Position numbers and translations under genes: made by a program
Shown here: positions 1 to 64,000 of the stretch, one piece after another
How the letters are laid out: every line of letters starts with the position of its first letter
How positions within the stretch are numbered: position 1 is the stretch's first letter
Source of the DNA: Burkholderiales bacterium
Lineage (GTDB): Bacteria > Pseudomonadota > Gammaproteobacteria > Burkholderiales > SG8-41
Reading direction: 5' to 3'
DNA: 64,000 nt
Assembly: GCA_022841375.1 (NCBI GenBank)
Contig: JALHRQ010000002.1
Coordinates: 186,001 to 250,000, forward strand
The notes under the pieces: model-generated
Seen by the model: the letters and a program-made list of their open reading frames with translations, nothing else
Databases searched by the model: none
Told to the model about the DNA's origin: nothing

Positions 1-759
1 TTCACCGCCGAATTCAGCATCCGCCCGTTCATCGAAAAATACCCAGAACGCACGCTGGCGCAATTGCGCGCATGGACCCGGGATCCGAGTCCGCATGTGC
101 GGCGGCTGGTATCGGAAGGCACGCGCCCACGACTGCCGTGGGCGCCGCGGCTGCGCGAATTGCAGCGCGATCCGCATCCCGCCCTCGAATTGCTGGAATT
201 GTTGAAAGACGACCCGGTGCTTTATGTGCGCCGCTCAGTCGCCAATCATCTCAACGACATCGGCAAGGATCACCCGCAACTGCTGGCCGCGACGGCGCGG
301 CGCTGGCTGAAGGATGCGGGGCCGGAACGCGCATGGATCGTGCGCCATGCCCTGCGTTCGGCGGTCAAACGCGGCGAGGCCGGCGCGCTCGCCGTCTCGG
401 GCTACGGCGCCAAAGCCGAAGTCACGGTGCGCGGCAAAACAATCACGCCGCAACGTGCACGCATCGGCAGCGCCGTCACCATCTCTTTTGAACTGCTCAA
501 CAAGCTGCCGCGCAAACAGCGCGTGCTCGCCGACCTGCGGGTGCATTACATGAAAGCCAGCGGCAAAACTGCGCCCAAGGTGTTCAAACTCAAAACCGTG
601 GAACTCGCGCCCAAAGCTGTTCTGACTTTTTCAAAAAAACTGTCATTGGTCGAACTGACCACGCGCAGGCATTACCCGGGACTGCACAGCGTGGACGTTG
701 TTCTCAATGGCCGTGCCGTAAAAATCGGCGACTTCATGGTCAGCAAAACCCCGCGCTGA
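1..759 (+). CDS. alkC: AlkC-type 3-methyladenine DNA glycosylase, 3' part
   Basis: The reading frame is open from the first base of the window, so the true start lies upstream. The visible 252 residues resemble the AlkC (COG4335) branch of HEAT-repeat DNA glycosylases, which remove alkylated bases such as 3-methyladenine. The first ~115 residues are helical repeats rich in Arg and Trp (for example HVRRLVSEGTRPRLPW and YVRRSVANHLNDIGKDHP), as expected for the DNA-binding solenoid. The last ~110 residues look like an all-beta domain, matching the Ig-like domain known at the end of AlkC-alpha proteins. It converges with the next gene, with only 10 bases between the stops. Family assignment is from recalled motifs. 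Confidence 0.85.
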   Translation, partial: FTAEFSIRPFIEKYPERTLAQLRAWTRDPSPHVRRLVSEGTRPRLPWAPRLRELQRDPHPALELLELLKDDPVLYVRRSVANHLNDIGKDHPQLLAATARRWLKDAGPERAWIVRHALRSAVKRGEAGALAVSGYGAKAEVTVRGKTITPQRARIGSAVTISFELLNKLPRKQRVLADLRVHYMKASGKTAPKVFKLKTVELAPKAVLTFSKKLSLVELTTRRHYPGLHSVDVVLNGRAVKIGDFMVSKTPR

Positions 760-769
760 ACAACCGGCA

Positions 770-1327
770 TCACGTCTGCGGCGCAGCCTCCGCGCGTCGA
801 CGCCGCCACCACGCCACCAGCCGGCTCAATCCCCAGGTCAGCACCACGGCGGGAATCAGTGCCAGCAACATCGACGACGGGCCCCAGATGCGGAAATTCA
901 CCGGCGTAATTTTGCTGCCGTCGGTAATGTAGGTCGAATACAGCACATAGTCGTCATCGGTCACTGTCACCGACACGCGCGCGCGCCCATCCGCTTCCGG
1001 TGACACGCTGAAACGAACCAGGGGCACATACTGGCCGATAGCGGGCAGCTCGAATTCACCCTCGGGCTCCGCCAGTCTGAACCGCGGCGCCGGCTGCAGT
1101 TCGCGCAGGCGGCCCCAGTACAGCAATTGATATTTCGGGGAAACCTGCCCCTCAATCACATCGCCCGGTTGCGGCACTGCAATGATCGGAAACAACCGGT
1201 TGGGCTCTCCGACCCCTGTATAACGCTCCGCGGTCACAAAAGTGATGGCCTTGGACAGCACGGCCAGCAACACCAGAAAAGTCACCAGCTGCAGCAACAT
1301 CCGGCCCGTACGCTTCAAAAAAGCCAT
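770..1327 (-). CDS. Hypothetical membrane protein with two terminal TM segments
   Basis: This is a 185-residue protein of unknown function. A hydrophobic helix at about residues 9-30 (LLQLVTFLVLLAVLSKAITF) and another at about 150-170 (SSMLLALIPAVVLTWGLSRL) flank a ~110-residue polar, beta-rich middle section. A basic tail (WWRRRRAEAAPQT) should lie in the cytoplasm, placing the middle section in the periplasm. The ATG at 1327 is preceded by a GAGGG ribosome-binding site. It stands alone between alkC and a methyltransferase gene of the opposite strand. I do not recognise a named family. Confidence 0.75.
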   Translation of the reverse strand: MAFLKRTGRMLLQLVTFLVLLAVLSKAITFVTAERYTGVGEPNRLFPIIAVPQPGDVIEGQVSPKYQLLYWGRLRELQPAPRFRLAEPEGEFELPAIGQYVPLVRFSVSPEADGRARVSVTVTDDDYVLYSTYITDGSKITPVNFRIWGPSSMLLALIPAVVLTWGLSRLVAWWRRRRAEAAPQT

Positions 1328-1487
1328 GAACCCTCATCCCGGTTGATCAACGCCCTAATGTAATGCTTCCGGGTCTGCGGCGACACCACCACAACGGCGG
1401 TCCATAGCGCGTACACTGCACCCACGCGGCCGGCGCCGCTGTTCCCGCTGCCGATCCTGGTAGCCTCCACTTCACTGAGAGCGCCCT

Positions 1488-2150
1488 GTGCCTGGTTACG
1501 AGGTCGAGACACTCACCTATCACATCGGCGGCAGCGACTTCCGCATCCGTGCGTTGCTCAACCGCCAGCAGTTTTCCGATCCTGACGGTTCGGCCGAACG
1601 CGCCGGTGTGGCACCGGCTTCGTGGCCGCTATTCGGCGTGGTGTGGCCCGCGGGCCTGGCGCTGGCGGAAGAGATGTGCCATTTCCCGATCGCCGGCAAA
1701 AGCATTCTTGAAATCGGCTGCGGCATTGCCCTGACCAGCCTGGTGCTCGCGCGGCGAGGTGCCAACATCACCGCCTGCGATTACCATCCACTGGCCGAAA
1801 CTTTTTTGCAGCACAACGTCGCGCTGAACGATCTGCCGGCGCTGCCGTTCTGCACCGCGCCGTGGCTGGGACCCAATCCCTTGCTCGGCCGTTTCGACCT
1901 GATCGTTGGCAGCGACCTGCTGTATGAACCCGATCATGCCGAGCTGCTCGCCGGTTTCATCGGCCGGCATGCGCAGCCCGCGTCGCAAGTGCTGATCGCC
2001 GACCCCGGACGGGGTTATGCCAGTGCGTTCAGCACACTGATGGCCGAATTCGGTTATGTGCGCAGCACCAAACCGATGCCGATGGCGAATTCCATCGGCA
2101 TGCCAGATTCGCGCGGGCAGTTGTTAAGCTTTCTGCGCAGCGCGAACTGA
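1488..2150 (+). CDS. Class I SAM-dependent methyltransferase (COG3897/METTL-like)
   Basis: This 220-residue protein has the Rossmann methyltransferase signature. The SAM-binding motif I is ILEIGCGIALTSLVLARRG (about residues 67-85), an acidic residue ends the next strand (ITACDYHP), and motif IV is FDLIVGSDLLYEPDH. The N-terminal WPAGLALAEEM segment is typical of the group that includes predicted nicotinamide N-methyltransferases and METTL21-type protein lysine methyltransferases. The substrate cannot be told from sequence. The start is a GTG at 1488 because the next in-frame ATG would remove the segment before motif I. The gene is monocistronic and converges with the 2158-3225 gene. Confidence 0.85.
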   Translation: MPGYEVETLTYHIGGSDFRIRALLNRQQFSDPDGSAERAGVAPASWPLFGVVWPAGLALAEEMCHFPIAGKSILEIGCGIALTSLVLARRGANITACDYHPLAETFLQHNVALNDLPALPFCTAPWLGPNPLLGRFDLIVGSDLLYEPDHAELLAGFIGRHAQPASQVLIADPGRGYASAFSTLMAEFGYVRSTKPMPMANSIGMPDSRGQLLSFLRSAN

Positions 2151-2157
2151 TCCGGCC

Positions 2158-3225
2158 TTATTTCGCCGGCTCGGCCAGCCGCGCTTCGTCCGGGAACTTA
2201 AGCAGCAAACGCGCGCGATCCCGCAGCAGACCTTCACAGGTGAACGCGCTGGTCACCTGCAAGCCCTGACCTTCGGGAATCGTCGCGAACTTTTCCGTCG
2301 CGCACAGCGCCTTCGCCGCGAAATAATGCCGCAGCTCCGCGGGCTCATCCGGTGGCCGGGCGGCGGCTGCGGCCGACAGGCGTTCGCTGAAATTCTGGTG
2401 TGCGCTGAAACAGTCACCGGCGCCCGGCAGCCAGCGCAGCGGCGCGCCGTCTTCATACAAACAGAGCGTGACCACGGCCTTAGCGGCATTGAAGCGTTGT
2501 ATCGCCTCGCGATGGGCGGTAAACATCACGGCGGTATCTTCTGCACTGACATGGAAACGCGGATGCGCCATTGAGCCCGGCTTTTCCACCCACTGCTCCG
2601 CGCGCTGGCGGAAATCCGCTGCATTCATGTCCATCGGCGTATACACCATCAGCCATTCGTCGCCACGCACTTTGCCGTGTTCACTCGAACCTGCGGTGAA
2701 CTGCAGCTGTTTTTCTTCAGCGTTTTTCGCCCGCGGTATCGCCATCTGCAAGGGCATCAGCGACGGCAGCAACAGCAGCAACAGCGTCAGCACTTCAAAG
2801 CGCAGCCAGGGCCGATGCGGCGCTGATGCCGTGAACAGCAACGCCAGCAGCGCGTCGCAGGTGAAAAACAGGCCCAGCGGATTCTGCTGCCATTGCAGTC
2901 GCGTGAACGGCTCGCCGTTGTGCAGGGCCCGGAACAGCTGGTCCAGATTGAGCATCCACAACACGCCGGCAATGGCGACGCCGAATATCAGCGCGCGCAG
3001 GCGGCTGGCTCCTGCCGGGCTCAGGTTCGGCAACACCAGGATGGCCACCGCCCCCAGCACAAAGGTCGGTACATGCAACACGCCGCCGGCGACGGGGATC
3101 GGGATCAGGTAATCCGTTATCGCACTGCCGCTTCCCCAAACGCTTTTCCAGCCCAGTGCGCCGGCAATCAGCGCGGGCAACGGCCACGCGATCAAAGCCC
3201 ACAGCAGCAATCGACTTTTATACAT
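2158..3225 (-). CDS. Hypothetical polytopic inner-membrane protein
   Basis: About the first 190 residues hold five or so hydrophobic helices (for example LLLWALIAWPLPALIAGALG at the N terminus and VLTLLLLLLPSLMPLQMAI before the soluble part). A ~170-residue C-terminal domain follows, containing DEWLMVYTPMDMNAADFRQR. I know no family for it. The frame is open back to a TTG at 3291, but the ATG at 3225 opens directly on the first helix and has GGGAC upstream, so I prefer it. With that start the gene follows the secreted-protein gene at 3278-4045 by 52 bases on the same strand, and the two are probably co-transcribed. Confidence 0.7.
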   Translation of the reverse strand: MYKSRLLLWALIAWPLPALIAGALGWKSVWGSGSAITDYLIPIPVAGGVLHVPTFVLGAVAILVLPNLSPAGASRLRALIFGVAIAGVLWMLNLDQLFRALHNGEPFTRLQWQQNPLGLFFTCDALLALLFTASAPHRPWLRFEVLTLLLLLLPSLMPLQMAIPRAKNAEEKQLQFTAGSSEHGKVRGDEWLMVYTPMDMNAADFRQRAEQWVEKPGSMAHPRFHVSAEDTAVMFTAHREAIQRFNAAKAVVTLCLYEDGAPLRWLPGAGDCFSAHQNFSERLSAAAAARPPDEPAELRHYFAAKALCATEKFATIPEGQGLQVTSAFTCEGLLRDRARLLLKFPDEARLAEPAK

Positions 3226-3277
3226 CGCATCAACGTCCCGGAACAGTGATACCCACAGCGCCGCACCCGCGGCAAAC

Positions 3278-4045
3278 TCAGCCGCCGGCAATCAACGCGT
3301 CGGGAATGTCGACACGCCCGTCATTGCCGACGTTGACTGTCGTGAGATCTCCCGTGCGCGAAAACGTCATGGTCTCCCGCGAATCCGATGCCAGAGGCTG
3401 CATCCTCACGAACAGGATGTTGCGCTTGAGGCCGCCGGGCCAGCTGACTTCGACCGTGCCGGTGCCGTCGTAACCGCGACGGATGACATAGGCTTCGCAG
3501 CGCAGTAGCTGCGACGCATCATTACGGTTGCAGGCAACATTGGCGGACGCATGAAAAGGCGTGCCGCGGATGACGGCATCTTTTGCGGCCGAAACCGGCG
3601 CCAGTGCCTTGCCCTCCAGCGCGATGTTCAGCACATAGCTGCTGGTTTCGTTGCGACGCGCGGCGGTGCGCATCAGGTGAACGCGGATCGTGTATGCGCC
3701 GTCCGCAGGCAACACCCGCCGGAACTGGCTGCCGGATGTGCTGCCGATGAACATGGCTTCGTTAGCACCCGGCGCAATGATATTGAAATAATTCTGCGCA
3801 TTGCCGGGCTTCAGCGTCACCACCAGCGTCTGGTTCGCCCCGCCCTGAACACGGTAATCCACGTATTGCTCACCCTTCAGTTCGCCGCTGATCGCCGTGG
3901 TCGTCGCCCCCCTGGCAAATTGCACGGGCTCGCTGCGGCCATTCGGCGGGGATTCGGCTGCGGCCGCAGCGCCCGTCAGCACGAACAAAGATGCCACGGT
4001 CACTGTAATAGGGGCGATGAAGTGGAACAGTAAATGACGATGCAT
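3278..4045 (-). CDS. Secreted protein with PliG-like (lysozyme-inhibitor-like) domain
   Basis: This 255-residue protein starts with a signal peptide (hydrophobic core ITVTVASLFVLTGAAAAAE). Residues ~40-145 carry the pattern VQFARGATTTAISGELKG, an interior GSTSGSQF turn, and the end ADGAYTIRVHLMRTAARRNE. This resembles from memory the beta-sandwich of E. coli PliG, the periplasmic inhibitor of g-type lysozymes, which ends in a similar run with two basic residues before Asn. A second ~100-residue domain with two Cys (ACNRNDASQLLRCEAYVIRR) has no counterpart in PliG. A periplasmic location is likely. A role in lysozyme resistance is an inference; the domain also occurs in uncharacterised secreted proteins. 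Confidence 0.65.
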   Translation of the reverse strand: MHRHLLFHFIAPITVTVASLFVLTGAAAAAESPPNGRSEPVQFARGATTTAISGELKGEQYVDYRVQGGANQTLVVTLKPGNAQNYFNIIAPGANEAMFIGSTSGSQFRRVLPADGAYTIRVHLMRTAARRNETSSYVLNIALEGKALAPVSAAKDAVIRGTPFHASANVACNRNDASQLLRCEAYVIRRGYDGTGTVEVSWPGGLKRNILFVRMQPLASDSRETMTFSRTGDLTTVNVGNDGRVDIPDALIAGG

Positions 4046-4154
4046 GGAAATCCCGATTTGGTGTTCTTGCCGCGAAGTGTACGCCGAAGCAGGGCGTCAC
4101 GGACAATCGGCATCGATTGGCATTCGTGCAGCGGCCGGACACAACAGTCATCGC

Positions 4155-4160
4155 TATAAT
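4155..4160 (+). promoter_or_regulatory. Probable -10 element for the Bug gene at 4197
   Basis: A perfect TATAAT lies 36 bases before the ATG of the binding-protein gene and divergent from the secreted-protein gene at 4045. No convincing -35 hexamer stands 16-18 bases upstream, so the site is supported only by the -10 match and position. Confidence 0.35.
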
Positions 4161-4196
4161 GAACGTCAACAATAAATTGCATCAAAGGAGGAGTAC

Positions 4197-5159
4197 ATGA
4201 CACGCCTGCTATTGCTGGCCGCGGCCCTGCTCACCAGCGACGCCGCGCTCGCGCAGAATTTCCCGACACGGCCGATCCGCATCGTCGTACCTTTCGCCGC
4301 CGGCGGCCCTGCCGACATCACCGCGCGCAATATCGGCCCGCGCCTGACCGAACTGCTCGGCCAACCCATCGTCGTCGACAACCGCGGCGGCGCCAACGGT
4401 ACCATCGGGGCCGAAAACATGATCCGCTCGCCGGCCGACGGCCATACGCTGCTGATGACCACCGCCAGCGTGACCTCGATCAACATGGTCACCTACGGCA
4501 AGCCGCCGTACGACACGCTGCGCGACATGCTGCCGCTGTCTCCGGTGATGACCACCGGCAGCCTGATTGTGGTGCACCCGTCGCTTCCAACCAAAAACCT
4601 CAGGGAATTCGTCGCTCTCGCCAAATCGCGGCCCGACCAGATCGCCTTCGGTTCCGCGGGCACCGGCGGCACGCTGCACCTCGGCCTGGAAATGCTGATG
4701 AGTGAAGCCAACATCAAGATCACCCATGTTGTTTACAAGGGCGCGGGGCCCGCCACCATCGACGTCGTATCCGGCCAGATCCAGGGCATGTTCGTAGACC
4801 TGCCGGTGATCTCGCCGTACGTGAAGGCTGGCCGCGTCAAAGCCATCGCCGTTGCTGCGGCCCAGCGCTCGCCGCACTTCCCGGACATTCCTTCCACCCA
4901 GGAACAGGGCTTCGGCAACGTCAGCATGCTCAACTACTACGGCCTGCTCGCCCCGGCTAAAACACCGAAAGACGTCGCGCTCAAACTGCACGACGCCATC
5001 GTAAAGACGGTGAACACACCCGCGGTGCGCGACCGCCTGCTGTCGGTCGGCGCAGATCCGCTGACCCTGAGCATCGAGGAATTCACCGACTACATCCGCA
5101 AGGACATCGAGAAGTGGCGCAAGGTGGTGAAATCCGCGAACATCCAGATCGATCGCTGA
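4197..5159 (+). CDS. Bug-family tripartite tricarboxylate transporter substrate-binding protein
   Basis: This 320-residue periplasmic protein has a cleavable signal peptide (MTRLLLLAAALLTSDAALAQ). It shows the Bug/TctC signatures: FPTRPIRIVVPFAAGGPADI around the ligand-binding loop, VVDNRGGANGTIG, DGHTLLMTTAS, and the VVYKGAGPATIDVVSGQI segment. Such proteins bind mono-, di- or tricarboxylates or amino acids and hand them to a TctAB membrane pair. No such pair lies nearby. The strong AAAGGAGGAG site just before the ATG decides the start. A rho-independent terminator follows the stop. The gene stands alone among minus-strand genes, so its ligand cannot be inferred from context. Confidence 0.93.
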   Translation: MTRLLLLAAALLTSDAALAQNFPTRPIRIVVPFAAGGPADITARNIGPRLTELLGQPIVVDNRGGANGTIGAENMIRSPADGHTLLMTTASVTSINMVTYGKPPYDTLRDMLPLSPVMTTGSLIVVHPSLPTKNLREFVALAKSRPDQIAFGSAGTGGTLHLGLEMLMSEANIKITHVVYKGAGPATIDVVSGQIQGMFVDLPVISPYVKAGRVKAIAVAAAQRSPHFPDIPSTQEQGFGNVSMLNYYGLLAPAKTPKDVALKLHDAIVKTVNTPAVRDRLLSVGADPLTLSIEEFTDYIRKDIEKWRKVVKSANIQIDR

Positions 5160-5178
5160 TTGCAGTCGTTTACATGCA

Positions 5179-5212
5179 CAAGGCCGCGGTTTACCGCGGC
5201 CTTGTTGTTTTT
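5179..5212 (+). terminator. Rho-independent terminator after the Bug gene
   Basis: A perfect 11-bp stem (5179-5189 with 5194-5204) with a TTTA loop is followed by TTGTTTTT. It begins about 20 bases after the stop codon at 5159 and ends the plus-strand transcript before the convergent membrane-protein gene. Confidence 0.9.
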
Positions 5213-5216
5213 CGGG

Positions 5217-5636
5217 TCACCGTTGCAGCTTCAGTCGCACGCGGCACCACGCCCAGCCTTTGCCCAGCAGCGGGCCGAGACTCACCCCGGCTGCTGCAAA
5301 CAGGCCGAACAGGAACATCCCAGCCAAATGCGAATACATATAGCTGGGGACCAGCACTTCCAGGATCACGCCGTTGGCGAGCAGCGCGGTAAACACCAGA
5401 ATCTGGCGCAGCCACTGCGGGCCCGCGAAACAGCAGTAACCGGCCACGCCGTACGCAACATGGAACGCAAAACCGAGCAGCATCCGCACGCCGACGGAAA
5501 GCGGAAGGGCCTGCAACGCAGCCATGAACGGGCGAAATGCAGCGGCATAAAAGAGCACCAGCACCATCCACCACAGCGCATTGCGCAGCAGCGCCGCCTG
5601 TCGCGCTGCGGCGGGTGTTTCAGTCACTCCAGCCAT
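5217..5636 (-). CDS. Hypothetical small integral membrane protein
   Basis: This 139-residue protein has about four hydrophobic helices (ALLRNALWWMVLVLFYAAAF, MLLGFAFHVAYGVAGYCCFA, ILVFTALLANGVILEVLVPS and HLAGMFLFGLFAAAGVSLGP) and a basic C terminus. The ATG at 5636 overlaps the end of the thioesterase gene by 17 bases, suggesting translational coupling. A longer in-frame extension to 5735 would lie wholly inside the thioesterase gene and is rejected. I do not recognise a family or function. Confidence 0.65.
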   Translation of the reverse strand: MAGVTETPAAARQAALLRNALWWMVLVLFYAAAFRPFMAALQALPLSVGVRMLLGFAFHVAYGVAGYCCFAGPQWLRQILVFTALLANGVILEVLVPSYMYSHLAGMFLFGLFAAAGVSLGPLLGKGWAWCRVRLKLQR

Positions 5637-6090
5637 GCGGCACCCGGATCGCCAGCACATCACCCCGCGCACATTCCTGATCGCCGGCATACAACGAACA
5701 GCGGATGCGGGTTTTTTTCGGGCCAGCTTCAACAACCTTCGCTCGCAGCGTCAGCGGCTGATCAATCGGCGTCGGCTTCAGATAATCCACTTTCAATGAG
5801 GCCGTCGCGTACCAGAGCTGCGGATCGGAACCGATGGCGCGGCCTTCGCGGCGATAGGCGTCGGCAAACGCGGTGCAGATGCAATGGCAGTCGATCACCG
5901 TGCCGATGATGCCGCCGTTGAGTACATTCGTCGGCCCAGCCATGTGAAAGGGTTGCGGGGCAAACGTCGACACCGCCTCGTCACCGTTCCAATAACTTTT
6001 GATACGCAGGCCGTGCCCGTTGTGCGGCCCGCAACCGTAGCAGTGGTTATGGGGGATTTGGTCCTGGAAAGCAGTGCCGCGGTCGGGCAT
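5620..6090 (-). CDS. PaaI-family hotdog-fold thioesterase
   Basis: A single-domain acyl-CoA thioesterase-like protein of 156 residues. The N-terminal HNHCYGCGPHNGHGLRIKSYW is characteristic of a PaaI-like subgroup. The segment NGGIIGTVIDCHCICTAF corresponds to the central hotdog helix that normally bears the catalytic acid or polar residue. The C-terminal half has LKVDYLKPTPIDQPLTLRAK, the long beta-strand region of the fold. Such enzymes hydrolyse acyl- or aryl-CoA esters; the substrate is not evident. An upstream GTG at 6120 is possible, but the ATG at 6090 fits the family start better. It is followed by an overlapping membrane-protein gene. Confidence 0.85.
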   Translation of the reverse strand: MPDRGTAFQDQIPHNHCYGCGPHNGHGLRIKSYWNGDEAVSTFAPQPFHMAGPTNVLNGGIIGTVIDCHCICTAFADAYRREGRAIGSDPQLWYATASLKVDYLKPTPIDQPLTLRAKVVEAGPKKTRIRCSLYAGDQECARGDVLAIRVPHGWSD

Positions 6091-6164
6091 GGTTAATCCA
6101 ATCGGTCTAATCCTGTTCACCGGCAGAATCTTTCCAATGAAAAAATTGCTATGCTAAGAATTCT

Positions 6165-7103
6165 TCAAACCACAGGCGTCTTCACCGGATTCCCCGCCAA
6201 ATGCAACATGATGTTCTCAATCTGCAGCCCGCCCATCGCCGTACGCGTTTCATTCGTCGCGCTGGCCATATGCGGCAATAACACGGCATTGTCGAGTTCA
6301 AAAAACGCTGCCGGCACGTTCGGTTCATCGTCATAAACATCCAGCCCTGCCCCGGCAATTTTCTTTTCCTGGAGATACTTCAGCAGCACCGGCTGATCGA
6401 CCACCGAGCCGCGTGCGACGTTGACGAAATAACCCTGCGGGCCCAGCGCGTCGAGCACCGCGGCATTGACCAGTTTGTTGGTTTCCGGACCGCCCGGAGT
6501 GATGGCGACCAGCACATCCGAATTTTTCGCCAGCGTGATTACGTCGGGGTCGTAGGCGTACGGCACATCCTTTTTGTTGCGGTTGTGATAACGGATGCTC
6601 ATCCTGAAGGCTGCGGCGCGATGGGCGATTTCTTCGCCGATGCGGCCAAGGCCGAGGATGCCCAGCGTCTTGCCGCCCAGCGAGGTGGTGAAGGGGTAAG
6701 TGCCCCGGGTTTTCCACTGGCTTGCGCGCAGGTATTTGTCGGCCTGGGGAAACTTGCGCAGCGTGTTGAGCACCAGTGCGATCGCACAGTCGGCGACGCA
6801 GTCATTGAGGACGTTGGCGGTGTTGGTGACGATGATGTTGCGCGCTTTGGCGGCATCGAGGTCGATCTGGTCCACGCCGACGCCGAAATTGGCGATGATT
6901 TCGAGTTTCGGCAATGCGTCCATCAGCGCGGCGTCGACTTTGCTGTGGCCGGTATGCGCCAGTGCGCGGATTTTCGGAGCAGCGGCTTTAAGTGCAGCGG
7001 CGCGGTCGGGTTGTTCCCACAGCTTGATCAGTTCGAACTCCTGCTCCATGCGTTTCTGGGTGCCGGCGTGGCCTTTGGCGGTCAGGATGAGGGCGTGTTT
7101 CAT
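6165..7103 (-). CDS. D-isomer-specific 2-hydroxyacid dehydrogenase
   Basis: This 312-residue NAD(P)-dependent oxidoreductase interconverts a 2-oxoacid and a D-2-hydroxyacid, possibly glyoxylate/hydroxypyruvate. The nucleotide-binding motif is LGILGLGRIGEEIA (about residues 145-158). The catalytic Arg is in VNVARGSVVDQ, the Glu in VYDDEPNVP and the His in VLLPHMASAT. Basic residues after the second strand (YHNRNKK) suggest NADPH preference. It ends in NPVKTPVV, as usual for the family. The gene lies alone, 61 bases from the thioesterase start on the same strand. It is only distantly similar to the second such enzyme at 35201-36199. Confidence 0.9.
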   Translation of the reverse strand: MKHALILTAKGHAGTQKRMEQEFELIKLWEQPDRAAALKAAAPKIRALAHTGHSKVDAALMDALPKLEIIANFGVGVDQIDLDAAKARNIIVTNTANVLNDCVADCAIALVLNTLRKFPQADKYLRASQWKTRGTYPFTTSLGGKTLGILGLGRIGEEIAHRAAAFRMSIRYHNRNKKDVPYAYDPDVITLAKNSDVLVAITPGGPETNKLVNAAVLDALGPQGYFVNVARGSVVDQPVLLKYLQEKKIAGAGLDVYDDEPNVPAAFFELDNAVLLPHMASATNETRTAMGGLQIENIMLHLAGNPVKTPVV

Positions 7104-7204
7104 GACGGCTTTCTTGTTGTGGATTGAAATATCTTGCGTTACAGCGATTTACAACGGGGGCGGGGCCTTGGGCCCCGGAAACGCACTTTACCCCGCAACT
7201 TCGG

Positions 7205-8164
7205 TCAGTGGATGACCAGTGATTCCGGGTAGCCCTTGACGCCTTTGGCCAGCGTTTTGGGCGCGCGGCGGCGCAGCTGGCCGAGGTCGGCCGACTTGGC
7301 GGCGGCGATGATGTGCACCTCGTTTTTTTTCATTTCTTCGAGGTAAAGGTTGCGGCCGCCGAAGTGGATGGCGGCATAGCCGTAGGCCTGGTGCAGCTTT
7401 TCATTGAGGCGTTTCATCGCGTTGATGTAGAACGCCGGGGTTTTGCTCAGCAGATCCATGCCGGATTTGTAGACAACGATGAACTTGCCGTCGGGCTGCT
7501 TGCGGCGAGCCAGGCCGCCCAGTACGAACTCCGGATACAGCCGGTCGTGGCATTTCTCGAGGTAACAGCGGTCGGCCATCTGCGCGATGATGTCGGCGGT
7601 GCCGAGAATCTCGCCGACGCGGCGCATCACCGGATCATCCATACGGATGGTCGAGGGATCGCGTTCGTAACCGGTGAAATGAATGATCACCGAGGCGTCG
7701 CGCGCATATTTTTTGAGGCCGATGCGCGGCATGTACTCAAGCAGGAATTTTGAGCCGCGCGAGACATGGGTCAGCGTGTATTCAGCGCCGTAGCGGTGTT
7801 TGTGATCGTTGCGCTTGCGCAGGTAGCCGAAATCATGGAACAGCGCGGTGACGACGCCGACGGTGAACAACTCCGGCGTCAGCGGTTCGGATTCCTGCGG
7901 ATCGCGCTGGTAGCCGTCGAGCAGCCGCGCCATCGCCAGCGTGACATCGAGCACATGCTGGATGTCGTGGTATTCGGTGTCGCAGGGATGATAGTCCGGA
8001 TGTTTGCCGTGGTAGAACTTCGACAGATCCTCGAAGGCGCGTTGCAGGATGCGCGAATTGCCCTTGGGGAACAGACCGTCAAACAGGCGTACCGCTGCGT
8101 CGCACACGTCGATGGCGTCGGTGGTGCGGATGCGGTCGGTGATATCGAAGTCGCTGCGACGCAT
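7205..8164 (-). CDS. HD-domain metal-dependent phosphohydrolase, class I PDE-like
   Basis: This 319-residue protein has an HD-type metal site spread over four segments: EYHDIQHVLDVTLAMARLL (about 64-82), LFHDFGYLRKRNDHKHRYG with the HD pair, VIIHFTGYERDP, and GTADIIAQMADRCYLEK. The first segment resembles the YHNxxHAxDV signature of eukaryotic class I cyclic nucleotide phosphodiesterases, with Asp in place of Asn. Hydrolysis of a cyclic nucleotide or another phosphoester is therefore plausible. No sensor or GGDEF/EAL domain is attached, and the C-terminal ~80 residues show no known motif. The gene is monocistronic between the dehydrogenase and sua5. Substrate unknown. Confidence 0.75.
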   Translation of the reverse strand: MRRSDFDITDRIRTTDAIDVCDAAVRLFDGLFPKGNSRILQRAFEDLSKFYHGKHPDYHPCDTEYHDIQHVLDVTLAMARLLDGYQRDPQESEPLTPELFTVGVVTALFHDFGYLRKRNDHKHRYGAEYTLTHVSRGSKFLLEYMPRIGLKKYARDASVIIHFTGYERDPSTIRMDDPVMRRVGEILGTADIIAQMADRCYLEKCHDRLYPEFVLGGLARRKQPDGKFIVVYKSGMDLLSKTPAFYINAMKRLNEKLHQAYGYAAIHFGGRNLYLEEMKKNEVHIIAAAKSADLGQLRRRAPKTLAKGVKGYPESLVIH

Positions 8165-8244
8165 AGTTATTGGTTTTCAGTCTGTATTACTGTCAGTCGT
8201 CCAAGTGTAGCAATCCGCCTTGACGCTGCACAGGGAGAAATGCC

Positions 8245-9234
8245 TCAACTGCCCTCCGCTTCGCCCGATCCCGCGGCGGCCCGGTTCAGCCGGTCGCGGA
8301 TCGCGACCCATTGCGCATCGTCCGGCGGCTGTTCGACCAGGATGGCGTCGCAACCGGCATGGTCCAGCTTACGCAGGTTGGCGTACAGATCGTGGGCGTA
8401 ACCGGCGGCATCGGCCGGCGCGGCAAGCCACACCAGGCCATCGACCAGCGGTCGCAATGAAGTGCGCGCCAGTGCGGCGACGCGTTTGCCTTGGCGATTG
8501 AGGCTGTGCGCGAGTTCATTGATGAGGTCGCCCTCCATCAGCATCAGCGGAGTTTGAGGTGCGTAGTGTTTGTCGAGCGTGCCGGACACGCGCGGCGCGC
8601 GCGCATCCGGGGCGGCCAGTGGTGCGCCGAGCGCGGCTTCAATCTGCTGCGGCGTGATCCAGCCCGGACGCAGCAGCACCGGCGTATCCCGTGTGCAATC
8701 AACTATGGTCGATTCGATGCCGACGTCGGCGGCGCCACCGTCAAGCACGCAGGCGACGCTGTCGCCGAATTCTTCATGCACATGCGCGGCGGTGGTCGCC
8801 GACACGCGGCCAAACCGATTCGCTGACGGCGCAGCAACTCCACCGCCGAATTTACGCAGCAATGCCTGCGCCACCGGATGCGACGGCACGCGCAGGGCCA
8901 CCGTGTCCTGGCCGCCGGTGACAGCATCAGGCACGCGCGGGTTGCGCTTGAGCACCAGCGTCAGCGGTCCGGGCCAGAATTTTTGGGCGAGCGTGTGCGC
9001 GGCGGGCGAAATCCCGCGCGCCCAGTCGGCCAGCTGCACGGCATCACCGATGTGTACGATCAGCGGATGATTCGCGGGACGGCCCTTGGCGGCAAACACC
9101 TTGCGCACCGCATCGGCATTGGACGCATCGGCGCCGAGTCCGTAGACCGTTTCGGTCGGGAATGCGACGAGTTCGCCGGCCTTGAGTTGCGCGGCGGCGT
9201 GGGCGATATCGGTGGCGGGGACGGAATGCGTCAT
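8245..9234 (-). CDS. sua5: L-threonylcarbamoyladenylate synthase (Sua5/YrdC family)
   Basis: The enzyme makes threonylcarbamoyl-AMP from threonine, bicarbonate and ATP for the t6A modification of ANN-decoding tRNAs. The 329-residue length indicates the two-domain Sua5 form rather than short TsaC. The YrdC domain is obvious: GELVAFPTETVYGLGADA, KVFAAKGRPANHPLIVHI, and the ATP-site region VAAPSANRFGRVSATTA. The C-terminal Sua5 domain begins after the GTLDKHYAPQTPL linker, which is highly typical. It is the last gene of the purE-purK-purC-dcd-sua5 run, separated from the deaminase gene by a CACAGAG inverted repeat. Confidence 0.95.
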   Translation of the reverse strand: MTHSVPATDIAHAAAQLKAGELVAFPTETVYGLGADASNADAVRKVFAAKGRPANHPLIVHIGDAVQLADWARGISPAAHTLAQKFWPGPLTLVLKRNPRVPDAVTGGQDTVALRVPSHPVAQALLRKFGGGVAAPSANRFGRVSATTAAHVHEEFGDSVACVLDGGAADVGIESTIVDCTRDTPVLLRPGWITPQQIEAALGAPLAAPDARAPRVSGTLDKHYAPQTPLMLMEGDLINELAHSLNRQGKRVAALARTSLRPLVDGLVWLAAPADAAGYAHDLYANLRKLDHAGCDAILVEQPPDDAQWVAIRDRLNRAAAGSGEAEGS

Positions 9235-9300
9235 CGGGCAAGTATGCCGCAGCGTAAAAAAATATTCAATAAAAACAAATACTTATAAAACTACAAAGCA

Positions 9301-9417
9301 GCCACAGAGGGCACAGAGAACACATAGAAAACCAAGACAACAAACAGCGCTAACAGGTGCATAACCCGAGGTATGGCGGGTTTTGCTTTCCTCTGTGCTC
9401 TCTGTGCCCTCTGTGGC
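9301..9417. repeat. CACAGAG-type dispersed inverted repeat, copy 1
   Basis: The arm gccacagagggcacagag (9301-9318) is exactly complementary to 9400-9417. Between them lie ~80 bases with no coding signal. It fills most of the 198-base gap between the deaminase and sua5 genes. Two related copies are at 12687-12818 and 59289-59356. The long spacer and lack of a T-tract argue against a simple terminator; it resembles a palindromic dispersed element. Confidence 0.85.
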
Positions 9418-9432
9418 TAAAGATCTTGGGTT

Positions 9433-10608
9433 TTAAACCGGCATCGCCAGCGGCTTGAACTGCTTCGACAGCTTCAGACCCTGCGACTGGTAATTCGAGC
9501 CGATGGTCACGCCGTAGATGCTTTGCGGTTCGCCAAGCAGGCGTTCGTAAATCAGGCGACCGACGTCCTGACCGTGTTCGATCATGAACGGCACGTCGTG
9601 CGAGCGTACTTCGAGCACGGCGCGCGCGCCCTTTAGGTTGCTCGTGCCATAACCAAAGCCAGGGTCGAAGAAACCGGCGTAATGGATGCGGAATTCACCA
9701 ACAGACGGATCGTACGGCACCATCGATGCGGCAAAGTTGTTGGGGATGCGCACGCGTTCGCGCGACACCAGGATGTAGAAGTCATCCGGGCTCAGCACCA
9801 GGCTGCGTTCGGCGTTGCGCTTGATCGGTTCCCAGAAATCCAACGGATCGTAATGATTGATTTTGGACAGGTCGATCAACGGTGCGTGATGCTTCGCGCG
9901 GTAACCGATGATGCCGTTGCTGGAATCGCCTTCGAGATCGACCGATACCCACAGGCCGTTTTTGATCATCGCCGGCTGCGGGCCGTCGGTATCGGAATAC
10001 ACCAGTTTCAGCGTCTGATCGAGTTCAACAAGCTTGGCATCGGACGGCGGCGGATTGCCGCGCATGAAACGGATCTGGTTCAACCGTGTGCCCTGCTGCG
10101 CGAGCACGCTGAAGGTATGCGGCATGATTTCCACATACAGCTTGCCCTTGTAACCGGCGGCCACCCCTTCGAATTCCACGCCGGCATCGGTGATCAGCCG
10201 CGTGAAAATGTCCAGCCGCCCGGTGGAGCTTTTCGGGTTGGCCGCGCCGGCGATGTCGGCAGGCAGCTTCAGTTCTTCCATCAGCTCGGCGATATAGACG
10301 CAGCCCTTTTCCAGCACCGTTGGTTTGCTGAGATCAATCCTGTGCATCTGCAGGCGGTCAATTTTGGCCTGCACCGTCGACGATTTGCCCGGCAGGAAAC
10401 TCGCGCGCACGCGCCACGCGACGGCGCCGAGCCGCAGATCGAGGCTTGCCGGCTGGATCTGCGACGGATCGATGCCGCCTTCGGCACTGATGCGGCCGCC
10501 TTCGATCAGCTTGGCAATGTCGCGGTCAGGCAGGATGCCCGTGGTCACGACGTGCGCAGCATCGCCACGATCGCCATCGGTAAACAGTTTGCCGGCTTCA
10601 GCATTCAT
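9433..10608 (-). CDS. dcd: 2'-deoxycytidine 5'-triphosphate deaminase, double-domain form
   Basis: This 391-residue enzyme should deaminate dCTP to dUTP for dTTP synthesis. The N-terminal half has the Dcd/dUTPase-fold markers NPKSSTGRLDIFTRLI (about residue 125) and QQGTRLNQIRFMRG. The C-terminal half repeats the fold with SMVPYDPSVGEFRIHYAGFF and ARAVLEVRSHDVPFMIEHG. Usual bacterial Dcd is about 190 residues; the doubled form of 360-390 residues is known from many alphaproteobacteria. The gene lies 13 bases after purC on the same strand, so it is probably co-transcribed with the purine genes. The duplication is what I see; the activity rests on family knowledge. Confidence 0.85.
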   Translation of the reverse strand: MNAEAGKLFTDGDRGDAAHVVTTGILPDRDIAKLIEGGRISAEGGIDPSQIQPASLDLRLGAVAWRVRASFLPGKSSTVQAKIDRLQMHRIDLSKPTVLEKGCVYIAELMEELKLPADIAGAANPKSSTGRLDIFTRLITDAGVEFEGVAAGYKGKLYVEIMPHTFSVLAQQGTRLNQIRFMRGNPPPSDAKLVELDQTLKLVYSDTDGPQPAMIKNGLWVSVDLEGDSSNGIIGYRAKHHAPLIDLSKINHYDPLDFWEPIKRNAERSLVLSPDDFYILVSRERVRIPNNFAASMVPYDPSVGEFRIHYAGFFDPGFGYGTSNLKGARAVLEVRSHDVPFMIEHGQDVGRLIYERLLGEPQSIYGVTIGSNYQSQGLKLSKQFKPLAMPV

Positions 10609-10621
10609 CTCAGCGGCCCCA

Positions 10622-11509
10622 TCATGTTCCCAAGAGCATGGTCTGGGCCTCGCGGTACTTCTCCGAGGTTCTTTTCAGCACGTCCGCCGGCAGTCGCGGT
10701 GCCGGCGCTTTTTTGTTCCACGGCCGGGTTTCCAGCCAATCGCGCACGAATTGCTTGTCGAAACTCGGCGGGCTGATGCCGGTGCGATATTCCGCGGCGG
10801 GCCAGAAGCGCGACGAGTCCGGTGTCAGTGCTTCATCGATAAGGATGATGTTGCCTTTGTCATCGGCACCGAATTCGAATTTGGTGTCGGCGATGATGAT
10901 GCCGCGCGTCGCGGCGAATGCAGCGGCTTCGTTGTAAAGCCGGATCGAAATTTCTTTGACCTTGGCGGCGTGTTCCGCGCCGACGGTGGCGACGACATCG
11001 TCATAGGTGATGTTTTCGTCGTGATGGCCGGCCGGCGCTTTCGAAGCGGGTGTAAACAGCGGTTGCGCCAGTTTTTCGGCCTGCTTCAGCCCGGCAGGCA
11101 GCTTGATGCCACAGATCGCGCCGGTCTTCTGGTAATCGCTCCAGCCCGAACCGATGATATAGCCGCGCACCACGGCTTCCACCATCAGCGGTTTGTATTT
11201 GTGCACCACCATCGCGCGGCCGGCGATCTGCGCGCGTTCTTCCGGCGCCACCACCAACGCGGGATCAATGCCGGTGAGGTGGTTGGGAATGATGTGCTTC
11301 AGTTTGTCGAACCAGAAATACGACAACTCGGTCAGCACGCGCCCTTTGCCGGGAATCGGATCATCAAGGATAACGTCGAAGGCGGACAACCGGTCGCTTT
11401 GCACCACCAGCAGTTTGTCGTCGCCGACGGCGTAGATGTCGCGCACCTTGCCGCGGTGCAGGAAAGGCAGGCTTTTCAGATCGGTTTTGTACAGCGGGGC
11501 GTCGCTCAT
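10622..11509 (-). CDS. purC: Phosphoribosylaminoimidazole-succinocarboxamide synthase
   Basis: PurC joins aspartate to CAIR with ATP to form SAICAR, a late step of IMP synthesis. The 295-residue, plant/yeast-like long form is clear from [20 protein letters not shown] near the N terminus, [19 protein letters not shown], the substrate-binding region [16 protein letters not shown] (here [15 protein letters not shown]), and [13 protein letters not shown] followed by [17 protein letters not shown]. It follows purK by 22 bases on the minus strand and precedes the deaminase gene by 13, forming a compact purine transcription unit. Confidence 0.97.
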
Positions 11510-11531
11510 CAGGATTCCGGTTCAGCTTTGT

Positions 11532-12668
11532 TTAATCGTGCCAATCGGGGTACAGCGCGGCGCGGGTGATCATCGCCTTTTGCAGTGCAGCTTCGGCGCT
11601 GTGATCAAGCACGGTGTAATGGCCCATCTTGCGACCTTCGCGCGCTTCATGTTTGCCGTAGAGATGCAGCTTGGCATCAGGGAGGTTCAACACGCGGTCC
11701 CATTGCGGCGCGCCCTGCTGCCAGGCTTCGCCGAGCAGGTTCACCATCACCACCGGCGACAGCAGTTTGGTGTCGCCCAGCGGCAGGCCGCACAGCGTGC
11801 GCACCTGCTGCTCGAACTGCGAGGTCACGCAGGCGTCGATGGTGTAGTGGCCGCTGTTGTGCGGACGCGGCGCCATTTCATTGACCATCAGCGCGCCGGT
11901 TTCGGTGACAAAAAATTCCACCGCGAGCACGCCGCAGTAATTCAGTTTGTCGGCAATGCGGAGCGCCCAATCTTCAGCCTGCTTGGCCAGTTCCGGTGCG
12001 ACGCGCGCGGGCACGATGCTGACATCGAGAATGCCCATGCGGTGGCGGTTTTCCGAAACCGGAAAGCTGCGGCCGGCGCCGTCGGCGCCGCGCGCGACCA
12101 CCGCGGAGATTTCGCATTTGAGCGCAATGCGCTGTTCGAGCACGCAGGATTCGGCGCCCATCTCCTTGAACGCCTTGCGTGCTTCATCCGCATTGGCGAC
12201 GCGTGCCTGGCCTTTGCCGTCGTAGCCGAAACGCGCGCGTTTGAGAATGCCGGGAAACAGATTTGCCGGCGCCTGCGCGGCATCGGAATCGCATTCGATA
12301 ACGGCATACGGCGCAACATCCAGATTGCATGCGCGGAAAAACGCCTTTTCGCGGATTCGGTCCTGCGCGACGGCCACGGCGTCGCCGCCGGGACGCACGG
12401 TGCAGTGGCTGGCCAGCCAGTTCAGACTGTCGGCGGGTACGTTTTCAAATTCAGTGGTGATGGCGATGCAGGTGTCGGCGAGTTGCTGCAGCGCCTCGCG
12501 GTCCTGGTACGCCGCTTTAAGGTGCACGTCGGCAATCGCGCCCGCGGGACTCAGCGGATCGGGATCAAGCACGGTGACGCGGTAACCCATGCTGTGCGCG
12601 GCCAGCGTGAACATGCGGCCGAGCTGGCCGCCGCCGAGCATACCAAGCATGGCGTCGGGAAAAATCAT
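11532..12668 (-). CDS. purK: N5-carboxyaminoimidazole ribonucleotide synthase
   Basis: PurK is the ATP-grasp enzyme that carboxylates AIR to N5-CAIR, the substrate of PurE. The 378-residue protein opens with MLGMLGGGQLGRMFTLAAHS and carries VTVLDPDPLSPAG, ITTEFENVPADSL, FGYDGKGQARV (the glycine-rich ATP loop) and VNEMAPRPHNSGHYTIDAC. The last is the diagnostic PurK C-terminal metal/ATP signature. Upstream lies a 168-base gap with the second CACAGAG inverted repeat, separating it from purE. Confidence 0.97.
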   Translation of the reverse strand: MIFPDAMLGMLGGGQLGRMFTLAAHSMGYRVTVLDPDPLSPAGAIADVHLKAAYQDREALQQLADTCIAITTEFENVPADSLNWLASHCTVRPGGDAVAVAQDRIREKAFFRACNLDVAPYAVIECDSDAAQAPANLFPGILKRARFGYDGKGQARVANADEARKAFKEMGAESCVLEQRIALKCEISAVVARGADGAGRSFPVSENRHRMGILDVSIVPARVAPELAKQAEDWALRIADKLNYCGVLAVEFFVTETGALMVNEMAPRPHNSGHYTIDACVTSQFEQQVRTLCGLPLGDTKLLSPVVMVNLLGEAWQQGAPQWDRVLNLPDAKLHLYGKHEAREGRKMGHYTVLDHSAEAALQKAMITRAALYPDWHD

Positions 12669-12686
12669 GATGAAAAGTCCAAGGCA

Positions 12687-12818
12687 GCCACAAAGGTCAC
12701 AGAGAAAAACCGGGGTGGATTCGGGCCTCTGGTAAGCAGCAATGTTTGCTGATAACCAAGCAATGAGATTTTTCGGGAAATTCTCTGTGGCCTCCGTGGC
12801 CTCTGTGGCCTCTGCGGC
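12687..12818. repeat. CACAGAG-type dispersed inverted repeat, copy 2 (degenerate)
   Basis: The left arm gccacaaaggtcacagagaa starts at 12687. The right arm (12781-12818) is a run of ctctgtggcct-like units with one extra unit, so pairing is imperfect. It occupies nearly the whole gap between purE and purK. It belongs to the same family as 9301-9417 and 59289-59356. Confidence 0.75.
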
Positions 12819-12836
12819 TAAAAGATTTTAAGCCCT

Positions 12837-13331
<495 letters not shown>

Positions 13332-13504
13332 TGCGGACCCCTTCATTCAAAGCGATATTTTACAGTACGGACACACGGCTACGGGTGCGCAAAAGGGCTG
13401 CTAGAATCGCCCGTCCCGCGCCACAAGGCAACAATCATCAGCCGGTCCGCATCGGCCGCCCGCTGAAACCTGGAGCAGCGGCCCACTCCGAGGAGAAAGT
13501 CCCA

Positions 13505-14473
13505 ATGAACAAAGCTCTGCATGGCATGCGCGTCGCCGCATGTGCACTGACGCTGGTCGCCGGCAGCGCGGTTGCCGCTTTCCCCGACAAACCGATCCGT
13601 ATGGTGGTCATTTCCGCCCCAGGCGGCACTACCGACATCATGTCGCGGCTGCTTGCGCAGGCGATGGGCGAAGGCCTGGGCCATCAGGTGGTCATCGACA
13701 ACCGGCCCGGCGGCGGTGGCATCATTTCTGCGGAAATCGTTTCGCAGTCGGTGCCCGACGGTCACACCATTCTGTATACGCACACCAGTTTTTCGGTGAT
13801 GCCCAGCCTGCACAAAAAACTCCCTTACGACACGCTGAAGAGTTTTGAGCGCGTCAGCCTGTTCGCGCTGTTCCCGGGCGTTCTGCTGGTCAATAACAAT
13901 GTGCCGGCAAAAAATGTGCGGGAACTGATCGCCATGGCCAAGTCGCAGCCGGGCAAGGTTAATTACGCCGCCGGCACCACCGGCGCCAGCGCACACCTGG
14001 CCGGCGAACTGTTCAAGTCGATGGCCAGGATCGATATCGTGCATGTGCCCTATAAAGGCACGGGCGCGCAGCTGACCTCGGTGGCCAGCGGTGAAACGCA
14101 GATGACTTTCGCGACGATTCCGGCGGCGTTGCCGTTTGTGAAAGCAGGTCGTGCCCGCGCGATCGCCGTCGGCTCGGCGAAACGTTCTGCTGCGCTGCCC
14201 GATACGCCAACGGTGGCCGAATCCGGTCTGCCCGGCTTCGACATCAGCGCATGGAACGGCGTGATGGCCCCGCTCGGCACGCCGGCAGCGGTCATCGAAC
14301 GGCTGGGCCGCGAAATGAAACGTGCGGTGTCGTTGCCGGAAATGAAGGATCGCGCTGCCGTTCAGGGTGCCGAGCTCGCGTGGACCACGCCGCAGGATTT
14401 CACCAAGCACCTGCAGTCCGAAGTTGCGAAGTGGGGCAAGCTGGTGCGTGAGGCGGGAATTTCAGCCAACTAA
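13505..14473 (+). CDS. Bug-family TTT substrate-binding protein
   Basis: This 322-residue periplasmic solute receptor has a signal peptide ending in GSAVAAF. Bug motifs are FPDKPIRMVVISAPGGTTDI, VVIDNRPGGGGIISAEIV, DGHTILYTHTSFS, the VHVPYKGTGAQLTSVASGE segment and KWGKLVREAGISAN at the C terminus. The ATG at 13505 has GAGGAGAAAG just upstream; the frame extends to 13385 without support. It is followed after 20 bases by an SDR gene and then an MmgE/PrpD gene on the same strand, a probable three-gene unit for a hydroxylated carboxylate. Confidence 0.93.
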   Translation: MNKALHGMRVAACALTLVAGSAVAAFPDKPIRMVVISAPGGTTDIMSRLLAQAMGEGLGHQVVIDNRPGGGGIISAEIVSQSVPDGHTILYTHTSFSVMPSLHKKLPYDTLKSFERVSLFALFPGVLLVNNNVPAKNVRELIAMAKSQPGKVNYAAGTTGASAHLAGELFKSMARIDIVHVPYKGTGAQLTSVASGETQMTFATIPAALPFVKAGRARAIAVGSAKRSAALPDTPTVAESGLPGFDISAWNGVMAPLGTPAAVIERLGREMKRAVSLPEMKDRAAVQGAELAWTTPQDFTKHLQSEVAKWGKLVREAGISAN

Positions 14474-14493
14474 TTGTTTTAAAAGGGAAATAT

Positions 14494-15270
14494 ATGGCCT
14501 ATGAAATAGGGATGCGGCCCGGCGACGAATTCGCCGGCAAGGTAGCGCTGGTCACCGGCGGCGCGCGCAACATCGGCCGCGCCATTTCGCGTGCACTCGC
14601 GGCTGGTGGCGCGAAGGTGATGATCAACGCCAACACCTCGCGTGAAGCCGGCGAGGAAACCGTGACGATGATCCAGAAGTCCGGTGGCAAGGCTGCGCTG
14701 TGCATGGGCGACGTCACCGACCCGCAAGCGGTCAAGCATCTGGTTGATGAAACCATCAAACAATTCGGCCGCATCGACATGGTGGTCTGCAACGCCGCCA
14801 TCCGAGCCGAAACGCCGTTCGAGAAAATTTCTTTTGAAGAATGGAAGCGTGTGATTTCGACCGTACTCGACGGCGCTTTCCTCGCCTCGCAGGCTGCACT
14901 GCCGCACCTGATCAAGGCCGGCGGCGGCACACTGGTCTTCACCGGCGGCATGACCGGCCACAAGGGCGCGCTGCACCGCTCGCACGTGGTCGCTGCCAAA
15001 GGCGGCCTCGCGGCAATGACCAAGGCAGTAGCGCACGATCTGGCCGAATACAACATTACGGTGAACTGCGTGGTGCCGGGCCCGATCGACACCGTGCGCG
15101 GCCTGCCCGGCGCGCCGGAGCGCCCGGACCACCGCAAGACGCTGCCGCTGATCGGCCGTCGCGGCCAGCCCCAGGAAATTGCAGCCATGGTGCGCATGCT
15201 GTGCGGACCCGACGCGCGTTACATCACCGGTCAATCCATCCACGTCAACGGCGGAGTACTGATGCCATGA
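14494..15270 (+). CDS. SDR-family oxidoreductase lacking the usual catalytic Tyr
   Basis: This is a 258-residue short-chain dehydrogenase/reductase of classical length. The coenzyme motif VTGGARNIGRAISRALA (residues 20-36) and the CNAA stabilising motif (99-102) are intact. The C-terminal RYITGQSIHVNGGVLMP is typical of FabG-like members. In the YxxxK catalytic motif the Lys is present (Lys169), but the Tyr position is Val165 (SHVVAAKGG), and the usual Ser region reads VFTGGMTGHKG. It may use another residue or have a different chemistry. It sits between Bug and MmgE/PrpD genes, and its stop overlaps the next start (ATGA at 15267). Confidence 0.88.
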   Translation: MAYEIGMRPGDEFAGKVALVTGGARNIGRAISRALAAGGAKVMINANTSREAGEETVTMIQKSGGKAALCMGDVTDPQAVKHLVDETIKQFGRIDMVVCNAAIRAETPFEKISFEEWKRVISTVLDGAFLASQAALPHLIKAGGGTLVFTGGMTGHKGALHRSHVVAAKGGLAAMTKAVAHDLAEYNITVNCVVPGPIDTVRGLPGAPERPDHRKTLPLIGRRGQPQEIAAMVRMLCGPDARYITGQSIHVNGGVLMP

Positions 15271-16673
15271 GCAAGAAATCGAAAAGCAATTCCAAAACAA
15301 CCGTGTCGCCGCTGATGAAGACACTGGCCACCTACATGGCCGGTGCAGCGAAAAAGCCGCTGCCCAAAGCGGTCGCTGAAAAAACCAAGCACCACCTGCT
15401 CGACACCATCGCCGCGATGGTTTCCGGATCGCGCCTGCTGCCGGGCACCAAAGCCATCGCCTATGCAAAAACGCTGGGCGGCGCGCCGCAGGCACTGGTG
15501 ATCGGCTCGAAGATCGTCACCAATGCCGAACAGGCCGCGCACATCAACGGCATGCTCGCGCATGCCGACGAGACCGATGACTCGCACGCGCCGTCGCTGT
15601 CACACCCGGGCTGCGCGATCGTGCCCGCCGCGCTGGCGATGGGTGAGCGTGAAAAATCCAATGGCACGCAGCTGCTGCGCGCCGTCGCGCTGGGTTATGA
15701 CCTGTGCGCGCGGATCAACCTGTCGCTGCATCCCTATGATTTCCGCCAGGCCGGCCATTCGACGCACAGCTTCGGTCCGAGCTTCGGCGCCGCAGCAGCA
15801 GCATCGCTGCTCGCCGGGCTTGATTACAACGGCATGCGCCATGCGCTGTCGTACACCGCGCAGCAGTGTTCGGGCATCTCGTGCTGGATGCGCGATGAAG
15901 AACATATCGAAAAAGCCTTCGACTTCGGCGGCATGCCGGCGCGCAACGGCACCGCCGCCGCGTCAATGGTCGCCTCCGGTTTCACCGCGGTGGAAGACGT
16001 GTTCTCCGGCGAGCGTAATTTCTACGTTGCCTATGACGAGACCCGCCGCATCGGCAAGGCACCACAACCGCAGCGCCTGATCAAGGATCTGGGCAAGGTC
16101 TACGAGATCATGAACACTAATATCAAGCGCTGGTCGGTGGGCTCGCCGATCCAGGCGCCGCTCGATGGCCTGCTCGAACTGATCCGTGAACACGGCATCA
16201 AGGCCGCCGACGTCGACAAGCTGGTGATCCGCGTCGCGCACCAGGCCGCCAACACCACCGACAATCGCAACATGCCCGACATCTGCATGCAGCACATGTG
16301 TGCGGTGATGCTGATCGACGGCATCGTCACCTTCAAGTCATCGCATGACGAAAAACGCATGGCCGACAAGAAGGTGCTCGACCTGCGCAAACGCATCACG
16401 CTCTACGGCGACGATGCGCTGACCGCGGCGATGCCGTCACGCCAGGGCATCCTCGAGCTCAAACTGAAAGACGGACGCATGCTGCGCAAACACGTCAAAG
16501 CGGTGCTAGGCACGGCGCAGAATCCGATGACGCGCGCCCAGGTCGACGAGAAGTGTTACCACCTGATGGTGCCGATCCTCGGCGCAACGCGCTCGCGCAA
16601 GCTGTGCGATGCGGTTTGGGGTCTCGAAAAAGTCGGCAACGTCACCAAGCTGCGCAACCTGCTGACGGCCTGA
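15267..16673 (+). CDS. MmgE/PrpD-family protein
   Basis: This 468-residue member of the family includes 2-methylcitrate dehydratase (PrpD) and cis-aconitate decarboxylase. Features are the N-terminal KHHLLDTIAAMVSGSRLL, the active-site region INGMLAHADETDDSHAPSLS, HPGCAIVPAALAMGE, and THSFGPSFGAAAAASLLAGL. The central KRWSVGSPIQAPLDGLLELI is the PrpD lid region. The ATG at 15267 overlaps the SDR stop; a much longer open frame upstream is merely the SDR gene read in another frame. Substrate is unknown; the Bug-SDR-PrpD context suggests a di- or tricarboxylate. Confidence 0.88.
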   Translation: MSKKSKSNSKTTVSPLMKTLATYMAGAAKKPLPKAVAEKTKHHLLDTIAAMVSGSRLLPGTKAIAYAKTLGGAPQALVIGSKIVTNAEQAAHINGMLAHADETDDSHAPSLSHPGCAIVPAALAMGEREKSNGTQLLRAVALGYDLCARINLSLHPYDFRQAGHSTHSFGPSFGAAAAASLLAGLDYNGMRHALSYTAQQCSGISCWMRDEEHIEKAFDFGGMPARNGTAAASMVASGFTAVEDVFSGERNFYVAYDETRRIGKAPQPQRLIKDLGKVYEIMNTNIKRWSVGSPIQAPLDGLLELIREHGIKAADVDKLVIRVAHQAANTTDNRNMPDICMQHMCAVMLIDGIVTFKSSHDEKRMADKKVLDLRKRITLYGDDALTAAMPSRQGILELKLKDGRMLRKHVKAVLGTAQNPMTRAQVDEKCYHLMVPILGATRSRKLCDAVWGLEKVGNVTKLRNLLTA

Positions 16674-16756
16674 TTGCCAACGCTCACGGACCCGGTATAA
16701 CACCGTCATCGGGGGCCGGGGGATTCGGCTGAAGAATGGGTGGTGTGCCATAACCA

Positions 16757-16810
16757 CCCTCTCCCTACCCCTACCGTCAAGCGGTACCGAGGTCTCCCTG
16801 AGGGAGAGGG
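16757..16810. repeat. CCCTCTCCCT-type nested inverted repeat
   Basis: Arms ccctctccct (16757-16766) and agggagaggg (16801-16810) pair perfectly. An inner hairpin lies at 16772-16786 (taccg/cggta). It sits between the PrpD gene and the lactonase gene. Similar purine/pyrimidine palindromes are common dispersed elements in proteobacteria. It ends just before the ribosome-binding site of the next gene. Confidence 0.7.
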
Positions 16811-16835
16811 AATAAGTGATGAGGGGAGAGTGCCA

Positions 16836-17738
16836 ATGTCGTGGAAATTCGAACTGCTGAAAAAACCCATCGGCCTGCCGATCACCGAAGGCCCGGTGTG
16901 GGACGGTGAATACCTTTATTTCACCCACATCCACGCCAATACCATTTTCCGCTGCGATCCGGAGACCAACGCCATCACGCCGTGGCGCACCGGGCTGGAC
17001 CGCGTCAACGGTCTGGCCTTTGATGCCGAGGGCCGGCTGTTCGGCTGCTGCCAGGGCGGCCGCAGCGTGATGCGTTTCGATGCCGACGGCAAAAACGTGG
17101 TGATTGCCGACAAGTTCGAAGGCAAGCGTCTGAATACGCCGAATGACCTCGCGATTGATCGCAAGGGGCGCATCTGGTTCACCAATCCGTGGAACGACGG
17201 CAACGTCGACAATACGGAGAAGCAGGAACTGGAAGACCGCTCGGTTTACCGCCTCGATCCGCAGAAAGACGGCACGTATTCAATTACCCGCGTCGTTTTC
17301 GACACCACCCAGCCCAACGGCATCCTGGTGTCGCAGGACCAGAGCACGCTGTATGTCGCGGAAAGCAGTTTCACCGCGGGCATCGCGCGCGAACTGCGCG
17401 CCTATCCGATCCGCGATGACGGCAGCCTCGGCCCCTACAAGACACTGTTTACCTGGGGCGAAGACTATCGCGACATCCATCGCGGCATCGACGGCATGTG
17501 CCTGGATGCTGAAGGCAACATCGTCGCCACCGCGGGCTGGGAAGTCGCCGGCGCAGGACCGATGATTTATGTGTTTTCACCGACTGGTCGCGTGCTCGAA
17601 ACCCATCCGGTACCGGCGATACGTCCGACCAACTGCTGTTTCGGCGGTCCGGACATGACCACGTTGTTCGTCACCACCACGCAGGGCCATTTTTTCCGCG
17701 CGGAGACCAATCGCACCGGCTGGGCAATGTATCCCTGA
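16836..17738 (+). CDS. SMP-30/gluconolactonase-family protein
   Basis: This is a 300-residue six-bladed beta-propeller of the SMP-30/Gnl/LRE type. Metal-site signatures are ITEGPVWDGEYLYFTHI near the N terminus (Glu ligand), LNTPNDLAIDRKGRIWFTNP (Asn ligand), the TQPNGILVSQDQSTLYVAES repeat, and HRGIDGMCLDAEGNIVATAG (Asp ligand). The family hydrolyses sugar or other lactones. The start at 16836 follows a GAGGGGAGAG site; the extension to 16740 runs through an inverted repeat and is not credible. Its neighbours suggest lactone opening in carboxylate breakdown. Confidence 0.88.
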   Translation: MSWKFELLKKPIGLPITEGPVWDGEYLYFTHIHANTIFRCDPETNAITPWRTGLDRVNGLAFDAEGRLFGCCQGGRSVMRFDADGKNVVIADKFEGKRLNTPNDLAIDRKGRIWFTNPWNDGNVDNTEKQELEDRSVYRLDPQKDGTYSITRVVFDTTQPNGILVSQDQSTLYVAESSFTAGIARELRAYPIRDDGSLGPYKTLFTWGEDYRDIHRGIDGMCLDAEGNIVATAGWEVAGAGPMIYVFSPTGRVLETHPVPAIRPTNCCFGGPDMTTLFVTTTQGHFFRAETNRTGWAMYP

Positions 17739-17760
17739 TCCTGCGGCGCCGCAGTACAAC

Positions 17761-17786
17761 CGGACTGTCGCTGCGTTGACAGTCCG
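17761..17786 (+). terminator. Possible terminator hairpin after the lactonase gene
   Basis: A 9-bp perfect stem, cggactgtc (17761-17769) with gacagtccg (17778-17786), lies 22 bases after the stop at 17738. No T-tract follows, so termination strength is uncertain. Confidence 0.4.
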
Positions 17787-17879
17787 CAGTGATTCCCCTC
17801 TAATGCTCTGAAGCCGGATCAACACGGCAGCATCTGCATTTCCGTCTCAAACAGACGCAAAATCAGGAGGGGCTCCGGC

Positions 17880-18833
17880 ATGCGCTTCGGTGTTCTGCTC
17901 GCTTCAATGCTGCTTTGTGCGAATGCTGCTGCACAAAGTTATCCCGAAAAAGCGGTCACCATGGTGGTGGCATTTCCGGCCGGCGGTTCGGCGGACATCA
18001 TTGCGCGCGCGATTGCCGAGCATATGACTGCCGCATGGAAACAGAATGTATTGGTGGTCAACCGCCCCGGCGCCAGCGGCAACATCGGCACCGAATCGGT
18101 GGTGCGTGCGGTGGCTGACGGCCACACGCTGCTCTACGGCACGACGGCGATTGCCAGCAGTCCCGCGGTGTATCCCAAGCTGGGCTACAACGTGCTGACC
18201 GATCTCGCCCCGGTCGGCCTCATCGTCAATCAGGCCAATGTGCTGGTCGTACATCCCTCGTTGCCGGCGAAATCGGTCAAGGATCTGATCGCACTGGACC
18301 GTGCGCATCCGAAAACACTGAACTCGGCCTCCGCCGGTGTCGGCAGTTCCAACCATCTGGCGCTGGTGCTGTTCAACATGCTGTCCGACGCAAAAATCGG
18401 CCACATCCCGTACAAAGGTGCGGCGCCGGCAGTGGCGGAAACCATGGGTGGTCATGTGCACATGACCTTCGCGCCCGTGGCTGCGGCGGTGCCGCCGGTG
18501 CAGTCCGGAAAGTTGCGTGCGCTGGGCATCAGCTCGATCAAACGCTCGAAAACGCTGCCCGATGTGCCAACCATCGATGAAGGTGGGGTCGCCGGTTATG
18601 AGGCCGGCGGCTGGAACGCGATGCTGGCACCGGCGAATACGCCGCGCGACGTCGTGCTCAAGATCAACCAGACCATACACACCGCTCTCGCCAATCCGCG
18701 CACGCAGGATCTGCTGGCCAAATCCGGTGTGGAACAGGTGACCGGCTCGCCCGAGGAATTCGCCAGTTTCCTCAAAAGCGAAGTCGTTAAATGGGGCAAG
18801 GTGGTCAAGGCTGCGGGCCTGTCCCTGCACTAA
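17880..18833 (+). CDS. Bug-family TTT substrate-binding protein
   Basis: This 317-residue periplasmic receptor has a short signal peptide (MRFGVLLASMLLCANAAAQ) and the Bug motifs YPEKAVTMVVAFPAGGSADI, VVNRPGASGNIGTESVV, DGHTLLYGTTAIA, IGHIPYKGAAPAVAETMGG and VKWGKVVKAAGLSLH. The ATG is placed by AGGAGGGG 5-13 bases upstream. It stands between the lactonase gene and an acyl-CoA dehydrogenase gene with ~140-base gaps, so it may have its own promoter. Ligand unknown. Confidence 0.93.
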   Translation: MRFGVLLASMLLCANAAAQSYPEKAVTMVVAFPAGGSADIIARAIAEHMTAAWKQNVLVVNRPGASGNIGTESVVRAVADGHTLLYGTTAIASSPAVYPKLGYNVLTDLAPVGLIVNQANVLVVHPSLPAKSVKDLIALDRAHPKTLNSASAGVGSSNHLALVLFNMLSDAKIGHIPYKGAAPAVAETMGGHVHMTFAPVAAAVPPVQSGKLRALGISSIKRSKTLPDVPTIDEGGVAGYEAGGWNAMLAPANTPRDVVLKINQTIHTALANPRTQDLLAKSGVEQVTGSPEEFASFLKSEVVKWGKVVKAAGLSLH

Positions 18834-18979
18834 GCCGCAGGACTGTAAACAGCACCGCTTCAACATGTAAGCGGTTTCATCATCAGGGATTTTTCCATGA
18901 TGCGGATTGCGCCCGTTGTACTGACTAAGAGTGCAGCGGGCGGTAAAATGCGCCTTTCTCCAACCTGCCATTTCAGATC

Positions 18980-20143
18980 ATGGATTTCCACTTTACCCCC
19001 GAACAGGAACAGTTCCGCGACGCCGTGCGCGGTTTTGCCGAGCGTCATTTGCGCGACGGTGCGCTGAAGCGCGCGCACCAGGAAGAACATCCCTGGGATG
19101 TCGCCAAGCTGATGGCCGAACAGGGCCTGATGGGCATCACCATGAAGGAAGAAGATGGCGGCCAGGGCGGCTCGCTGATGGACGCCATCATCGCCATCGA
19201 AACCATTGCTTCGATCTGTCCGCGCAGCGCCGACGTGATCCAGGCCGGCAACTTCGGCCCGGTGCGCGTGCTCGCCGAATACGGCACGCCGGACCAGAAA
19301 AAACGTTACCTCGACAAGATCCTCGCCGGGGAATCGGTGATCACCGTCGGCATGACCGAACCGGAAGCCGGTTCCGCGGTGACCGATCTCAAAACCACGG
19401 CCACGCCCGATGGTGACGGCTACCGCATCAACGGCGTCAAGGTGTTCCAGACCCACGCCTCATACGCCGAAGTGATGCTGACCTATGTGCGCTTCGGCCC
19501 CGGCGTCGGCGGCATCGGCTCGGTGCTGATCCCGCGCGATGCCGAAGGCTTTAAACAAGGTGCGCCGTCGAAGTTCCTCAACGGCGAAGACTGGGTGCAG
19601 ACCTATCTTGACAACGTCTATGTCGGCCCCGAAAACGTGATGCTCAAGGAAGGCGGCTTCAAGAAGCAGATCGCCGGCTTCAACGTCGAGCGCATCGGCA
19701 ACACCGCGCGTTCGCTGGCCTTCGGCCGTTATGCCTACAACATCGCCCGCGAATGGGCGTTGCAGCGCAAGCAGTTCGGTCGTCTGCTGTGTGAATTTCA
19801 GGGCCTGCAGTGGAAATTCGCCGACATGAAAATGAAGCTCGATGCCGGCCAGCTGCTGCTGTACCGGGCGGCGGTGAATGCCGACAACGGCATCCCCTCG
19901 GCGGATGACACCGCGATTGCCAAGGCCTTCTGCAACCAGGCCGGCTTCGACATCTGCAATGAAGCCATGCAGATCATGGGCGGCATGGGCTATACCGATG
20001 AATCGCTGGTGGAGTACTGCTTCCGCAAATGCCGCGGCTGGATGATTGCCGGCGGCTCGATCGAAATCCTGAAGAACCGCATTGCCGAAGGCATTTTCGA
20101 GCGCAGCTTCTCTCAGCGCCCGCCTAAGACCAGTGAAAAGTAA
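18980..20143 (+). CDS. Acyl-CoA dehydrogenase family protein
   Basis: This 387-residue FAD enzyme oxidises an acyl-CoA at alpha-beta. The three-part fold is visible: a helical N terminus (MDFHFTPEQEQFRDAVRGFA), the middle beta-domain with VGMTEPEAGSAVTDLKTTA and GYRINGVKVFQTHA, and the C-terminal four-helix bundle with REWALQRKQFGRLLCEFQGL and MQIMGGMGYTDESLVEYCFR. The segment near the end is WMIAGGSIEILKNRIAEGIF, not the YEGTSQIQ form of the paralogue at 48305, so the catalytic base may be placed differently. It is followed by an acyl-CoA synthetase gene, consistent with activation then dehydrogenation. Confidence 0.92.
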   Translation: MDFHFTPEQEQFRDAVRGFAERHLRDGALKRAHQEEHPWDVAKLMAEQGLMGITMKEEDGGQGGSLMDAIIAIETIASICPRSADVIQAGNFGPVRVLAEYGTPDQKKRYLDKILAGESVITVGMTEPEAGSAVTDLKTTATPDGDGYRINGVKVFQTHASYAEVMLTYVRFGPGVGGIGSVLIPRDAEGFKQGAPSKFLNGEDWVQTYLDNVYVGPENVMLKEGGFKKQIAGFNVERIGNTARSLAFGRYAYNIAREWALQRKQFGRLLCEFQGLQWKFADMKMKLDAGQLLLYRAAVNADNGIPSADDTAIAKAFCNQAGFDICNEAMQIMGGMGYTDESLVEYCFRKCRGWMIAGGSIEILKNRIAEGIFERSFSQRPPKTSEK

Positions 20144-20220
20144 GGCGTGAGGAGTGAGGAGTTAACCCGCCGCGTCGTACCCGCCCTACCCCTCACCCTT
20201 TACGCCTCACATTTCACGCT
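20141..20220. repeat. GTGAGG-type imperfect inverted repeat
   Basis: Left arm around ggcgtgaggagtgagg (from 20144) and right arm around cctcaccctttacgcctcac (from 20191) are imperfect reverse complements. Together they fill the 85-base gap between the acyl-CoA dehydrogenase and acyl-CoA synthetase genes and end just before the latter's ATG. It has the look of a REP-like dispersed element. Confidence 0.5.
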
Positions 20221-20228
20221 TAAAAGCC

Positions 20229-22304
20229 ATGTCGACCAACAAACTCTATCAAGCCGTATTCGATCCCCGCTCCATCGCGCTGATCGGCGCATCGAGCGAC
20301 GAAAAGAAAAACACCTCGCGTCCGCAGCGTTATCTGAAGCGCCACGGCTACCAGGGTACGCTGATTCCGGTGAATCCGGCACGCGCCGAAATTTTCGGCG
20401 ACAAGGCGTATCCGGATGTGACTTCCATCCCCGGCGAAGTCGATCACGCCTTTGTCATGGTGCCGGCAAAAGCGGTGCCCGAAGCGGTCAAGCAGTGCGT
20501 CGCTAAAAAAATCCCCGTGGTCACGGTGTACAGCGACGGCTTTGCCGAAACCGGCGCGGAAGGCCGCATCAAGCAACTGGAACTGAACGACATCATCCGC
20601 GGCAGCAGCACGCGGCTGGTCGGCCCCAACTGCATCGGCTTGATGAGCACGCAGACCCATCTCGCGCTGTCGGTAAATGCGGTGCTGGAGAAACTCGAAA
20701 TCACCCCCGGCGGAATGGCGATTGTGTCGCAATCGGGCAGCATGATGGGCGGCCTGATGTCGCGCGGCCTCGGCCGCGGCGTCGGTTTCTCCAAACTGAT
20801 TTCGGTCGGCAACGAAGCCGACTTGGGTGTCGGCGAACTTGCGGGCCTGCTGGTCGACGACCCGCATACCGATGCCATTCTGCTGTTCATGGAAACCATC
20901 CGCGATGCCCCGCACCTTGCTGAGGCTGCGCGCCGCGCCTACGCCGTCAACAAACCGGTGATCGTTTACAAGCTCGGCCGTTCCGAAGTCGGCCAGGATC
21001 TCGCCGCTTCGCATACCGGCGCAATGGCCGGCACCGACGAGGCCGTCGACGCTTTTTTCAAGGCTCACGCGATACTCCGCGTAGAAACGCTGGAAGCGCT
21101 GTTCGAACTGCCGGCGCTGGTCAAGGGCCGCAAACCGAACAAAAAACACCGGGTCGCGGCGATGACCACCACCGGCGGCGGTGCAGCCTGCGTGGTGGAT
21201 CGCATCGGCACCTACGGCGTTGATGTCGTCGGCCCGACCGATGCGCTTGTTGCTGCACTGGCGCAGAACAACATCACCATCAACAAGTCACGCATCACTG
21301 ACCTGACGCTCGCCGGCGCGAAAAAGGAAATCTACGGCGGCGTGCTCAATGCGCTGCTGGCGTCCGACCATTGCGACCTGGTGCTGGCAGTCGCCGGCAG
21401 CTCGGCACAGTTTCAACCGCAAATCGCTGTCGAGCCGCTGGTCGAAGCCAACCGTGGCGACAAGGCGCTGGCGGTGTTTCTCGCGCCGCATGCCGAAGCC
21501 TCACTCCAGTTGCTGGCGAGTGCCGGTGTTGCCGGTTTCCGCACGCCGGAGTCCTGCGCGGATTCGATCCGTGCCTGGAAACAATGGGTGCCGCCGCTGG
21601 CGATTCCGGCAGCGGATGCCAAACACACTGCCGCAGCCGACGCCTTGCTGAAAGCGGCGCCGGGCAAACAACTCAACGAACAACAGGCTTGTGGCGTTTT
21701 CGGTGCGCTGGGCGTACCCCAGGCGCAGACTGCGGTGATGACCGATGCCAACGCCAAGGTCGATATCGGTTTTCCGGTGGTCGCCAAAATCCTGTCACCG
21801 GATATCGCACACAAGACCGATGCCGGCGGCGTGGTGTTGAACATCGGCGATGCCGCAGCTCTGAATCAGGCGGCAACGGACATCTTTACCCGCGTCAAAG
21901 CGAAACATCCGCAGGCGAAACTCAACGGCATCCTGGTACAGCGCATGGAGCGTGGACTGGCCGAAGTCATCGTCGGTTACAAACGCGATCCGCAGGTCGG
22001 GCCGCTGGTGGTGATCGGCGTCGGCGGCGTACTCGCCGAAATCTACAAGGATTTCACGATGCGCCTGGCCCCGGTGACGCCGGAAACCGCGCTGCAGATG
22101 ATCGAAGAAGTCAAAGGCCTAGCGGTGATCCGCGGTTATCGCGGCATGACCAAAGGCGACTGCAATGCGCTGGCCGAAGCCGTGGCGGCGTTTTCGCAAC
22201 TGGCTGCGTTCGATGACATCGCCGAAGCCGAAATCAATCCGCTGATCGTCCGCAAAGAAGGCGAAGGCGTGGTGGCCGTGGACGGCCTGATCGTCAGGCA
22301 GTAA
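20229..22304 (+). CDS. NDP-forming acyl-CoA synthetase (CoA-binding plus ATP-grasp)
   Basis: This 691-residue single-chain enzyme of the acetyl-CoA synthetase (ADP-forming)/Pat family makes or cleaves acyl-CoA with NDP/NTP through a phospho-His. Order of domains: an N-terminal CoA-binding Rossmann domain (FDPRSIALIGASSDEKK), the ligase-CoA domain with MAIVSQSGSMMGG and the phospho-His loop ASHTGAMAGTDEAVDAFFK (about residues 260-278), then a C-terminal ATP-grasp half (FPVVAKILSPDIAHKTDAGG and VIGVGGVLAEIYKDF). No GNAT domain is fused. It likely feeds the preceding acyl-CoA dehydrogenase. The stop is 46 bases before the selenoprotein start. Confidence 0.92.
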   Translation: MSTNKLYQAVFDPRSIALIGASSDEKKNTSRPQRYLKRHGYQGTLIPVNPARAEIFGDKAYPDVTSIPGEVDHAFVMVPAKAVPEAVKQCVAKKIPVVTVYSDGFAETGAEGRIKQLELNDIIRGSSTRLVGPNCIGLMSTQTHLALSVNAVLEKLEITPGGMAIVSQSGSMMGGLMSRGLGRGVGFSKLISVGNEADLGVGELAGLLVDDPHTDAILLFMETIRDAPHLAEAARRAYAVNKPVIVYKLGRSEVGQDLAASHTGAMAGTDEAVDAFFKAHAILRVETLEALFELPALVKGRKPNKKHRVAAMTTTGGGAACVVDRIGTYGVDVVGPTDALVAALAQNNITINKSRITDLTLAGAKKEIYGGVLNALLASDHCDLVLAVAGSSAQFQPQIAVEPLVEANRGDKALAVFLAPHAEASLQLLASAGVAGFRTPESCADSIRAWKQWVPPLAIPAADAKHTAAADALLKAAPGKQLNEQQACGVFGALGVPQAQTAVMTDANAKVDIGFPVVAKILSPDIAHKTDAGGVVLNIGDAAALNQAATDIFTRVKAKHPQAKLNGILVQRMERGLAEVIVGYKRDPQVGPLVVIGVGGVLAEIYKDFTMRLAPVTPETALQMIEEVKGLAVIRGYRGMTKGDCNALAEAVAAFSQLAAFDDIAEAEINPLIVRKEGEGVVAVDGLIVRQ

Positions 22305-22350
22305 CAAGAACAGTACGGGTCGTACGCGACCCGGTGGAGGAGCTTGGCAG

Positions 22351-22869
22351 ATGGCACAAAGCCTGGGCAACAAGCTGGACACGGGGGATCGATTTCCCGA
22401 TCTGGATCTGCCGCTGGTCAGCGGCGATACGCAGCGCATCTCGGCGCTGGCCGCCGGGCAATGGAGCGTGGTGCTGCTGTACCGCGGCGATTGGTGAAGA
22501 TACTGTCGTCAGCAGTTGGCTGACTATCAGACATGGCTGCCCGACCTGAAACAACTCGGCATCGCAGTCATCGCGGCTTCGGTGGATACGCAGGAGAACG
22601 CTTGCAAATCCGTCGCTACGCAAAATCTGACCTATCCGGTGGGCCACAGCCTGGATTATCAGGACATCAGCCGCCGCACTGGCGCTTTCATCGAGCATGA
22701 GCGCAAAATCCTCCATGCCACGGGCTTCCTGCTCAAACCCGACCTGACCATACATGTCGCCACTTATTCAACCGGACCGATCGGCCGGCTCACGCCCAAT
22801 GACGTGAGTTCGATCGTGCGACTGAGCCTCGCCAAAACAACAGCACCCCAAGGAGAAAAAACATGTTGA
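22351..22869 (+). CDS. Peroxiredoxin-like selenoprotein with in-frame TGA (Sec49, U-x-x-C)
   Basis: A 172-residue thioredoxin-fold protein can be read from the ATG at 22351 to the TGA at 22867 only if the in-frame TGA at 22495-22497 (codon 49) is decoded as selenocysteine. That codon falls in LLYRGDW-U-RYCRQQLADY. This is precisely where peroxiredoxin-like AhpC/TSA relatives have the Cys of a W-C-x-x-C motif, so the site becomes U49-R-Y-C52. Both sides are family-like: GDRFPDLDLPLVSGD before, and VIAASVDTQENACKSV and FLLKPDLTIHVATYSTGPIG after. GGAGG at 22336-22340 precedes the start, and the 3' end holds the ribosome-binding site of the next gene, overlapping its start. A SECIS-like hairpin follows the TGA. 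Expected role: thiol/peroxide redox chemistry. Alternative: a nonsense mutation or sequencing error. Confidence 0.88.
22503..22530 (+). promoter_or_regulatory. Candidate bacterial SECIS element
   Basis: Just after the in-frame TGA, gtcagc (22508-22513) pairs perfectly with gctgac (22519-22524) around a 5-base loop agttg. Beyond a small internal loop, ctg (22503-22505) can pair with cag (22528-22530). The loop starts 16 bases after the TGA and has G then T at its second and third positions. That fits the known bacterial SECIS pattern (hairpin within the coding region, G among the first loop bases, roughly 16-37 bases from the UGA). It would bind SelB carrying Sec-tRNA. Confidence 0.75.
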
Positions 22870-24221
22870 TGGAACAACTCGCTGACTACGCCATTCGCGA
22901 ACAGACTTCGAAGCTGCCGCCGCAGGTGATCCACCATGCCAAACGGGCGGTGATCGACTGGTATGCAGCGTTGCTGCCGGGCAGCGTGGTCAATCCGGCG
23001 GTGTTGATGGAACAGGCGTTTGCCGAAGATCTTGATCGCGGCCGTGCGCGCCTCGCCACCGGCCGTCGCGCCACATTGCGCGCCGCCGCGCTGATCAACG
23101 GTGCAGCTTCGCATTCGGTCGAGTTCGACGACATTTACCGTGACGCCGGTTACCACCCGGGCAGCCCGACCATTTCAGCGGCGCTGGCCGCGGCACAGGC
23201 GTCGGGCGCATCCGGCGAGCGTTTCCTGCGCGGCGTAATCGTCGGCTACGAAATCTCCACGCGCATCGGTGAAGCGGTGATGCCGTCGCATTACAAGTAC
23301 TGGCACACCACCGGCACCGTCGGCGCGTTCGGCGCGGCGGCCGCGGCTGCGACGATTCTCGGCGCAAACAAGGAACAGTTCATGCACGCGATGGCGACCG
23401 TCGGCAGTTTTGCCTCAGGCCTGCAGCAGGCCTTCCGTTCGCAGGCGATGACCAAGCCGCTGCACGGCGGTCATGCTGCGGATGCCGGCTGCTGGGCAGC
23501 GATGGCAGCGATGAAAGGCCTCACCGGCGCGCTCGACATGCTTGAAGGCGAAGTCGGCTTCGGCAATGCGATGAGCGTGAATCCCGACTGGAACAAGGCG
23601 ACCAAAGGCTTGGGCGTTGATTACCACATCAACCAGATGACGTTCAAAAACCACGGCTGCTGCGGTCACACCTTCCCGTCCATTGACGGCGCGCTGCATC
23701 TGCAGAAGCAGCACGGCTTTACGCACAAGGATGTGAAACACATCCGGCTGCACACCTACAAGGCCGGTCTTAACATCATCGACAACAACAATCCGGAAGG
23801 CGAATACCAGGCCAAGTTCAGCATTCAGTACACCGTCGCCCACGCGCTGGTGCGCGGCAGCGTGCGGCTTAACGCTTTTGACCCCGACCACCTGAGCGAT
23901 CCCGATGTGCGGACGCTGCTGAAAAAGATCGAGCCGATTGCCGACCCCGAGATCTCCAAAGGTTATCCCGGACGCCGCGAATCACGGGTGGAAATCGAAC
24001 TCAACGATGGCCGCAAGTTCGAGCACTTCCAGCCATACCGCAAGGGTGATCCGGAACTGCCCCTGACCGACGAAGAACTCAACGACAAGTTCATTGAACT
24101 CGCCGAGCCGGTGATCGGCAAAGCCGGCGCGGCATCGCTGCTCAAGCAGTTGTGGGATACCGAAAAACTGGCCAACGTCGATTACGACACCGGAAACGTG
24201 ACAAAACGAGCAGCAGGCTGA
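22863..24221 (+). CDS. MmgE/PrpD-family protein
   Basis: This 452-residue protein is related to 2-methylcitrate dehydratase and cis-aconitate decarboxylase. The N-terminal KRAVIDWYAALLPGS, LINGAASHSVEFDDIYRDAG around the active site, HPGSPTISAALAAAQASG, and KPLHGGHAADAGCWAAMAAM are family landmarks, as is HGCCGHTFPSIDGALHL later. It is a divergent paralogue of the 15267 gene. The ATG at 22863 overlaps the end of the selenoprotein gene by 7 bases, and its AAGGAG site lies within that gene, so translation is probably coupled. A Bug gene follows after 39 bases. Confidence 0.9.
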   Translation: MLMEQLADYAIREQTSKLPPQVIHHAKRAVIDWYAALLPGSVVNPAVLMEQAFAEDLDRGRARLATGRRATLRAAALINGAASHSVEFDDIYRDAGYHPGSPTISAALAAAQASGASGERFLRGVIVGYEISTRIGEAVMPSHYKYWHTTGTVGAFGAAAAAATILGANKEQFMHAMATVGSFASGLQQAFRSQAMTKPLHGGHAADAGCWAAMAAMKGLTGALDMLEGEVGFGNAMSVNPDWNKATKGLGVDYHINQMTFKNHGCCGHTFPSIDGALHLQKQHGFTHKDVKHIRLHTYKAGLNIIDNNNPEGEYQAKFSIQYTVAHALVRGSVRLNAFDPDHLSDPDVRTLLKKIEPIADPEISKGYPGRRESRVEIELNDGRKFEHFQPYRKGDPELPLTDEELNDKFIELAEPVIGKAGAASLLKQLWDTEKLANVDYDTGNVTKRAAG

Positions 24222-24260
24222 TATTACTCATCGCTTTTAAACACCACCGGAGGAGTACCC

Positions 24261-25223
24261 ATGAAAAAACCCCTGATGCTTTTGGCGCTGGTGGCGATGG
24301 TCTCTCCGGTGAGTGCCGCTGAACAGTTTCCAACGCGACCCATCCGCGTCATCGTGCCTTACGCGCCCGGCGGCAATGTCGACATTTCGGCGCGCATCAT
24401 CGCGCCGCCGCTGGCCGAAGCCCTCGGCCAAACCGTTGTTGTCGATAACCGCCCGGGTGCCGGCGGCAATCTCGGCGCGTCGATGGTGGCGAAAGCAACA
24501 CCCGACGGCTACACGCTGCTGGTCGGCTCGAGCGGTCCGCTGTCGGTGAATCCGGTGATTTTCAAAAACCTGCCTTATGACACGCTGAAGGACTTTGCGC
24601 CGATCTCGACCGTGCAGGCGGTGCCGCTGGTGGTGCTCGCCGGGCCGAAATCCAATATCAATTCGATTGCCGATGTCATCACTGCGGCAAAAGCACGGCC
24701 GGGCAAGCTGACGATGGCGTCAGCCGGCGCCGGCACCACCAACCATTTTGCAATCGAGCTGTTCGCGCATATGGCCAATGTGAAATTGCTGCACGTGCCG
24801 TACAAAGGCAGCGGCCCGGCCCTGTCCGAACTTCTCGGCGGCCAGGTTGAAACCATGATCGACCAGCTGGCGGCCTCCATCGGTTATGTGCGCGACGGCC
24901 GGCTGAAAGTGCTGGCGGTGACCACACAGCAACGCGCGGCGGCGCTGCCCAATGTGCCGACGCTCGAGGAGCTGGGCTATAAGGGTTATCAGGCCGCAAC
25001 GCTGCTCGGCCTGCTCGCGCCGGCAGGCACACCCAAGCCGGTGGTCGTCAAGCTCAATGCCGGCGTGCGCAAAATCATGGACAACCACACCGTCGCCGAA
25101 AGATTCCGCGGCCTCGGTGCCAACCCGGGCGCGAGCTCACCCGAGGAATTCACCACGCGCATCCGCGATGAACTGGAACAGTGGCGGACGCTGGTCAAAC
25201 AACTCAACCTGAAATTCGAATAA
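24261..25223 (+). CDS. Bug-family TTT substrate-binding protein
   Basis: This 320-residue periplasmic receptor has a signal peptide (MKKPLMLLALVAMVSPVSAA) and the motifs FPTRPIRVIVPYAPGGNVDI, VVVDNRPGAGGNLGASMV, DGYTLLVGSSGPL, LLHVPYKGSGPALSELLGG and EQWRTLVKQLNLKFE. GGAGGAG precedes the ATG. The ligand-loop APGGNVDI and the GSGPAL segment are shared with the Bug gene at 26868. The two look like recent paralogues bracketing the lyase and bicupin genes. It is probably part of a unit running from the selenoprotein gene to the bicupin. Confidence 0.93.
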   Translation: MKKPLMLLALVAMVSPVSAAEQFPTRPIRVIVPYAPGGNVDISARIIAPPLAEALGQTVVVDNRPGAGGNLGASMVAKATPDGYTLLVGSSGPLSVNPVIFKNLPYDTLKDFAPISTVQAVPLVVLAGPKSNINSIADVITAAKARPGKLTMASAGAGTTNHFAIELFAHMANVKLLHVPYKGSGPALSELLGGQVETMIDQLAASIGYVRDGRLKVLAVTTQQRAAALPNVPTLEELGYKGYQAATLLGLLAPAGTPKPVVVKLNAGVRKIMDNHTVAERFRGLGANPGASSPEEFTTRIRDELEQWRTLVKQLNLKFE

Positions 25224-25248
25224 CCGTTATCAGATCGGGAAATCACAG

Positions 25249-26154
25249 ATGAGCAAAATAATCCAGCGCCAAACCGCAAGACTGCGCGAGCTACTGGCAC
25301 GTCCCGGGTGCCTCGTCGCGCCGGGCGTCGCCGATGCGTTCGGCGCGCGCCTGGTGAAGATGGAGGGTTTCGATGCGGTGTACATGACCGGCTTCGGCAC
25401 CAGCCTGACGCGGCTGGGCATGCCCGATGTCGGTCTGCTCACTGCCACCGAAATGATCGACAACGCCAGCCGCATCGCCGAAGCGTCAGAGCTTCCGGTC
25501 ATTGCCGATGCTGACACCGGTTACGGCAATCCGATCAATACCCGGCGTACCATCCGCGATTACGAGAAGGCCGGTGTCGCCGGCGTGCATCTCGAAGACC
25601 AGGCCTGGCCCAAACGCTGCGGCCATCTCGCCGGCAAACGCGTGATTCCGACCGCGGAAATGGTCGCCAAGATCAAGGCCGCCTGCGATGCGCGGCGCGA
25701 TGACGACTTCGTGATCATCACCCGCACCGACGCCATCGCCATCGAAGGCCTCGACGCCGCGCTGGAGCGCGGCGAGCGTTACCGTGAAGCCGGCGCCGAC
25801 ATGCTGTTCATCGAAGCGCCGGTGGGTCGTGAGCAGGTGGAAATCGTGTCGAAGCGTTTCAAGGGTGTGCCACTGCTCTACAACATGGCCGCCAGCGGCA
25901 AAACGCCCGATCTGCCCGCCGATGAACTCGGCAAGCTCGGTTTCAAACTGGCGATTTATCCGAACTGGCTGCTGCTCGCAGCAATACCCGCGATGCAGAA
26001 CCTGCTGCGAGAACTGAAAAAGACCGGCTCGATTGCGCACATGCGCGACAAGGTCGCCAACTTCAAGCAGTTCACGGATATCGCAGGCCTGCCGGAAATC
26101 CAGGAACTCGAAAACCGCTACGGTCTGCCCGAAGAGCAGCGCGCCGCGTTATGA
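25249..26154 (+). CDS. Isocitrate lyase/PEP mutase superfamily enzyme
   Basis: A 301-residue TIM-barrel C-C or P-C lyase. Metal- and substrate-site motifs are VYMTGFGTSLTRLGMPD (N-terminal strand), PVIADADTGYGNPINTRRTI, VHLEDQAWPKRCGHLAGKRV (the flexible catalytic loop with K-R-C-G-H), and IITRTDAIAIEGLDAALER. The KRCGH loop is typical of 2-methylisocitrate lyase and 2,3-dimethylmalate lyase-like members and argues for C-C bond cleavage rather than phosphonate chemistry. Oxaloacetate decarboxylase-like activity is also possible. The 3' end overlaps the bicupin start (ATGA at 26151). Confidence 0.9.
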   Translation: MSKIIQRQTARLRELLARPGCLVAPGVADAFGARLVKMEGFDAVYMTGFGTSLTRLGMPDVGLLTATEMIDNASRIAEASELPVIADADTGYGNPINTRRTIRDYEKAGVAGVHLEDQAWPKRCGHLAGKRVIPTAEMVAKIKAACDARRDDDFVIITRTDAIAIEGLDAALERGERYREAGADMLFIEAPVGREQVEIVSKRFKGVPLLYNMAASGKTPDLPADELGKLGFKLAIYPNWLLLAAIPAMQNLLRELKKTGSIAHMRDKVANFKQFTDIAGLPEIQELENRYGLPEEQRAAL

Positions 26155-26816
26155 GCCACAAACTTTGGTTGTATCGGGACGAACTCGCGCCGCAGACCAC
26201 CTATGCCTTACCTGCAGGTCAGGCGGTGCGTCTGGTTTACGTGGTGTCCGGGGGATTGCGCATTGCCGGTGACACGCTGCAAGCCACTCTGGGCGCCAAC
26301 AGCGCGTACACCGGCAACCCCGAGCTGCAACTCAAAAGCGGCCACCTCGCCACCCTGGTGCTGCGCTGGGAATTGACCGCGGCTGCAGCCGTAACGGCCC
26401 CGGCAAACGCCAGCGGCGTCAGCAGCCGTCTGCTGTTGGAGGCGGCGATGACGCTGGATCCAGCGCGTCAATACCTGCTGCGCGGCGACCGCGTCGATTT
26501 TCCGCCCGGCGGGGAGGCACTGACACACACCCATCAAGGTGGCGGCATCCGCTGCCTGCTGTCTGGCGGTATCGACATCCACACCCAGGGCACCACGCAT
26601 CATTACGCGCCGCTGGAGCCGTGGTTCGAAGCCGGGCCCGATCCGGTGTATGCCGCGGCATCAAAAAGCGAAGCTTCGGCTTTTGCGCGCGTAATGATTC
26701 TGCCGCGCGAATTGCTCGGCAAATCGTCGATCACTTACGTCAACGCCGAAGACCTGGACAAACCCAAGAGCCAGAAATACCAAGTGTTCATCGACGCGCC
26801 GATAGCACTGCCGTAA
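26151..26816 (+). CDS. Bicupin-like protein of unknown function
   Basis: This 221-residue protein appears to hold two cupin-like halves. Residues ~20-80 have VRLVYVVSGGLRIAG and an even beta pattern. Residues ~115-170 have GDRVDFPPGGEALTHTHQGG, with a His pair spaced as in cupin motif 1, followed by GGIRCLLSGGIDIHTQGTTH, which supplies further His. A metal site in the second half is therefore likely. Its start overlaps the lyase stop (ATGA), so the products are likely made together. Regulation, isomerisation or dioxygenation are all possible; nothing decides between them. Confidence 0.7.
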   Translation: MSHKLWLYRDELAPQTTYALPAGQAVRLVYVVSGGLRIAGDTLQATLGANSAYTGNPELQLKSGHLATLVLRWELTAAAAVTAPANASGVSSRLLLEAAMTLDPARQYLLRGDRVDFPPGGEALTHTHQGGGIRCLLSGGIDIHTQGTTHHYAPLEPWFEAGPDPVYAAASKSEASAFARVMILPRELLGKSSITYVNAEDLDKPKSQKYQVFIDAPIALP

Positions 26817-26867
26817 TCGCCATTTCCGCGGTGTAAGATGCCGCACATCACAACGGGGGAAAACCAC

Positions 26868-27836
26868 ATGAACAAGCTGATGCGTTGGATTGTTGTCGCA
26901 ATTTTCGCGCTATCAGGCACCAGCGCCTGGTCGCAGGCCTATCCGAGCAAACCGGTGCGCATCGTGGTGCCGTTCGCCCCCGGCGGCAATGTTGACATCA
27001 ACGCCCGCTCGATTGCGCCCGGGCTGACTGAACAATGGGGACAGCAGGTACTGGTGGAAAACCGCGCCGGCGCCGGCGGCATGCTCGGCGGCGAGTTTGT
27101 CGCAAAATCACCCGCCGACGGCTACACGCTGCTGATGGCCTCCAATTCGGTGTACAGCGTGGCACCGAATGTGTTTTCCAAACCGCGCTTCAATCCGATC
27201 AAGGATTTCGCCGCGATCTCCGGCATCAGTAACGTGCCGTTTGTGCTGGTGCTGCACCCTTCGGTGCCGGCGAAGAACCTGAAGGAATTCATCGCGCTGG
27301 TCAAAAGTAAACCGGGCCAAATGACCATGGCCACCGCGGGCACCGGCACCTCCAACCATCTCGTCGGCGAGCTGATCCAAATCAGCGCCGGCATCCGCAT
27401 GACCGGCGTGCCGTACAAAGGCAGCGGCCCGGCGCTGACCGATCTGCTCGGCGGCCAGGTCGATTCACATGTCGACCAGCTCACCGCGTCGATGGCTTAC
27501 ATCCAGTCGGGCCGCATCCGCGCCCTCGCGGTCACCACCGACAAGCGCGCGCCGCTGCTGCCCAATGTGCCGACGCTGGCCGAGCAGGGGTTAAAAGGTT
27601 TTGATGCCACCACCATCACCGGCCTGCTTGCGCCGGCGGGTACACCCAAAGACGTGATCGACCGGGTACATGCCGCGGTGGTGAAAATCACCGCGCAGCC
27701 GGCGATCCGCGACCGCTTCGCCGCGCTGGGCGCCACCACGCTGGGCAATTCGCCCGCCGAGTTCGGCGAATACATCCGTCAGGACTACGCCAAAATGCAA
27801 AAGGTGGTCGCTGCCGCAAACATCCGTGCTGACTAA
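26868..27836 (+). CDS. Bug-family TTT substrate-binding protein
   Basis: This 322-residue receptor has a signal peptide (IVVAIFALSGTSAWSQA) and the motifs YPSKPVRIVVPFAPGGNVDI, VLVENRAGAGGMLGGEFV, DGYTLLMASNSVYS, MTGVPYKGSGPALTDLLGG and KMQKVVAAANIRAD. The ATG at 26868 is preceded by GGGGGA; the upstream ATG at 26838 would spoil the signal peptide. It is the closest relative in this window of the Bug protein at 24261. An AT-rich stretch (27837-27880) follows before the gamma-glutamyltransferase gene. Confidence 0.93.
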   Translation: MNKLMRWIVVAIFALSGTSAWSQAYPSKPVRIVVPFAPGGNVDINARSIAPGLTEQWGQQVLVENRAGAGGMLGGEFVAKSPADGYTLLMASNSVYSVAPNVFSKPRFNPIKDFAAISGISNVPFVLVLHPSVPAKNLKEFIALVKSKPGQMTMATAGTGTSNHLVGELIQISAGIRMTGVPYKGSGPALTDLLGGQVDSHVDQLTASMAYIQSGRIRALAVTTDKRAPLLPNVPTLAEQGLKGFDATTITGLLAPAGTPKDVIDRVHAAVVKITAQPAIRDRFAALGATTLGNSPAEFGEYIRQDYAKMQKVVAAANIRAD

Positions 27837-27923
27837 TTAATCATTTAAAACAATAACTTATATTATTACCGGCTCCGGCCACGTTCCCGAGGGTGCGGCA
27901 TTGGTCATAAGCAAAGTGCGTTG

Positions 27924-29663
27924 ATGAAGCACCGCATCTGGTTCATCGCTGCGTTATCGATTGCGCTTTGCGCGCCGTTGCAGGCGCAGACCCACCGCCC
28001 CGCACAACCCGAACCAGCCAGCGGCCGCAGCGAAAAGCAACTCGCCCACGCGCAGCGACACATGGTCGCCGCCGCACACCCGCTGGCGGTTGAGGCGGGT
28101 CTGCAAATGCTCGATGCCGGCGGCAGTGCCGTTGATGCGATGATTGCCGTTCAACTGGTGCTGAATCTGGTGGAGCCGCACGCGTCAGGTCTGGGTGGTG
28201 GCGCCTACCTGCTGCACTTTGATGCCGCCGGCCGCATCGTGCGCGCCTATGACGGTCGTGAAACCGCCCCCGCCGCTGTAACGTCGGATCTGTTCATGCG
28301 CGACGGCAAGGCGATGAGCTTTCGCGACGCGGTGACCGGCGGCCGCTCGGTCGGCACGCCGGGCGTCATCCGCCTGCTTGAAATCGCGCACCGCAAACAC
28401 GGCCGCTTGCCTTGGGCACAGTTGTTCCAGCCGGCAATCAATCTCGCCGAAAACGGCTTTCCGCTGTCGTCCCGCCTGCATACCTTGCTGCGCCGGGATC
28501 GCGCCATCGCCGGCGAAGCCACCGCCCGCGCTTATTTCCTCAACGCCGAGGGCACGCCCAAGGCGGCGGGCACTCTGCTGCGTAATCCTGAATTCGCGCA
28601 AACCCTGCGCGCACTTGCCGCGGGTGGCGCGGATGCGTTTTACCGCGGCGATATTGCGCGCGCGATCGTCGGGGCGGTTCGCAGTCATCCGGTAAATCCG
28701 GGTCTGCTCAGTGAAACCGATCTTGCGCAGTATCAAGTGCGTGAAGTCGAAGCCTTGTGCGCGCCGTACCGCATCTACCGGGTCTGCGGCATGCCGCCGT
28801 CCTCCACCGGGGGAATCGCGGTGCTGCAGATGCTGGGCCTGCTGTCGCACCGCGACATGTCTATAGTGGCGCCGGAATCGACGCAAGCCGTTCATCTGCT
28901 TGCAGAAGCCGGCCGGCTGGCTTATGCCGACCGCAGCCGCTGGGTAGCGGACGACCGTTTTGTCGATGTTCCGGTGCGCGGTCTGCTCGATCCGGCGTAT
29001 ATTGCAGCGCGGGCGAAACTCATCCAACCCGAACGCTCGATGGGCAAAGCCGCAGCGGGCACACCGCCGGGCGCCCGCTTCGCCTGGGCGGACGATCAGG
29101 TTGACGAGGTTGCGGGCACCAGCCATATCGCCATTGTCGACGGCGATGGCAATGCCGCCTCGATGACGACGACCATCGAAAACTTTTTCGGCAGCCGGGT
29201 GATGGTGCGCGGTTTTCTGCTCAACAATCAGTTGACCGATTTTAATTTCAGCGTACAGGACGGCGGCCGGCCGGCGGTCAATGCGGTGGCCCCGGGAAAA
29301 CGCCCGCGCAGTTCAATGGCGCCAACGCTGGTTTTCCGCGACAACGGTGACCTGCATCTGGTAATCGGCTCGCCCGGCGGCAGCAGAATCATCAATTACG
29401 TCGCGAAGACGCTGATCGCGACGCTGGACTGGGGCCTGGATATCCAGGCGGCGATTGCGCTGCCGAACACCGGTAGCCGCAACGGTCCGACCGAAATCGA
29501 ACGCGGCACGGCGGCCGAAGATCAGGCCGCGCCGCTGCGCGCAATGGGCCACGACGTGGAAATCGCCGACATGACCAGCGGTCTGCACGGCATCATGCGG
29601 GTCGGGAATGGCTGGCAGGGCGGCGCGGATCCGCGCCGCGAAGGCATCGCGAAGGGACGGTAA
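27924..29663 (+). CDS. ggt: Gamma-glutamyltransferase
   Basis: This 579-residue secreted Ntn-hydrolase transfers or hydrolyses gamma-glutamyl groups (glutathione and relatives) in the periplasm. A signal peptide (MKHRIWFIAALSIALCAPLQAQ) is followed by HMVAAAHPLAVEAGLQMLDA and GGAYLLHFDAAGRIVRAYDG with the Arg-binding region RETAP. The autocleavage site is AGTSHIAIVDGDGNAASMTT; the nucleophile is Thr399, starting the small subunit. The PSSTGGIAVLQML motif before it is typical of the family. The ATG at 27924 is used; a TTG sits just upstream. Its ribosome-binding site is weak. It is separated from the Bug gene by an AT-rich gap. Confidence 0.95.
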   Translation: MKHRIWFIAALSIALCAPLQAQTHRPAQPEPASGRSEKQLAHAQRHMVAAAHPLAVEAGLQMLDAGGSAVDAMIAVQLVLNLVEPHASGLGGGAYLLHFDAAGRIVRAYDGRETAPAAVTSDLFMRDGKAMSFRDAVTGGRSVGTPGVIRLLEIAHRKHGRLPWAQLFQPAINLAENGFPLSSRLHTLLRRDRAIAGEATARAYFLNAEGTPKAAGTLLRNPEFAQTLRALAAGGADAFYRGDIARAIVGAVRSHPVNPGLLSETDLAQYQVREVEALCAPYRIYRVCGMPPSSTGGIAVLQMLGLLSHRDMSIVAPESTQAVHLLAEAGRLAYADRSRWVADDRFVDVPVRGLLDPAYIAARAKLIQPERSMGKAAAGTPPGARFAWADDQVDEVAGTSHIAIVDGDGNAASMTTTIENFFGSRVMVRGFLLNNQLTDFNFSVQDGGRPAVNAVAPGKRPRSSMAPTLVFRDNGDLHLVIGSPGGSRIINYVAKTLIATLDWGLDIQAAIALPNTGSRNGPTEIERGTAAEDQAAPLRAMGHDVEIADMTSGLHGIMRVGNGWQGGADPRREGIAKGR

Positions 29664-29693
29664 CACTGAAATGCGTGAAATGAGGACAGTGCA

Positions 29694-31103
29694 ATGGCAT
29701 TGACGATGTTCGAAAAAATCTGGCACAGCCACGTCATCCTGGAAAAACCCGGTGGCGACGCGCTGCTGCACATCGACCGCAACCTGGTACATGAGGGATC
29801 ATTCCATGCCTTCGGCGCACTGGCCAAGGAAGGCCGCAAAGTGCGCAAGCCGACGCAGAATTTTGCGGTGGCTGACCATTACGTGCCGACCGTCGGCCGC
29901 GAGCGCGGCATTGAAGCGGCGGAAGACGCCGACGCGCGTAACATGATCCGCCTGCTTGAAGAGAATTCACGCGTCAACGGCATCGCCCATTACGGCATCG
30001 ACGACGACCGCCAGGGCATCGTCCATGTCATCGGGCCCGAGCTCGGCCTCACCCAGCCCGGACTGACCATCACCTGCGGTGACTCGCATACCTCGACGCA
30101 CGGCGCACTCGGCGCCTACGCCTTCGGCACCGGCGCGTCGCAACTGAAACAGATCCTCGCCACGCAGTGTCTGTGGCTGAAGCGGCCGAAGACGCTGCGC
30201 ATCGTCGTCAACGGCCAGCTCGCACCGGATGTCACCGGCAAGGATGTGGTGCTGGCGATCATCGCCAAAATCGGCACCGCGGGCGCCACCGGCCATGTCA
30301 TCGAATTCGCCGGTTCGGCGATCCGCGACCTCAGCGTCGAAGGCCGGCTAACCGTCTGCAATATGGCAATCGAGGCCGGCGGCCGCGCCGGCATGATCGC
30401 GCCGGACGACAAGGTCTACGAATATCTGCACGGCCGCGAATTCGCGCCGAAGGGCGCCGAGTGGGACCGCGCACTGGCGCAGTGGCGCACCCTGCCCTCG
30501 GATGACGGCGCGCGCTTCGACCGCGAAGTCACGCTCGACGGCAGCAAGCTCGAACCGATGCTGACCTGGGGCACCAGCCCCGAGGAAGCGCTGCCGGTCA
30601 GCGGCCAAATACCCGATCCGAAATCGCTGGGTGACGCCAACCAGCGCGCGCATGCCGAACAGGCATTGGCCTATATGGACCTCAAACCCGGCATGGCGCT
30701 GACCGACATCAAGATCGACCGCGCTTTCATCGGCAGCTGTACCAACGGCCGTATCGAAGACCTGCGCGCCGCCGCGGCGGTGCTGAAAGGACGCAAAGCG
30801 GTCATTCAAGCCTGGGTATCGCCGGGCTCCACAGCGTTGAAACGCCAGGCCGAGGCCGAAGGCCTGGACAAGGTCTTCCTCGACGCCGGCGTCGAATGGC
30901 GCGCCTCCGGCTGTTCCAGTTGCGCGGCGATGAACGGTGACAAGGTGCCGCCGGGCATGCGCAGCGCGTCGACCTCCAACCGCAATTTCGAAGGCCGTCA
31001 GGGCAAGGGCGCACGCACCCACCTGATGAGCCCGGCGATGGCTGCCGCCGCCATTGTCACCGGCCGCGTCACCGACGTGCGCACCCTGAAAGCGGGAAAC
31101 TGA
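29694..31103 (+). CDS. leuC: LeuC-type hydro-lyase large subunit (3-isopropylmalate dehydratase-like)
   Basis: A 469-residue aconitase-superfamily large subunit. Fe-S ligands are expected in IGSCTNGRIEDLRAAA and in RASGCSSCAAMNGD. Substrate-site regions are ITCGDSHTSTHGALGAYAFG and STSNRNFEGRQGKGARTHLM. Length and order match LeuC. However, leuB is absent, the usual CxMCxAMN text is CSSCAAMN, and the gene lies among carboxylate-catabolism genes. A paralogue acting on another hydroxy-diacid (citramalate, dimethylmalate) is thus as likely as leucine synthesis. The stop is one base from leuD. The symbol is a family label only. Confidence 0.85.
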   Translation: MALTMFEKIWHSHVILEKPGGDALLHIDRNLVHEGSFHAFGALAKEGRKVRKPTQNFAVADHYVPTVGRERGIEAAEDADARNMIRLLEENSRVNGIAHYGIDDDRQGIVHVIGPELGLTQPGLTITCGDSHTSTHGALGAYAFGTGASQLKQILATQCLWLKRPKTLRIVVNGQLAPDVTGKDVVLAIIAKIGTAGATGHVIEFAGSAIRDLSVEGRLTVCNMAIEAGGRAGMIAPDDKVYEYLHGREFAPKGAEWDRALAQWRTLPSDDGARFDREVTLDGSKLEPMLTWGTSPEEALPVSGQIPDPKSLGDANQRAHAEQALAYMDLKPGMALTDIKIDRAFIGSCTNGRIEDLRAAAAVLKGRKAVIQAWVSPGSTALKRQAEAEGLDKVFLDAGVEWRASGCSSCAAMNGDKVPPGMRSASTSNRNFEGRQGKGARTHLMSPAMAAAAIVTGRVTDVRTLKAGN

Positions 31104-31104
31104 C

Positions 31105-31719
31105 ATGACCCCATTCACCACACTGACTGCGGTCGCCGCTCCGATCGAGATGGCGAATATCGATACCGATCGCGTGATTCCCGTGCGTTTCCTGCGCAAG
31201 CTGCGCAGCGACAAGGCGGGTTACGACCCCTACCTGTTCCACGACATGCGCTTCGACAACGATGGCCGGGAAAAGCCCGATTTCGTGCTCAACCAGCCGG
31301 CCTATCGCAAGGCAGGCATCCTGGTCGCCGGCGCCAACTTCGGCTGCGGCTCGTCCCGCGAGGGCGCGGTTTACGCGCTGCTCGACTACGGCATCCGCGC
31401 GGTGATTGCCCCGTCTTTCGGCGACATCCATTACGCCAACGAGCTGCAGAACGGCATGCTGCCGGTGACCCTGCCCGAGGAAATCTGCCGCGGGCTGCGC
31501 GACCAGCTGCGCGCAAAGCCGGGGGCGACGCTGGCCATCGACCTGCCGAAACAGACCGTCACTGATACCGAGTGCACGGCCCATCCGTTCACCATCGACC
31601 CGGTCTACAAGGAGCGGCTGCTGAAAGGGCTCGACGACATCGGCCTGGTGCTGGAAAACACCCCGGCCATCGAAACCTTCGAGCACGATTACCACGCCCA
31701 GCGGCCCTGGCTGGCCTGA
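31105..31719 (+). CDS. leuD: LeuD-type hydro-lyase small subunit
   Basis: This 204-residue swivel-domain partner of the preceding gene has the motifs ANIDTDRVIPVRFLRKL at the N terminus and the substrate loop NFGCGSSREGAVYALLDYGI, followed by AVIAPSFGDIHYANELQNGM. The usual biosynthetic LeuD loop reads GSSREHA; here His is replaced by Gly (GSSREGA). That supports a paralogue with changed substrate. It starts two bases after the large-subunit stop and must be co-translated. The C-terminal IETFEHDYHAQRPWLA is typical of the long LeuD type. The symbol is a family label only. Confidence 0.85.
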   Translation: MTPFTTLTAVAAPIEMANIDTDRVIPVRFLRKLRSDKAGYDPYLFHDMRFDNDGREKPDFVLNQPAYRKAGILVAGANFGCGSSREGAVYALLDYGIRAVIAPSFGDIHYANELQNGMLPVTLPEEICRGLRDQLRAKPGATLAIDLPKQTVTDTECTAHPFTIDPVYKERLLKGLDDIGLVLENTPAIETFEHDYHAQRPWLA

Positions 31720-31776
31720 CCGCGGACGGTCAAAGCCACAGCTGCTGCGCTATCATCGAGGCGAAAGGGAACACAC

Positions 31777-32742
31777 ATGCTGGTCAACAGCGTCGCCTAC
31801 CGGGACGGCAAAAAAATCGCAGATGTCCCGCGCGAGGAGATCCACACCTGGCTCTCGCACAACGAGGGCATCCTGTGGGTGGCCGTGCGCGACCCCGAAA
31901 CGCACGAGCTCGACCAGCTGGAAGAACAGTTCAACCTGCATCCTCTGGCGGTCGAGGACGCGCACCACGGTCATCAGCGGCCGAAGCTTGAGGAATACGG
32001 CGACTCGCTGTTTTTCGTGCTGCATATGCTGGAACTCGACGGCGACGAGTTGCGCGTCGGCGAGGTCAACATTTTCGTGGCGCAAAATTACGTGCTGTCA
32101 GTGAGGATGCGCAGCGAACGCAATTTCCAGGATGTGCGTGCACGCTGCGAAAGCGAACCGGAGCTGATGCAGCACGGCACCGGCTACATACTCTATGCGC
32201 TGATGGATGCCGTCGTCGATCGCTATTTCCCGATCCTCGACAGCATCGAAACCAAGCTGGAATTCATCGAAGACCAGATTTTCGCCGGCACTTCGCCGCG
32301 TGCCAACATCGAAGCCCTTTACGATATCAAGCATGACCTGGTGATATTGAAACACGCCACCGCACCGCTGCTCGAGGCCGTGGGCAAGCTGCATGGCGGA
32401 CGGGTACCGCAATTGTGCAACGGTCTCGGCGATTATTTCCGCGACGTGTCCGACCACCTGGTGCGCATCAACCAGAGCATCGACGCCGCGCGCGAGATGG
32501 TGACCACTGCAATTTCGGTCAACCTGTCGCTGATCACGCTGCAGGAAAGTGAAGTCACCAAACGCCTCGCCGGCTACGCCGCGCTGGTCGCCGTGCCGAC
32601 GCTGATCGCCGGCATCTACGGCATGAATTTCGACCACATGCCCGAACTGCGCTGGCAATGGGGCTATCCGCTGTCGCTGGCGGCGATGGTGATCATCGAC
32701 GGTTATCTGTTCTACCGTTTCCGTAAATCCAAGTGGTTGTAA
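31777..32742 (+). CDS. corA: CorA-family magnesium/divalent cation transporter
   Basis: This 321-residue pentameric inner-membrane channel has a large cytosolic N-terminal domain (ILWVAVRDPETHELDQLEEQ and HPLAVEDAHHGHQRPKLEEY) and a long stalk helix. It ends in two C-terminal membrane helices with the ion-selectivity motif YGMNFDHMPEL between them, then a basic tail (FRKSKWL). The ATG follows GAAAGGGA, and a TATCAT -10-like hexamer lies at 31751. The next gene starts inside its last codons (10-base overlap), which couples their translation. No riboswitch is apparent in the 57-base upstream gap. Confidence 0.95.
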   Translation: MLVNSVAYRDGKKIADVPREEIHTWLSHNEGILWVAVRDPETHELDQLEEQFNLHPLAVEDAHHGHQRPKLEEYGDSLFFVLHMLELDGDELRVGEVNIFVAQNYVLSVRMRSERNFQDVRARCESEPELMQHGTGYILYALMDAVVDRYFPILDSIETKLEFIEDQIFAGTSPRANIEALYDIKHDLVILKHATAPLLEAVGKLHGGRVPQLCNGLGDYFRDVSDHLVRINQSIDAAREMVTTAISVNLSLITLQESEVTKRLAGYAALVAVPTLIAGIYGMNFDHMPELRWQWGYPLSLAAMVIIDGYLFYRFRKSKWL

Positions 32743-33974
32743 CCGCACCCGCGGCGGTCATCATCGGCGGCGGCCCCGCCGGGCTGATGGCGGCGGAAAT
32801 GCTGCTCGCTGGCGGCGTGCAGGTCGATCTCTACGACGCCATGCCCTCGGTCGGGCGCAAGTTCCTGCTCGCCGGCAAGGGCGGACTGAACATCACTCAC
32901 GTCGAGCCGCAGGAACAATTCCTGTCCCGGTACGGCACCCGTAGTAAAACGCTGGCGCCCATGTTGAACGCGTTCGGTGCCACGCCTTTGCGCGACTGGG
33001 TGCATGGCCTTGGAATTGAAACCTTCGTTGGCACCTCGCAGCGCGTGTTCCCCAAGGAAATGAAGGCTGCGCCGCTGCTGCGCGCGTGGCTGCACCGCCT
33101 GCGTGCCGCCGGATTACGCATCCATGCCCGACATCGCTGGACCGGCTGGAACGCGGACGGTGCATTGCTTTTTTCAACGCTGCAGGGCGAAACCACAGTT
33201 ATTGCAACCTGCACCGTGCTCGCACTCGGCGGCGGCAGTTGGGCGCGTCTTGGATCTGATGGCGCGTGGGTGCCGCTGCTTGAAGCGCGCGGCATCCCGA
33301 TTGCGCCTTTGCGTCCGGCGAATTGCGGATTTGAAGTGTCGTGGAGCACGCACCTGCGGGAACGTTACGCCGGGCAGCCGGTGAAAGCCGTGGTCGCATC
33401 GGTGACGGATGCAACCGGCACCAGTCACCACCGCAATGGCGAATTCGTGATCAGTGACTATGGTGTCGAAGGCAGCCTGATTTACGCGCTGTCGGCGCCG
33501 ATGCGCGACACTATCGCTGCACAGGGTCAGGCAACGCTGTATCTCGATCTATTGCCCGACCACGATGCCGCACGCGTAACCGCTGAAGTGTCACATCCGC
33601 GCGGTTCACGTTCCCTGACGACGCATCTGCAAAGCCGTCTCGGCCTGAAAGGGATCAAAGCCGTGTTGCTGCGCGAAGCGCTGAGCGCCGAGGCCATGCA
33701 CAATCCGCAGCAGCTCGCCGTAACCATCAAGACCCTGCCGCTGACGCTGACCGCAACACGACCGCTGGATGAAGCCATCAGCAGCGCCGGCGGCGTGCCA
33801 TTCGAGGCCCTCGATGAACACCTGATGTTGAAGGCGATGCCCGGCGTGTTTTGCGCCGGGGAAATGCTCGACTGGGAAGCGCCGACCGGGGGCTACCTGC
33901 TGACGGCGTGTTTTGCCAGCGGGCGGGTCGCCGGCCAAGGCGCCTTGCGCTGGTCAGCGCTTCAGCAACAGTAA
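32733..33974 (+). CDS. FAD-dependent oxidoreductase, TIGR03862/BaiN-like flavoprotein
   Basis: This 413-residue flavoprotein is of the HI0933/BaiN class. The dinucleotide motif [20 protein letters not shown] is followed by [20 protein letters not shown] and LNITH, signatures of the TIGR03862 branch. [18 protein letters not shown] and the C-terminal [20 protein letters not shown] complete the FAD site. The GTG start at 32733 lies within the corA end. The electron partner and substrate are unknown. The 3' end overlaps the convergent dapE by 21 bases. Confidence 0.88.
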
Positions 33975-35090
33975 CTCAAGAATTCGCCGATAGATCTGCT
34001 GCAGCGGTTCAACCTCCGCCACCGGCAGGCATTCATTGACCTTGTGGATGGTCGCATTGGTCGGACCGAACTCAATCACCTGCGGACAGATGTCAGCAAT
34101 GAAACGGCCATCCGAGGTGCCGCCGGTGGTTGAAAGTTCAGTAGTGACGCCCGTGACTTCCCTGATCGCTTGCGTCACCACGTCGACCAGGTCGCCGCGT
34201 GCGGTCAGGAAGGGCCGCCCGTCCTGACGCCATTCGAGGTCGTACTTCAGGTCGTGTTTGTCGAGAATGCCGTGCACCTGCGTCTGCAGCGATTCGACGG
34301 TACTGGCGGTGGAGAAGCGGAAATTGAACTGCACGCGTGCGCTGCCGGGGATGACGTTGTTGGCACCGGTGCCGGCGGTGAAATTCGAAATCTGCCAGGT
34401 GGTGGGCGGAAAATATTCATTGCCGCGATCCCACTCGGTGCTGGCCAGTTCGGCAATTGCGGGGGCGACTTCATGAATCGGATTACGCGCCAGCTGCGGA
34501 TAGGCGACATGTCCCTGCACACCATTGACGGTGAGGATGCCGGTGAGTGAACCGCGGCGGCCGTTTTTGATCGTGTCGCCAAACTGCTTGACCGAGGTCG
34601 GTTCACCCACAATGCAGTAATCGAGCTTTTCGCCGCGGCGTGCCAGTGCATCGACCACTTTCACCGTGCCGTCGGTAGCCGGGCCTTCTTCATCCGAGGT
34701 GAACATTACCGCCAGCGATCCGGTGTAGTCGGGATGGGCTTTGACGAATTCGCGGATCGCCACCACGAATGCGGCAATCGAGGTTTTCATGTCGGATGCG
34801 CCGCGGCCGTAAAGAATACCGTCCTTGATCGTCGGCGTGAACGGGTCGATGCCCCAGTTTTCCAAGGGACCGGTCGGCACCACGTCGGTGTGCCCGGCAA
34901 AACAGATCAGCGGCGCGCTGCGGCCGCGACGCGCCCACAGGTTTGTCGTGCCGTTGGCAGCAATGATTTCGCATTCGAAACCCAGCGGCTTCAGTTCGGC
35001 CATCACCAGTTCCAGGCAACCAGCGTCTTCCGGCGACACTGAACGGCGCGCGATCAATTGCTGGGTCAGTTCGAGGGTATTCATTTCCAT
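33954..35090 (-). CDS. dapE: Succinyl-diaminopimelate desuccinylase
   Basis: DapE hydrolyses N-succinyl-LL-diaminopimelate in lysine and peptidoglycan synthesis. The 378-residue dizinc M20 enzyme carries [20 protein letters not shown] (first His ligand), [19 protein letters not shown] (bridging Asp), [17 protein letters not shown] (catalytic Glu pair) and [20 protein letters not shown]. The C-terminal [20 protein letters not shown] and [13 protein letters not shown] are diagnostic of DapE rather than ArgE. Start by ATG at 35090, or at 35084 with little difference. It is a single minus-strand housekeeping gene between plus-strand genes. Confidence 0.96.
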
Positions 35091-35200
35091 TACATGGGCT
35101 TTCGTCGTCGGTGGCTATTGGCTTTGCGGCTGTGCGTCGCATGGTAGCAAAGAGCGGGTAAAATCTCCCTCCCGCATCATCGCAATCCTCCGATCTGCCC

Positions 35201-36199
35201 ATGACCACCCTGCTGGTTTCACACCGCCTGCACGCTGAACGCGGCGCCGATATTGCTGCGCAGGCCAGCCGCTTGGGCATCGCGTTGGAACTGGTCGTGC
35301 TGCCCGCCGATTCCGAGGGGCGGTTGAGCGACGCCGTTAGCGCGCGCCTTGATCTGGCGTTTTTTTCCTCGGATGTATTCCCGCAGCACTCACGGCAGTT
35401 TTTTTCAACCGTGCGCAAAGCGCCGGCGCTGCAATGGCTGCATGTTTTCAACGCCGGCGTCGATCACCCGATTTACACCGAAATGCTGCAACGTGGTGTG
35501 CGCCTGACGACCTCCGCGGGTTCTACCGCAATCCCCATTGCACAGACGGCGATCACCGGGCTGCTGATGCTGGCGCGTAATTTTCCGCGCTGGCTGACGG
35601 CACAGCGCGAACGGCGCTGGGATCCGACGCGCGCGCCGCATTTCCCGCGCGACCTCCCCGGTCAGACTGCGCTGATTGTGGGTCTGGGCAGCATCGGTTC
35701 GGAAATTGCGCGCCTGGCCCGCGTGCTGGGACTGAGGGTGATTGGCGTGCGCCGCAGCCCGCAGCGGCCCGGCGACCCGGTGGATGAACTGCATCCCCCG
35801 CAGAAACTGCCGGAACTGCTGCCGCGCGCCGACTGGCTGATCATCGCCAGTCCGCTGACCGCGGAAACCCGCGGCATGGTCAACGCCGATCTGCTGGCCC
35901 GGCTGCCGCAGGGCGCATGCATCATCAATATCGGGCGCGGCGAGATCGTCGACGAAGCCGCAATGGCTGCGGCATTACGCGATGGTCGCCTGGGCGGCGC
36001 CTATCTCGACGTGTTTGAAAAAGAGCCGCTGCCGGCAGATTCTCCGCTGTGGGACCTGCCCAACGTGCTCATTTCGCCGCACAATTCGGCAGCCGCCTCG
36101 GGGAACGACGAGCGGGTCTATCAGATGTTCCTCGGCAACCTCGAATGCTGGCATCGTAGGCAAGCACTCACAAATGAAGTGCGGGACGCTAAAACATAG
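35201..36199 (+). CDS. D-isomer-specific 2-hydroxyacid dehydrogenase
   Basis: This 332-residue NAD(P)-linked enzyme has the dinucleotide motif ALIVGLGSIGSEIARLARVL and a basic stretch GVRRSPQRPGDP that suggests NADP. The catalytic Arg is in INIGRGEIVDEAAM, Glu in DVFEKEPLPADSP and His in VLISPHNSAAAS. It is divergent from dapE, sharing a ~110-base upstream region, and is followed by two Bug genes on the same strand. A role in handling a 2-hydroxyacid brought in by them is possible. Confidence 0.9.
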   Translation: MTTLLVSHRLHAERGADIAAQASRLGIALELVVLPADSEGRLSDAVSARLDLAFFSSDVFPQHSRQFFSTVRKAPALQWLHVFNAGVDHPIYTEMLQRGVRLTTSAGSTAIPIAQTAITGLLMLARNFPRWLTAQRERRWDPTRAPHFPRDLPGQTALIVGLGSIGSEIARLARVLGLRVIGVRRSPQRPGDPVDELHPPQKLPELLPRADWLIIASPLTAETRGMVNADLLARLPQGACIINIGRGEIVDEAAMAAALRDGRLGGAYLDVFEKEPLPADSPLWDLPNVLISPHNSAAASGNDERVYQMFLGNLECWHRRQALTNEVRDAKT

Positions 36200-36218
36200 T
36201 CTGGAGGAGTGCTAAATA

Positions 36219-37187
36219 GTGAATAAAATCAAATATTTAGGATTTACCTGCGCCGCGATCCTCGCCGTTCAGCCGGCACTGGCGCAGCAGAACTGGCCCG
36301 CCCGCGCGGTCCGCGTAATAGTGCCCTACGCCGCTGGCGGCAACACCGACTTCACCGCGCGCACCGTCGGCGCCAAGTTGAGCGAAATGTGGGGCCAGCA
36401 GGTCATCGTCGACAACCGGCCCGGCGGCGGCACCAACATCGGTTCGGAACTCGGCGCCAAAGCCGCGCCTGACGGCTATGTGTTGTTCATGGGTGGCGCC
36501 TCCAACGCCGTCAATATGACGCTGTATGCCAAACCGCCATACAACACGCTGCGCGATTTCGCGCCAGTCGCCTGGTGCGTGCAAGGCGCGGCGCTGCTCG
36601 CCGCCCATCCTTCGCTGCCGGCCAAAAACGTGAAGGAGCTGGTTGCTCTCGCCAAAGCGCGGCCGGGCCAGCTCAACTACGGTCATGCCGGACTCGGCAG
36701 TTCCAACCACATGGCCGGCGAACTGCTCAAGGTGATGACCGGCATCAATATCGTACACGTGCCGTACAAGGGCAACACGCCCTCCATTACCGACGCGATT
36801 TCGGGCAACGTGGAAATGGTGTTCAGCGGCGTGCCGGCGCTGGTGCCGCACATCAAGTCCGGCCGTCTGCGCGGCATCGCCATCAGCAGCCTGGAACGTT
36901 TCGCGGCAGTACCGGACATCCCGACTTTCGACGAATCGGGCGTCAAGGGTTACGAAGCCAGCAACTGGTTCGGCCTGATGGCACCAATCAAGACGCCGCG
37001 CGAAATCATCACCAAGGTCAACGCCGACACCAACAAGGTGCTGGCCATGGCGGAAGTCAAAAACCGTTTTGAATCCGAAGGGGTGGTGCCGAAAGGCGGC
37101 ACCACGGAATACTTCGATAAATTTATCCGCTCGGAGATTGTCAAATACGAGCAGGTAATCAAAAAAGCCAACATCGAACGTCAGTAA
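36219..37187 (+). CDS. Bug-family TTT substrate-binding protein
   Basis: This 322-residue periplasmic receptor starts at a GTG (36219) placed by the strong CTGGAGGAG upstream. The signal peptide ends in QPALAQQ. Bug motifs: WPARAVRVIVPYAAGGNTDF, VIVDNRPGGGTNIGSELG, DGYVLFMGGASNAV, IVHVPYKGNTPSITDAISG and KYEQVIKKANIERQ. It lies 19 bases after the dehydrogenase gene and 26 before another Bug-like gene, so the three are probably one transcript. Confidence 0.92.
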   Translation: MNKIKYLGFTCAAILAVQPALAQQNWPARAVRVIVPYAAGGNTDFTARTVGAKLSEMWGQQVIVDNRPGGGTNIGSELGAKAAPDGYVLFMGGASNAVNMTLYAKPPYNTLRDFAPVAWCVQGAALLAAHPSLPAKNVKELVALAKARPGQLNYGHAGLGSSNHMAGELLKVMTGINIVHVPYKGNTPSITDAISGNVEMVFSGVPALVPHIKSGRLRGIAISSLERFAAVPDIPTFDESGVKGYEASNWFGLMAPIKTPREIITKVNADTNKVLAMAEVKNRFESEGVVPKGGTTEYFDKFIRSEIVKYEQVIKKANIERQ

Positions 37188-37213
37188 TCACATCACTACC
37201 GGAGAAACACCCC

Positions 37214-38194
37214 ATGAAAAACCTGACTTGCCTGATGATCGCCGCCGCCATGGCGATTACCCTGCCCGCACAGGCCCAGAAAACCTGGTCGCCGTCGCGC
37301 AACGTTGAAATTGTTGTCGGTTCCGCCCCCGGCGGCAGCAATGACAAGACCGCGCGCTCGGTGGAAAAAGCCATCGTCGAGGCCAAACTGATTCCGACTT
37401 CGCTGACCGTGGTCAACAGACCCGGCGGCGGCAGCACCATCGCCTTCGCCTACGTGCGCCAGAAAAAAGCCGACCCGCACACCTTGCTGATCGGCACGAC
37501 AGCGCTGCTGTCGAACCACATCGTCGGCACCAGCACCATCAGCTACGACGATTTCACACCGATCGCCTCGCTGTTCAACGACTACGTGGTGTTCGCGGTC
37601 AACGCCAATTCGCCGATCAAGACCGGCAAGGATCTGATCGCCAAACTCAAGGAAAATCCGCAGTCCGTGTCCATCGCTTTCGCCACCACGCTGGGCAGCC
37701 ACAACCACATCGCCGCCGGCCTGCTCGCCAAAAGCATCGGCGTCAATGCGCGCAACCTGAAAGCGATCGCGTTCAAGGGTTCGGCCGAAGCCATCACTCA
37801 AGTGATGGGCGGCCATATCGACCTGGTCACCACGGCAGCCGGCAATGTGGCCAACCACGTTGCTGAAGGCCGTCTGCGGGTGATCGGCGTGTCGTCACCG
37901 AAACGTTTCCCCGGCGCACTCGCCGCGGTGCCGACCTGGAAGGAGCAGGGCGCCAACCTGGTCTACGGCGGCTGGCGCGCGATCATGGCCCCGCGTGAAA
38001 TCACCCCGCAGCAGATCGCTTACTGGGAAGGCATCATGCGCAAGGTCACCGAAACCAAGGAGTGGAAAGAAGACCTCGAGCGCAATTACTGGGCGGATGA
38101 TTTCCTCGGCAGCGCACAGTTCCGCAAGGAACTCGCCAAGAACTACACCGACATGAAGTCCGTGCTGGTCGACATCGGCCTCGCCAAGCCCTGA
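37214..38194 (+). CDS. Divergent TctC/Bug-like substrate-binding protein
   Basis: This 326-residue periplasmic receptor has a signal peptide (IAAAMAITLPAQAQK). It matches the Bug fold (VEIVVGSAPGGSNDKTARSV, TVVNRPGGGSTIAFAYV, HTLLIGTTALLSN) but departs from the other nine copies. It has AFKGSAEAITQVMGGHIDL in place of the VPYKG segment and an altered C-terminal half (EGIMRKVTETKEWKEDLERN). That pattern is closer to TctC-type tricarboxylate receptors. GGAGAAA precedes the ATG. It forms a pair with the preceding Bug gene; an enoyl-CoA hydratase gene follows after 36 bases. Confidence 0.88.
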   Translation: MKNLTCLMIAAAMAITLPAQAQKTWSPSRNVEIVVGSAPGGSNDKTARSVEKAIVEAKLIPTSLTVVNRPGGGSTIAFAYVRQKKADPHTLLIGTTALLSNHIVGTSTISYDDFTPIASLFNDYVVFAVNANSPIKTGKDLIAKLKENPQSVSIAFATTLGSHNHIAAGLLAKSIGVNARNLKAIAFKGSAEAITQVMGGHIDLVTTAAGNVANHVAEGRLRVIGVSSPKRFPGALAAVPTWKEQGANLVYGGWRAIMAPREITPQQIAYWEGIMRKVTETKEWKEDLERNYWADDFLGSAQFRKELAKNYTDMKSVLVDIGLAKP

Positions 38195-38230
38195 GCATAT
38201 TTACGCATTTAATTTAAACAAGGATTTTTC

Positions 38231-39007
38231 ATGAGCGCACCCGCCGTTATCACCGAACGTCCCGCCGAAGGCGTCGGCCTGATCCGCATCAACCGTCCGG
38301 AAGCGCGCAACGCGCTGAACATGGAAGTGCGCCGGCTGATCGGCCAGCACCTGACGGAGATGGCCGATGACGACTCGGTACGCTGCATCGTGCTCACCGG
38401 CAATGACAAGTCCTTCGCCGCCGGCGCCGACATCAAGGAAATGGCCAATGCCGGCACCATCGAGATGCTGCAGCGGGGCACGCAGAAACTATGGCGCATC
38501 ATTTACGGCTGTCCGAAACCGGTAATCGCCGCGGTCAGCGGTTTTGCGCTGGGTGGCGGCTGCGAACTGGCAATGACCTGCGACATCATCATCGCCGGCG
38601 AATCCGCCAAGTTCGGCCAGCCCGAAGTGAAGATCGGCATCATCCCCGGCGGCGGCGGCACCCAGCGTTTTCCGCGCACTGTCGGCAAATACAAGGCAAT
38701 GCGGTATGTCTTGACCGGCGATATTTTCGGTGCCAGGGAAGCCTTCGACATGAATTTAATCAGTGAAATCGTCGCCGACGCCGAGGTCGAAAAACGCGCC
38801 GTGGCGATGGCCGCACAGATCGCCGAACTTCCGCCGATCGCAATCCAGCAGGCCAAGGAATCGATCATCCGCGGCATGGACGCATCGCTGGAAACCGGGC
38901 TGACGCTGGAAACGCGCACCTTGCAGATGCTGTTTGCATCGCAGGACCAGAAGGAAGGCATGGCGGCGTTCATCGAAAAGCGCAAACCGAAATTCATCGG
39001 CAAGTAA
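38231..39007 (+). CDS. Enoyl-CoA hydratase/isomerase (crotonase family)
   Basis: This 258-residue crotonase-fold enzyme hydrates 2-enoyl-CoA. N-terminal GLIRINRPEARNALNMEVRR and FAAGADIKEMANAG (first oxyanion-hole segment) are followed by AVSGFALGGGCELAMTCDII (second oxyanion hole). The two catalytic Glu positions typical of hydratases are satisfied by GQPEVKIGIIPGGGGTQRFP and the preceding CELAMTCD region. The ATG follows AAGGA. It is the only beta-oxidation gene in this local unit and resembles PaaF/FadB-type hydratases. Confidence 0.93.
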   Translation: MSAPAVITERPAEGVGLIRINRPEARNALNMEVRRLIGQHLTEMADDDSVRCIVLTGNDKSFAAGADIKEMANAGTIEMLQRGTQKLWRIIYGCPKPVIAAVSGFALGGGCELAMTCDIIIAGESAKFGQPEVKIGIIPGGGGTQRFPRTVGKYKAMRYVLTGDIFGAREAFDMNLISEIVADAEVEKRAVAMAAQIAELPPIAIQQAKESIIRGMDASLETGLTLETRTLQMLFASQDQKEGMAAFIEKRKPKFIGK

Positions 39008-39035
39008 ATCCGGCCGGATCCGCTCCGGTCTCTGC

Positions 39036-39923
39036 ATGACGCAATCCAGGCCTCGCGAATGGCTGGCGCTCGCTGCGCTCTTCGCCGGTGCGACCGCCAT
39101 CGCCACCGCGCCGTTGTTTGTCAAGGTCAGCGAAACCGGGCCGGTGGCCACTGCATTCTGGCGCGTGTTCCTGGCACTGCCACCGCTGTGGATCTGGGCG
39201 CTGGTCAGTGAAGGCCGGCAGCATGCGGTGCATTTCCGCATGCACCGCGGCCTGATAATTGCCGCCGGTTTGTTTTTTGCCGGCGACCTCGCGGTCTGGC
39301 ACTGGTCAATCCTGCTCACTTCGGTCGCCAACACCACGCTGCTCGCCAACCTAGCGCCGATTTTCGTCACCGCCGTTGCATGGTTCGTGTTCCGGGAAAC
39401 GCCACGCAAACTGTTTCTCGCCGGACTTGCAGCTGCCATCGCCGGCACCCTGCTGCTGATCGGCACCAACCTCGGCCACAGCGGCAGCGCTTCACTCGGT
39501 GATGCGCTGGGCGTGATTACTGCGATGTTCTATGCTGCCTATCAGATCACCGTGACGCGTTTGCGCGCGCATGTTCCCACCGCCAGCCTGATGGCCTGGA
39601 GCAGCACCATCATGGCGCTACTGCTGCTGCCGGTCGCCTGGCTGTCGGGGGAACAGTTGCTCCCACACAGCGCGGGCGGCTGGTGGAAACTGATCGGCAT
39701 CGCGCTGATAGCACAGGTCATCGGACAAAGCCTCATCGCCTGGGCGATGGCCCACCTTACGGCAACATTCTCCTCGGTGGGTTTGCTGCTGCAGCCGGTG
39801 ATGGCAACGCTGTTCGCATGGATCCTGCTCGGCGAAATCGTCGGCCCGCTGCAGTTCGCGGGCGGTGCGCTGGTGCTGGCGGGAATCGCCCTTGCCAGGC
39901 ATGCCACCACTAGACACCTTTAA
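39036..39923 (+). CDS. EamA/DMT-superfamily transporter
   Basis: This 295-residue inner-membrane protein is built from two repeated EamA units, ten predicted helices in all. Conserved features are ATAPLFVKVSETGPVATAFW in helices 1-2, WSILLTSVANTTLLANLAPI at the end of the first unit, and IGQSLIAWAMAHLTATFSSV plus LQPVMATLFAWILLGEIVGP in the second. Drug/metabolite exporters of this type often export amino acids or metabolites. The ATG at 39036 is the family-like start; the open frame reaches back into the hydratase gene. It follows that gene by 28 bases. Confidence 0.9.
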   Translation: MTQSRPREWLALAALFAGATAIATAPLFVKVSETGPVATAFWRVFLALPPLWIWALVSEGRQHAVHFRMHRGLIIAAGLFFAGDLAVWHWSILLTSVANTTLLANLAPIFVTAVAWFVFRETPRKLFLAGLAAAIAGTLLLIGTNLGHSGSASLGDALGVITAMFYAAYQITVTRLRAHVPTASLMAWSSTIMALLLLPVAWLSGEQLLPHSAGGWWKLIGIALIAQVIGQSLIAWAMAHLTATFSSVGLLLQPVMATLFAWILLGEIVGPLQFAGGALVLAGIALARHATTRHL

Positions 39924-40097
39924 CGCCAATCGCCATCAGCACAGCGTGCTTTGGATGTATTTGATAATTTGCCTAGAGCCATGGTTAACCGTGCTGCACT
40001 TCCCGCGCTACCGGAACTTTGAAATCTTATTGATGGATTAGCAGGGTCAAATCGATCACACCTGCGGTATGCGCGGGCAAACAGTAACGAATGCGAA

Positions 40098-40307
40098 TCA
40101 TGGCCGGGGATCCGGCGCGGCGCCGGAAGCACATTTTTTACAATTCAGTTTGTGACCGACCATCGCTTGACGGGTTTCCGGCGTGGTAACCCAGGGCCGG
40201 TTGTTCCATGGCGGGTTATGGCGGACGTGCTGATTGTGGCCGCAGGCCAGTTGTGCGACCCAGTCCCCGAGTTCGTCCTGATGATATCCGGTGATGGGGC
40301 TGTCCAT
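40098..40307 (-). CDS. DUF3565 small protein
   Basis: This is a 69-residue protein matching the DUF3565 pattern as I recall it: ITGYHQDELGDWVAQLACGH, QHVRHNPPWNNRPWVTTPE and a C-terminal CKKC-like LNCKKCASG. One Cys-Gly-His and one Cys-x-x-Cys could form a zinc site. The ATG at 40307 is the family start; the frame runs further upstream into the LpxR gene. It lies 25 bases after that gene on the same strand. Its function is not known. Confidence 0.8.
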   Translation of the reverse strand: MDSPITGYHQDELGDWVAQLACGHNQHVRHNPPWNNRPWVTTPETRQAMVGHKLNCKKCASGAAPDPRP

Positions 40308-40332
40308 GAGGCCATGCACACGAAAACCGCGA

Positions 40333-41361
40333 TTAGAACTCGAGACCGATGTTGATCGAATAAAAGCTCTGTTTCCCGCCGCCGCCCAACGGTGTGTAAA
40401 ACTCTTCACTGCGATTGATACGGGTCACCGACACGCGCAAGGCTTCGTAGCGCACGGAAGCGCCATACATCAGGTCATAAACCGCATCGCGGCGAGCGAC
40501 GCTGGGACCGTCGCGGAACAGCGAACCGTCGAGGAATATGTTGTGACCGACCAGCCTGCCGTCCACGCCGGCGAAAGCAAACCATTCGTACGGCTGGGCG
40601 CGGCCTTCGTCGTGCTGGCGGCGCGCATTTTTCAGCATGGCGCCGCCGGGTTCAATGCTGTCGGGTCCGAAGCCGGTCATGTTCTGGCCCACGCGCAGCA
40701 GGCCGCCGATACGCGCCTGGGTCATGATCGTGCCCAAAGTCGCACCTGCGTGCGGCACGAACTGCAGACCGTTGCTGTCGCCGTAACGCCGTTTGTGCAC
40801 ATAGGAAATCATGAAACCCGGCTCGGCTGAAATCTGGTTGTCCCAGCCATGGGGTTCGGCGGCATTGACCAGATCGTGCCAGAACTTCTGCACCGGTTCG
40901 CCCAGCGCCGGTGGTCCGACCATGCCCAAGTCGAATTCCACGGTATGCAGCCGGTCATCCTTGACACTTTGCGCAACGGCTCCGACATACAGCCAGGCTG
41001 CCCAAGGCCGGTCATTCGGCTGCGGCGTGACGATGGAGATGTCGCGCGGTGTATACATGTTTTGCCCGATGAACAGGCCGAAGTGGTTGCTGGCGCCGTC
41101 AGTAATGGCATCCAGCAACGCGTTGGGCGGCTGCGTAAACAGCTTGCCCACCTTGTCGGCGGGTATGCCACCGCCGATCTTGATGCCGTTGGTGTAATAG
41201 CGGTCGCCGCTGCCGAAGGAATCGTTTTCAATAAAGATCTGGATTTCGCTGCCGCGCAGGTCGATTGGTTCGGCGGGCGCCTCAGCCGCGAGGGTTTGCA
41301 ACGCGAGGACGCTCAGCATCAGGGAAGCGAGGCTCTGAGCAGCGATTCGATGTAAGTGCAT
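40333..41361 (-). CDS. lpxR: LpxR-family outer-membrane lipid A deacylase
   Basis: This 342-residue outer-membrane beta-barrel has a signal peptide (ASLMLSVLALQTLAAEA). The N-terminal IQIFIENDSFGSGDRYYTNG contains the Asn-Asp pair and the YYTNG turn characteristic of LpxR (DUF2219). LpxR is a Ca-dependent 3'-O-deacylase that removes acyl chains from lipid A. Later strands include HTVEFDLGMVGPPALGEPVQ (catalytic His/Glu region) and the barrel ends in an aromatic residue (INIGLEF), as outer-membrane proteins do. AAGGTTTGT stands before the ATG. It probably has its own promoter at ~41390. Confidence 0.9.
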   Translation of the reverse strand: MHLHRIAAQSLASLMLSVLALQTLAAEAPAEPIDLRGSEIQIFIENDSFGSGDRYYTNGIKIGGGIPADKVGKLFTQPPNALLDAITDGASNHFGLFIGQNMYTPRDISIVTPQPNDRPWAAWLYVGAVAQSVKDDRLHTVEFDLGMVGPPALGEPVQKFWHDLVNAAEPHGWDNQISAEPGFMISYVHKRRYGDSNGLQFVPHAGATLGTIMTQARIGGLLRVGQNMTGFGPDSIEPGGAMLKNARRQHDEGRAQPYEWFAFAGVDGRLVGHNIFLDGSLFRDGPSVARRDAVYDLMYGASVRYEALRVSVTRINRSEEFYTPLGGGGKQSFYSINIGLEF

Positions 41362-41385
41362 ACAAACCTTATATTGAAAAAATAA

Positions 41386-41397
41386 TGATTATAATCA
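41386..41397 (-). promoter_or_regulatory. Palindromic AT-rich promoter/operator before lpxR
   Basis: TGATTATAATCA is a perfect 12-base palindrome and includes a TATAAT -10 hexamer on the minus strand (41388-41393), 27 bases before the lpxR ATG. Surrounding sequence (aataatgattataatcag) is loosely similar to a Fur box. Binding by a regulator is an inference. Confidence 0.4.
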
Positions 41398-41575
41398 GCT
41401 GCTTATAGTTGTTCTGGACGGGGGCGTACATAAGCCTGATATTGCGGCGACGAACCGCTCAACCGCTAACCGTCTGAAACCAGTGCGGTTTGGGCGGCCG
41501 GACTATCGCGACCAGTCCGTAAATGCCGGTTCAGGGCCGGCCTTTCGTGGCGCCAATATTCCAGGCTTGATTCTC

Positions 41576-42691
41576 TCAGGCATCCACGCGGTATTTCTTC
41601 ATCTTGCGCGTATCCAGCGTGAGCCCGATACCCGGACCCGGCGGCAGATAAAGCAGGCCGTTTTTGACCACCGGTTCTTCGTTGGCGACATGGTCCCGGG
41701 CATCGATGAAGCTGGAGAACTCATGCGCATGCGGCGTACGGTAGGTGCTGGCGAAATGCGCGGCGGCGACGCAGCCGATCTGCATGTCGGCCTGGGTACC
41801 GTTGTGCACCGGCGTGTAGTATGACTGCGCCAATGCCAGTATTTGCCGTGACCGGGTGTAACCTGTGCGTGCGCACTTGATGACCACGGAGCGGATCGCG
41901 CCCAGCTTGAGTTCGTGCAATACATCGTCCGGGGTCATGCAGGAGTCATCGCCGGAGATCGGGATGATGGTGCGCTCGGCACAGAACCGTTTGCCGGGGC
42001 CATCGCGCGCGGGAATCGGCTCCTCGATCAGTGCAACGTTGACTTCTTCGAAGTACGGCGAGGTTTCGAGCAGATCCTGCGACGAATAGCCCTGATTACA
42101 GTCGATGGTGATCTCGTGATCGTCGCCGACCAGCTTGCGCAATGCACGCAGCAGCGTGATGTCGCGCTGCTTGTCGATGCCGCATTTGACCTTCCACGCC
42201 TTGAAGCCGTAACGCTTGATCATGCGCTCGGCCTCGGCAAGCATTTCCTTGTTCGTACCCAGCATCAGCCGGCGGTTGACCGGCAGCGCCTTGGGCGTGC
42301 CACCGAGCAACTCGGCGCAGGTAATGCCCAGATGTTTGGCCTGGGCGTCAAAAATCGCCATGTCGATGGCTGATTTCGCCGCCGGGTTGCCGGCGAACTG
42401 ATCGAACACCGCCCACACCGCAGTCAGGTCGAAACCATTCAGCCCGATCAACTTTGGCGCCAGATGGTCGCGCACGATGGTGGTGATCGACTGCTGGGTT
42501 TCACCGTAAATCGTCGGCCGCGGCGGCGCATCGGCAATGCCCTCGGTGCCGTCGGACAGCGTGACGATGATGATGACGTTGTCGATGTCCTTGATTTCAC
42601 CGCGCGCCCATTTGATCGGGTGCAGCAGGGGTACGATGACGGGGATGGCTTCGATGGAGCGGATGGTGAGTTGGCTGTCTTTGGATTTCAT
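41576..42691 (-). CDS. Enolase-superfamily enzyme (mandelate racemase/muconate lactonizing)
   Basis: This 371-residue protein has the capping domain (IRSIEAIPVIVPLLHPIKWA) and a modified TIM barrel. KAWKVKCGIDKQRDITLLRA holds the K-x-K pair of the muconate-lactonizing subgroup. Metal ligands are expected in ITIDCNQGYSSQD (Asp), ALIEEPIPARDG (Glu) and PISGDDSCMTPDD (Asp), and IKCARTGYTRS carries the second catalytic Lys. Cycloisomerase, racemase or acid-sugar dehydratase activity is possible. The ATG at 42691 matches the domain start. It ends the minus-strand run of catabolic genes. Confidence 0.88.
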   Translation of the reverse strand: MKSKDSQLTIRSIEAIPVIVPLLHPIKWARGEIKDIDNVIIIVTLSDGTEGIADAPPRPTIYGETQQSITTIVRDHLAPKLIGLNGFDLTAVWAVFDQFAGNPAAKSAIDMAIFDAQAKHLGITCAELLGGTPKALPVNRRLMLGTNKEMLAEAERMIKRYGFKAWKVKCGIDKQRDITLLRALRKLVGDDHEITIDCNQGYSSQDLLETSPYFEEVNVALIEEPIPARDGPGKRFCAERTIIPISGDDSCMTPDDVLHELKLGAIRSVVIKCARTGYTRSRQILALAQSYYTPVHNGTQADMQIGCVAAAHFASTYRTPHAHEFSSFIDARDHVANEEPVVKNGLLYLPPGPGIGLTLDTRKMKKYRVDA

Positions 42692-42795
42692 TGTTGGTTC
42701 TTCGGTATTAAAAAGAGTGGTTGCGCCCTGAAAACATTCAGGCGCGGCCCTAACCGGGCGGACTGAATCCAATAACGTCAAAAGCGGCGACGAGA

Positions 42796-42851
42796 CCTTA
42801 CTTCACGGTAAGGCGGGGAGCAACGCAGCGCCCCTTGCCGTCAGGGCAAGG
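42796..42851 (-). terminator. Two small hairpins after the first carboxyltransferase gene
   Basis: CCTTAC/GTAAGG (42796-42813) and CCTTGCC/GGCAAGG (42833-42851) lie just past the stop of the carboxyltransferase gene at 42873. No T-tract follows on the minus strand, so they may attenuate or stabilise the transcript rather than terminate it. Confidence 0.3.
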
Positions 42852-42872
42852 CTGGCGATTTTACGGGGTTTA

Positions 42873-44405
42873 TCAATAACTGGTGGGCCAGGTGCGCATC
42901 AGATGCTGCCCGACGCCGTTGCTCATGCGCATCCGGTGCACATCGAGCATGCGGATCAGCCAGCTGCGGGTGTCGCGCGGATCGATGACGTCCTGCGCGG
43001 TATAGATCGCCGCCATGTCGTAGGGCGAGGTGCCTTTGGACATCCGGGCGACGGCTTCCTTGAATTTCTCCGGCTCCTTTTCCGGATCCACGCCGAACAC
43101 CACTTTGGCGCCAAAGTCCGGCTTCATGAAGCTGATCTCGGCGGTCAGCCAGCACGCCAGTTCATCGGTATTGCCGCCGGCACCCATATTGGACACCGCG
43201 AGGCCGTAGCTCTTGCGCACGATTACTGAAATTTTCGGCACGGTGACCAGCGTCATCGCATTAAGCCAGTTCATCACCTTGCCGGTAACGCCCTTTTGCT
43301 CGCCTTCCATGCCGATCAGAAAACCCGGCTGGTCGACCAGCAGAACAATCGGAATGTTGAAGGAATCACACAATACAAAAAACGCCTGCACCTTCTGGCA
43401 GGCGTCAGCGTCAATCGCCCCGCCCTTGTACAGCGGATTGTTGGCAATAATACCCACCGATTTGCCGTCCAGCCGCGCCAACGCAGTGACGATGGTTTTA
43501 CCGAAACGTGATTTCATCTCGAACATCGAGCCCCGGTCGACGATGCACTGAACCACCTTGCGCATGTCATAGACCTGATTGGCCGATTCCGGGATCAGCT
43601 TCATCACGTCCCTGATCGCCTCGTCCGAACCTTCCGGCACCGGATACTCCGGCGGGGGCTGCATGTTGTTGGCGGGTAGATAGGACAGGAACTGCTTGAT
43701 TGCATCCACCGCCTGCTCGTCGGTGTCGACGACCTGATCAACAATGCCGCTGGTTTCAGCATGCACACGCCAGCCGCCGAGTTCCTCACCATCACACTGC
43801 TTGCCGGTGGCCATCGAAATCAGCCGCGGGCTGGACACCGCCATGATCGCGCCCTTGCGCATCACGCAGAAATCCGACATCGAGCCGTACCACGCCGAAG
43901 AACCGTAGCAATGACCCAGCACCCCGGCCGCCCACGGCACCTCGCGCGTGCGCTGGTATTCATAGGGATCATCCTTCGAGCCGATCGATGACGCGCCCAT
44001 CACGTCGGGCATGCGTGCGCCGGTGGATTCGCCGAGAAACACCAGCGGGATGCCGCGTTTTTTGGCGACACCCTTCATCTGCTTCAGTTTTTTGATGTTG
44101 ATCTGCGCACTGGATGCGCCCTTGACCGTAAAGTCATTGGATACCGCTGCCACTTCGCGACCGTTAACCCGACCGTAACCGGCAACCTTGCCATCGGCCG
44201 GCGTGGTTTCCTTGTCCTCGGGACGAACGGATACCCCGTGCAGGCCGGACTCCAGAAATGAACCGGCATCAAACAGGCGATCCAGGCGTTCACGCGCATT
44301 TAGTACCCCCTGCGCCTTGCGCTCGGCGAGTTTTGCGGGACCGCCCATCGCCAGCGCTTTTTGTTTGCGCGCATCCAGCTCTTTGATCATTTCTTCGAAA
44401 GCCAT
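42873..44405 (-). CDS. Acyl-CoA carboxylase carboxyltransferase subunit
   Basis: This 510-residue carboxyltransferase of the propionyl/methylcrotonyl/methylmalonyl-CoA type has two crotonase-like halves. N-terminal GVLNARERLDRLFDAGSFLE, the acyl-CoA loop GRVNGREVAAVSNDFTVKGA, and VVFGVDPEKEP with YDMAAIYTAQDVIDPRDTRS at the end are family features. The oxyanion segments are FLGESTGARMPDVMGASSIG and FLIGMEGEQKGVTGKVMNWL. It needs a biotinylated partner and biotin carboxylase, and neither is in this window. It is a paralogue of the 45552 gene, with the shared ending WPTSY. A Bug gene lies directly upstream. Confidence 0.93.
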   Translation of the reverse strand: MAFEEMIKELDARKQKALAMGGPAKLAERKAQGVLNARERLDRLFDAGSFLESGLHGVSVRPEDKETTPADGKVAGYGRVNGREVAAVSNDFTVKGASSAQINIKKLKQMKGVAKKRGIPLVFLGESTGARMPDVMGASSIGSKDDPYEYQRTREVPWAAGVLGHCYGSSAWYGSMSDFCVMRKGAIMAVSSPRLISMATGKQCDGEELGGWRVHAETSGIVDQVVDTDEQAVDAIKQFLSYLPANNMQPPPEYPVPEGSDEAIRDVMKLIPESANQVYDMRKVVQCIVDRGSMFEMKSRFGKTIVTALARLDGKSVGIIANNPLYKGGAIDADACQKVQAFFVLCDSFNIPIVLLVDQPGFLIGMEGEQKGVTGKVMNWLNAMTLVTVPKISVIVRKSYGLAVSNMGAGGNTDELACWLTAEISFMKPDFGAKVVFGVDPEKEPEKFKEAVARMSKGTSPYDMAAIYTAQDVIDPRDTRSWLIRMLDVHRMRMSNGVGQHLMRTWPTSY

Positions 44406-44426
44406 TACTTGTACCTGGTTAACCGC

Positions 44427-44497
44427 CCTTCGACACGCTCAGGGCGAACGGTGATGAAAAATTTTTATTATCCCGTTCGTCCTGAGCTTGTCGAAGG
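44427..44497. repeat. TTCGACA/TGTCGAA REP-like inverted repeat
   Basis: The 25-base arm at 44427-44451 (ccttcgacacgctcagggcg...) and that at 44473-44497 are reverse complements with two mismatches, around an AT-rich 21-base loop. It fills the gap between the carboxyltransferase and the Bug gene. The cttcgacaagctcagg motif is, as I recall, a frequent dispersed palindrome in proteobacterial genomes. Confidence 0.85.
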
Positions 44498-44523
44498 ATG
44501 AACGGATTGAGCGGGATGTTCGG

Positions 44524-45486
44524 TCAGAGTTTGACGCCGAGATCGCGCACCAGCTTGCCCCACTGCGCAATGCCTGCGCGCATGGATTCACGCAATTGTT
44601 CCGGCGTGCCGCCGGCGGGTTCGGTACCATCGGCGGCAAACGCCGCCTTGACCTCGGGCTGCGTCAACACGGCATTGGTATCGCGGTTGACGATCTGGAT
44701 CACGGCCTGCGGCATTTTGGCAGGCCCCAATACCGCAAACCAGCTCGCCGCCGAATAGCCGGGCAGCCCTGATTCAGCAACTGTCGGCACCTCGGGCAAC
44801 ACCGGCGAACGCTGCGCGGAAGTCACGCCGAGCACGCGCAGACGGCCGCTTTTGATCTGCGGCACTGCCGCCGGAAACGGTGCAAATGAAAGCTGGATTT
44901 GTCCGCCCATGACATCGGTCACCGCCGGATTCGCGCCCTTATACGGGATATGCGTCATCTGGATGCCGGCAAGCACCTTGAAGTGTTCAGCGAACAAATG
45001 GTTCCAGGTGCCGTTACCGGCGGAGCCATAATTGATCTTGCCGGGATTGGCTTTGCCATAGGCCACCAGTTCACCGACATTTTTGACCGGCAGCGCAGGA
45101 TTGACGACCAGTAAGCCGGGCGGCAGCGACACCAGGATGACGGGTGCGAGATCTTTCATCGGATCGTACGGCAGCTTGGGAAACAGGCTGGGGCCAACGA
45201 GAATATTGCCGAACGACGCCAGCGCGATGGTGTAACCGTCGGCCGGCGCTTTGGCCAGCATCTCAACGCCCAGCGTGCCGCCAGCACCTGCGCGGTTATC
45301 AACCACAACCTGCTGACCCCATTTTTCCGACAGCTTCAGTGCAATCAGCCGGCCCTGCACGTCCGTATTCCCGCCGGGCGCGAAAGGCACGATGAAGCGT
45401 ACCGGGCGTAACGGATAGTTTTGGGCAAGCGCGGGGGCTGCGGTGACGAATGCCACAACCGCGGCAATCCATATTCGGGATGACAT
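44524..45486 (-). CDS. Bug-family TTT substrate-binding protein
   Basis: This 320-residue receptor has a signal peptide (MSSRIWIAAVVAFVTAAPAL) and the motifs YPLRPVRFIVPFAPGGNTDV, VVVDNRAGAGGTLGVEML, DGYTIALASFGN, MTHIPYKGANPAVTDVMGG and QWGKLVRDLGVKL. The ATG at 45486 follows AGGAGGAGCG; an open frame reaching 45642 enters the neighbouring gene and is not used. It sits between two carboxyltransferase genes, as part of a repeated Bug-carboxyltransferase pattern on this strand. Confidence 0.93.
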   Translation of the reverse strand: MSSRIWIAAVVAFVTAAPALAQNYPLRPVRFIVPFAPGGNTDVQGRLIALKLSEKWGQQVVVDNRAGAGGTLGVEMLAKAPADGYTIALASFGNILVGPSLFPKLPYDPMKDLAPVILVSLPPGLLVVNPALPVKNVGELVAYGKANPGKINYGSAGNGTWNHLFAEHFKVLAGIQMTHIPYKGANPAVTDVMGGQIQLSFAPFPAAVPQIKSGRLRVLGVTSAQRSPVLPEVPTVAESGLPGYSAASWFAVLGPAKMPQAVIQIVNRDTNAVLTQPEVKAAFAADGTEPAGGTPEQLRESMRAGIAQWGKLVRDLGVKL

Positions 45487-45551
45487 GTTGCGCTCCTCCT
45501 TCGTTCGACAATTGTTCGCGTCATTGCCAGACAAACGCTTATTGAAAAACA

Positions 45552-47087
45552 CTAATAACTGGTCGGCCAGTTGCGCAGCAAATGGTCGCCAACGCCGTTC
45601 TTCATGCCCTTGCGATGGATTTCCAGCGTGCGGATCAGCCAAGCGCGGGTGTCGCGCGGGTCGAGCACATGCTGCGCTTCGTACAGTTCGGCCAGACCCC
45701 AGGCCGAGGTGTCACGTTCGACTTCGGCTTTCAGTTTGGCGAACTTTTCCGGGTCATCCTGCTGTTTGATGCCGTACAACACGTTGACCGATACCGCCGG
45801 GTCCATGAAGCCGAGGTCCGCCATTGGCCACACCGCGACTTCGTCCGCACCCTTGCCGCCGGCCATGTTGATATAGGCCTGGCCGTAGTCCTTGCGCATG
45901 ATTACCGTCAGCTTGGGCACGGTGACTTGCGACAGCGCGTTCATCCAGTTGATGACCTTGCCCGGCATGCCGCGGATTTCGCCTTCGACGCCGATCAGGA
46001 AACCCGGCACGTCGACCAGGAAAACCAGCGGCACATTGAACGAATCACACAGCACCATGAAGCTGATGACTTTTTGCACCGCATCGGCATCCAGCGCGCC
46101 GCCTTTGTACATCGGGTTGTTGGCGATGAAACCGACACTTTTGCCGTCGAGCCGTGCCAGCACCGTGGAAATCGATTTGCCGAACCGTTCCTTCAGCTCG
46201 AACATCGAATCCTTGTCGGCAACCGCGGCAATGATCTTGCGCACGTCGTACACCTTGTTGCGCGATTCCGGCAGGATGTCGAAGATGGTCTTGCAGGCTT
46301 CATCGGAACCGGCTGCCACCGGATACTCGGGTGGCGGCTGCATGTTGTGACTGGGCAAGTAGGACAGGAACTTCCTGATCGCATCCATCGCCTGCTGGTC
46401 GTTGTCCACCGCCATGTCAGCAAGACCCGATACGCCTGTCAGCAGTTTCCAGCCGCCAAGGTCTTCGGCCTCGATCGGCTTATTGATCGCAATCGAGGTC
46501 ACATTGGGGCTGGCGATGGCCATGATCGCGCCCTTGCGCATCACCACGAAGTCCGACATCGCGGAATACCACGTCGATGACCCATAGCACTGGCCGAGCA
46601 GCGCCGAACACCACGGCGATTCGCGCAGGCGCTGATACTCAAACGGATCCTGCGCAATGATCGCGCGGCCGGCGGAACCCATGCGGTCCGGCATGCGCGC
46701 GCCTGACGATTCGCCGAGCATCACCAGCGGCATGCCGCGTTTGTTCGCGACCTGCTTCACATGCTTGATCTTTTTCATGTTGATTACGGCAGACGACGCG
46801 CCGAGCACGGTGAAATCGTTAGACACCAGCGCGATGTCACGACCGTCGATTTTGGCGAAGCCCGCAACCTTGCCGTCTGCCGGCGTCTTGTGTTTCACCG
46901 CGGGCTGGTTGCTGCGTGCGAAACGGCCGGATTCGATGAACGAACCGTCGTCGATCAGGTAATCGATGCGCTCGCGGGCATTGAGGTGACCCTCGGCCTT
47001 GCGCTTGGCCAGTTTCTCCGGCCCGCCCATGGCGAGTACTTCATCGGTTTTGTGTTTGTATTCATCGATCAGTTTTTCAAAAGACAC
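45552..47087 (-). CDS. Acyl-CoA carboxylase carboxyltransferase subunit
   Basis: This 511-residue carboxyltransferase is paralogous to the 42873 gene along its whole length (LAMGGPEKLAKRKAEGHLNA against LAMGGPAKLAERKAQGVLNA; both end in WPTSY). Oxyanion segments are VMLGESSGARMPDRMGSAGR and FLIGVEGEIRGMPGKVINWM. The start is the GTG at 47087: it aligns with the paralogue's Met and has AAGGA eight bases upstream, whereas the open frame runs to 47123. No biotin carboxylase or biotin-carrier gene is in the window, so its partner must be encoded elsewhere or shared. Confidence 0.93.
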   Translation of the reverse strand: MSFEKLIDEYKHKTDEVLAMGGPEKLAKRKAEGHLNARERIDYLIDDGSFIESGRFARSNQPAVKHKTPADGKVAGFAKIDGRDIALVSNDFTVLGASSAVINMKKIKHVKQVANKRGMPLVMLGESSGARMPDRMGSAGRAIIAQDPFEYQRLRESPWCSALLGQCYGSSTWYSAMSDFVVMRKGAIMAIASPNVTSIAINKPIEAEDLGGWKLLTGVSGLADMAVDNDQQAMDAIRKFLSYLPSHNMQPPPEYPVAAGSDEACKTIFDILPESRNKVYDVRKIIAAVADKDSMFELKERFGKSISTVLARLDGKSVGFIANNPMYKGGALDADAVQKVISFMVLCDSFNVPLVFLVDVPGFLIGVEGEIRGMPGKVINWMNALSQVTVPKLTVIMRKDYGQAYINMAGGKGADEVAVWPMADLGFMDPAVSVNVLYGIKQQDDPEKFAKLKAEVERDTSAWGLAELYEAQHVLDPRDTRAWLIRTLEIHRKGMKNGVGDHLLRNWPTSY

Positions 47088-47274
47088 AGTAGGATCCTTG
47101 AGTGACGGCGCCGGCGACCGCACAACGCAGACAGCTGGCGCATTGTGGATTTTAAATCACCCAAAGCCGTGCCGTCCTTGTATTGCGCAGACCAAATGGC
47201 GAACTTCTACCGGGTTGTGTTCATCCGGTGCATGAACCTGCGACACACGACGGCCGGACCAGAGGCCGCAGGGA

Positions 47275-48243
47275 TCAATCCACCCGCGCACCCGTGGCTT
47301 TGACGACCTTGGCCCATTTTTCGATTTCCGACATCAGCAACGCATTCGCTTCGGCCGACGTGCCGAACTTGAGCGTCGCGCCATGGGTCAGCAGCCGTGT
47401 GCGCACAGCGTTGTCGTCCAATGCGCGTTTCAGTTCGTCGTTGAGCCGCGTGATGATCGGCGGCGGGGTGCGTACGGGCGCAAGAATGCCCCACCAGGAA
47501 CTCGCCTCGAAACCCGGATAGCCCGACTCGGCGAATGTCGCCAGTTGCGGTGCCGCGTCGGAGCGCTCGGCACTGCCGATGGCAATGCCGCGCAGTTTGC
47601 CGGCATCGATGTGCGGTTTGAGCGAAGTGATGTTATCCGTCACCAGCGGCACGAAACCCGCCATCGTATCGACGATCGCCGGACCTGCGCCCTTGTACGG
47701 GATGTGCGTGAGGTCGGCCTTGGCCACCAGCTTGAACAGTTCAATGCCGAAATGGGACGCGGTGCCGATGCCGGGACTGGCGAAATCGATCTTGCCGGCG
47801 CGCGTATGCGACAACGCCACCAATTCTTTCGCTGTGCGCACCGGCAGCGAAGGATGCGCCGCGAGTACCACAGGAATCACGCCGATCAGTCCGACCGAGT
47901 TGAAATCCTTGCGCGTGTCGTAGCTGAGCCTGGCATACAGACTGTGGTTGATGGCCTGCGTGGTAAAGGTCTGGATCAGCACGGTGTAGCCATCGGCCGG
48001 TGCCGCCGCGACCAGGCTGGCCGCCAGCGTGGTGCCGCCGCCGGGACGGTAATCAATGATGAATTGCTGCCCGATCAGCTCGCCCATACGCGGCGTGATG
48101 CTGCGTGACAGGAATTCGCCGGTGCCACCGGGCGCGAAGGGCACGATCATGCGGATCGGTTTTGTCGGAAAAGTTTGTGCAATTGCAGGTGTCACGAGAG
48201 CTGCACACAGTGCCCAGATCAGTCTCACCATCCAGTTCGACAT
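47275..48243 (-). CDS. Bug-family TTT substrate-binding protein with altered ligand loop
   Basis: This 322-residue receptor has a signal peptide (LIWALCAALVTPAIAQ). Bug motifs are FPTKPIRMIVPFAPGGTGEF, FIIDYRPGGGTTLAASLV, DGYTVLIQTFTTQ, LTHIPYKGAGPAIVDTMAG and KWAKVVKATGARVD. In the first motif the Asp that normally contacts the ligand amino group or second carboxylate is Glu (GGTGEF), suggesting a different ligand set. AAAGGA precedes the ATG at 48243. A 188-base gap with no evident signal separates it from the downstream carboxyltransferase start at 47087. Confidence 0.92.
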   Translation of the reverse strand: MSNWMVRLIWALCAALVTPAIAQTFPTKPIRMIVPFAPGGTGEFLSRSITPRMGELIGQQFIIDYRPGGGTTLAASLVAAAPADGYTVLIQTFTTQAINHSLYARLSYDTRKDFNSVGLIGVIPVVLAAHPSLPVRTAKELVALSHTRAGKIDFASPGIGTASHFGIELFKLVAKADLTHIPYKGAGPAIVDTMAGFVPLVTDNITSLKPHIDAGKLRGIAIGSAERSDAAPQLATFAESGYPGFEASSWWGILAPVRTPPPIITRLNDELKRALDDNAVRTRLLTHGATLKFGTSAEANALLMSEIEKWAKVVKATGARVD

Positions 48244-48304
48244 GATTTTATCCTTTAAAAACAATTAATTACATTAAAACTCCCCTATGCTCCTTTGCTG
48301 CTTT

Positions 48305-49453
48305 TCAGTCTTCGCGCAACATATGCCGCGCGATCACCAGCTGCTGGATCTGGCTGGTGCCCTCGTAAAGCCGGAACAACCGCACATCGCGATACAGGCG
48401 CTCCACCGCGCTAGCCTGCATATAGCCGGCGCCGCCGTGGATCTGCACCGCACGGTCGGCGACACGGCCGACCATCTCCGCACCAAACAACTTGGCGCAG
48501 GACGCTTCCAGGGTGATGCCGATACCGCGGTCCTTTTTGCGCGCGGCTTCGAGCACCATGCTGCGCGCGGCATAAATCTCGGCTTTGGAATCGGCGAGCA
48601 TCGCCTGGATCAGCTGAAACTCGGCGACGGCCTTACCGAATTGCTTGCGCGTGCGCGCGTAATTCAGCGCTTCGTCGAGAAGACGCTCTGCGGCGCCGAC
48701 GCAGACCGCGGCGATGTTGAGCCGCGCCTTGTCGAGCACTTTCATCGCGGTCTTGAAACCCATGCCTTCCTGCCCGCCGATGATGCTGGCCGCCGGAACC
48801 CTTACGTTGTCGAAAATCACATCGGCGGTATGTGAGCCGCGTTGGCCCATCTTGCGGTCGTACGGCCCGACAGTCAGGCCCGGCGTGTTGCGTTCGACGA
48901 TAAAAGCTGAAACGCCTTTGGCATCTTTCGATTGCAGGTCGGTACGCGCCATCACCGTGAATACATCGGCTTCGGGGGCATTGGTGATATAGCGTTTGCT
49001 GCCGTTGATCACGTAAAAATCACCGTCGCGTTTGGCCGTGGTGCGCAAAGAACCGGCGTCGGAGCCGGCCTCCGGTTCAGTCAGCGCGAATGAACCGGTG
49101 ATTTCGCCAGCGGCGAGTCGCGGCAGGTAGCGCTTTTTCTGCTCGTCGCTGCCATCGATGACGATGCCTTGCGAGCCGATGCCGGTGTTGGTGCCGAAGC
49201 GCGAGCGGAATACCGGCGAGGCGTAACACACGGCCATCGAAGTCAGCACCTCCTCCTCGGTGGTGAGGCCCAGCCCGCCGTACTCCTCGGGGATGGTCAG
49301 CCCGAACAGGCCGAGCTTGCGCATGTCATCAACGATGTCGGCGGGGATCTCGTCGCATTCGGTGACTTCCGCTTCGCGCGGGATCAACTTCTCGCGTACA
49401 AAACGCGTCAGCGTGTCGATGAGAATATTGAAGGATTCGGGGTCGCGGATCAT
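48305..49453 (-). CDS. Acyl-CoA dehydrogenase
   Basis: This 382-residue FAD enzyme is of the short-chain/glutaryl type. Signatures: FALTEPEAGSDAGSLRTTAK, GSKRYITNAPEADVFTVMAR, YARTRKQFGKAVAEFQLIQA, and MLRRAVQIHGG-like DRAVQIHGGAGYMQASAVER. The catalytic Glu is in FRLYEGTSQIQQLVIARHM close to the C terminus. It is of a different branch from the acyl-CoA dehydrogenase at 18980. The ribosome-binding site is poor because a dispersed repeat abuts the start. It lies between two Bug genes on the minus strand. Confidence 0.94.
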   Translation of the reverse strand: MIRDPESFNILIDTLTRFVREKLIPREAEVTECDEIPADIVDDMRKLGLFGLTIPEEYGGLGLTTEEEVLTSMAVCYASPVFRSRFGTNTGIGSQGIVIDGSDEQKKRYLPRLAAGEITGSFALTEPEAGSDAGSLRTTAKRDGDFYVINGSKRYITNAPEADVFTVMARTDLQSKDAKGVSAFIVERNTPGLTVGPYDRKMGQRGSHTADVIFDNVRVPAASIIGGQEGMGFKTAMKVLDKARLNIAAVCVGAAERLLDEALNYARTRKQFGKAVAEFQLIQAMLADSKAEIYAARSMVLEAARKKDRGIGITLEASCAKLFGAEMVGRVADRAVQIHGGAGYMQASAVERLYRDVRLFRLYEGTSQIQQLVIARHMLRED

Positions 49454-49460
49454 TTGGGTT

Positions 49461-49553
49461 CGGTGGCTGGTGAATTGTGGCTGGTAACTTTGTGATCATA
49501 AACCGGCGAGGCGGCGGTTTAACCAGCCACCGTCCACCGGCCCCCAGCCACCG
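49461..49553. repeat. GGTGGCTGG-type inverted repeat
   Basis: Left arm cggtggctggtgaattgtgg (from 49461) and right arm aaccagccaccgtccaccgg (from 49521) with a further cagccaccg at the end are imperfect reverse complements. A small aaaccg/cggttt hairpin lies between them. It fills the gap between the acyl-CoA dehydrogenase and Bug genes and touches the start of the former. Confidence 0.6.
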
Positions 49554-49555
49554 CT

Positions 49556-50524
49556 TTACTGCAGTTCGACGTTCGCGTCCTTGATCACTTTCGCCCATTT
49601 GGCGATTTCAGTCTTGATCAGTTCAGCAAACTGTTCCGGCGTGCTGCCCACCGGCTCAGCACCGAGTTCGGAAACCCTTTTGCTGACGTCGGGCAGCTTG
49701 ATGATGCGCGCGCTTTCTGCGGAAAGCAGGGCAACGACGGCCTTGGGTGTGCCGGCCGGCGCCAGCAGGCCGAACCACGCTCCGGCCTCGTAGCCCGGCA
49801 CGCCGGCTTCGGCGATGGTCGGCAGGTCGGGCATCGCCGACGACCGTTTATTGGTGCTGACCGCGAGTGCGCGGATCTTGCCGGCCTTCACCTGCGGAAT
49901 ATACGGCGGCATGTTGTCGATGGTCACGGCGATCTGCCCGCCCATCACATCGGTGAGCACACCGGCGCTGCCTTTGTACGGGATGTGCACGATGGTCGAG
50001 CCGGTCATGCTCTTGAACAGCTCCATCGACAGGTGCGCGGTACTGCCGTTGCCGGGAGAGCCATAGGACAGTTTCCCGGGATTGGCTTTGACATGGGCGA
50101 CAAACTCGCGCACGTTTTTGACCGGCAGCGCATTGTTGACAACCATGATGTTGGGCACCATCGCCGAAAGGCTGACCGGCGCGAAATCATTGACCGGATG
50201 CCAGCTGAGCTTGCGGTAGAGGCTGACGTTGATGCCGTGGGTGCCGGCGGTGCCCATCAGCAGCGTGTGGCCGTCGGGCGTTGCCCGCGCCGCCACCTCG
50301 GTGCCGATGTTGCCGGCGGCGCCGGCGCGGTTGTCGATGATCACCGGCTGGCCCCAGGTCTCGCTCATTTTCTGGCCGATGGCGCGCGCCAGAATATCGG
50401 TGGTGCCCGCCGGGGTGTAGGCGACGATGATACGAATCGGCTTGGTCGGAAACGCGGTGGCCGCCTGCGCCGGAATGCTCAGTGCCGATGCGGTCAATAG
50501 CGCAAGGGACAGTATGGTTTTCAT
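49556..50524 (-). CDS. Bug-family TTT substrate-binding protein
   Basis: This 322-residue receptor has a signal peptide (LALLTASALSIPAQAATA). Motifs: FPTKPIRIIVAYTPAGTTDI, VIIDNRAGAAGNIGTEVA, DGHTLLMGTAGTHG, IVHIPYKGSAGVLTDVMGG and KWAKVIKDANVELQ. In the first motif the usual PGG is PAG. The ATG at 50524 follows AGAAGGAGGAG. It lies 48 bases after the aconitase X small-subunit gene on the same strand, so a substrate shared with that enzyme is a reasonable guess. Confidence 0.93.
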   Translation of the reverse strand: MKTILSLALLTASALSIPAQAATAFPTKPIRIIVAYTPAGTTDILARAIGQKMSETWGQPVIIDNRAGAAGNIGTEVAARATPDGHTLLMGTAGTHGINVSLYRKLSWHPVNDFAPVSLSAMVPNIMVVNNALPVKNVREFVAHVKANPGKLSYGSPGNGSTAHLSMELFKSMTGSTIVHIPYKGSAGVLTDVMGGQIAVTIDNMPPYIPQVKAGKIRALAVSTNKRSSAMPDLPTIAEAGVPGYEAGAWFGLLAPAGTPKAVVALLSAESARIIKLPDVSKRVSELGAEPVGSTPEQFAELIKTEIAKWAKVIKDANVELQ

Positions 50525-50572
50525 GAATCTCCTCCTTCTGTAATTTTGATGCGCCGACCGACGCTGCGGCTT

Positions 50573-51010
50573 TCAGGAATTGCCGCGACGAACCAGGGTC
50601 AGCGTGCGCCGTGCCGGATTGACTCTCACGATATCACCGGTGCGGATCAGCGCATACGGATCCGCCGACCAGCCTTCGGTGATGGTAATGCCGGCGAACA
50701 CGGCGCCCTGCACCATCACCGGGTTGGTGACGCCGAAGACAAAAGCTTTGGGTGCGATGCCCTTGTGCTGGATGTCATAAAACGCCCAGCCGGCGGCGAT
50801 GCCGCCCTTGGCGCTGGGCGTGATCAGGATTTTATCCTTGATGTTGTGGCCTTCGAGCGCGTGACCGGGCCGCGAGATCAGGCCGCTCCAGCGGTCAAGG
50901 TCGTAGCGCGGCGAAAAGCCTTCGGTGGACACCAGCGCCTCACCTTCGACAATGTTGCCGAAGGCGCGGTTGACGCGGATGGTGTTGCCGGTTTTTGTGC
51001 GGCCGCTCAC
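50573..51010 (-). CDS. Aconitase X swivel-domain (small) subunit
   Basis: This 145-residue protein is of the DUF126 type, the mobile swivel domain of aconitase X (AcnX). It has GNIVEGEALVSTEGFSPRYD near the N terminus and the substrate-site run ITPSAKGGIAAGWAFYDI, then VTNPVMVQGAVFAGITITEG. The GTG start at 51010 overlaps the stop of the large-subunit gene (GTGA), so the subunits are co-translated. A longer open frame to 51181 lies within the large subunit and is rejected. AcnX enzymes include cis-3-hydroxy-proline dehydratase and mevalonate 5-phosphate dehydratase; which reaction applies here is unknown. Confidence 0.9.
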   Translation of the reverse strand: MSGRTKTGNTIRVNRAFGNIVEGEALVSTEGFSPRYDLDRWSGLISRPGHALEGHNIKDKILITPSAKGGIAAGWAFYDIQHKGIAPKAFVFGVTNPVMVQGAVFAGITITEGWSADPYALIRTGDIVRVNPARRTLTLVRRGNS

Positions 51011-52251
51011 CGCACATCCCTGCCGGTGCAGGCAATGTCCACGCACTCGGCAGTGCGGCGCAGGATGGTATTGAATTTGTGCGCGCCGATGATGTTGGCG
51101 AGTTTGGCGGAGTTGGTAACGAGGTTGCTCCAGCCTTCGCGCACGCGCATCTGCGGCAGATTCTGCAGGATGTAGAAACACACGCCTTCGAGCACGATGG
51201 CGCCGGACTGTTCGATGTCCTGCAGATAACCCAGATCCTTCGCCGCGCTTTTGACGCCGTTGCTGGTGGTGATGAACAACTGGCTGCCCTTCGCCACCTT
51301 GCGGCCCTTGAGCAGTGTGGCAAGAGTTTTCATTTCAAACAGCGATTGCTGCGGACCGGAGAACACCACCAGGTTCAGCGGATTGTTCTGGGTGTCGTAA
51401 CCGGCATAGACCTTTTCGAGATCCCGGTTGCTGACGGTCATCACTTCTTTCGGCTTGCGTCCGCCAAAGGCCGCTTTCAGCGTCGGCGCTTCCGGCGTCA
51501 CGCCGACCATGTGGAACATGCCCATCGAACCGTAACTCGCCAGCGCGGCGCCGAGTTGTTTCAGTTCATCCGCAGTGGGTGTGCGTTTGATGCCGGTGAA
51601 TACCGGCACCGCGTAATAGTCCTGATGCCCGGAGCCGACGATCTTGCCGATGGCACCCCAGTCAGCGAGATCGTTCAGGTCGACTTTGAGATTGACCTGG
51701 AAAGTGCCGCGGCGGTGTTCATCCAGATGAAAGCCGTATTCGGGTACTCGACCCGTCAGGCCTGCGGCCAGCGCGGCGGGACCGGCTTCGAAATTGGAAC
51801 GCGCGCCGAAAACCGAATTGGCGTAGATCACCGTGCCGGTATCGCCCCAGGCCACATGTTCGCCAAGGTGCGGCTGGTACAGCGTTTGGTAATTGATGCA
51901 GGTGTCGGCGGTGATGACGTCCATGCGCCGCAGGCAGGCGATGAGTTCCTTTTCCTTGCGCGCTTCGTTGCTGTCCTGCTTGAGGTGCTCGACATGGGCG
52001 AAGTCGATGCAACGCGCATTGGTGGTTGTCGGCTGCCGGCATTTCGCACCGGACTGTGCGGCCCGTTCGAGAAAGGACTTGCCGGCGTCACCCATGACTT
52101 CGATGTCGCCCATCATGTGCACATTCGACACCGGCACAAAACGTTTGGCGCCGAAAAACCTGCCGACTTCCAGTTGCAGTTGCAGCGCTTCCTGCACCGC
52201 GCGACCCTGCTCGCCGCGCAGCATTTTTTTCTCCTCGGCTGTCAGACGCAT
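51007..52251 (-). CDS. Aconitase X catalytic (large) subunit
   Basis: This 414-residue Fe-S dehydratase subunit is of the DUF521/AcnX type. N-terminal MRLTAEEKKMLRGEQGRAVQ is typical. Conserved regions include FVPVSNVHMMGDIEVMGDAG, CRQPTTTNARCIDFAHVEHL with a Cys that may ligate the cluster, MDVITADTCINYQTLYQPHL and AWGDTGTVIYANSVFGARSN, and a C-terminal GVCFYILQNLPQMRVREGWS. The ATG at 52251 starts the known family N terminus. With the small subunit it forms the holoenzyme. Neighbouring Bug, cupin and amidohydrolase genes suggest a carboxylate or cyclic-amide pathway. Confidence 0.92.
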   Translation of the reverse strand: MRLTAEEKKMLRGEQGRAVQEALQLQLEVGRFFGAKRFVPVSNVHMMGDIEVMGDAGKSFLERAAQSGAKCRQPTTTNARCIDFAHVEHLKQDSNEARKEKELIACLRRMDVITADTCINYQTLYQPHLGEHVAWGDTGTVIYANSVFGARSNFEAGPAALAAGLTGRVPEYGFHLDEHRRGTFQVNLKVDLNDLADWGAIGKIVGSGHQDYYAVPVFTGIKRTPTADELKQLGAALASYGSMGMFHMVGVTPEAPTLKAAFGGRKPKEVMTVSNRDLEKVYAGYDTQNNPLNLVVFSGPQQSLFEMKTLATLLKGRKVAKGSQLFITTSNGVKSAAKDLGYLQDIEQSGAIVLEGVCFYILQNLPQMRVREGWSNLVTNSAKLANIIGAHKFNTILRRTAECVDIACTGRDVR

Positions 52252-52302
52252 CGGGAGATTATAACTATCTGTTTTTATTTATTATTTTAACTATTAACTG
52301 TT

Positions 52303-52824
52303 TCAACGTCTGGCGGCAGCCCGTCTGGCGGTTTTCTTTTTCGCCGCTTTTTTCGCCGGGCCGAAGCCCTTCTCGAAGTGCGGCCCGGTCATCGTGCCGT
52401 CCACCGCCATGCCGATGATGCCCTGCGACAGATCCTTGATCGCCAGGAAAATGACGTCCTTGTCCTTGGTCGATGAGATCAGGTTGTGCGGGGCGTTCGC
52501 CGGGATATAAATCAAGGTGCCGGCGGGAGCGACAACGCGTTTGCCGTTGACCGACCCCACCAGCGTGCCTTGCAGTACATAGTTCAGCTGCTCGTTCTTG
52601 TGCGTGTGCATCCGCGAGCCGGTGCCGCGTGGCTTGTGGATGTAACCGACGAGTATGCGTGAACCTTCCACAACACCGCCGTGCGAAGTCGAATAGCCGG
52701 TGCCTGCGGGCACCTTCTTCAGCTTCGCCATGCGGAAATGGTACTGGCCGTTTCCGGCGCGAATGGCGCCAACGGTCTTGGTTTTAGCTGCTGCTTTTTT
52801 TACTGCCTTCTTTGCTGCGGCCAT
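52303..52824 (-). CDS. Cupin-domain protein with Lys/Ala-rich tails
   Basis: This 173-residue protein has a central single cupin (about residues 45-145). Motif 1 is SRMHTHKNEQLNYVLQGTL with two His and a Glu as metal ligands, and motif 2 is PAGTLIYIPANAPHNL with the last His. It is flanked by a basic N-terminal tail (AAAKKAVKKAAAKTK) and a C-terminal one ([17 protein letters not shown]) that resemble histone H1-like domains. The tails may bind nucleic acid or arise from repeat expansion. GGAGGGGG precedes the ATG at 52824. It lies between the amidohydrolase and AcnX genes in the same direction. Confidence 0.8.
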   Translation of the reverse strand: MAAAKKAVKKAAAKTKTVGAIRAGNGQYHFRMAKLKKVPAGTGYSTSHGGVVEGSRILVGYIHKPRGTGSRMHTHKNEQLNYVLQGTLVGSVNGKRVVAPAGTLIYIPANAPHNLISSTKDKDVIFLAIKDLSQGIIGMAVDGTMTGPHFEKGFGPAKKAAKKKTARRAAARR

Positions 52825-52866
52825 GCTCAACCCCCTCCGGTTGTTTGGTTCATCGTACGATGCGAA

Positions 52867-54216
52867 TTACAGGTAATCGATCTTCTTCCAATCTTTCGGC
52901 GTGACGCTGACCACGCTCTTGCTATGGCCCGGACGGCGGTCGGCGTAGACACGGCCTTCCTTCATCACCAGCTCGATATTTTTCTTGTCCTGAAATACAC
53001 GGATGTTTTTCAGCGGATCGCCCTTGACGGCGATGATGTCGGCCAGTTTGCCGGCTTCAACAGAGCCCAGCTGCTTGTCGAGCTTGATCGCGCGTGCGGC
53101 ATTGATCGTCGCGCTCATGATCGCTTCCATCGGCGTCATGCCCAGTGTGACGTAAATTTCCATCTCGCGGGCATTGGTGCCCATCTCGGGATCAAAACCC
53201 ATGTCGGTGCCAAGCGCGATGTTGACGCCGGCCTTGTGCATTTTCTGGAAAGTCTCGAAACAGTAAGGCTGCAGCGCCTTCATCTTGTTCAACACAAACT
53301 GCGAGGTGCCCTGATCCTTGCGCGTGCCGATGGCGTGATCGGTGCGATGGAGCAGCGTCGGCGTCATCCAGGTGCCGGCTTCGGCGATCATGTCGATGGT
53401 TTCATCGTCATGAAAAACCATGTGTTCGATGGTGTCGGCCCCGGCAGCCAGCGCCATGCGCTGGCCGTTGGGCGTGAAACAGTGCACCGCGGCCGTCTTG
53501 TGGAAAGCGTGGGCTTCGTCAACGATGGCGTCTATCTCCTCCTGCGTCATGTTGCGGATGTCCGGCTCTTCCTTGTCGGTGCCGCCGCCACCGGTGGCGC
53601 AGGTTTTGACGATGTCGCAGCCCGCCAGCAGATTGGTGCGGGCCAGTTTGCGCAGCTCCCACGGCCCGTCGGCGGTCTGGAAACCATAACGTTGCGCGGC
53701 GCGCGGCTGGATCAGGTCGAGGTGTGAACCGGTGATGGTAGTGAAACCGCCGATCAGCATGCGCGGGCCTTCGATGACGCCGGCTTCGATCGAATCGCGG
53801 ATCGCGCACAGATGTGCGGTGAGCAGACCGCGGCCAGAATTGAGGCCGAGATCGCGCAGCGTGGTGAAGCCCATGTCGAAACACAGCTGCGCATGGAACA
53901 GGCCGTACATCTGCTGCAATTCGGGAGTGATCTCCCACTGCGCGACGCGGTAATTGTGAAAGGTCAGGCAGTTGAACATCATCGTGTGCAGATGCACGTC
54001 CATCAAGCCGGGCAGCAGCGTGGACTTGCCGCAGTCGATGATTTCAGCCTTGGCCGGAATCTTGATCTTGCCTTTGGTGCCGACTTCCTTGATGCGGCGG
54101 CCTTCGACGATGATCACCGGATCCTTGACCGGTTTGCCGCCGTTGCCGTCGATCAGCAGGCCGCCCTTGATGACGCGGGTGGCACCTTTGGCTTCGGCGG
54201 GTTTGAATTCGAACAT
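52867..54216 (-). CDS. Amidohydrolase-family protein (imidazolonepropionase-like)
   Basis: This 449-residue metal-dependent hydrolase has an N-terminal composite domain (GGLLIDGNGGKPVKDPVIIV). The barrel metal ligands are GLMDVHLHTMMF (H-x-H), DIVKTCATGGGG (Lys), TAAVHCFTPNG (His), GADTIEHMVFHD (His) and IALGTDMGFDPEMG (Asp), with DLIQPRAAQRYGF between. The pattern fits the prolidase/imidazolonepropionase-like branch that opens cyclic amides or hydrolyses dipeptides. GGAGG precedes the ATG. It heads the minus-strand catabolic series, and may open a ring to give an acid used by the AcnX enzyme. Confidence 0.9.
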   Translation of the reverse strand: MFEFKPAEAKGATRVIKGGLLIDGNGGKPVKDPVIIVEGRRIKEVGTKGKIKIPAKAEIIDCGKSTLLPGLMDVHLHTMMFNCLTFHNYRVAQWEITPELQQMYGLFHAQLCFDMGFTTLRDLGLNSGRGLLTAHLCAIRDSIEAGVIEGPRMLIGGFTTITGSHLDLIQPRAAQRYGFQTADGPWELRKLARTNLLAGCDIVKTCATGGGGTDKEEPDIRNMTQEEIDAIVDEAHAFHKTAAVHCFTPNGQRMALAAGADTIEHMVFHDDETIDMIAEAGTWMTPTLLHRTDHAIGTRKDQGTSQFVLNKMKALQPYCFETFQKMHKAGVNIALGTDMGFDPEMGTNAREMEIYVTLGMTPMEAIMSATINAARAIKLDKQLGSVEAGKLADIIAVKGDPLKNIRVFQDKKNIELVMKEGRVYADRRPGHSKSVVSVTPKDWKKIDYL

Positions 54217-54374
54217 TCGGTGAATCCTCCGATAATGCGTTGCGCCGCTGCTACAGCCTTAGATCAGCAGTCTTTTTGTTTGCGCGAGGTTGAGAACTAA
54301 ATGTAAGCGTTTGCAGCGAAGCTTGGAAGCTAAATAATCACCTCCGGCTTGTCAAGCGAGAGTCCGTTATGAAT

Positions 54375-55463
54375 TCAGTGCATTTTTTCCATTGCGGCGA
54401 GAAAGCGCGCGTATGCCCGGGGATCGGGTTTGGGCACACCCCCTGCAGACGCTGTCGACTGCCAGCGCAGGACTTCCAACGTCGATTCGAGGGCGGCGCG
54501 ATCCATGCCGCGGGTGATAAACACCAGCCGAGACCGGCGCTCGTCATCCGGCCATTGCGCCAGGGTCACCGGTTCGTGGATCAGTGTCTGCACCGCATGC
54601 ACCGCCACCGGCTGGCCTTCGACATTGAGCAGGCCTTTGACGCGCAGCAATTCGGCACCGCGCAATGACGCAATCGCAGTGAGCCACGCCGTCAGTCCGG
54701 CCGCGGTTACCGGTTCATCAAGCAGGATGCTGTAGGAACGGATGCCGGCGTCGTGAGCACCGGTAGCCGCGCCGATGCGGCTCTGGCGGGCTTCGACGCG
54801 GACGTATTGGTCTTCCCGCAGCCAGCGTGCGAGGTCGGCCGCCCGCGATTCAGGCGCCAGGCTTGCGCCAAACAGTGCAGATGCTGCAATCACGCCATGG
54901 GCCACGGTCAGCACTTCGGCGCCGGGATTGAGTTCGGCCAGTCGCGCTGTCAGCGCTGCGACGGCAGTCGCTTCCGGCAAGTCGGTCTTGGTGATCAACA
55001 GCCGATCCGCCAGCGCCGCCTGTTTGACCGACTCAGGCTGGCTGTCGAGTTGCTGCAGGCCGTTGACGGCATCCACCAGCGTGATCACGCTGTCGAGTAT
55101 GTAAGTGGGCGCCAGCTTTTCGTCGGTGACCACGGTCTGCACAATCGGCACCGGATCAGCCAGGCCGGTGGTTTCGATCAGCACGCGGTCGAAGGGCGGC
55201 AAATCACCTTTGCGGCGCTGGGCGTCGAGATCGCGCAAGGTGTTGACGAGATCGCCGCGCACCGTACAGCAGATGCAGCCACTGGCCAGCAGAACGGTGT
55301 TTTCGTTGGGGGTGGCGATCAGCAGATGATCGAGTCCGATCTCGCCGAACTCGTTGATGATCACCGCGGCGCCGGCCATTGCCGGGTCCTGCAACAGCCG
55401 GTTCAGCAGCGTGGTTTTGCCGCTGCCCAAAAATCCGGTGATGATGGAAACGGGCAGTCGCAT
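54375..55463 (-). CDS. CobW/COG0523-family GTP-dependent metallochaperone
   Basis: This 362-residue G3E GTPase has Walker A GFLGSGKTT (residues 10-18), the metal-binding SGCICCTVRGDL (Cys63, Cys65, Cys66), Walker B region VLIETTGLADPVPI and a guanine motif TKTD in place of the usual NKxD. The C-terminal CobW_C domain spans ~240-350 (SYSILLDEPVTAAGLTAWLT and RGAELLRVKGLLNVEGQPVA). The family delivers Zn, Co or other metals to client enzymes. No His-rich linker is present. Its client is not evident; the AcnX and hydrolase genes upstream need metals, but this is speculative. Confidence 0.9.
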   Translation of the reverse strand: MRLPVSIITGFLGSGKTTLLNRLLQDPAMAGAAVIINEFGEIGLDHLLIATPNENTVLLASGCICCTVRGDLVNTLRDLDAQRRKGDLPPFDRVLIETTGLADPVPIVQTVVTDEKLAPTYILDSVITLVDAVNGLQQLDSQPESVKQAALADRLLITKTDLPEATAVAALTARLAELNPGAEVLTVAHGVIAASALFGASLAPESRAADLARWLREDQYVRVEARQSRIGAATGAHDAGIRSYSILLDEPVTAAGLTAWLTAIASLRGAELLRVKGLLNVEGQPVAVHAVQTLIHEPVTLAQWPDDERRSRLVFITRGMDRAALESTLEVLRWQSTASAGGVPKPDPRAYARFLAAMEKMH

Positions 55464-55523
55464 TTTGAAGTAAGCGCTAACCTTTATTCATTAAGTATTT
55501 GTTTTTTATTATTATTTTTACTA

Positions 55524-56549
55524 TCAGCCTTTGCGTTCCAGATCAGCCGTATAACGGCCGAGGCTGGCCAGACCGTTCATTTTCGAACGATGCGCCAGCG
55601 CGGCTTGGGCGGCCGGCACGTTGGCGGACTGGCCCTTCCAGGTTTTCAGCGAGGGCTGCTGAAGTGCGCGGCCGTACGAGAACGACAGCGGCCACGGCAG
55701 CTTGCCATTGAACTGTACGTTCATCGAATTGAGGTGAGCGGTCGCCAGTTCATCACTTTGGCCGCCGGATAGAAACACGATTCCGGCAACCGCGGCCGGC
55801 ACGGTGCGTTTGAGCACGCGCACGGTACGTGCAGCCACCTCGTCCACCGGCGCCTGTTTCGCACATTTCTTGCCGGAGATCACCATCGAGGGCTTGAGCA
55901 CGGTGTGCTCGAGCACGACGCGGTTCAGATACAGCGCTTCATACACCGCATTTAGAGTCCACTCGGTGACTTCTTCGCAGCGTTCGATGGTGTGGTCGCC
56001 GTCCATCAGCACTTCGGGTTCGACGATGGGCACCAGACCGGCTTCCTGGCAGATCGCGGCATAACGCGCCAGCGCGTGGGCGTTGGCGGCAATGCTGGTC
56101 GAGCTCGGCATGTCGCGGCCAATGTCGATTACCGCGCGCCATTTGGCGAACTTGGCGCCCAGTTTCACGTATTCGGCGCAGCGCTTGGGCAGGTTGTCGA
56201 GGCCTTCGGTAACGGTCTCGCCCGGGCACAGCGGCAGGGGTTTGGCGCCCGCATCGACCTTGATGCCTGGCAGGACACCCATTTTTTCAAGTAATTGAAC
56301 AAAAGTAGTGCCGTCGGCGGATTTTTGGCGCAGCGTTTCGTCATACAGGATCACGCCGCTGATGTGATCACCCATGCCGCGGGTCAGAAACAGCATGTCG
56401 CGGTAAGCGCGACGATTCTCTTCGGTATTTTCAACGTTGATGCCGTCGAAGCGTTTGCCGATGGTGCCGGTGCTTTCATCGGCGGCGAGTATGCCTTTGC
56501 CGGGGGCGACCATCGCCTGGGCGATGGCGGCCAGATCGTTTGCTGACAT
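55524..56549 (-). CDS. fbaB: Class I fructose-bisphosphate aldolase
   Basis: This 341-residue Schiff-base aldolase cleaves fructose-1,6-bisphosphate. It is of the animal/plant-like class I type: GILAADESTGTIGKRFDGIN near the N terminus, the catalytic Lys219 in VVLEHTVLKPSMVISGKKCA, an active-site Glu in VPIVEPEVLMDGDH, and VFLSGGQSDELATAHLNSMN for phosphate binding. The ATG at 56549 follows GCAGGAG; an extension to 56624 is rejected because it reaches the pyk end. It follows pyk in the glycolytic run, where betaproteobacteria normally carry a class II (metal) aldolase. Confidence 0.95.
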   Translation of the reverse strand: MSANDLAAIAQAMVAPGKGILAADESTGTIGKRFDGINVENTEENRRAYRDMLFLTRGMGDHISGVILYDETLRQKSADGTTFVQLLEKMGVLPGIKVDAGAKPLPLCPGETVTEGLDNLPKRCAEYVKLGAKFAKWRAVIDIGRDMPSSTSIAANAHALARYAAICQEAGLVPIVEPEVLMDGDHTIERCEEVTEWTLNAVYEALYLNRVVLEHTVLKPSMVISGKKCAKQAPVDEVAARTVRVLKRTVPAAVAGIVFLSGGQSDELATAHLNSMNVQFNGKLPWPLSFSYGRALQQPSLKTWKGQSANVPAAQAALAHRSKMNGLASLGRYTADLERKG

Positions 56550-56620
56550 GATGACTCCTGCGGGTCTGTAGTGTGATAAGTGGAAAGAGTGAAAACGGGG
56601 CAATATTTTACAACGGCGGG

Positions 56621-58048
56621 TCATTTCTTCCGGTGCTCGCCGACCTTGACGATTTTCATGGTGTTGGTGCCGCCGGCGCGGCCGAAAGGCTCGCCAATGG
56701 TCAGCACAATCAGATCGCCGTTCTGTACGACACCGCGCTTGATCAATTCGTCTTCCGCCATGTGCAGCGCTTTTTCCGGATTGCGGGCGCCTTTGAAACG
56801 CACCGGATGTACGCCGCGGAACAGCGTGACGCGACGCCGGGTTTCGATGACCGAACTCATCGCGTAAATCGGCACTGATATTGCCATCCGCGACATCAGC
56901 AGCGCCGTGCGCCCGCTCTGCGTCAACGCTGCCACCGCCTTGATCGGCAGGCCGGCAGCGGTAAACGCAGTGGCCCGGGCCACTGCGTTCTCGACATCAA
57001 TCTGCGCCGGGGCTCCACGTCTTTCCTGCTGCAGCTGGTCTTCCTTTTCCACTTCCACACACACGCGCACCATCGCGGCGATGGTTTCGGCCGGATATTG
57101 GCCGGCCGCGGTCTCCGCGGAGGTCATCACTGCATCCGTACCATCCAGCACTGCGTTAGCGACATCCGAGACTTCGGCGCGTGTGGGAATCGGGCTGCTG
57201 ATCATCGACTCCATCATCTGTGTCGCTGTGATCGTCAGCTTCTGCTTGTCGCGCGCCATGCGGATCATGCGTTTCTGCAGCGCCGGTACGGCAGCGTCAC
57301 CGACTTCGACCGCCAGATCGCCGCGGGCGACCATGATCGCATCGGAAGCGTCGAGGATCTCCTCAAGCGCGGGAATCGCCTCAGCGCGCTCAATCTTCGA
57401 CACAATCAGTCCGAAACCACCGGCCTTGGTGAACAAATCGCGCGCCCAGCGCACATCGTCGCCGGAGCGCGGGAAAGATACTGCGAGGAAATCCGCCCTC
57501 AATTCAGCGGCGAGCTTGATGTCCTGCTTGTCTTTTTCGGTCAGTGCCGGTGCGGTCAGGCCACCACCCTTGCGGTTGATGCCCTTGTTGTTCGACAACG
57601 GCCCGCCTTGTTCGACGACAGTGGTGATTTTCGGACCGTGCACATTGGTCACGCCGAGCACGACACGGCCGTCGTCGAGCAGCAGCGTGTCGCCCGGATG
57701 CACGTCGTTGGGCAGGTTCTTGTAATCGAGTCCCACTGTATTCTGGTCGCCAAGCTTGCACTCGGCATCGAGCACAAACTTCGCGCCGGGTTCGAGATGG
57801 ATTTTTCCGTCCTTGAACTTGCCGACGCGAATCTTCGGACCCTGCAGGTCGACCAGCACGCCGACCGCGCGGCCGGCCTTGCGCGCCAGCTGGCGCACCA
57901 GATTCACCCGGGCACGATGTTCGTCGGGCGTGCCGTGCGAAAAATTGATGCGCACCACGTCCAGTCCGGCATCGATCATGCGGGCCAGCGTTTTGGCGTC
58001 GCTGGAGGCGGGGCCCAGCGTGGCAACGACTTTGGTTCTGCGGATCAT
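56621..58048 (-). CDS. pyk: Pyruvate kinase
   Basis: This 475-residue enzyme transfers phosphate from PEP to ADP. Signature regions: RRTKVVATLGPASSDAKTLA and VVRINFSHGTPDEHRA at the N terminus, VDLQGPKIRVGKFKDG, the catalytic Lys region FGLIVSKIERAEAIPALEEI, IMVARGDLAVEVG, and ATQMMESMISSPIPTRAEVS. The C-terminal regulatory domain (ALTQSGRTALLMSRMAISVP) is complete. GGATGGGT precedes the ATG. It lies 44 bases after pgk and 71 before the aldolase gene, in one transcription direction. Confidence 0.97.
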   Translation of the reverse strand: MIRRTKVVATLGPASSDAKTLARMIDAGLDVVRINFSHGTPDEHRARVNLVRQLARKAGRAVGVLVDLQGPKIRVGKFKDGKIHLEPGAKFVLDAECKLGDQNTVGLDYKNLPNDVHPGDTLLLDDGRVVLGVTNVHGPKITTVVEQGGPLSNNKGINRKGGGLTAPALTEKDKQDIKLAAELRADFLAVSFPRSGDDVRWARDLFTKAGGFGLIVSKIERAEAIPALEEILDASDAIMVARGDLAVEVGDAAVPALQKRMIRMARDKQKLTITATQMMESMISSPIPTRAEVSDVANAVLDGTDAVMTSAETAAGQYPAETIAAMVRVCVEVEKEDQLQQERRGAPAQIDVENAVARATAFTAAGLPIKAVAALTQSGRTALLMSRMAISVPIYAMSSVIETRRRVTLFRGVHPVRFKGARNPEKALHMAEDELIKRGVVQNGDLIVLTIGEPFGRAGGTNTMKIVKVGEHRKK

Positions 58049-58092
58049 GCGCTAACCCATCCGTTGAAGTGAAGGCTGGCAGCGCGCTCCGG

Positions 58093-59274
58093 TCATGCAG
58101 CGCGCTGCTCGAGAACCTCAACCGCCGGCAGTTTCTTGCCCTCGAGAAATTCGAGGAACGCCCCCCCGCCGGTGGAAATATAGGACACCCTGTCGGCAAT
58201 CTTGTACTTGGCGACTGCAGCCAGCGTATCGCCGCCGCCGGCGATCGAAAAGGCCTTCGATGCGGCGATGGCCCGTGCGATGGCCTTGGTGCCGCCGGCA
58301 AACTGATCGTATTCGAATACCCCGACCGGACCGTTCCAGACAACGGTGCCGGCTTTGGCGATCAGATCTGCAAAAATGCGCGCCGTTTTTACACCGACAT
58401 CGAGGATCAGGTCATCGCCACGTACTGCGGAAGCTTCAATCGGATTGGCGCGCGCCAGCGCCGACAGTTCATCGGCGACCACCACATCCACCGGCAGCGG
58501 CACCTGCGCGCCGCGCGATTTCATGATGTCGATGATGGCCTGGGCTTCGCCGACCAGATCCGGCTCGGCCAGCGATTTGCCGATGCGCATGCCGGTGGCC
58601 AGCATGAAGGTGTTGGCAATACCGCCGCCGACAATCAGTTGGTCGACTTTTGATGCAAGCGATTTGAGGATCGTCAGTTTCGTCGACACCTTGGAACCGG
58701 CAACGATGGCCAGCAGCGGCCGCGCCGGTTTTTCCAGCGCCTTGCCCAGCGCATCAAGCTCCGCCGCCATCAGCGGACCTGCGCAAGCCACCGGTGCAAA
58801 CTTTGCAATGCCATGCGTCGTGGCTTCGGCGCGATGCGCCGTACCGAAGGCGTCGTTGACATAGACGTCGCACAGCGCCGCCATCTTGCGCGCCAGTGTT
58901 TCGTCGTTTTTCTTTTCGCCTTTGTTGACGCGGCAGTTTTCCAGCAACACCACTTCGCCGGGTTTGACCGCGAAGCCGCCGTCAACCCAGTCCTGCACCA
59001 GACGCACCGGTTGGCCGAGCACTTCCGACAGGCGTTGGGCAATGGGCGCCAGCGTGTCGCCGGGCTGCAGTGAGCCTTCGGTCGGGCGGCCAAGATGGGA
59101 GGTCACCATCACCGCAGCGCCAGCAGCTAGCGCGTGCTTGATGCCGGGGATGGTCGCGCGGATGCGCGTGTCCTCGGTAATATTGCCGGCGTCGTCCTGC
59201 GGCACGTTGAGGTCGGCGCGAATGAATACTCGCTTGCCGGCGAGGGGGATGTCTGTCAGTCGAAGAAACTTCAA
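58093..59274 (-). CDS. pgk: Phosphoglycerate kinase
   Basis: This 393-residue glycolytic kinase has [20 protein letters not shown] and [18 protein letters not shown] in the N-terminal substrate lobe, [40 protein letters not shown] in the hinge region, and [20 protein letters not shown] with [20 protein letters not shown] in the nucleotide lobe. The start is a TTG at 59274 with AAAAGGTG upstream; no ATG or GTG fits the N-terminal strand. A CACAGAG inverted repeat lies between it and gap, so the run may not be fully co-transcribed. Confidence 0.97.
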
Positions 59275-59288
59275 ATCAACACCTTTTA

Positions 59289-59356
59289 GCCACAGAGTTC
59301 ACAGAGCACACAGAGAAAACCGGGTTGCTTTTGAAGTTCTCTGTGAACTCTGTGGC
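59289..59356. repeat. CACAGAG-type dispersed inverted repeat, copy 3
   Basis: Arm gccacagagttcacagag (59289-59306) is exactly complementary to 59339-59356, making an 18-bp stem with a 32-base loop. The arm differs from copy 1 (gg-gc in place of tt-c) in both strands at once, keeping pairing. It occupies the gap between gap and pgk and could act as a processing or termination structure. Confidence 0.85.
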
Positions 59357-59370
59357 ATGTTTTTTGTTCT

Positions 59371-62399
<3,029 letters not shown>

Positions 62400-62442
62400 G
62401 GCTTGCAATCCTGAAGTGGAATAGCGGGGCGGAAAAGCCCTG

Positions 62443-62448
62443 ATTATA
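62443..62448 (-). promoter_or_regulatory. Probable -10 element before tkt
   Basis: A perfect TATAAT on the minus strand lies 44 bases before the tkt ATG, in the 109-base gap after the regulator gene. No good -35 hexamer is seen at the usual spacing. It would drive the tkt-gap-pgk-pyk-fba run. Confidence 0.4.
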
Positions 62449-62508
62449 ACGGCTGACCCCATGGCCGCGCGAGGGCGGCGCACGCAGCGCGGCCCGCTGG
62501 CCACGCAT

Positions 62509-63762
62509 TTACTGGTCGTCGTTCTTGCGCGAGGTCTTGATGCCCAAGTGCTTGAGCTTGCGATACAAATGCGTGCGTTCCAGGCCCACGACATCGGCTA
62601 CGCGGCTGATATTGCCGCCTTCCCGCGCCAGGTGATACTCGAAATAAATGCGTTCGAAGGCGTCGCGGGCGTCGCGCAGCGGCGCGTCGAGCTGCAGCAC
62701 GGCTTCAGCGCCGGGGGTTGCTGAATGCGGCACCACGCGCTGGGTTTCCTCCAGCGAAATCTGTTCACCAGCCGCGGTATTGGCCAGCGTCTGCACAGCG
62801 CTGCGCAGTTCCGACAGGTTGCCCGGCCATTCGTAGTTGCGCAGGGCATTGAGCGCCGCAGTGCTGAAATGCCGCGACGGCACCTGCTTCTGCTCGACCA
62901 TCTCGGAGAGCAGCGCAGCGGCCAGTTCGGGAATGTCATCGCGCTGTTCGCGCAGTCGCGGCAACTGGATCGTCGTCGCACCGAGTATCTGGTAGACCCG
63001 GTCGTCGAATGCGCCGGCGGCGACCTGTTCAGCCAAAGGACGCGTTGCGCAGCAAATCACACGAACGTTGTAGCGTTCAGCCTGGGACAGCAGCACAAAC
63101 AGGCCGCGCTGTTCGAGTTTGCTGAATTCGACGACGTCGCGCACCAGCAGCGTGCCGCCGCGTGACGCCTGCAGCAGATCCAGCGGCGCCTCCACCGTCT
63201 GTGCGCCGAGTTCAACCACCGTCCACGGCATGCTGGGTGCGTGCAAAATGCGTGCGCAGGCTTCGAAGGCACAGCCCGGCGCACCCTGGATCAGCACCGC
63301 GGAACGGCTTGCAGTAATGCGTTCCAGGCGCTGTTTCAGCTCCTGGACCACCGGCGTGCGACCGAGCATGCCCAACGCGGCCGCCTGCGGACGCTGTTCG
63401 CCGCGGGTGATTGCCTTGCCCACGGTGGTCAGCAGTTTCTGCAGCGCGATGGGTTTCTCAAGAAAATCATAAGCGCCGATGCGCGTGGCCTCAACCGCAG
63501 TATCAATGGTGCCGTGCCCCGACATCATCACAACCGGCATCGTCAATTGTCCGGTGCTGGCCCACTCTTTGAGCAACGTGATGCCGTCGGTATCCGGCAT
63601 CCAGATGTCGAGCAGTACGAGGTCGGGCCGGGTCTGGGTGCGGAAGGCGCGTGCAGCACCTGCGTTTTCTGCCAGTCGCACGTCGTAACCCTCGTCGGAA
63701 AGAATTTCCGAGAGCAATTCACGGATGCCGATTTCGTCGTCTACTACCAGTATCTGTCGCAT
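62509..63762 (-). CDS. ntrX: NtrX-like response regulator with degenerate AAA+ domain
   Basis: This 417-residue regulator has an N-terminal receiver ([18 protein letters not shown], phospho-acceptor Asp in [19 protein letters not shown], then VVMMSGHGT and YDFLEKPI). A central AAA+-like domain is decayed: the Walker A position reads GAPGCAFE with no Lys, Walker B reads GGTLLVRDV, and the GAFTGA loop is absent. A Fis-type helix-turn-helix follows ([19 protein letters not shown]). It can probably bind DNA and be phosphorylated but should not drive sigma-54 promoters. The kinase gene lies directly upstream. Confidence 0.88.
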
Positions 63763-63782
63763 GGCGTGGGTGTTTTACTGGT

Positions 63783-64000
63783 TTATGCCGCTGAGCGCGC
63801 GCCGGCATTGCTGACTGCCGCCGGCAACACAATGGCAATACGCGCGCCGTGAGGCGCAACATTGGTGATGGTGACTTCGCCGTGATGCTCTTCGACGATT
63901 TTGCGTACGATCGACAAGCCGAGGCCGGTGCCGCGCGATTTGGTGGTGACATAGGGTTCGAATGCGCGTTTCATCAAGTGCTCGGGAAATCCGGTGCCGT
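63783..64000 (-). CDS. ntrY: NtrY-type sensor histidine kinase, C-terminal part
   Basis: Only the last ~72 residues are in the window; the gene continues past 64000. They contain the ATP-lid and G2 box of a histidine kinase HATPase domain: FEPYVTTKSRGTGLGLSIVR followed by KIVEEHHGEVTITN and GARIAIVLPAA. The gene ends 20 bases before the NtrX-like regulator, which it presumably phosphorylates. In proteobacteria NtrY is a membrane kinase tied to nitrogen or redox signals; the sensor portion is not visible here. Confidence 0.85.
   Translation of the reverse strand, partial: GTGFPEHLMKRAFEPYVTTKSRGTGLGLSIVRKIVEEHHGEVTITNVAPHGARIAIVLPAAVSNAGARSAA

Follow-up and report, generated by a model that had tools for sequence, protein, structure and literature searches.

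A very probable selenoprotein of the peroxiredoxin-like UxxC kind, encoded between acyl-CoA synthetase and MmgE/PrpD genes in a betaproteobacterial genus

Background

Does the TGA that interrupts a peroxiredoxin-like (Prx-like) gene in a Burkholderiales genome end the protein, or is it read as selenocysteine (Sec)? The gene lies in the window, the whole stretch of 64,000 nt of DNA that was analysed here, and an earlier note, made from the sequence alone, had proposed that the two short frames around the TGA encode a single Prx-like selenoprotein with Sec in a U-x-x-C active site.

Results and discussion

The gene and its signals

The features of the locus are the following.

20229..22304, + strand: upstream neighbour, NDP-forming acyl-CoA synthetase (CoA_binding_2, Succ_CoA_lig, ATP-grasp_5)
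22336..22342, + strand: Shine-Dalgarno sequence GGAGGAG, 8 nt 5' of ATG 22351 (direct reading)
22351..22869, + strand: putative selenoprotein gene, Prx-like AhpC/TSA family, UxxC; 172 residues, Sec at 49, stop TGA 22867-22869
22495..22497, + strand: in-frame TGA, codon 49, putative Sec; TGA in 5/5 orthologues and in 19/20 distinct matches below 1e-20
22504..22506, + strand: codon 52, Cys (TGT), second residue of U-x-x-C, aligned with the peroxidatic Cys of AhpC
22508..22524, + strand: bSECIS-type hairpin, stem 22508-22513 with 22519-22524, apical loop AGUUG 22514-22518, the loop beginning 16 nt after the UGA
22851..22855, + strand: AGGAG of the next gene, within the selenoprotein frame (direct reading)
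22863..24221, + strand: downstream neighbour, MmgE/PrpD family protein, its start overlapping the selenoprotein frame by 7 nt

Positions 22351-22869 form a single frame whose sole interruption is the TGA at 22495-22497: an ATG-initiated run of 48 codons, the TGA, 123 codons and the final TGA. Coordinates and phase bear out the proposal that the two frames join into one protein, and the joined protein scores 68.2 bits against the Pfam family AhpC-TSA (gathering score 26), more than either half on its own (18.3 and 31.7 bits). None of the NCBIfam models scored over its cut-off on the joined protein, the best being AhpC with 35.1 of 272 bits. The signals described in the earlier note were likewise found: a good ribosome-binding site precedes the ATG, the 3' end carries the start signals of the next gene (AGGAG within the frame, then ATG 22863), and the downstream half lacks a ribosome-binding site of its own, the first start codon of any listed open reading frame 3' of the TGA being TTG 22516, for which no Shine-Dalgarno sequence was seen by eye. 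The product is probably cytosolic, as no signal peptide was seen by eye. Over the whole window no Rfam family reached its gathering score, and ARAGORN predicted no tRNA. AlphaFold2, run on six close sequences, returned a pLDDT of 36.8 and a pTM of 0.26, values too low for the model to count for or against a thioredoxin fold.

Conservation of the TGA

A contig search for orthologues gave six loci from five MAGs. Five of these loci cover the site of codon 49, which is TGA in every one of them, and the proteins are 83-87% identical. By coordinates and identity the same five MAGs recur as same-genus genomes in a panel of 61 genomes (own, genus, family and order), so that the two counts are not independent. 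This panel overlaps with two larger ones, an order sample of 399 and a phylum sample of 398 genomes. Some match at E <= 0.001 was present in 38 of the 61 genomes and a match below 1e-20 in 14, all of which have TGA at position 49, in the motif W-U-x-Y-C; the order and phylum samples contributed five further TGA homologues, plus Cys relatives. When all panels are considered, the distinct gene matches below 1e-20 have TGA in 19 of 20 cases and Cys in a single one (G532, 40% identical). One MAG that carries the gene (L020, genome G006) bears the title Bordetella parapertussis and corresponds to a genome assigned to the genus of the window; its title is probably wrong.

According to the earlier note the TGA sits exactly where relatives have the catalytic Cys, and the aligned residue in homologues should be Cys or Sec throughout. 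Both statements are correct for the CxxC-type Prx-like relatives, of which a separate set of 28 loci has Cys at position 49 in 23, TGA in 5 and no other residue, but not for the classical peroxiredoxins, which have Thr or Ser at 49 and Cys at 52. In a first alignment (30 loci, giving 27 rows) TGA is found at 49 in 15 rows, Cys in 2 and Thr in 10; the ten Thr rows are classical peroxiredoxins, with Cys (8) or TGA (2) at position 52. The best PDB sequence match, an AhpC (E 2.2e-6), has Ser opposite 49 and Cys opposite 52.

One of the 15 TGA rows, L056 (G022:C1:49224-49490, 27% identity), is of a more distant, third Prx-like type, with the TGA at the equivalent place (RGHW-U-PYC). By eye it is closer to another CxxC group, and it may point to further Sec groups, perhaps of separate origin. 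In a family tree built on 34 selected rows, L056 not among them, the 19 TGA rows fall on one side of a branch of low support (61/73), with long-branch warnings; a single Sec origin for the two TGA groups of this tree would be allowed by it, at that low support.

Purifying selection acts on either side of the TGA. Among the 15 pairs formed by six genus sequences, dN/dS is 0.072-0.227 for codons 50-149; for codons 2-48 it is 0.105-0.431 in 14 pairs, the remaining pair having 0.79 at a dS of 0.04. Directly 3' of the UGA, Arg50 is encoded by AGA or AGG in all six sequences; across 12 neighbouring genes, with 270 Arg codons between them, these two account for about 2%. Codons 50-58 taken together are only moderately rare, equally low values being reached in 92 of 4540 neighbouring stretches and in 10 of 153 within the gene. 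The hairpin contains a run of identical synonymous codons, which falls short of significance (p 0.16). When the window was scanned by codon usage for further frames broken by a TGA, the method did not discriminate, the present gene itself ranking 12th.

The hairpin downstream of the UGA

The hairpin reads GUCAGC-AGUUG-GCUGAC and lies ten bases 3' of the UGA, with G at the second place of the loop, followed by U. The bSECIS model, as given in the available part of PMC13188914, has a loop of 3-9 nt with G in the first two loop positions, an upper stem of 4-16 bp, a distance of 16-37 nt from the UGA and a minimum free energy of -7.5 kcal/mol or below; the hairpin agrees with it in its loop of 5 nt, its six pairs, its energy when folded alone (-9.3 kcal/mol) and its spacing of 16, which is the lower limit. 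As to the chance background, a model hairpin of at least 6 bp follows 407 of the 1987 TGAs of the window, and 33 of the 1987 are followed by one whose loop starts exactly 16 nt away.

The loop AGUUG is present at the 16-nt spacing in all 19 TGA genes, and all six pairs are formed in 18 of them (L041 has one A-C). Covariation was tested on 14 aligned TGA sequences with 500 shuffles, the other five having been fetched afterwards. In the alignment 98.8% of cells are paired, 13 cells have two-sided changes and the covariation score is 0.447, and for each of these values none of the 500 shuffles was as high; two further measures were not beaten, the number of pairs changed on both sides (3) being reached in 254 of 500 shuffles and that of further pair types (4) in 500 of 500. 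The 13 two-sided cells largely reflect one split, the genus group against the rest, with perhaps three events in all. Slid registers of the hairpin are 0-50% paired and have zero two-sided changes. In three Cys homologues, namely that of G532 and two carried on plasmids, no six-pair stem was found at the SECIS place, where at most two pairs form.

RNAalifold recovers the hairpin unaided. Folded as single strands, only 7 of the 14 sequences have it in their minimum-energy structure; for the 51 nt of the window itself a competing pairing (-13.7 kcal/mol) has the lowest energy. The z-scores are weak (-0.06 to -1.18). The case for a SECIS element rests on the fixed position, the invariant loop, the paired changes and the contrast between Sec and Cys genes, rather than on one fold.

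Selenocysteine machinery and other candidates in the genome

The genome of the window (G000; 4.08 Mb, 99% complete) was examined for selA, selB, selC and selD, the look-up suggested in the earlier note, and all four are present over their cut-offs:

C3:51712-51802: tRNA-Sec (selC), 75.9 bits
C3:53498-55381: selB, 421.5 bits
C3:55545-56882: selA, 576.8 bits
C15:11228-12157: selD (L025), 419.3 bits, with one in-frame TGA in the context GGGUGCK (GGG-U-GCK)

The genes for selA, selB and tRNA-Sec cluster within 5.2 kb of contig C3, and selD is on C15. In the 61-genome panel selA was found in 13 of the 14 genomes with a TGA homologue below 1e-20 and in 28 of the 47 others (Fisher p 0.024), a moderate co-occurrence; the exception, G010, has the Sec homologue without a selA match (84% complete, about 470 contigs). 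In G038, selA lies about 2.2 kb from the Sec homologue.

Three further PF00578 genes of the genome each have one TGA at the redox motif, two of the TxxU and one of the UxxC form. Two of these are in tandem (G000:C19:21912-22853; L130, L128), with one in-frame TGA apiece: a protein with WASW-U-TTC, TlpA-like by eye, and a peroxiredoxin with FTDT-U. The pair looks like a two-selenoprotein operon. The third (L127, G000:C4:131379-131756) is a peroxiredoxin with TGA at the peroxidatic place (FTGG-U) and likely a TxxU selenoprotein. The formate dehydrogenase model gave 24 matches in the genome; all of them stayed short of its cut-off, and no TGA was found in any.

Is the TGA read as selenocysteine?

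We estimate a probability of about 95% that TGA 22495-22497 is read as Sec, because of the conserved TGA, the hairpin and the Sec machinery, all computed, in combination with established knowledge of Sec insertion. What the earlier note had put forward, a Prx-like selenoprotein with a U-x-x-C motif, agrees with an AhpC/TSA-family product that has U49 and C52 and with these three lines of evidence.

TGA ordinarily ends translation, and a downstream TTG could start a fragment of 117 residues, as would fit a Cys-type Prx-like gene that has decayed by a nonsense mutation, or suffered a sequencing error, at codon 49. Such an origin is extremely improbable: five other MAGs of the genus and 13 homologues at a greater distance share the TGA with an intact frame after it, dN/dS is below 1 on either side, the hairpin has been kept with paired changes and the Sec machinery is complete. 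We therefore reject both pseudogene and sequencing error, the TGA being conserved across assemblies with purifying selection on both sides. An independent downstream gene is rejected as well, given that TTG 22516 is the first start and has no Shine-Dalgarno sequence by eye, the conserved TGA of the orthologues and the selection on both sides. Very improbable, if less extremely so, is a UGA that acts as a genuine stop, or at which inefficient readthrough inserts Trp or some other standard amino acid, so that a short product is made beside a long one and neither contains Sec. The imperfect co-occurrence with selA (G010) and the weak single-sequence folds of the hairpin would suit such a stop; however, the CxxC relatives have Cys rather than Trp at codon 49, and the genome has both the Sec machinery and a bSECIS-type hairpin that is missing in the three Cys homologues checked.

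On the Sec reading, the ribosome would start at ATG 22351 and arrive at UGA 22495, where SelB with Sec-tRNA would bind the hairpin 22508-22524 and Sec would be inserted in place of termination. Translation would then continue to 22866, beyond the overlapping MmgE/PrpD start.

Active site and probable function

The site W-U-R-Y-C differs from the classical (2-Cys/BCP) peroxiredoxin signature, Thr/Ser-x-x-Cys or TxxU. In the alignments U49 lies opposite Thr/Ser and C52 opposite the peroxidatic Cys of classical peroxiredoxins; the predicted site is therefore thioredoxin-like, UxxC on a Prx-like frame, with Sec outside the peroxidatic position. The selenolate of Sec49 would attack a disulfide or hydroperoxide and Cys52 would resolve it, forming an intramolecular selenenylsulfide that thioredoxin or glutathione would then reduce. 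Judged from the motif and the family, this Sec49/Cys52 cycle is rather probable.

The protein could also be a selenoprotein that acts as a true peroxidase (a peroxiredoxin) instead of a thiol:disulfide oxidoreductase. Sec selenolates react fast with peroxides, which counts for a peroxidase, as do the AhpC-TSA score and the AhpC among PDB sequences. U-x-x-C nevertheless replaces the peroxiredoxin motif Thr/Ser-x-x-Cys, with C52 at the peroxidatic position, and published work treats the UxxC form as distinct from Sec-peroxiredoxins with TxxU (available part of PMC1088965). A peroxidase is thus a real possibility with the odds against it.

'Prx-like' UxxC selenoproteins of PF00578 have been in print at least since 2005, to judge from the available parts of PMC1088965 and PMC13188914 (Table 1); the same kind appears as 'Prx-like protein' in the Sargasso Sea selenoproteome (PMC1088965) and as 'Prx-like 1' in the GOS selenoproteome (available part of PMC2398784). 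The predicted product of 22351-22869 belongs to this already published kind, placed there by domain and motif rather than against the reference WP_010940744. With the published Prx-like (thiol:disulfide oxidoreductase) selenoproteins, UxxC or UxxU, it shares PF00578, UxxC instead of TxxU and CxxC Cys homologues; it differs in being of a betaproteobacterial group (RGDWURYC) with a fixed place between acyl-CoA synthetase and MmgE/PrpD. The TxxU Sec-peroxiredoxins have the AhpC/TSA family in common with it, but in them Sec replaces the peroxidatic Cys, whereas its own Sec would be three residues earlier. The PrxU model NF040737, which we take to represent them, gave 27.1 bits on the window protein, below the cut-off of 270. 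The SelL-related redox proteins (NF040769) are also Redoxin-like Sec proteins, and their model scored 24.7 bits, below the cut-off of 120; SelL has two Sec residues, in UxxU. A Cys 'peroxiredoxin family protein' of Deinococcus aetherius (WP_264777680.1) is 40% identical to the window protein and has YRGDW-C-x-Y-C, but differs by Cys at 49, the lack of a six-pair stem at the SECIS place and other gene neighbours. The motifs RGDWU, RGHWU, DWURYC and HWUPYC were not found in the literature searched, nor was a report of an operon combining selenocysteine, MmgE and peroxiredoxin.

Presence and absence in a catabolic operon

The gene is part of a run that encodes an acyl-CoA dehydrogenase, the NDP-forming acyl-CoA synthetase, the selenoprotein, MmgE/PrpD, a tricarboxylate-binding protein and a PEP-mutase/methylisocitrate-lyase-like protein; an aconitase/LeuC-type protein is encoded further along. 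The synthetase gene is immediately 5' in all five orthologous loci, and the 7-nt overlap recurs in L019-L022, the fifth locus (L023) ending inside the selenoprotein gene. A nucleotide search for the operon in plasmids gave no match.

A survey of 21 genus genomes found the MmgE/PrpD gene in 20, with 19 readable junctions and one at a contig end. The Sec gene directly precedes MmgE/PrpD in 6 of the 19; in the other 13 the synthetase gene does so, about 50-160 nt away, without a Sec gene. A Cys version was found at none of the 19. The Sec gene is thus a cassette that is present (6) or absent (13) within one betaproteobacterial genus, which is a new observation. In the MmgE/PrpD tree five of the six genomes with the Sec gene fall into one clade, with G011 apart, and in the synthetase tree, where one locus is cut, four of five do so, again with G011 apart; these neighbour-gene trees suggest at least two changes of presence or absence in the genus. 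The surroundings of the 13 distant Sec homologues, compared against 14 window proteins only, contained a tricarboxylate-binding protein in 8 of the 13 stretches (the window itself has three of this type) and an MmgE/PrpD relative beside the Sec homologue in one (L089, G031).

Going by its operon, the protein may be an auxiliary redox enzyme of organic-acid/acyl-CoA catabolism, a role to which we give slightly less than even odds. It is a weaker reading than those on the active site, since 13 of the 19 readable operons of the genus lack the Sec gene. In such a role the selenoprotein would perhaps guard oxidation-sensitive enzymes, e.g. the aconitase-family protein. It is possible, if unlikely, that the gene represents a Sec-only lineage serving part-time in one catabolic operon. 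Its product would then act on one of the intermediates of the pathway or shield one of the enzymes, and the gene would be kept as Sec or lost, not turned into Cys.

Conclusions

At least five TGA-bearing selenoprotein candidates, with the 22351-22869 gene and selD included, are present in this one betaproteobacterial genome, compared with a single selenoprotein family in Betaproteobacteria in a 2006 survey (available part of PMC1794560), where the Sec-decoding members had no selenoprotein other than fdhA. Selenoprotein genes are prone to being truncated or omitted by standard gene callers (available part of PMC13188914), and metabolic models of the genus could therefore miss a redox enzyme. 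With the Sec gene present in some of its genomes and absent from others, the genus is a natural setting in which to test why Sec is retained or given up.
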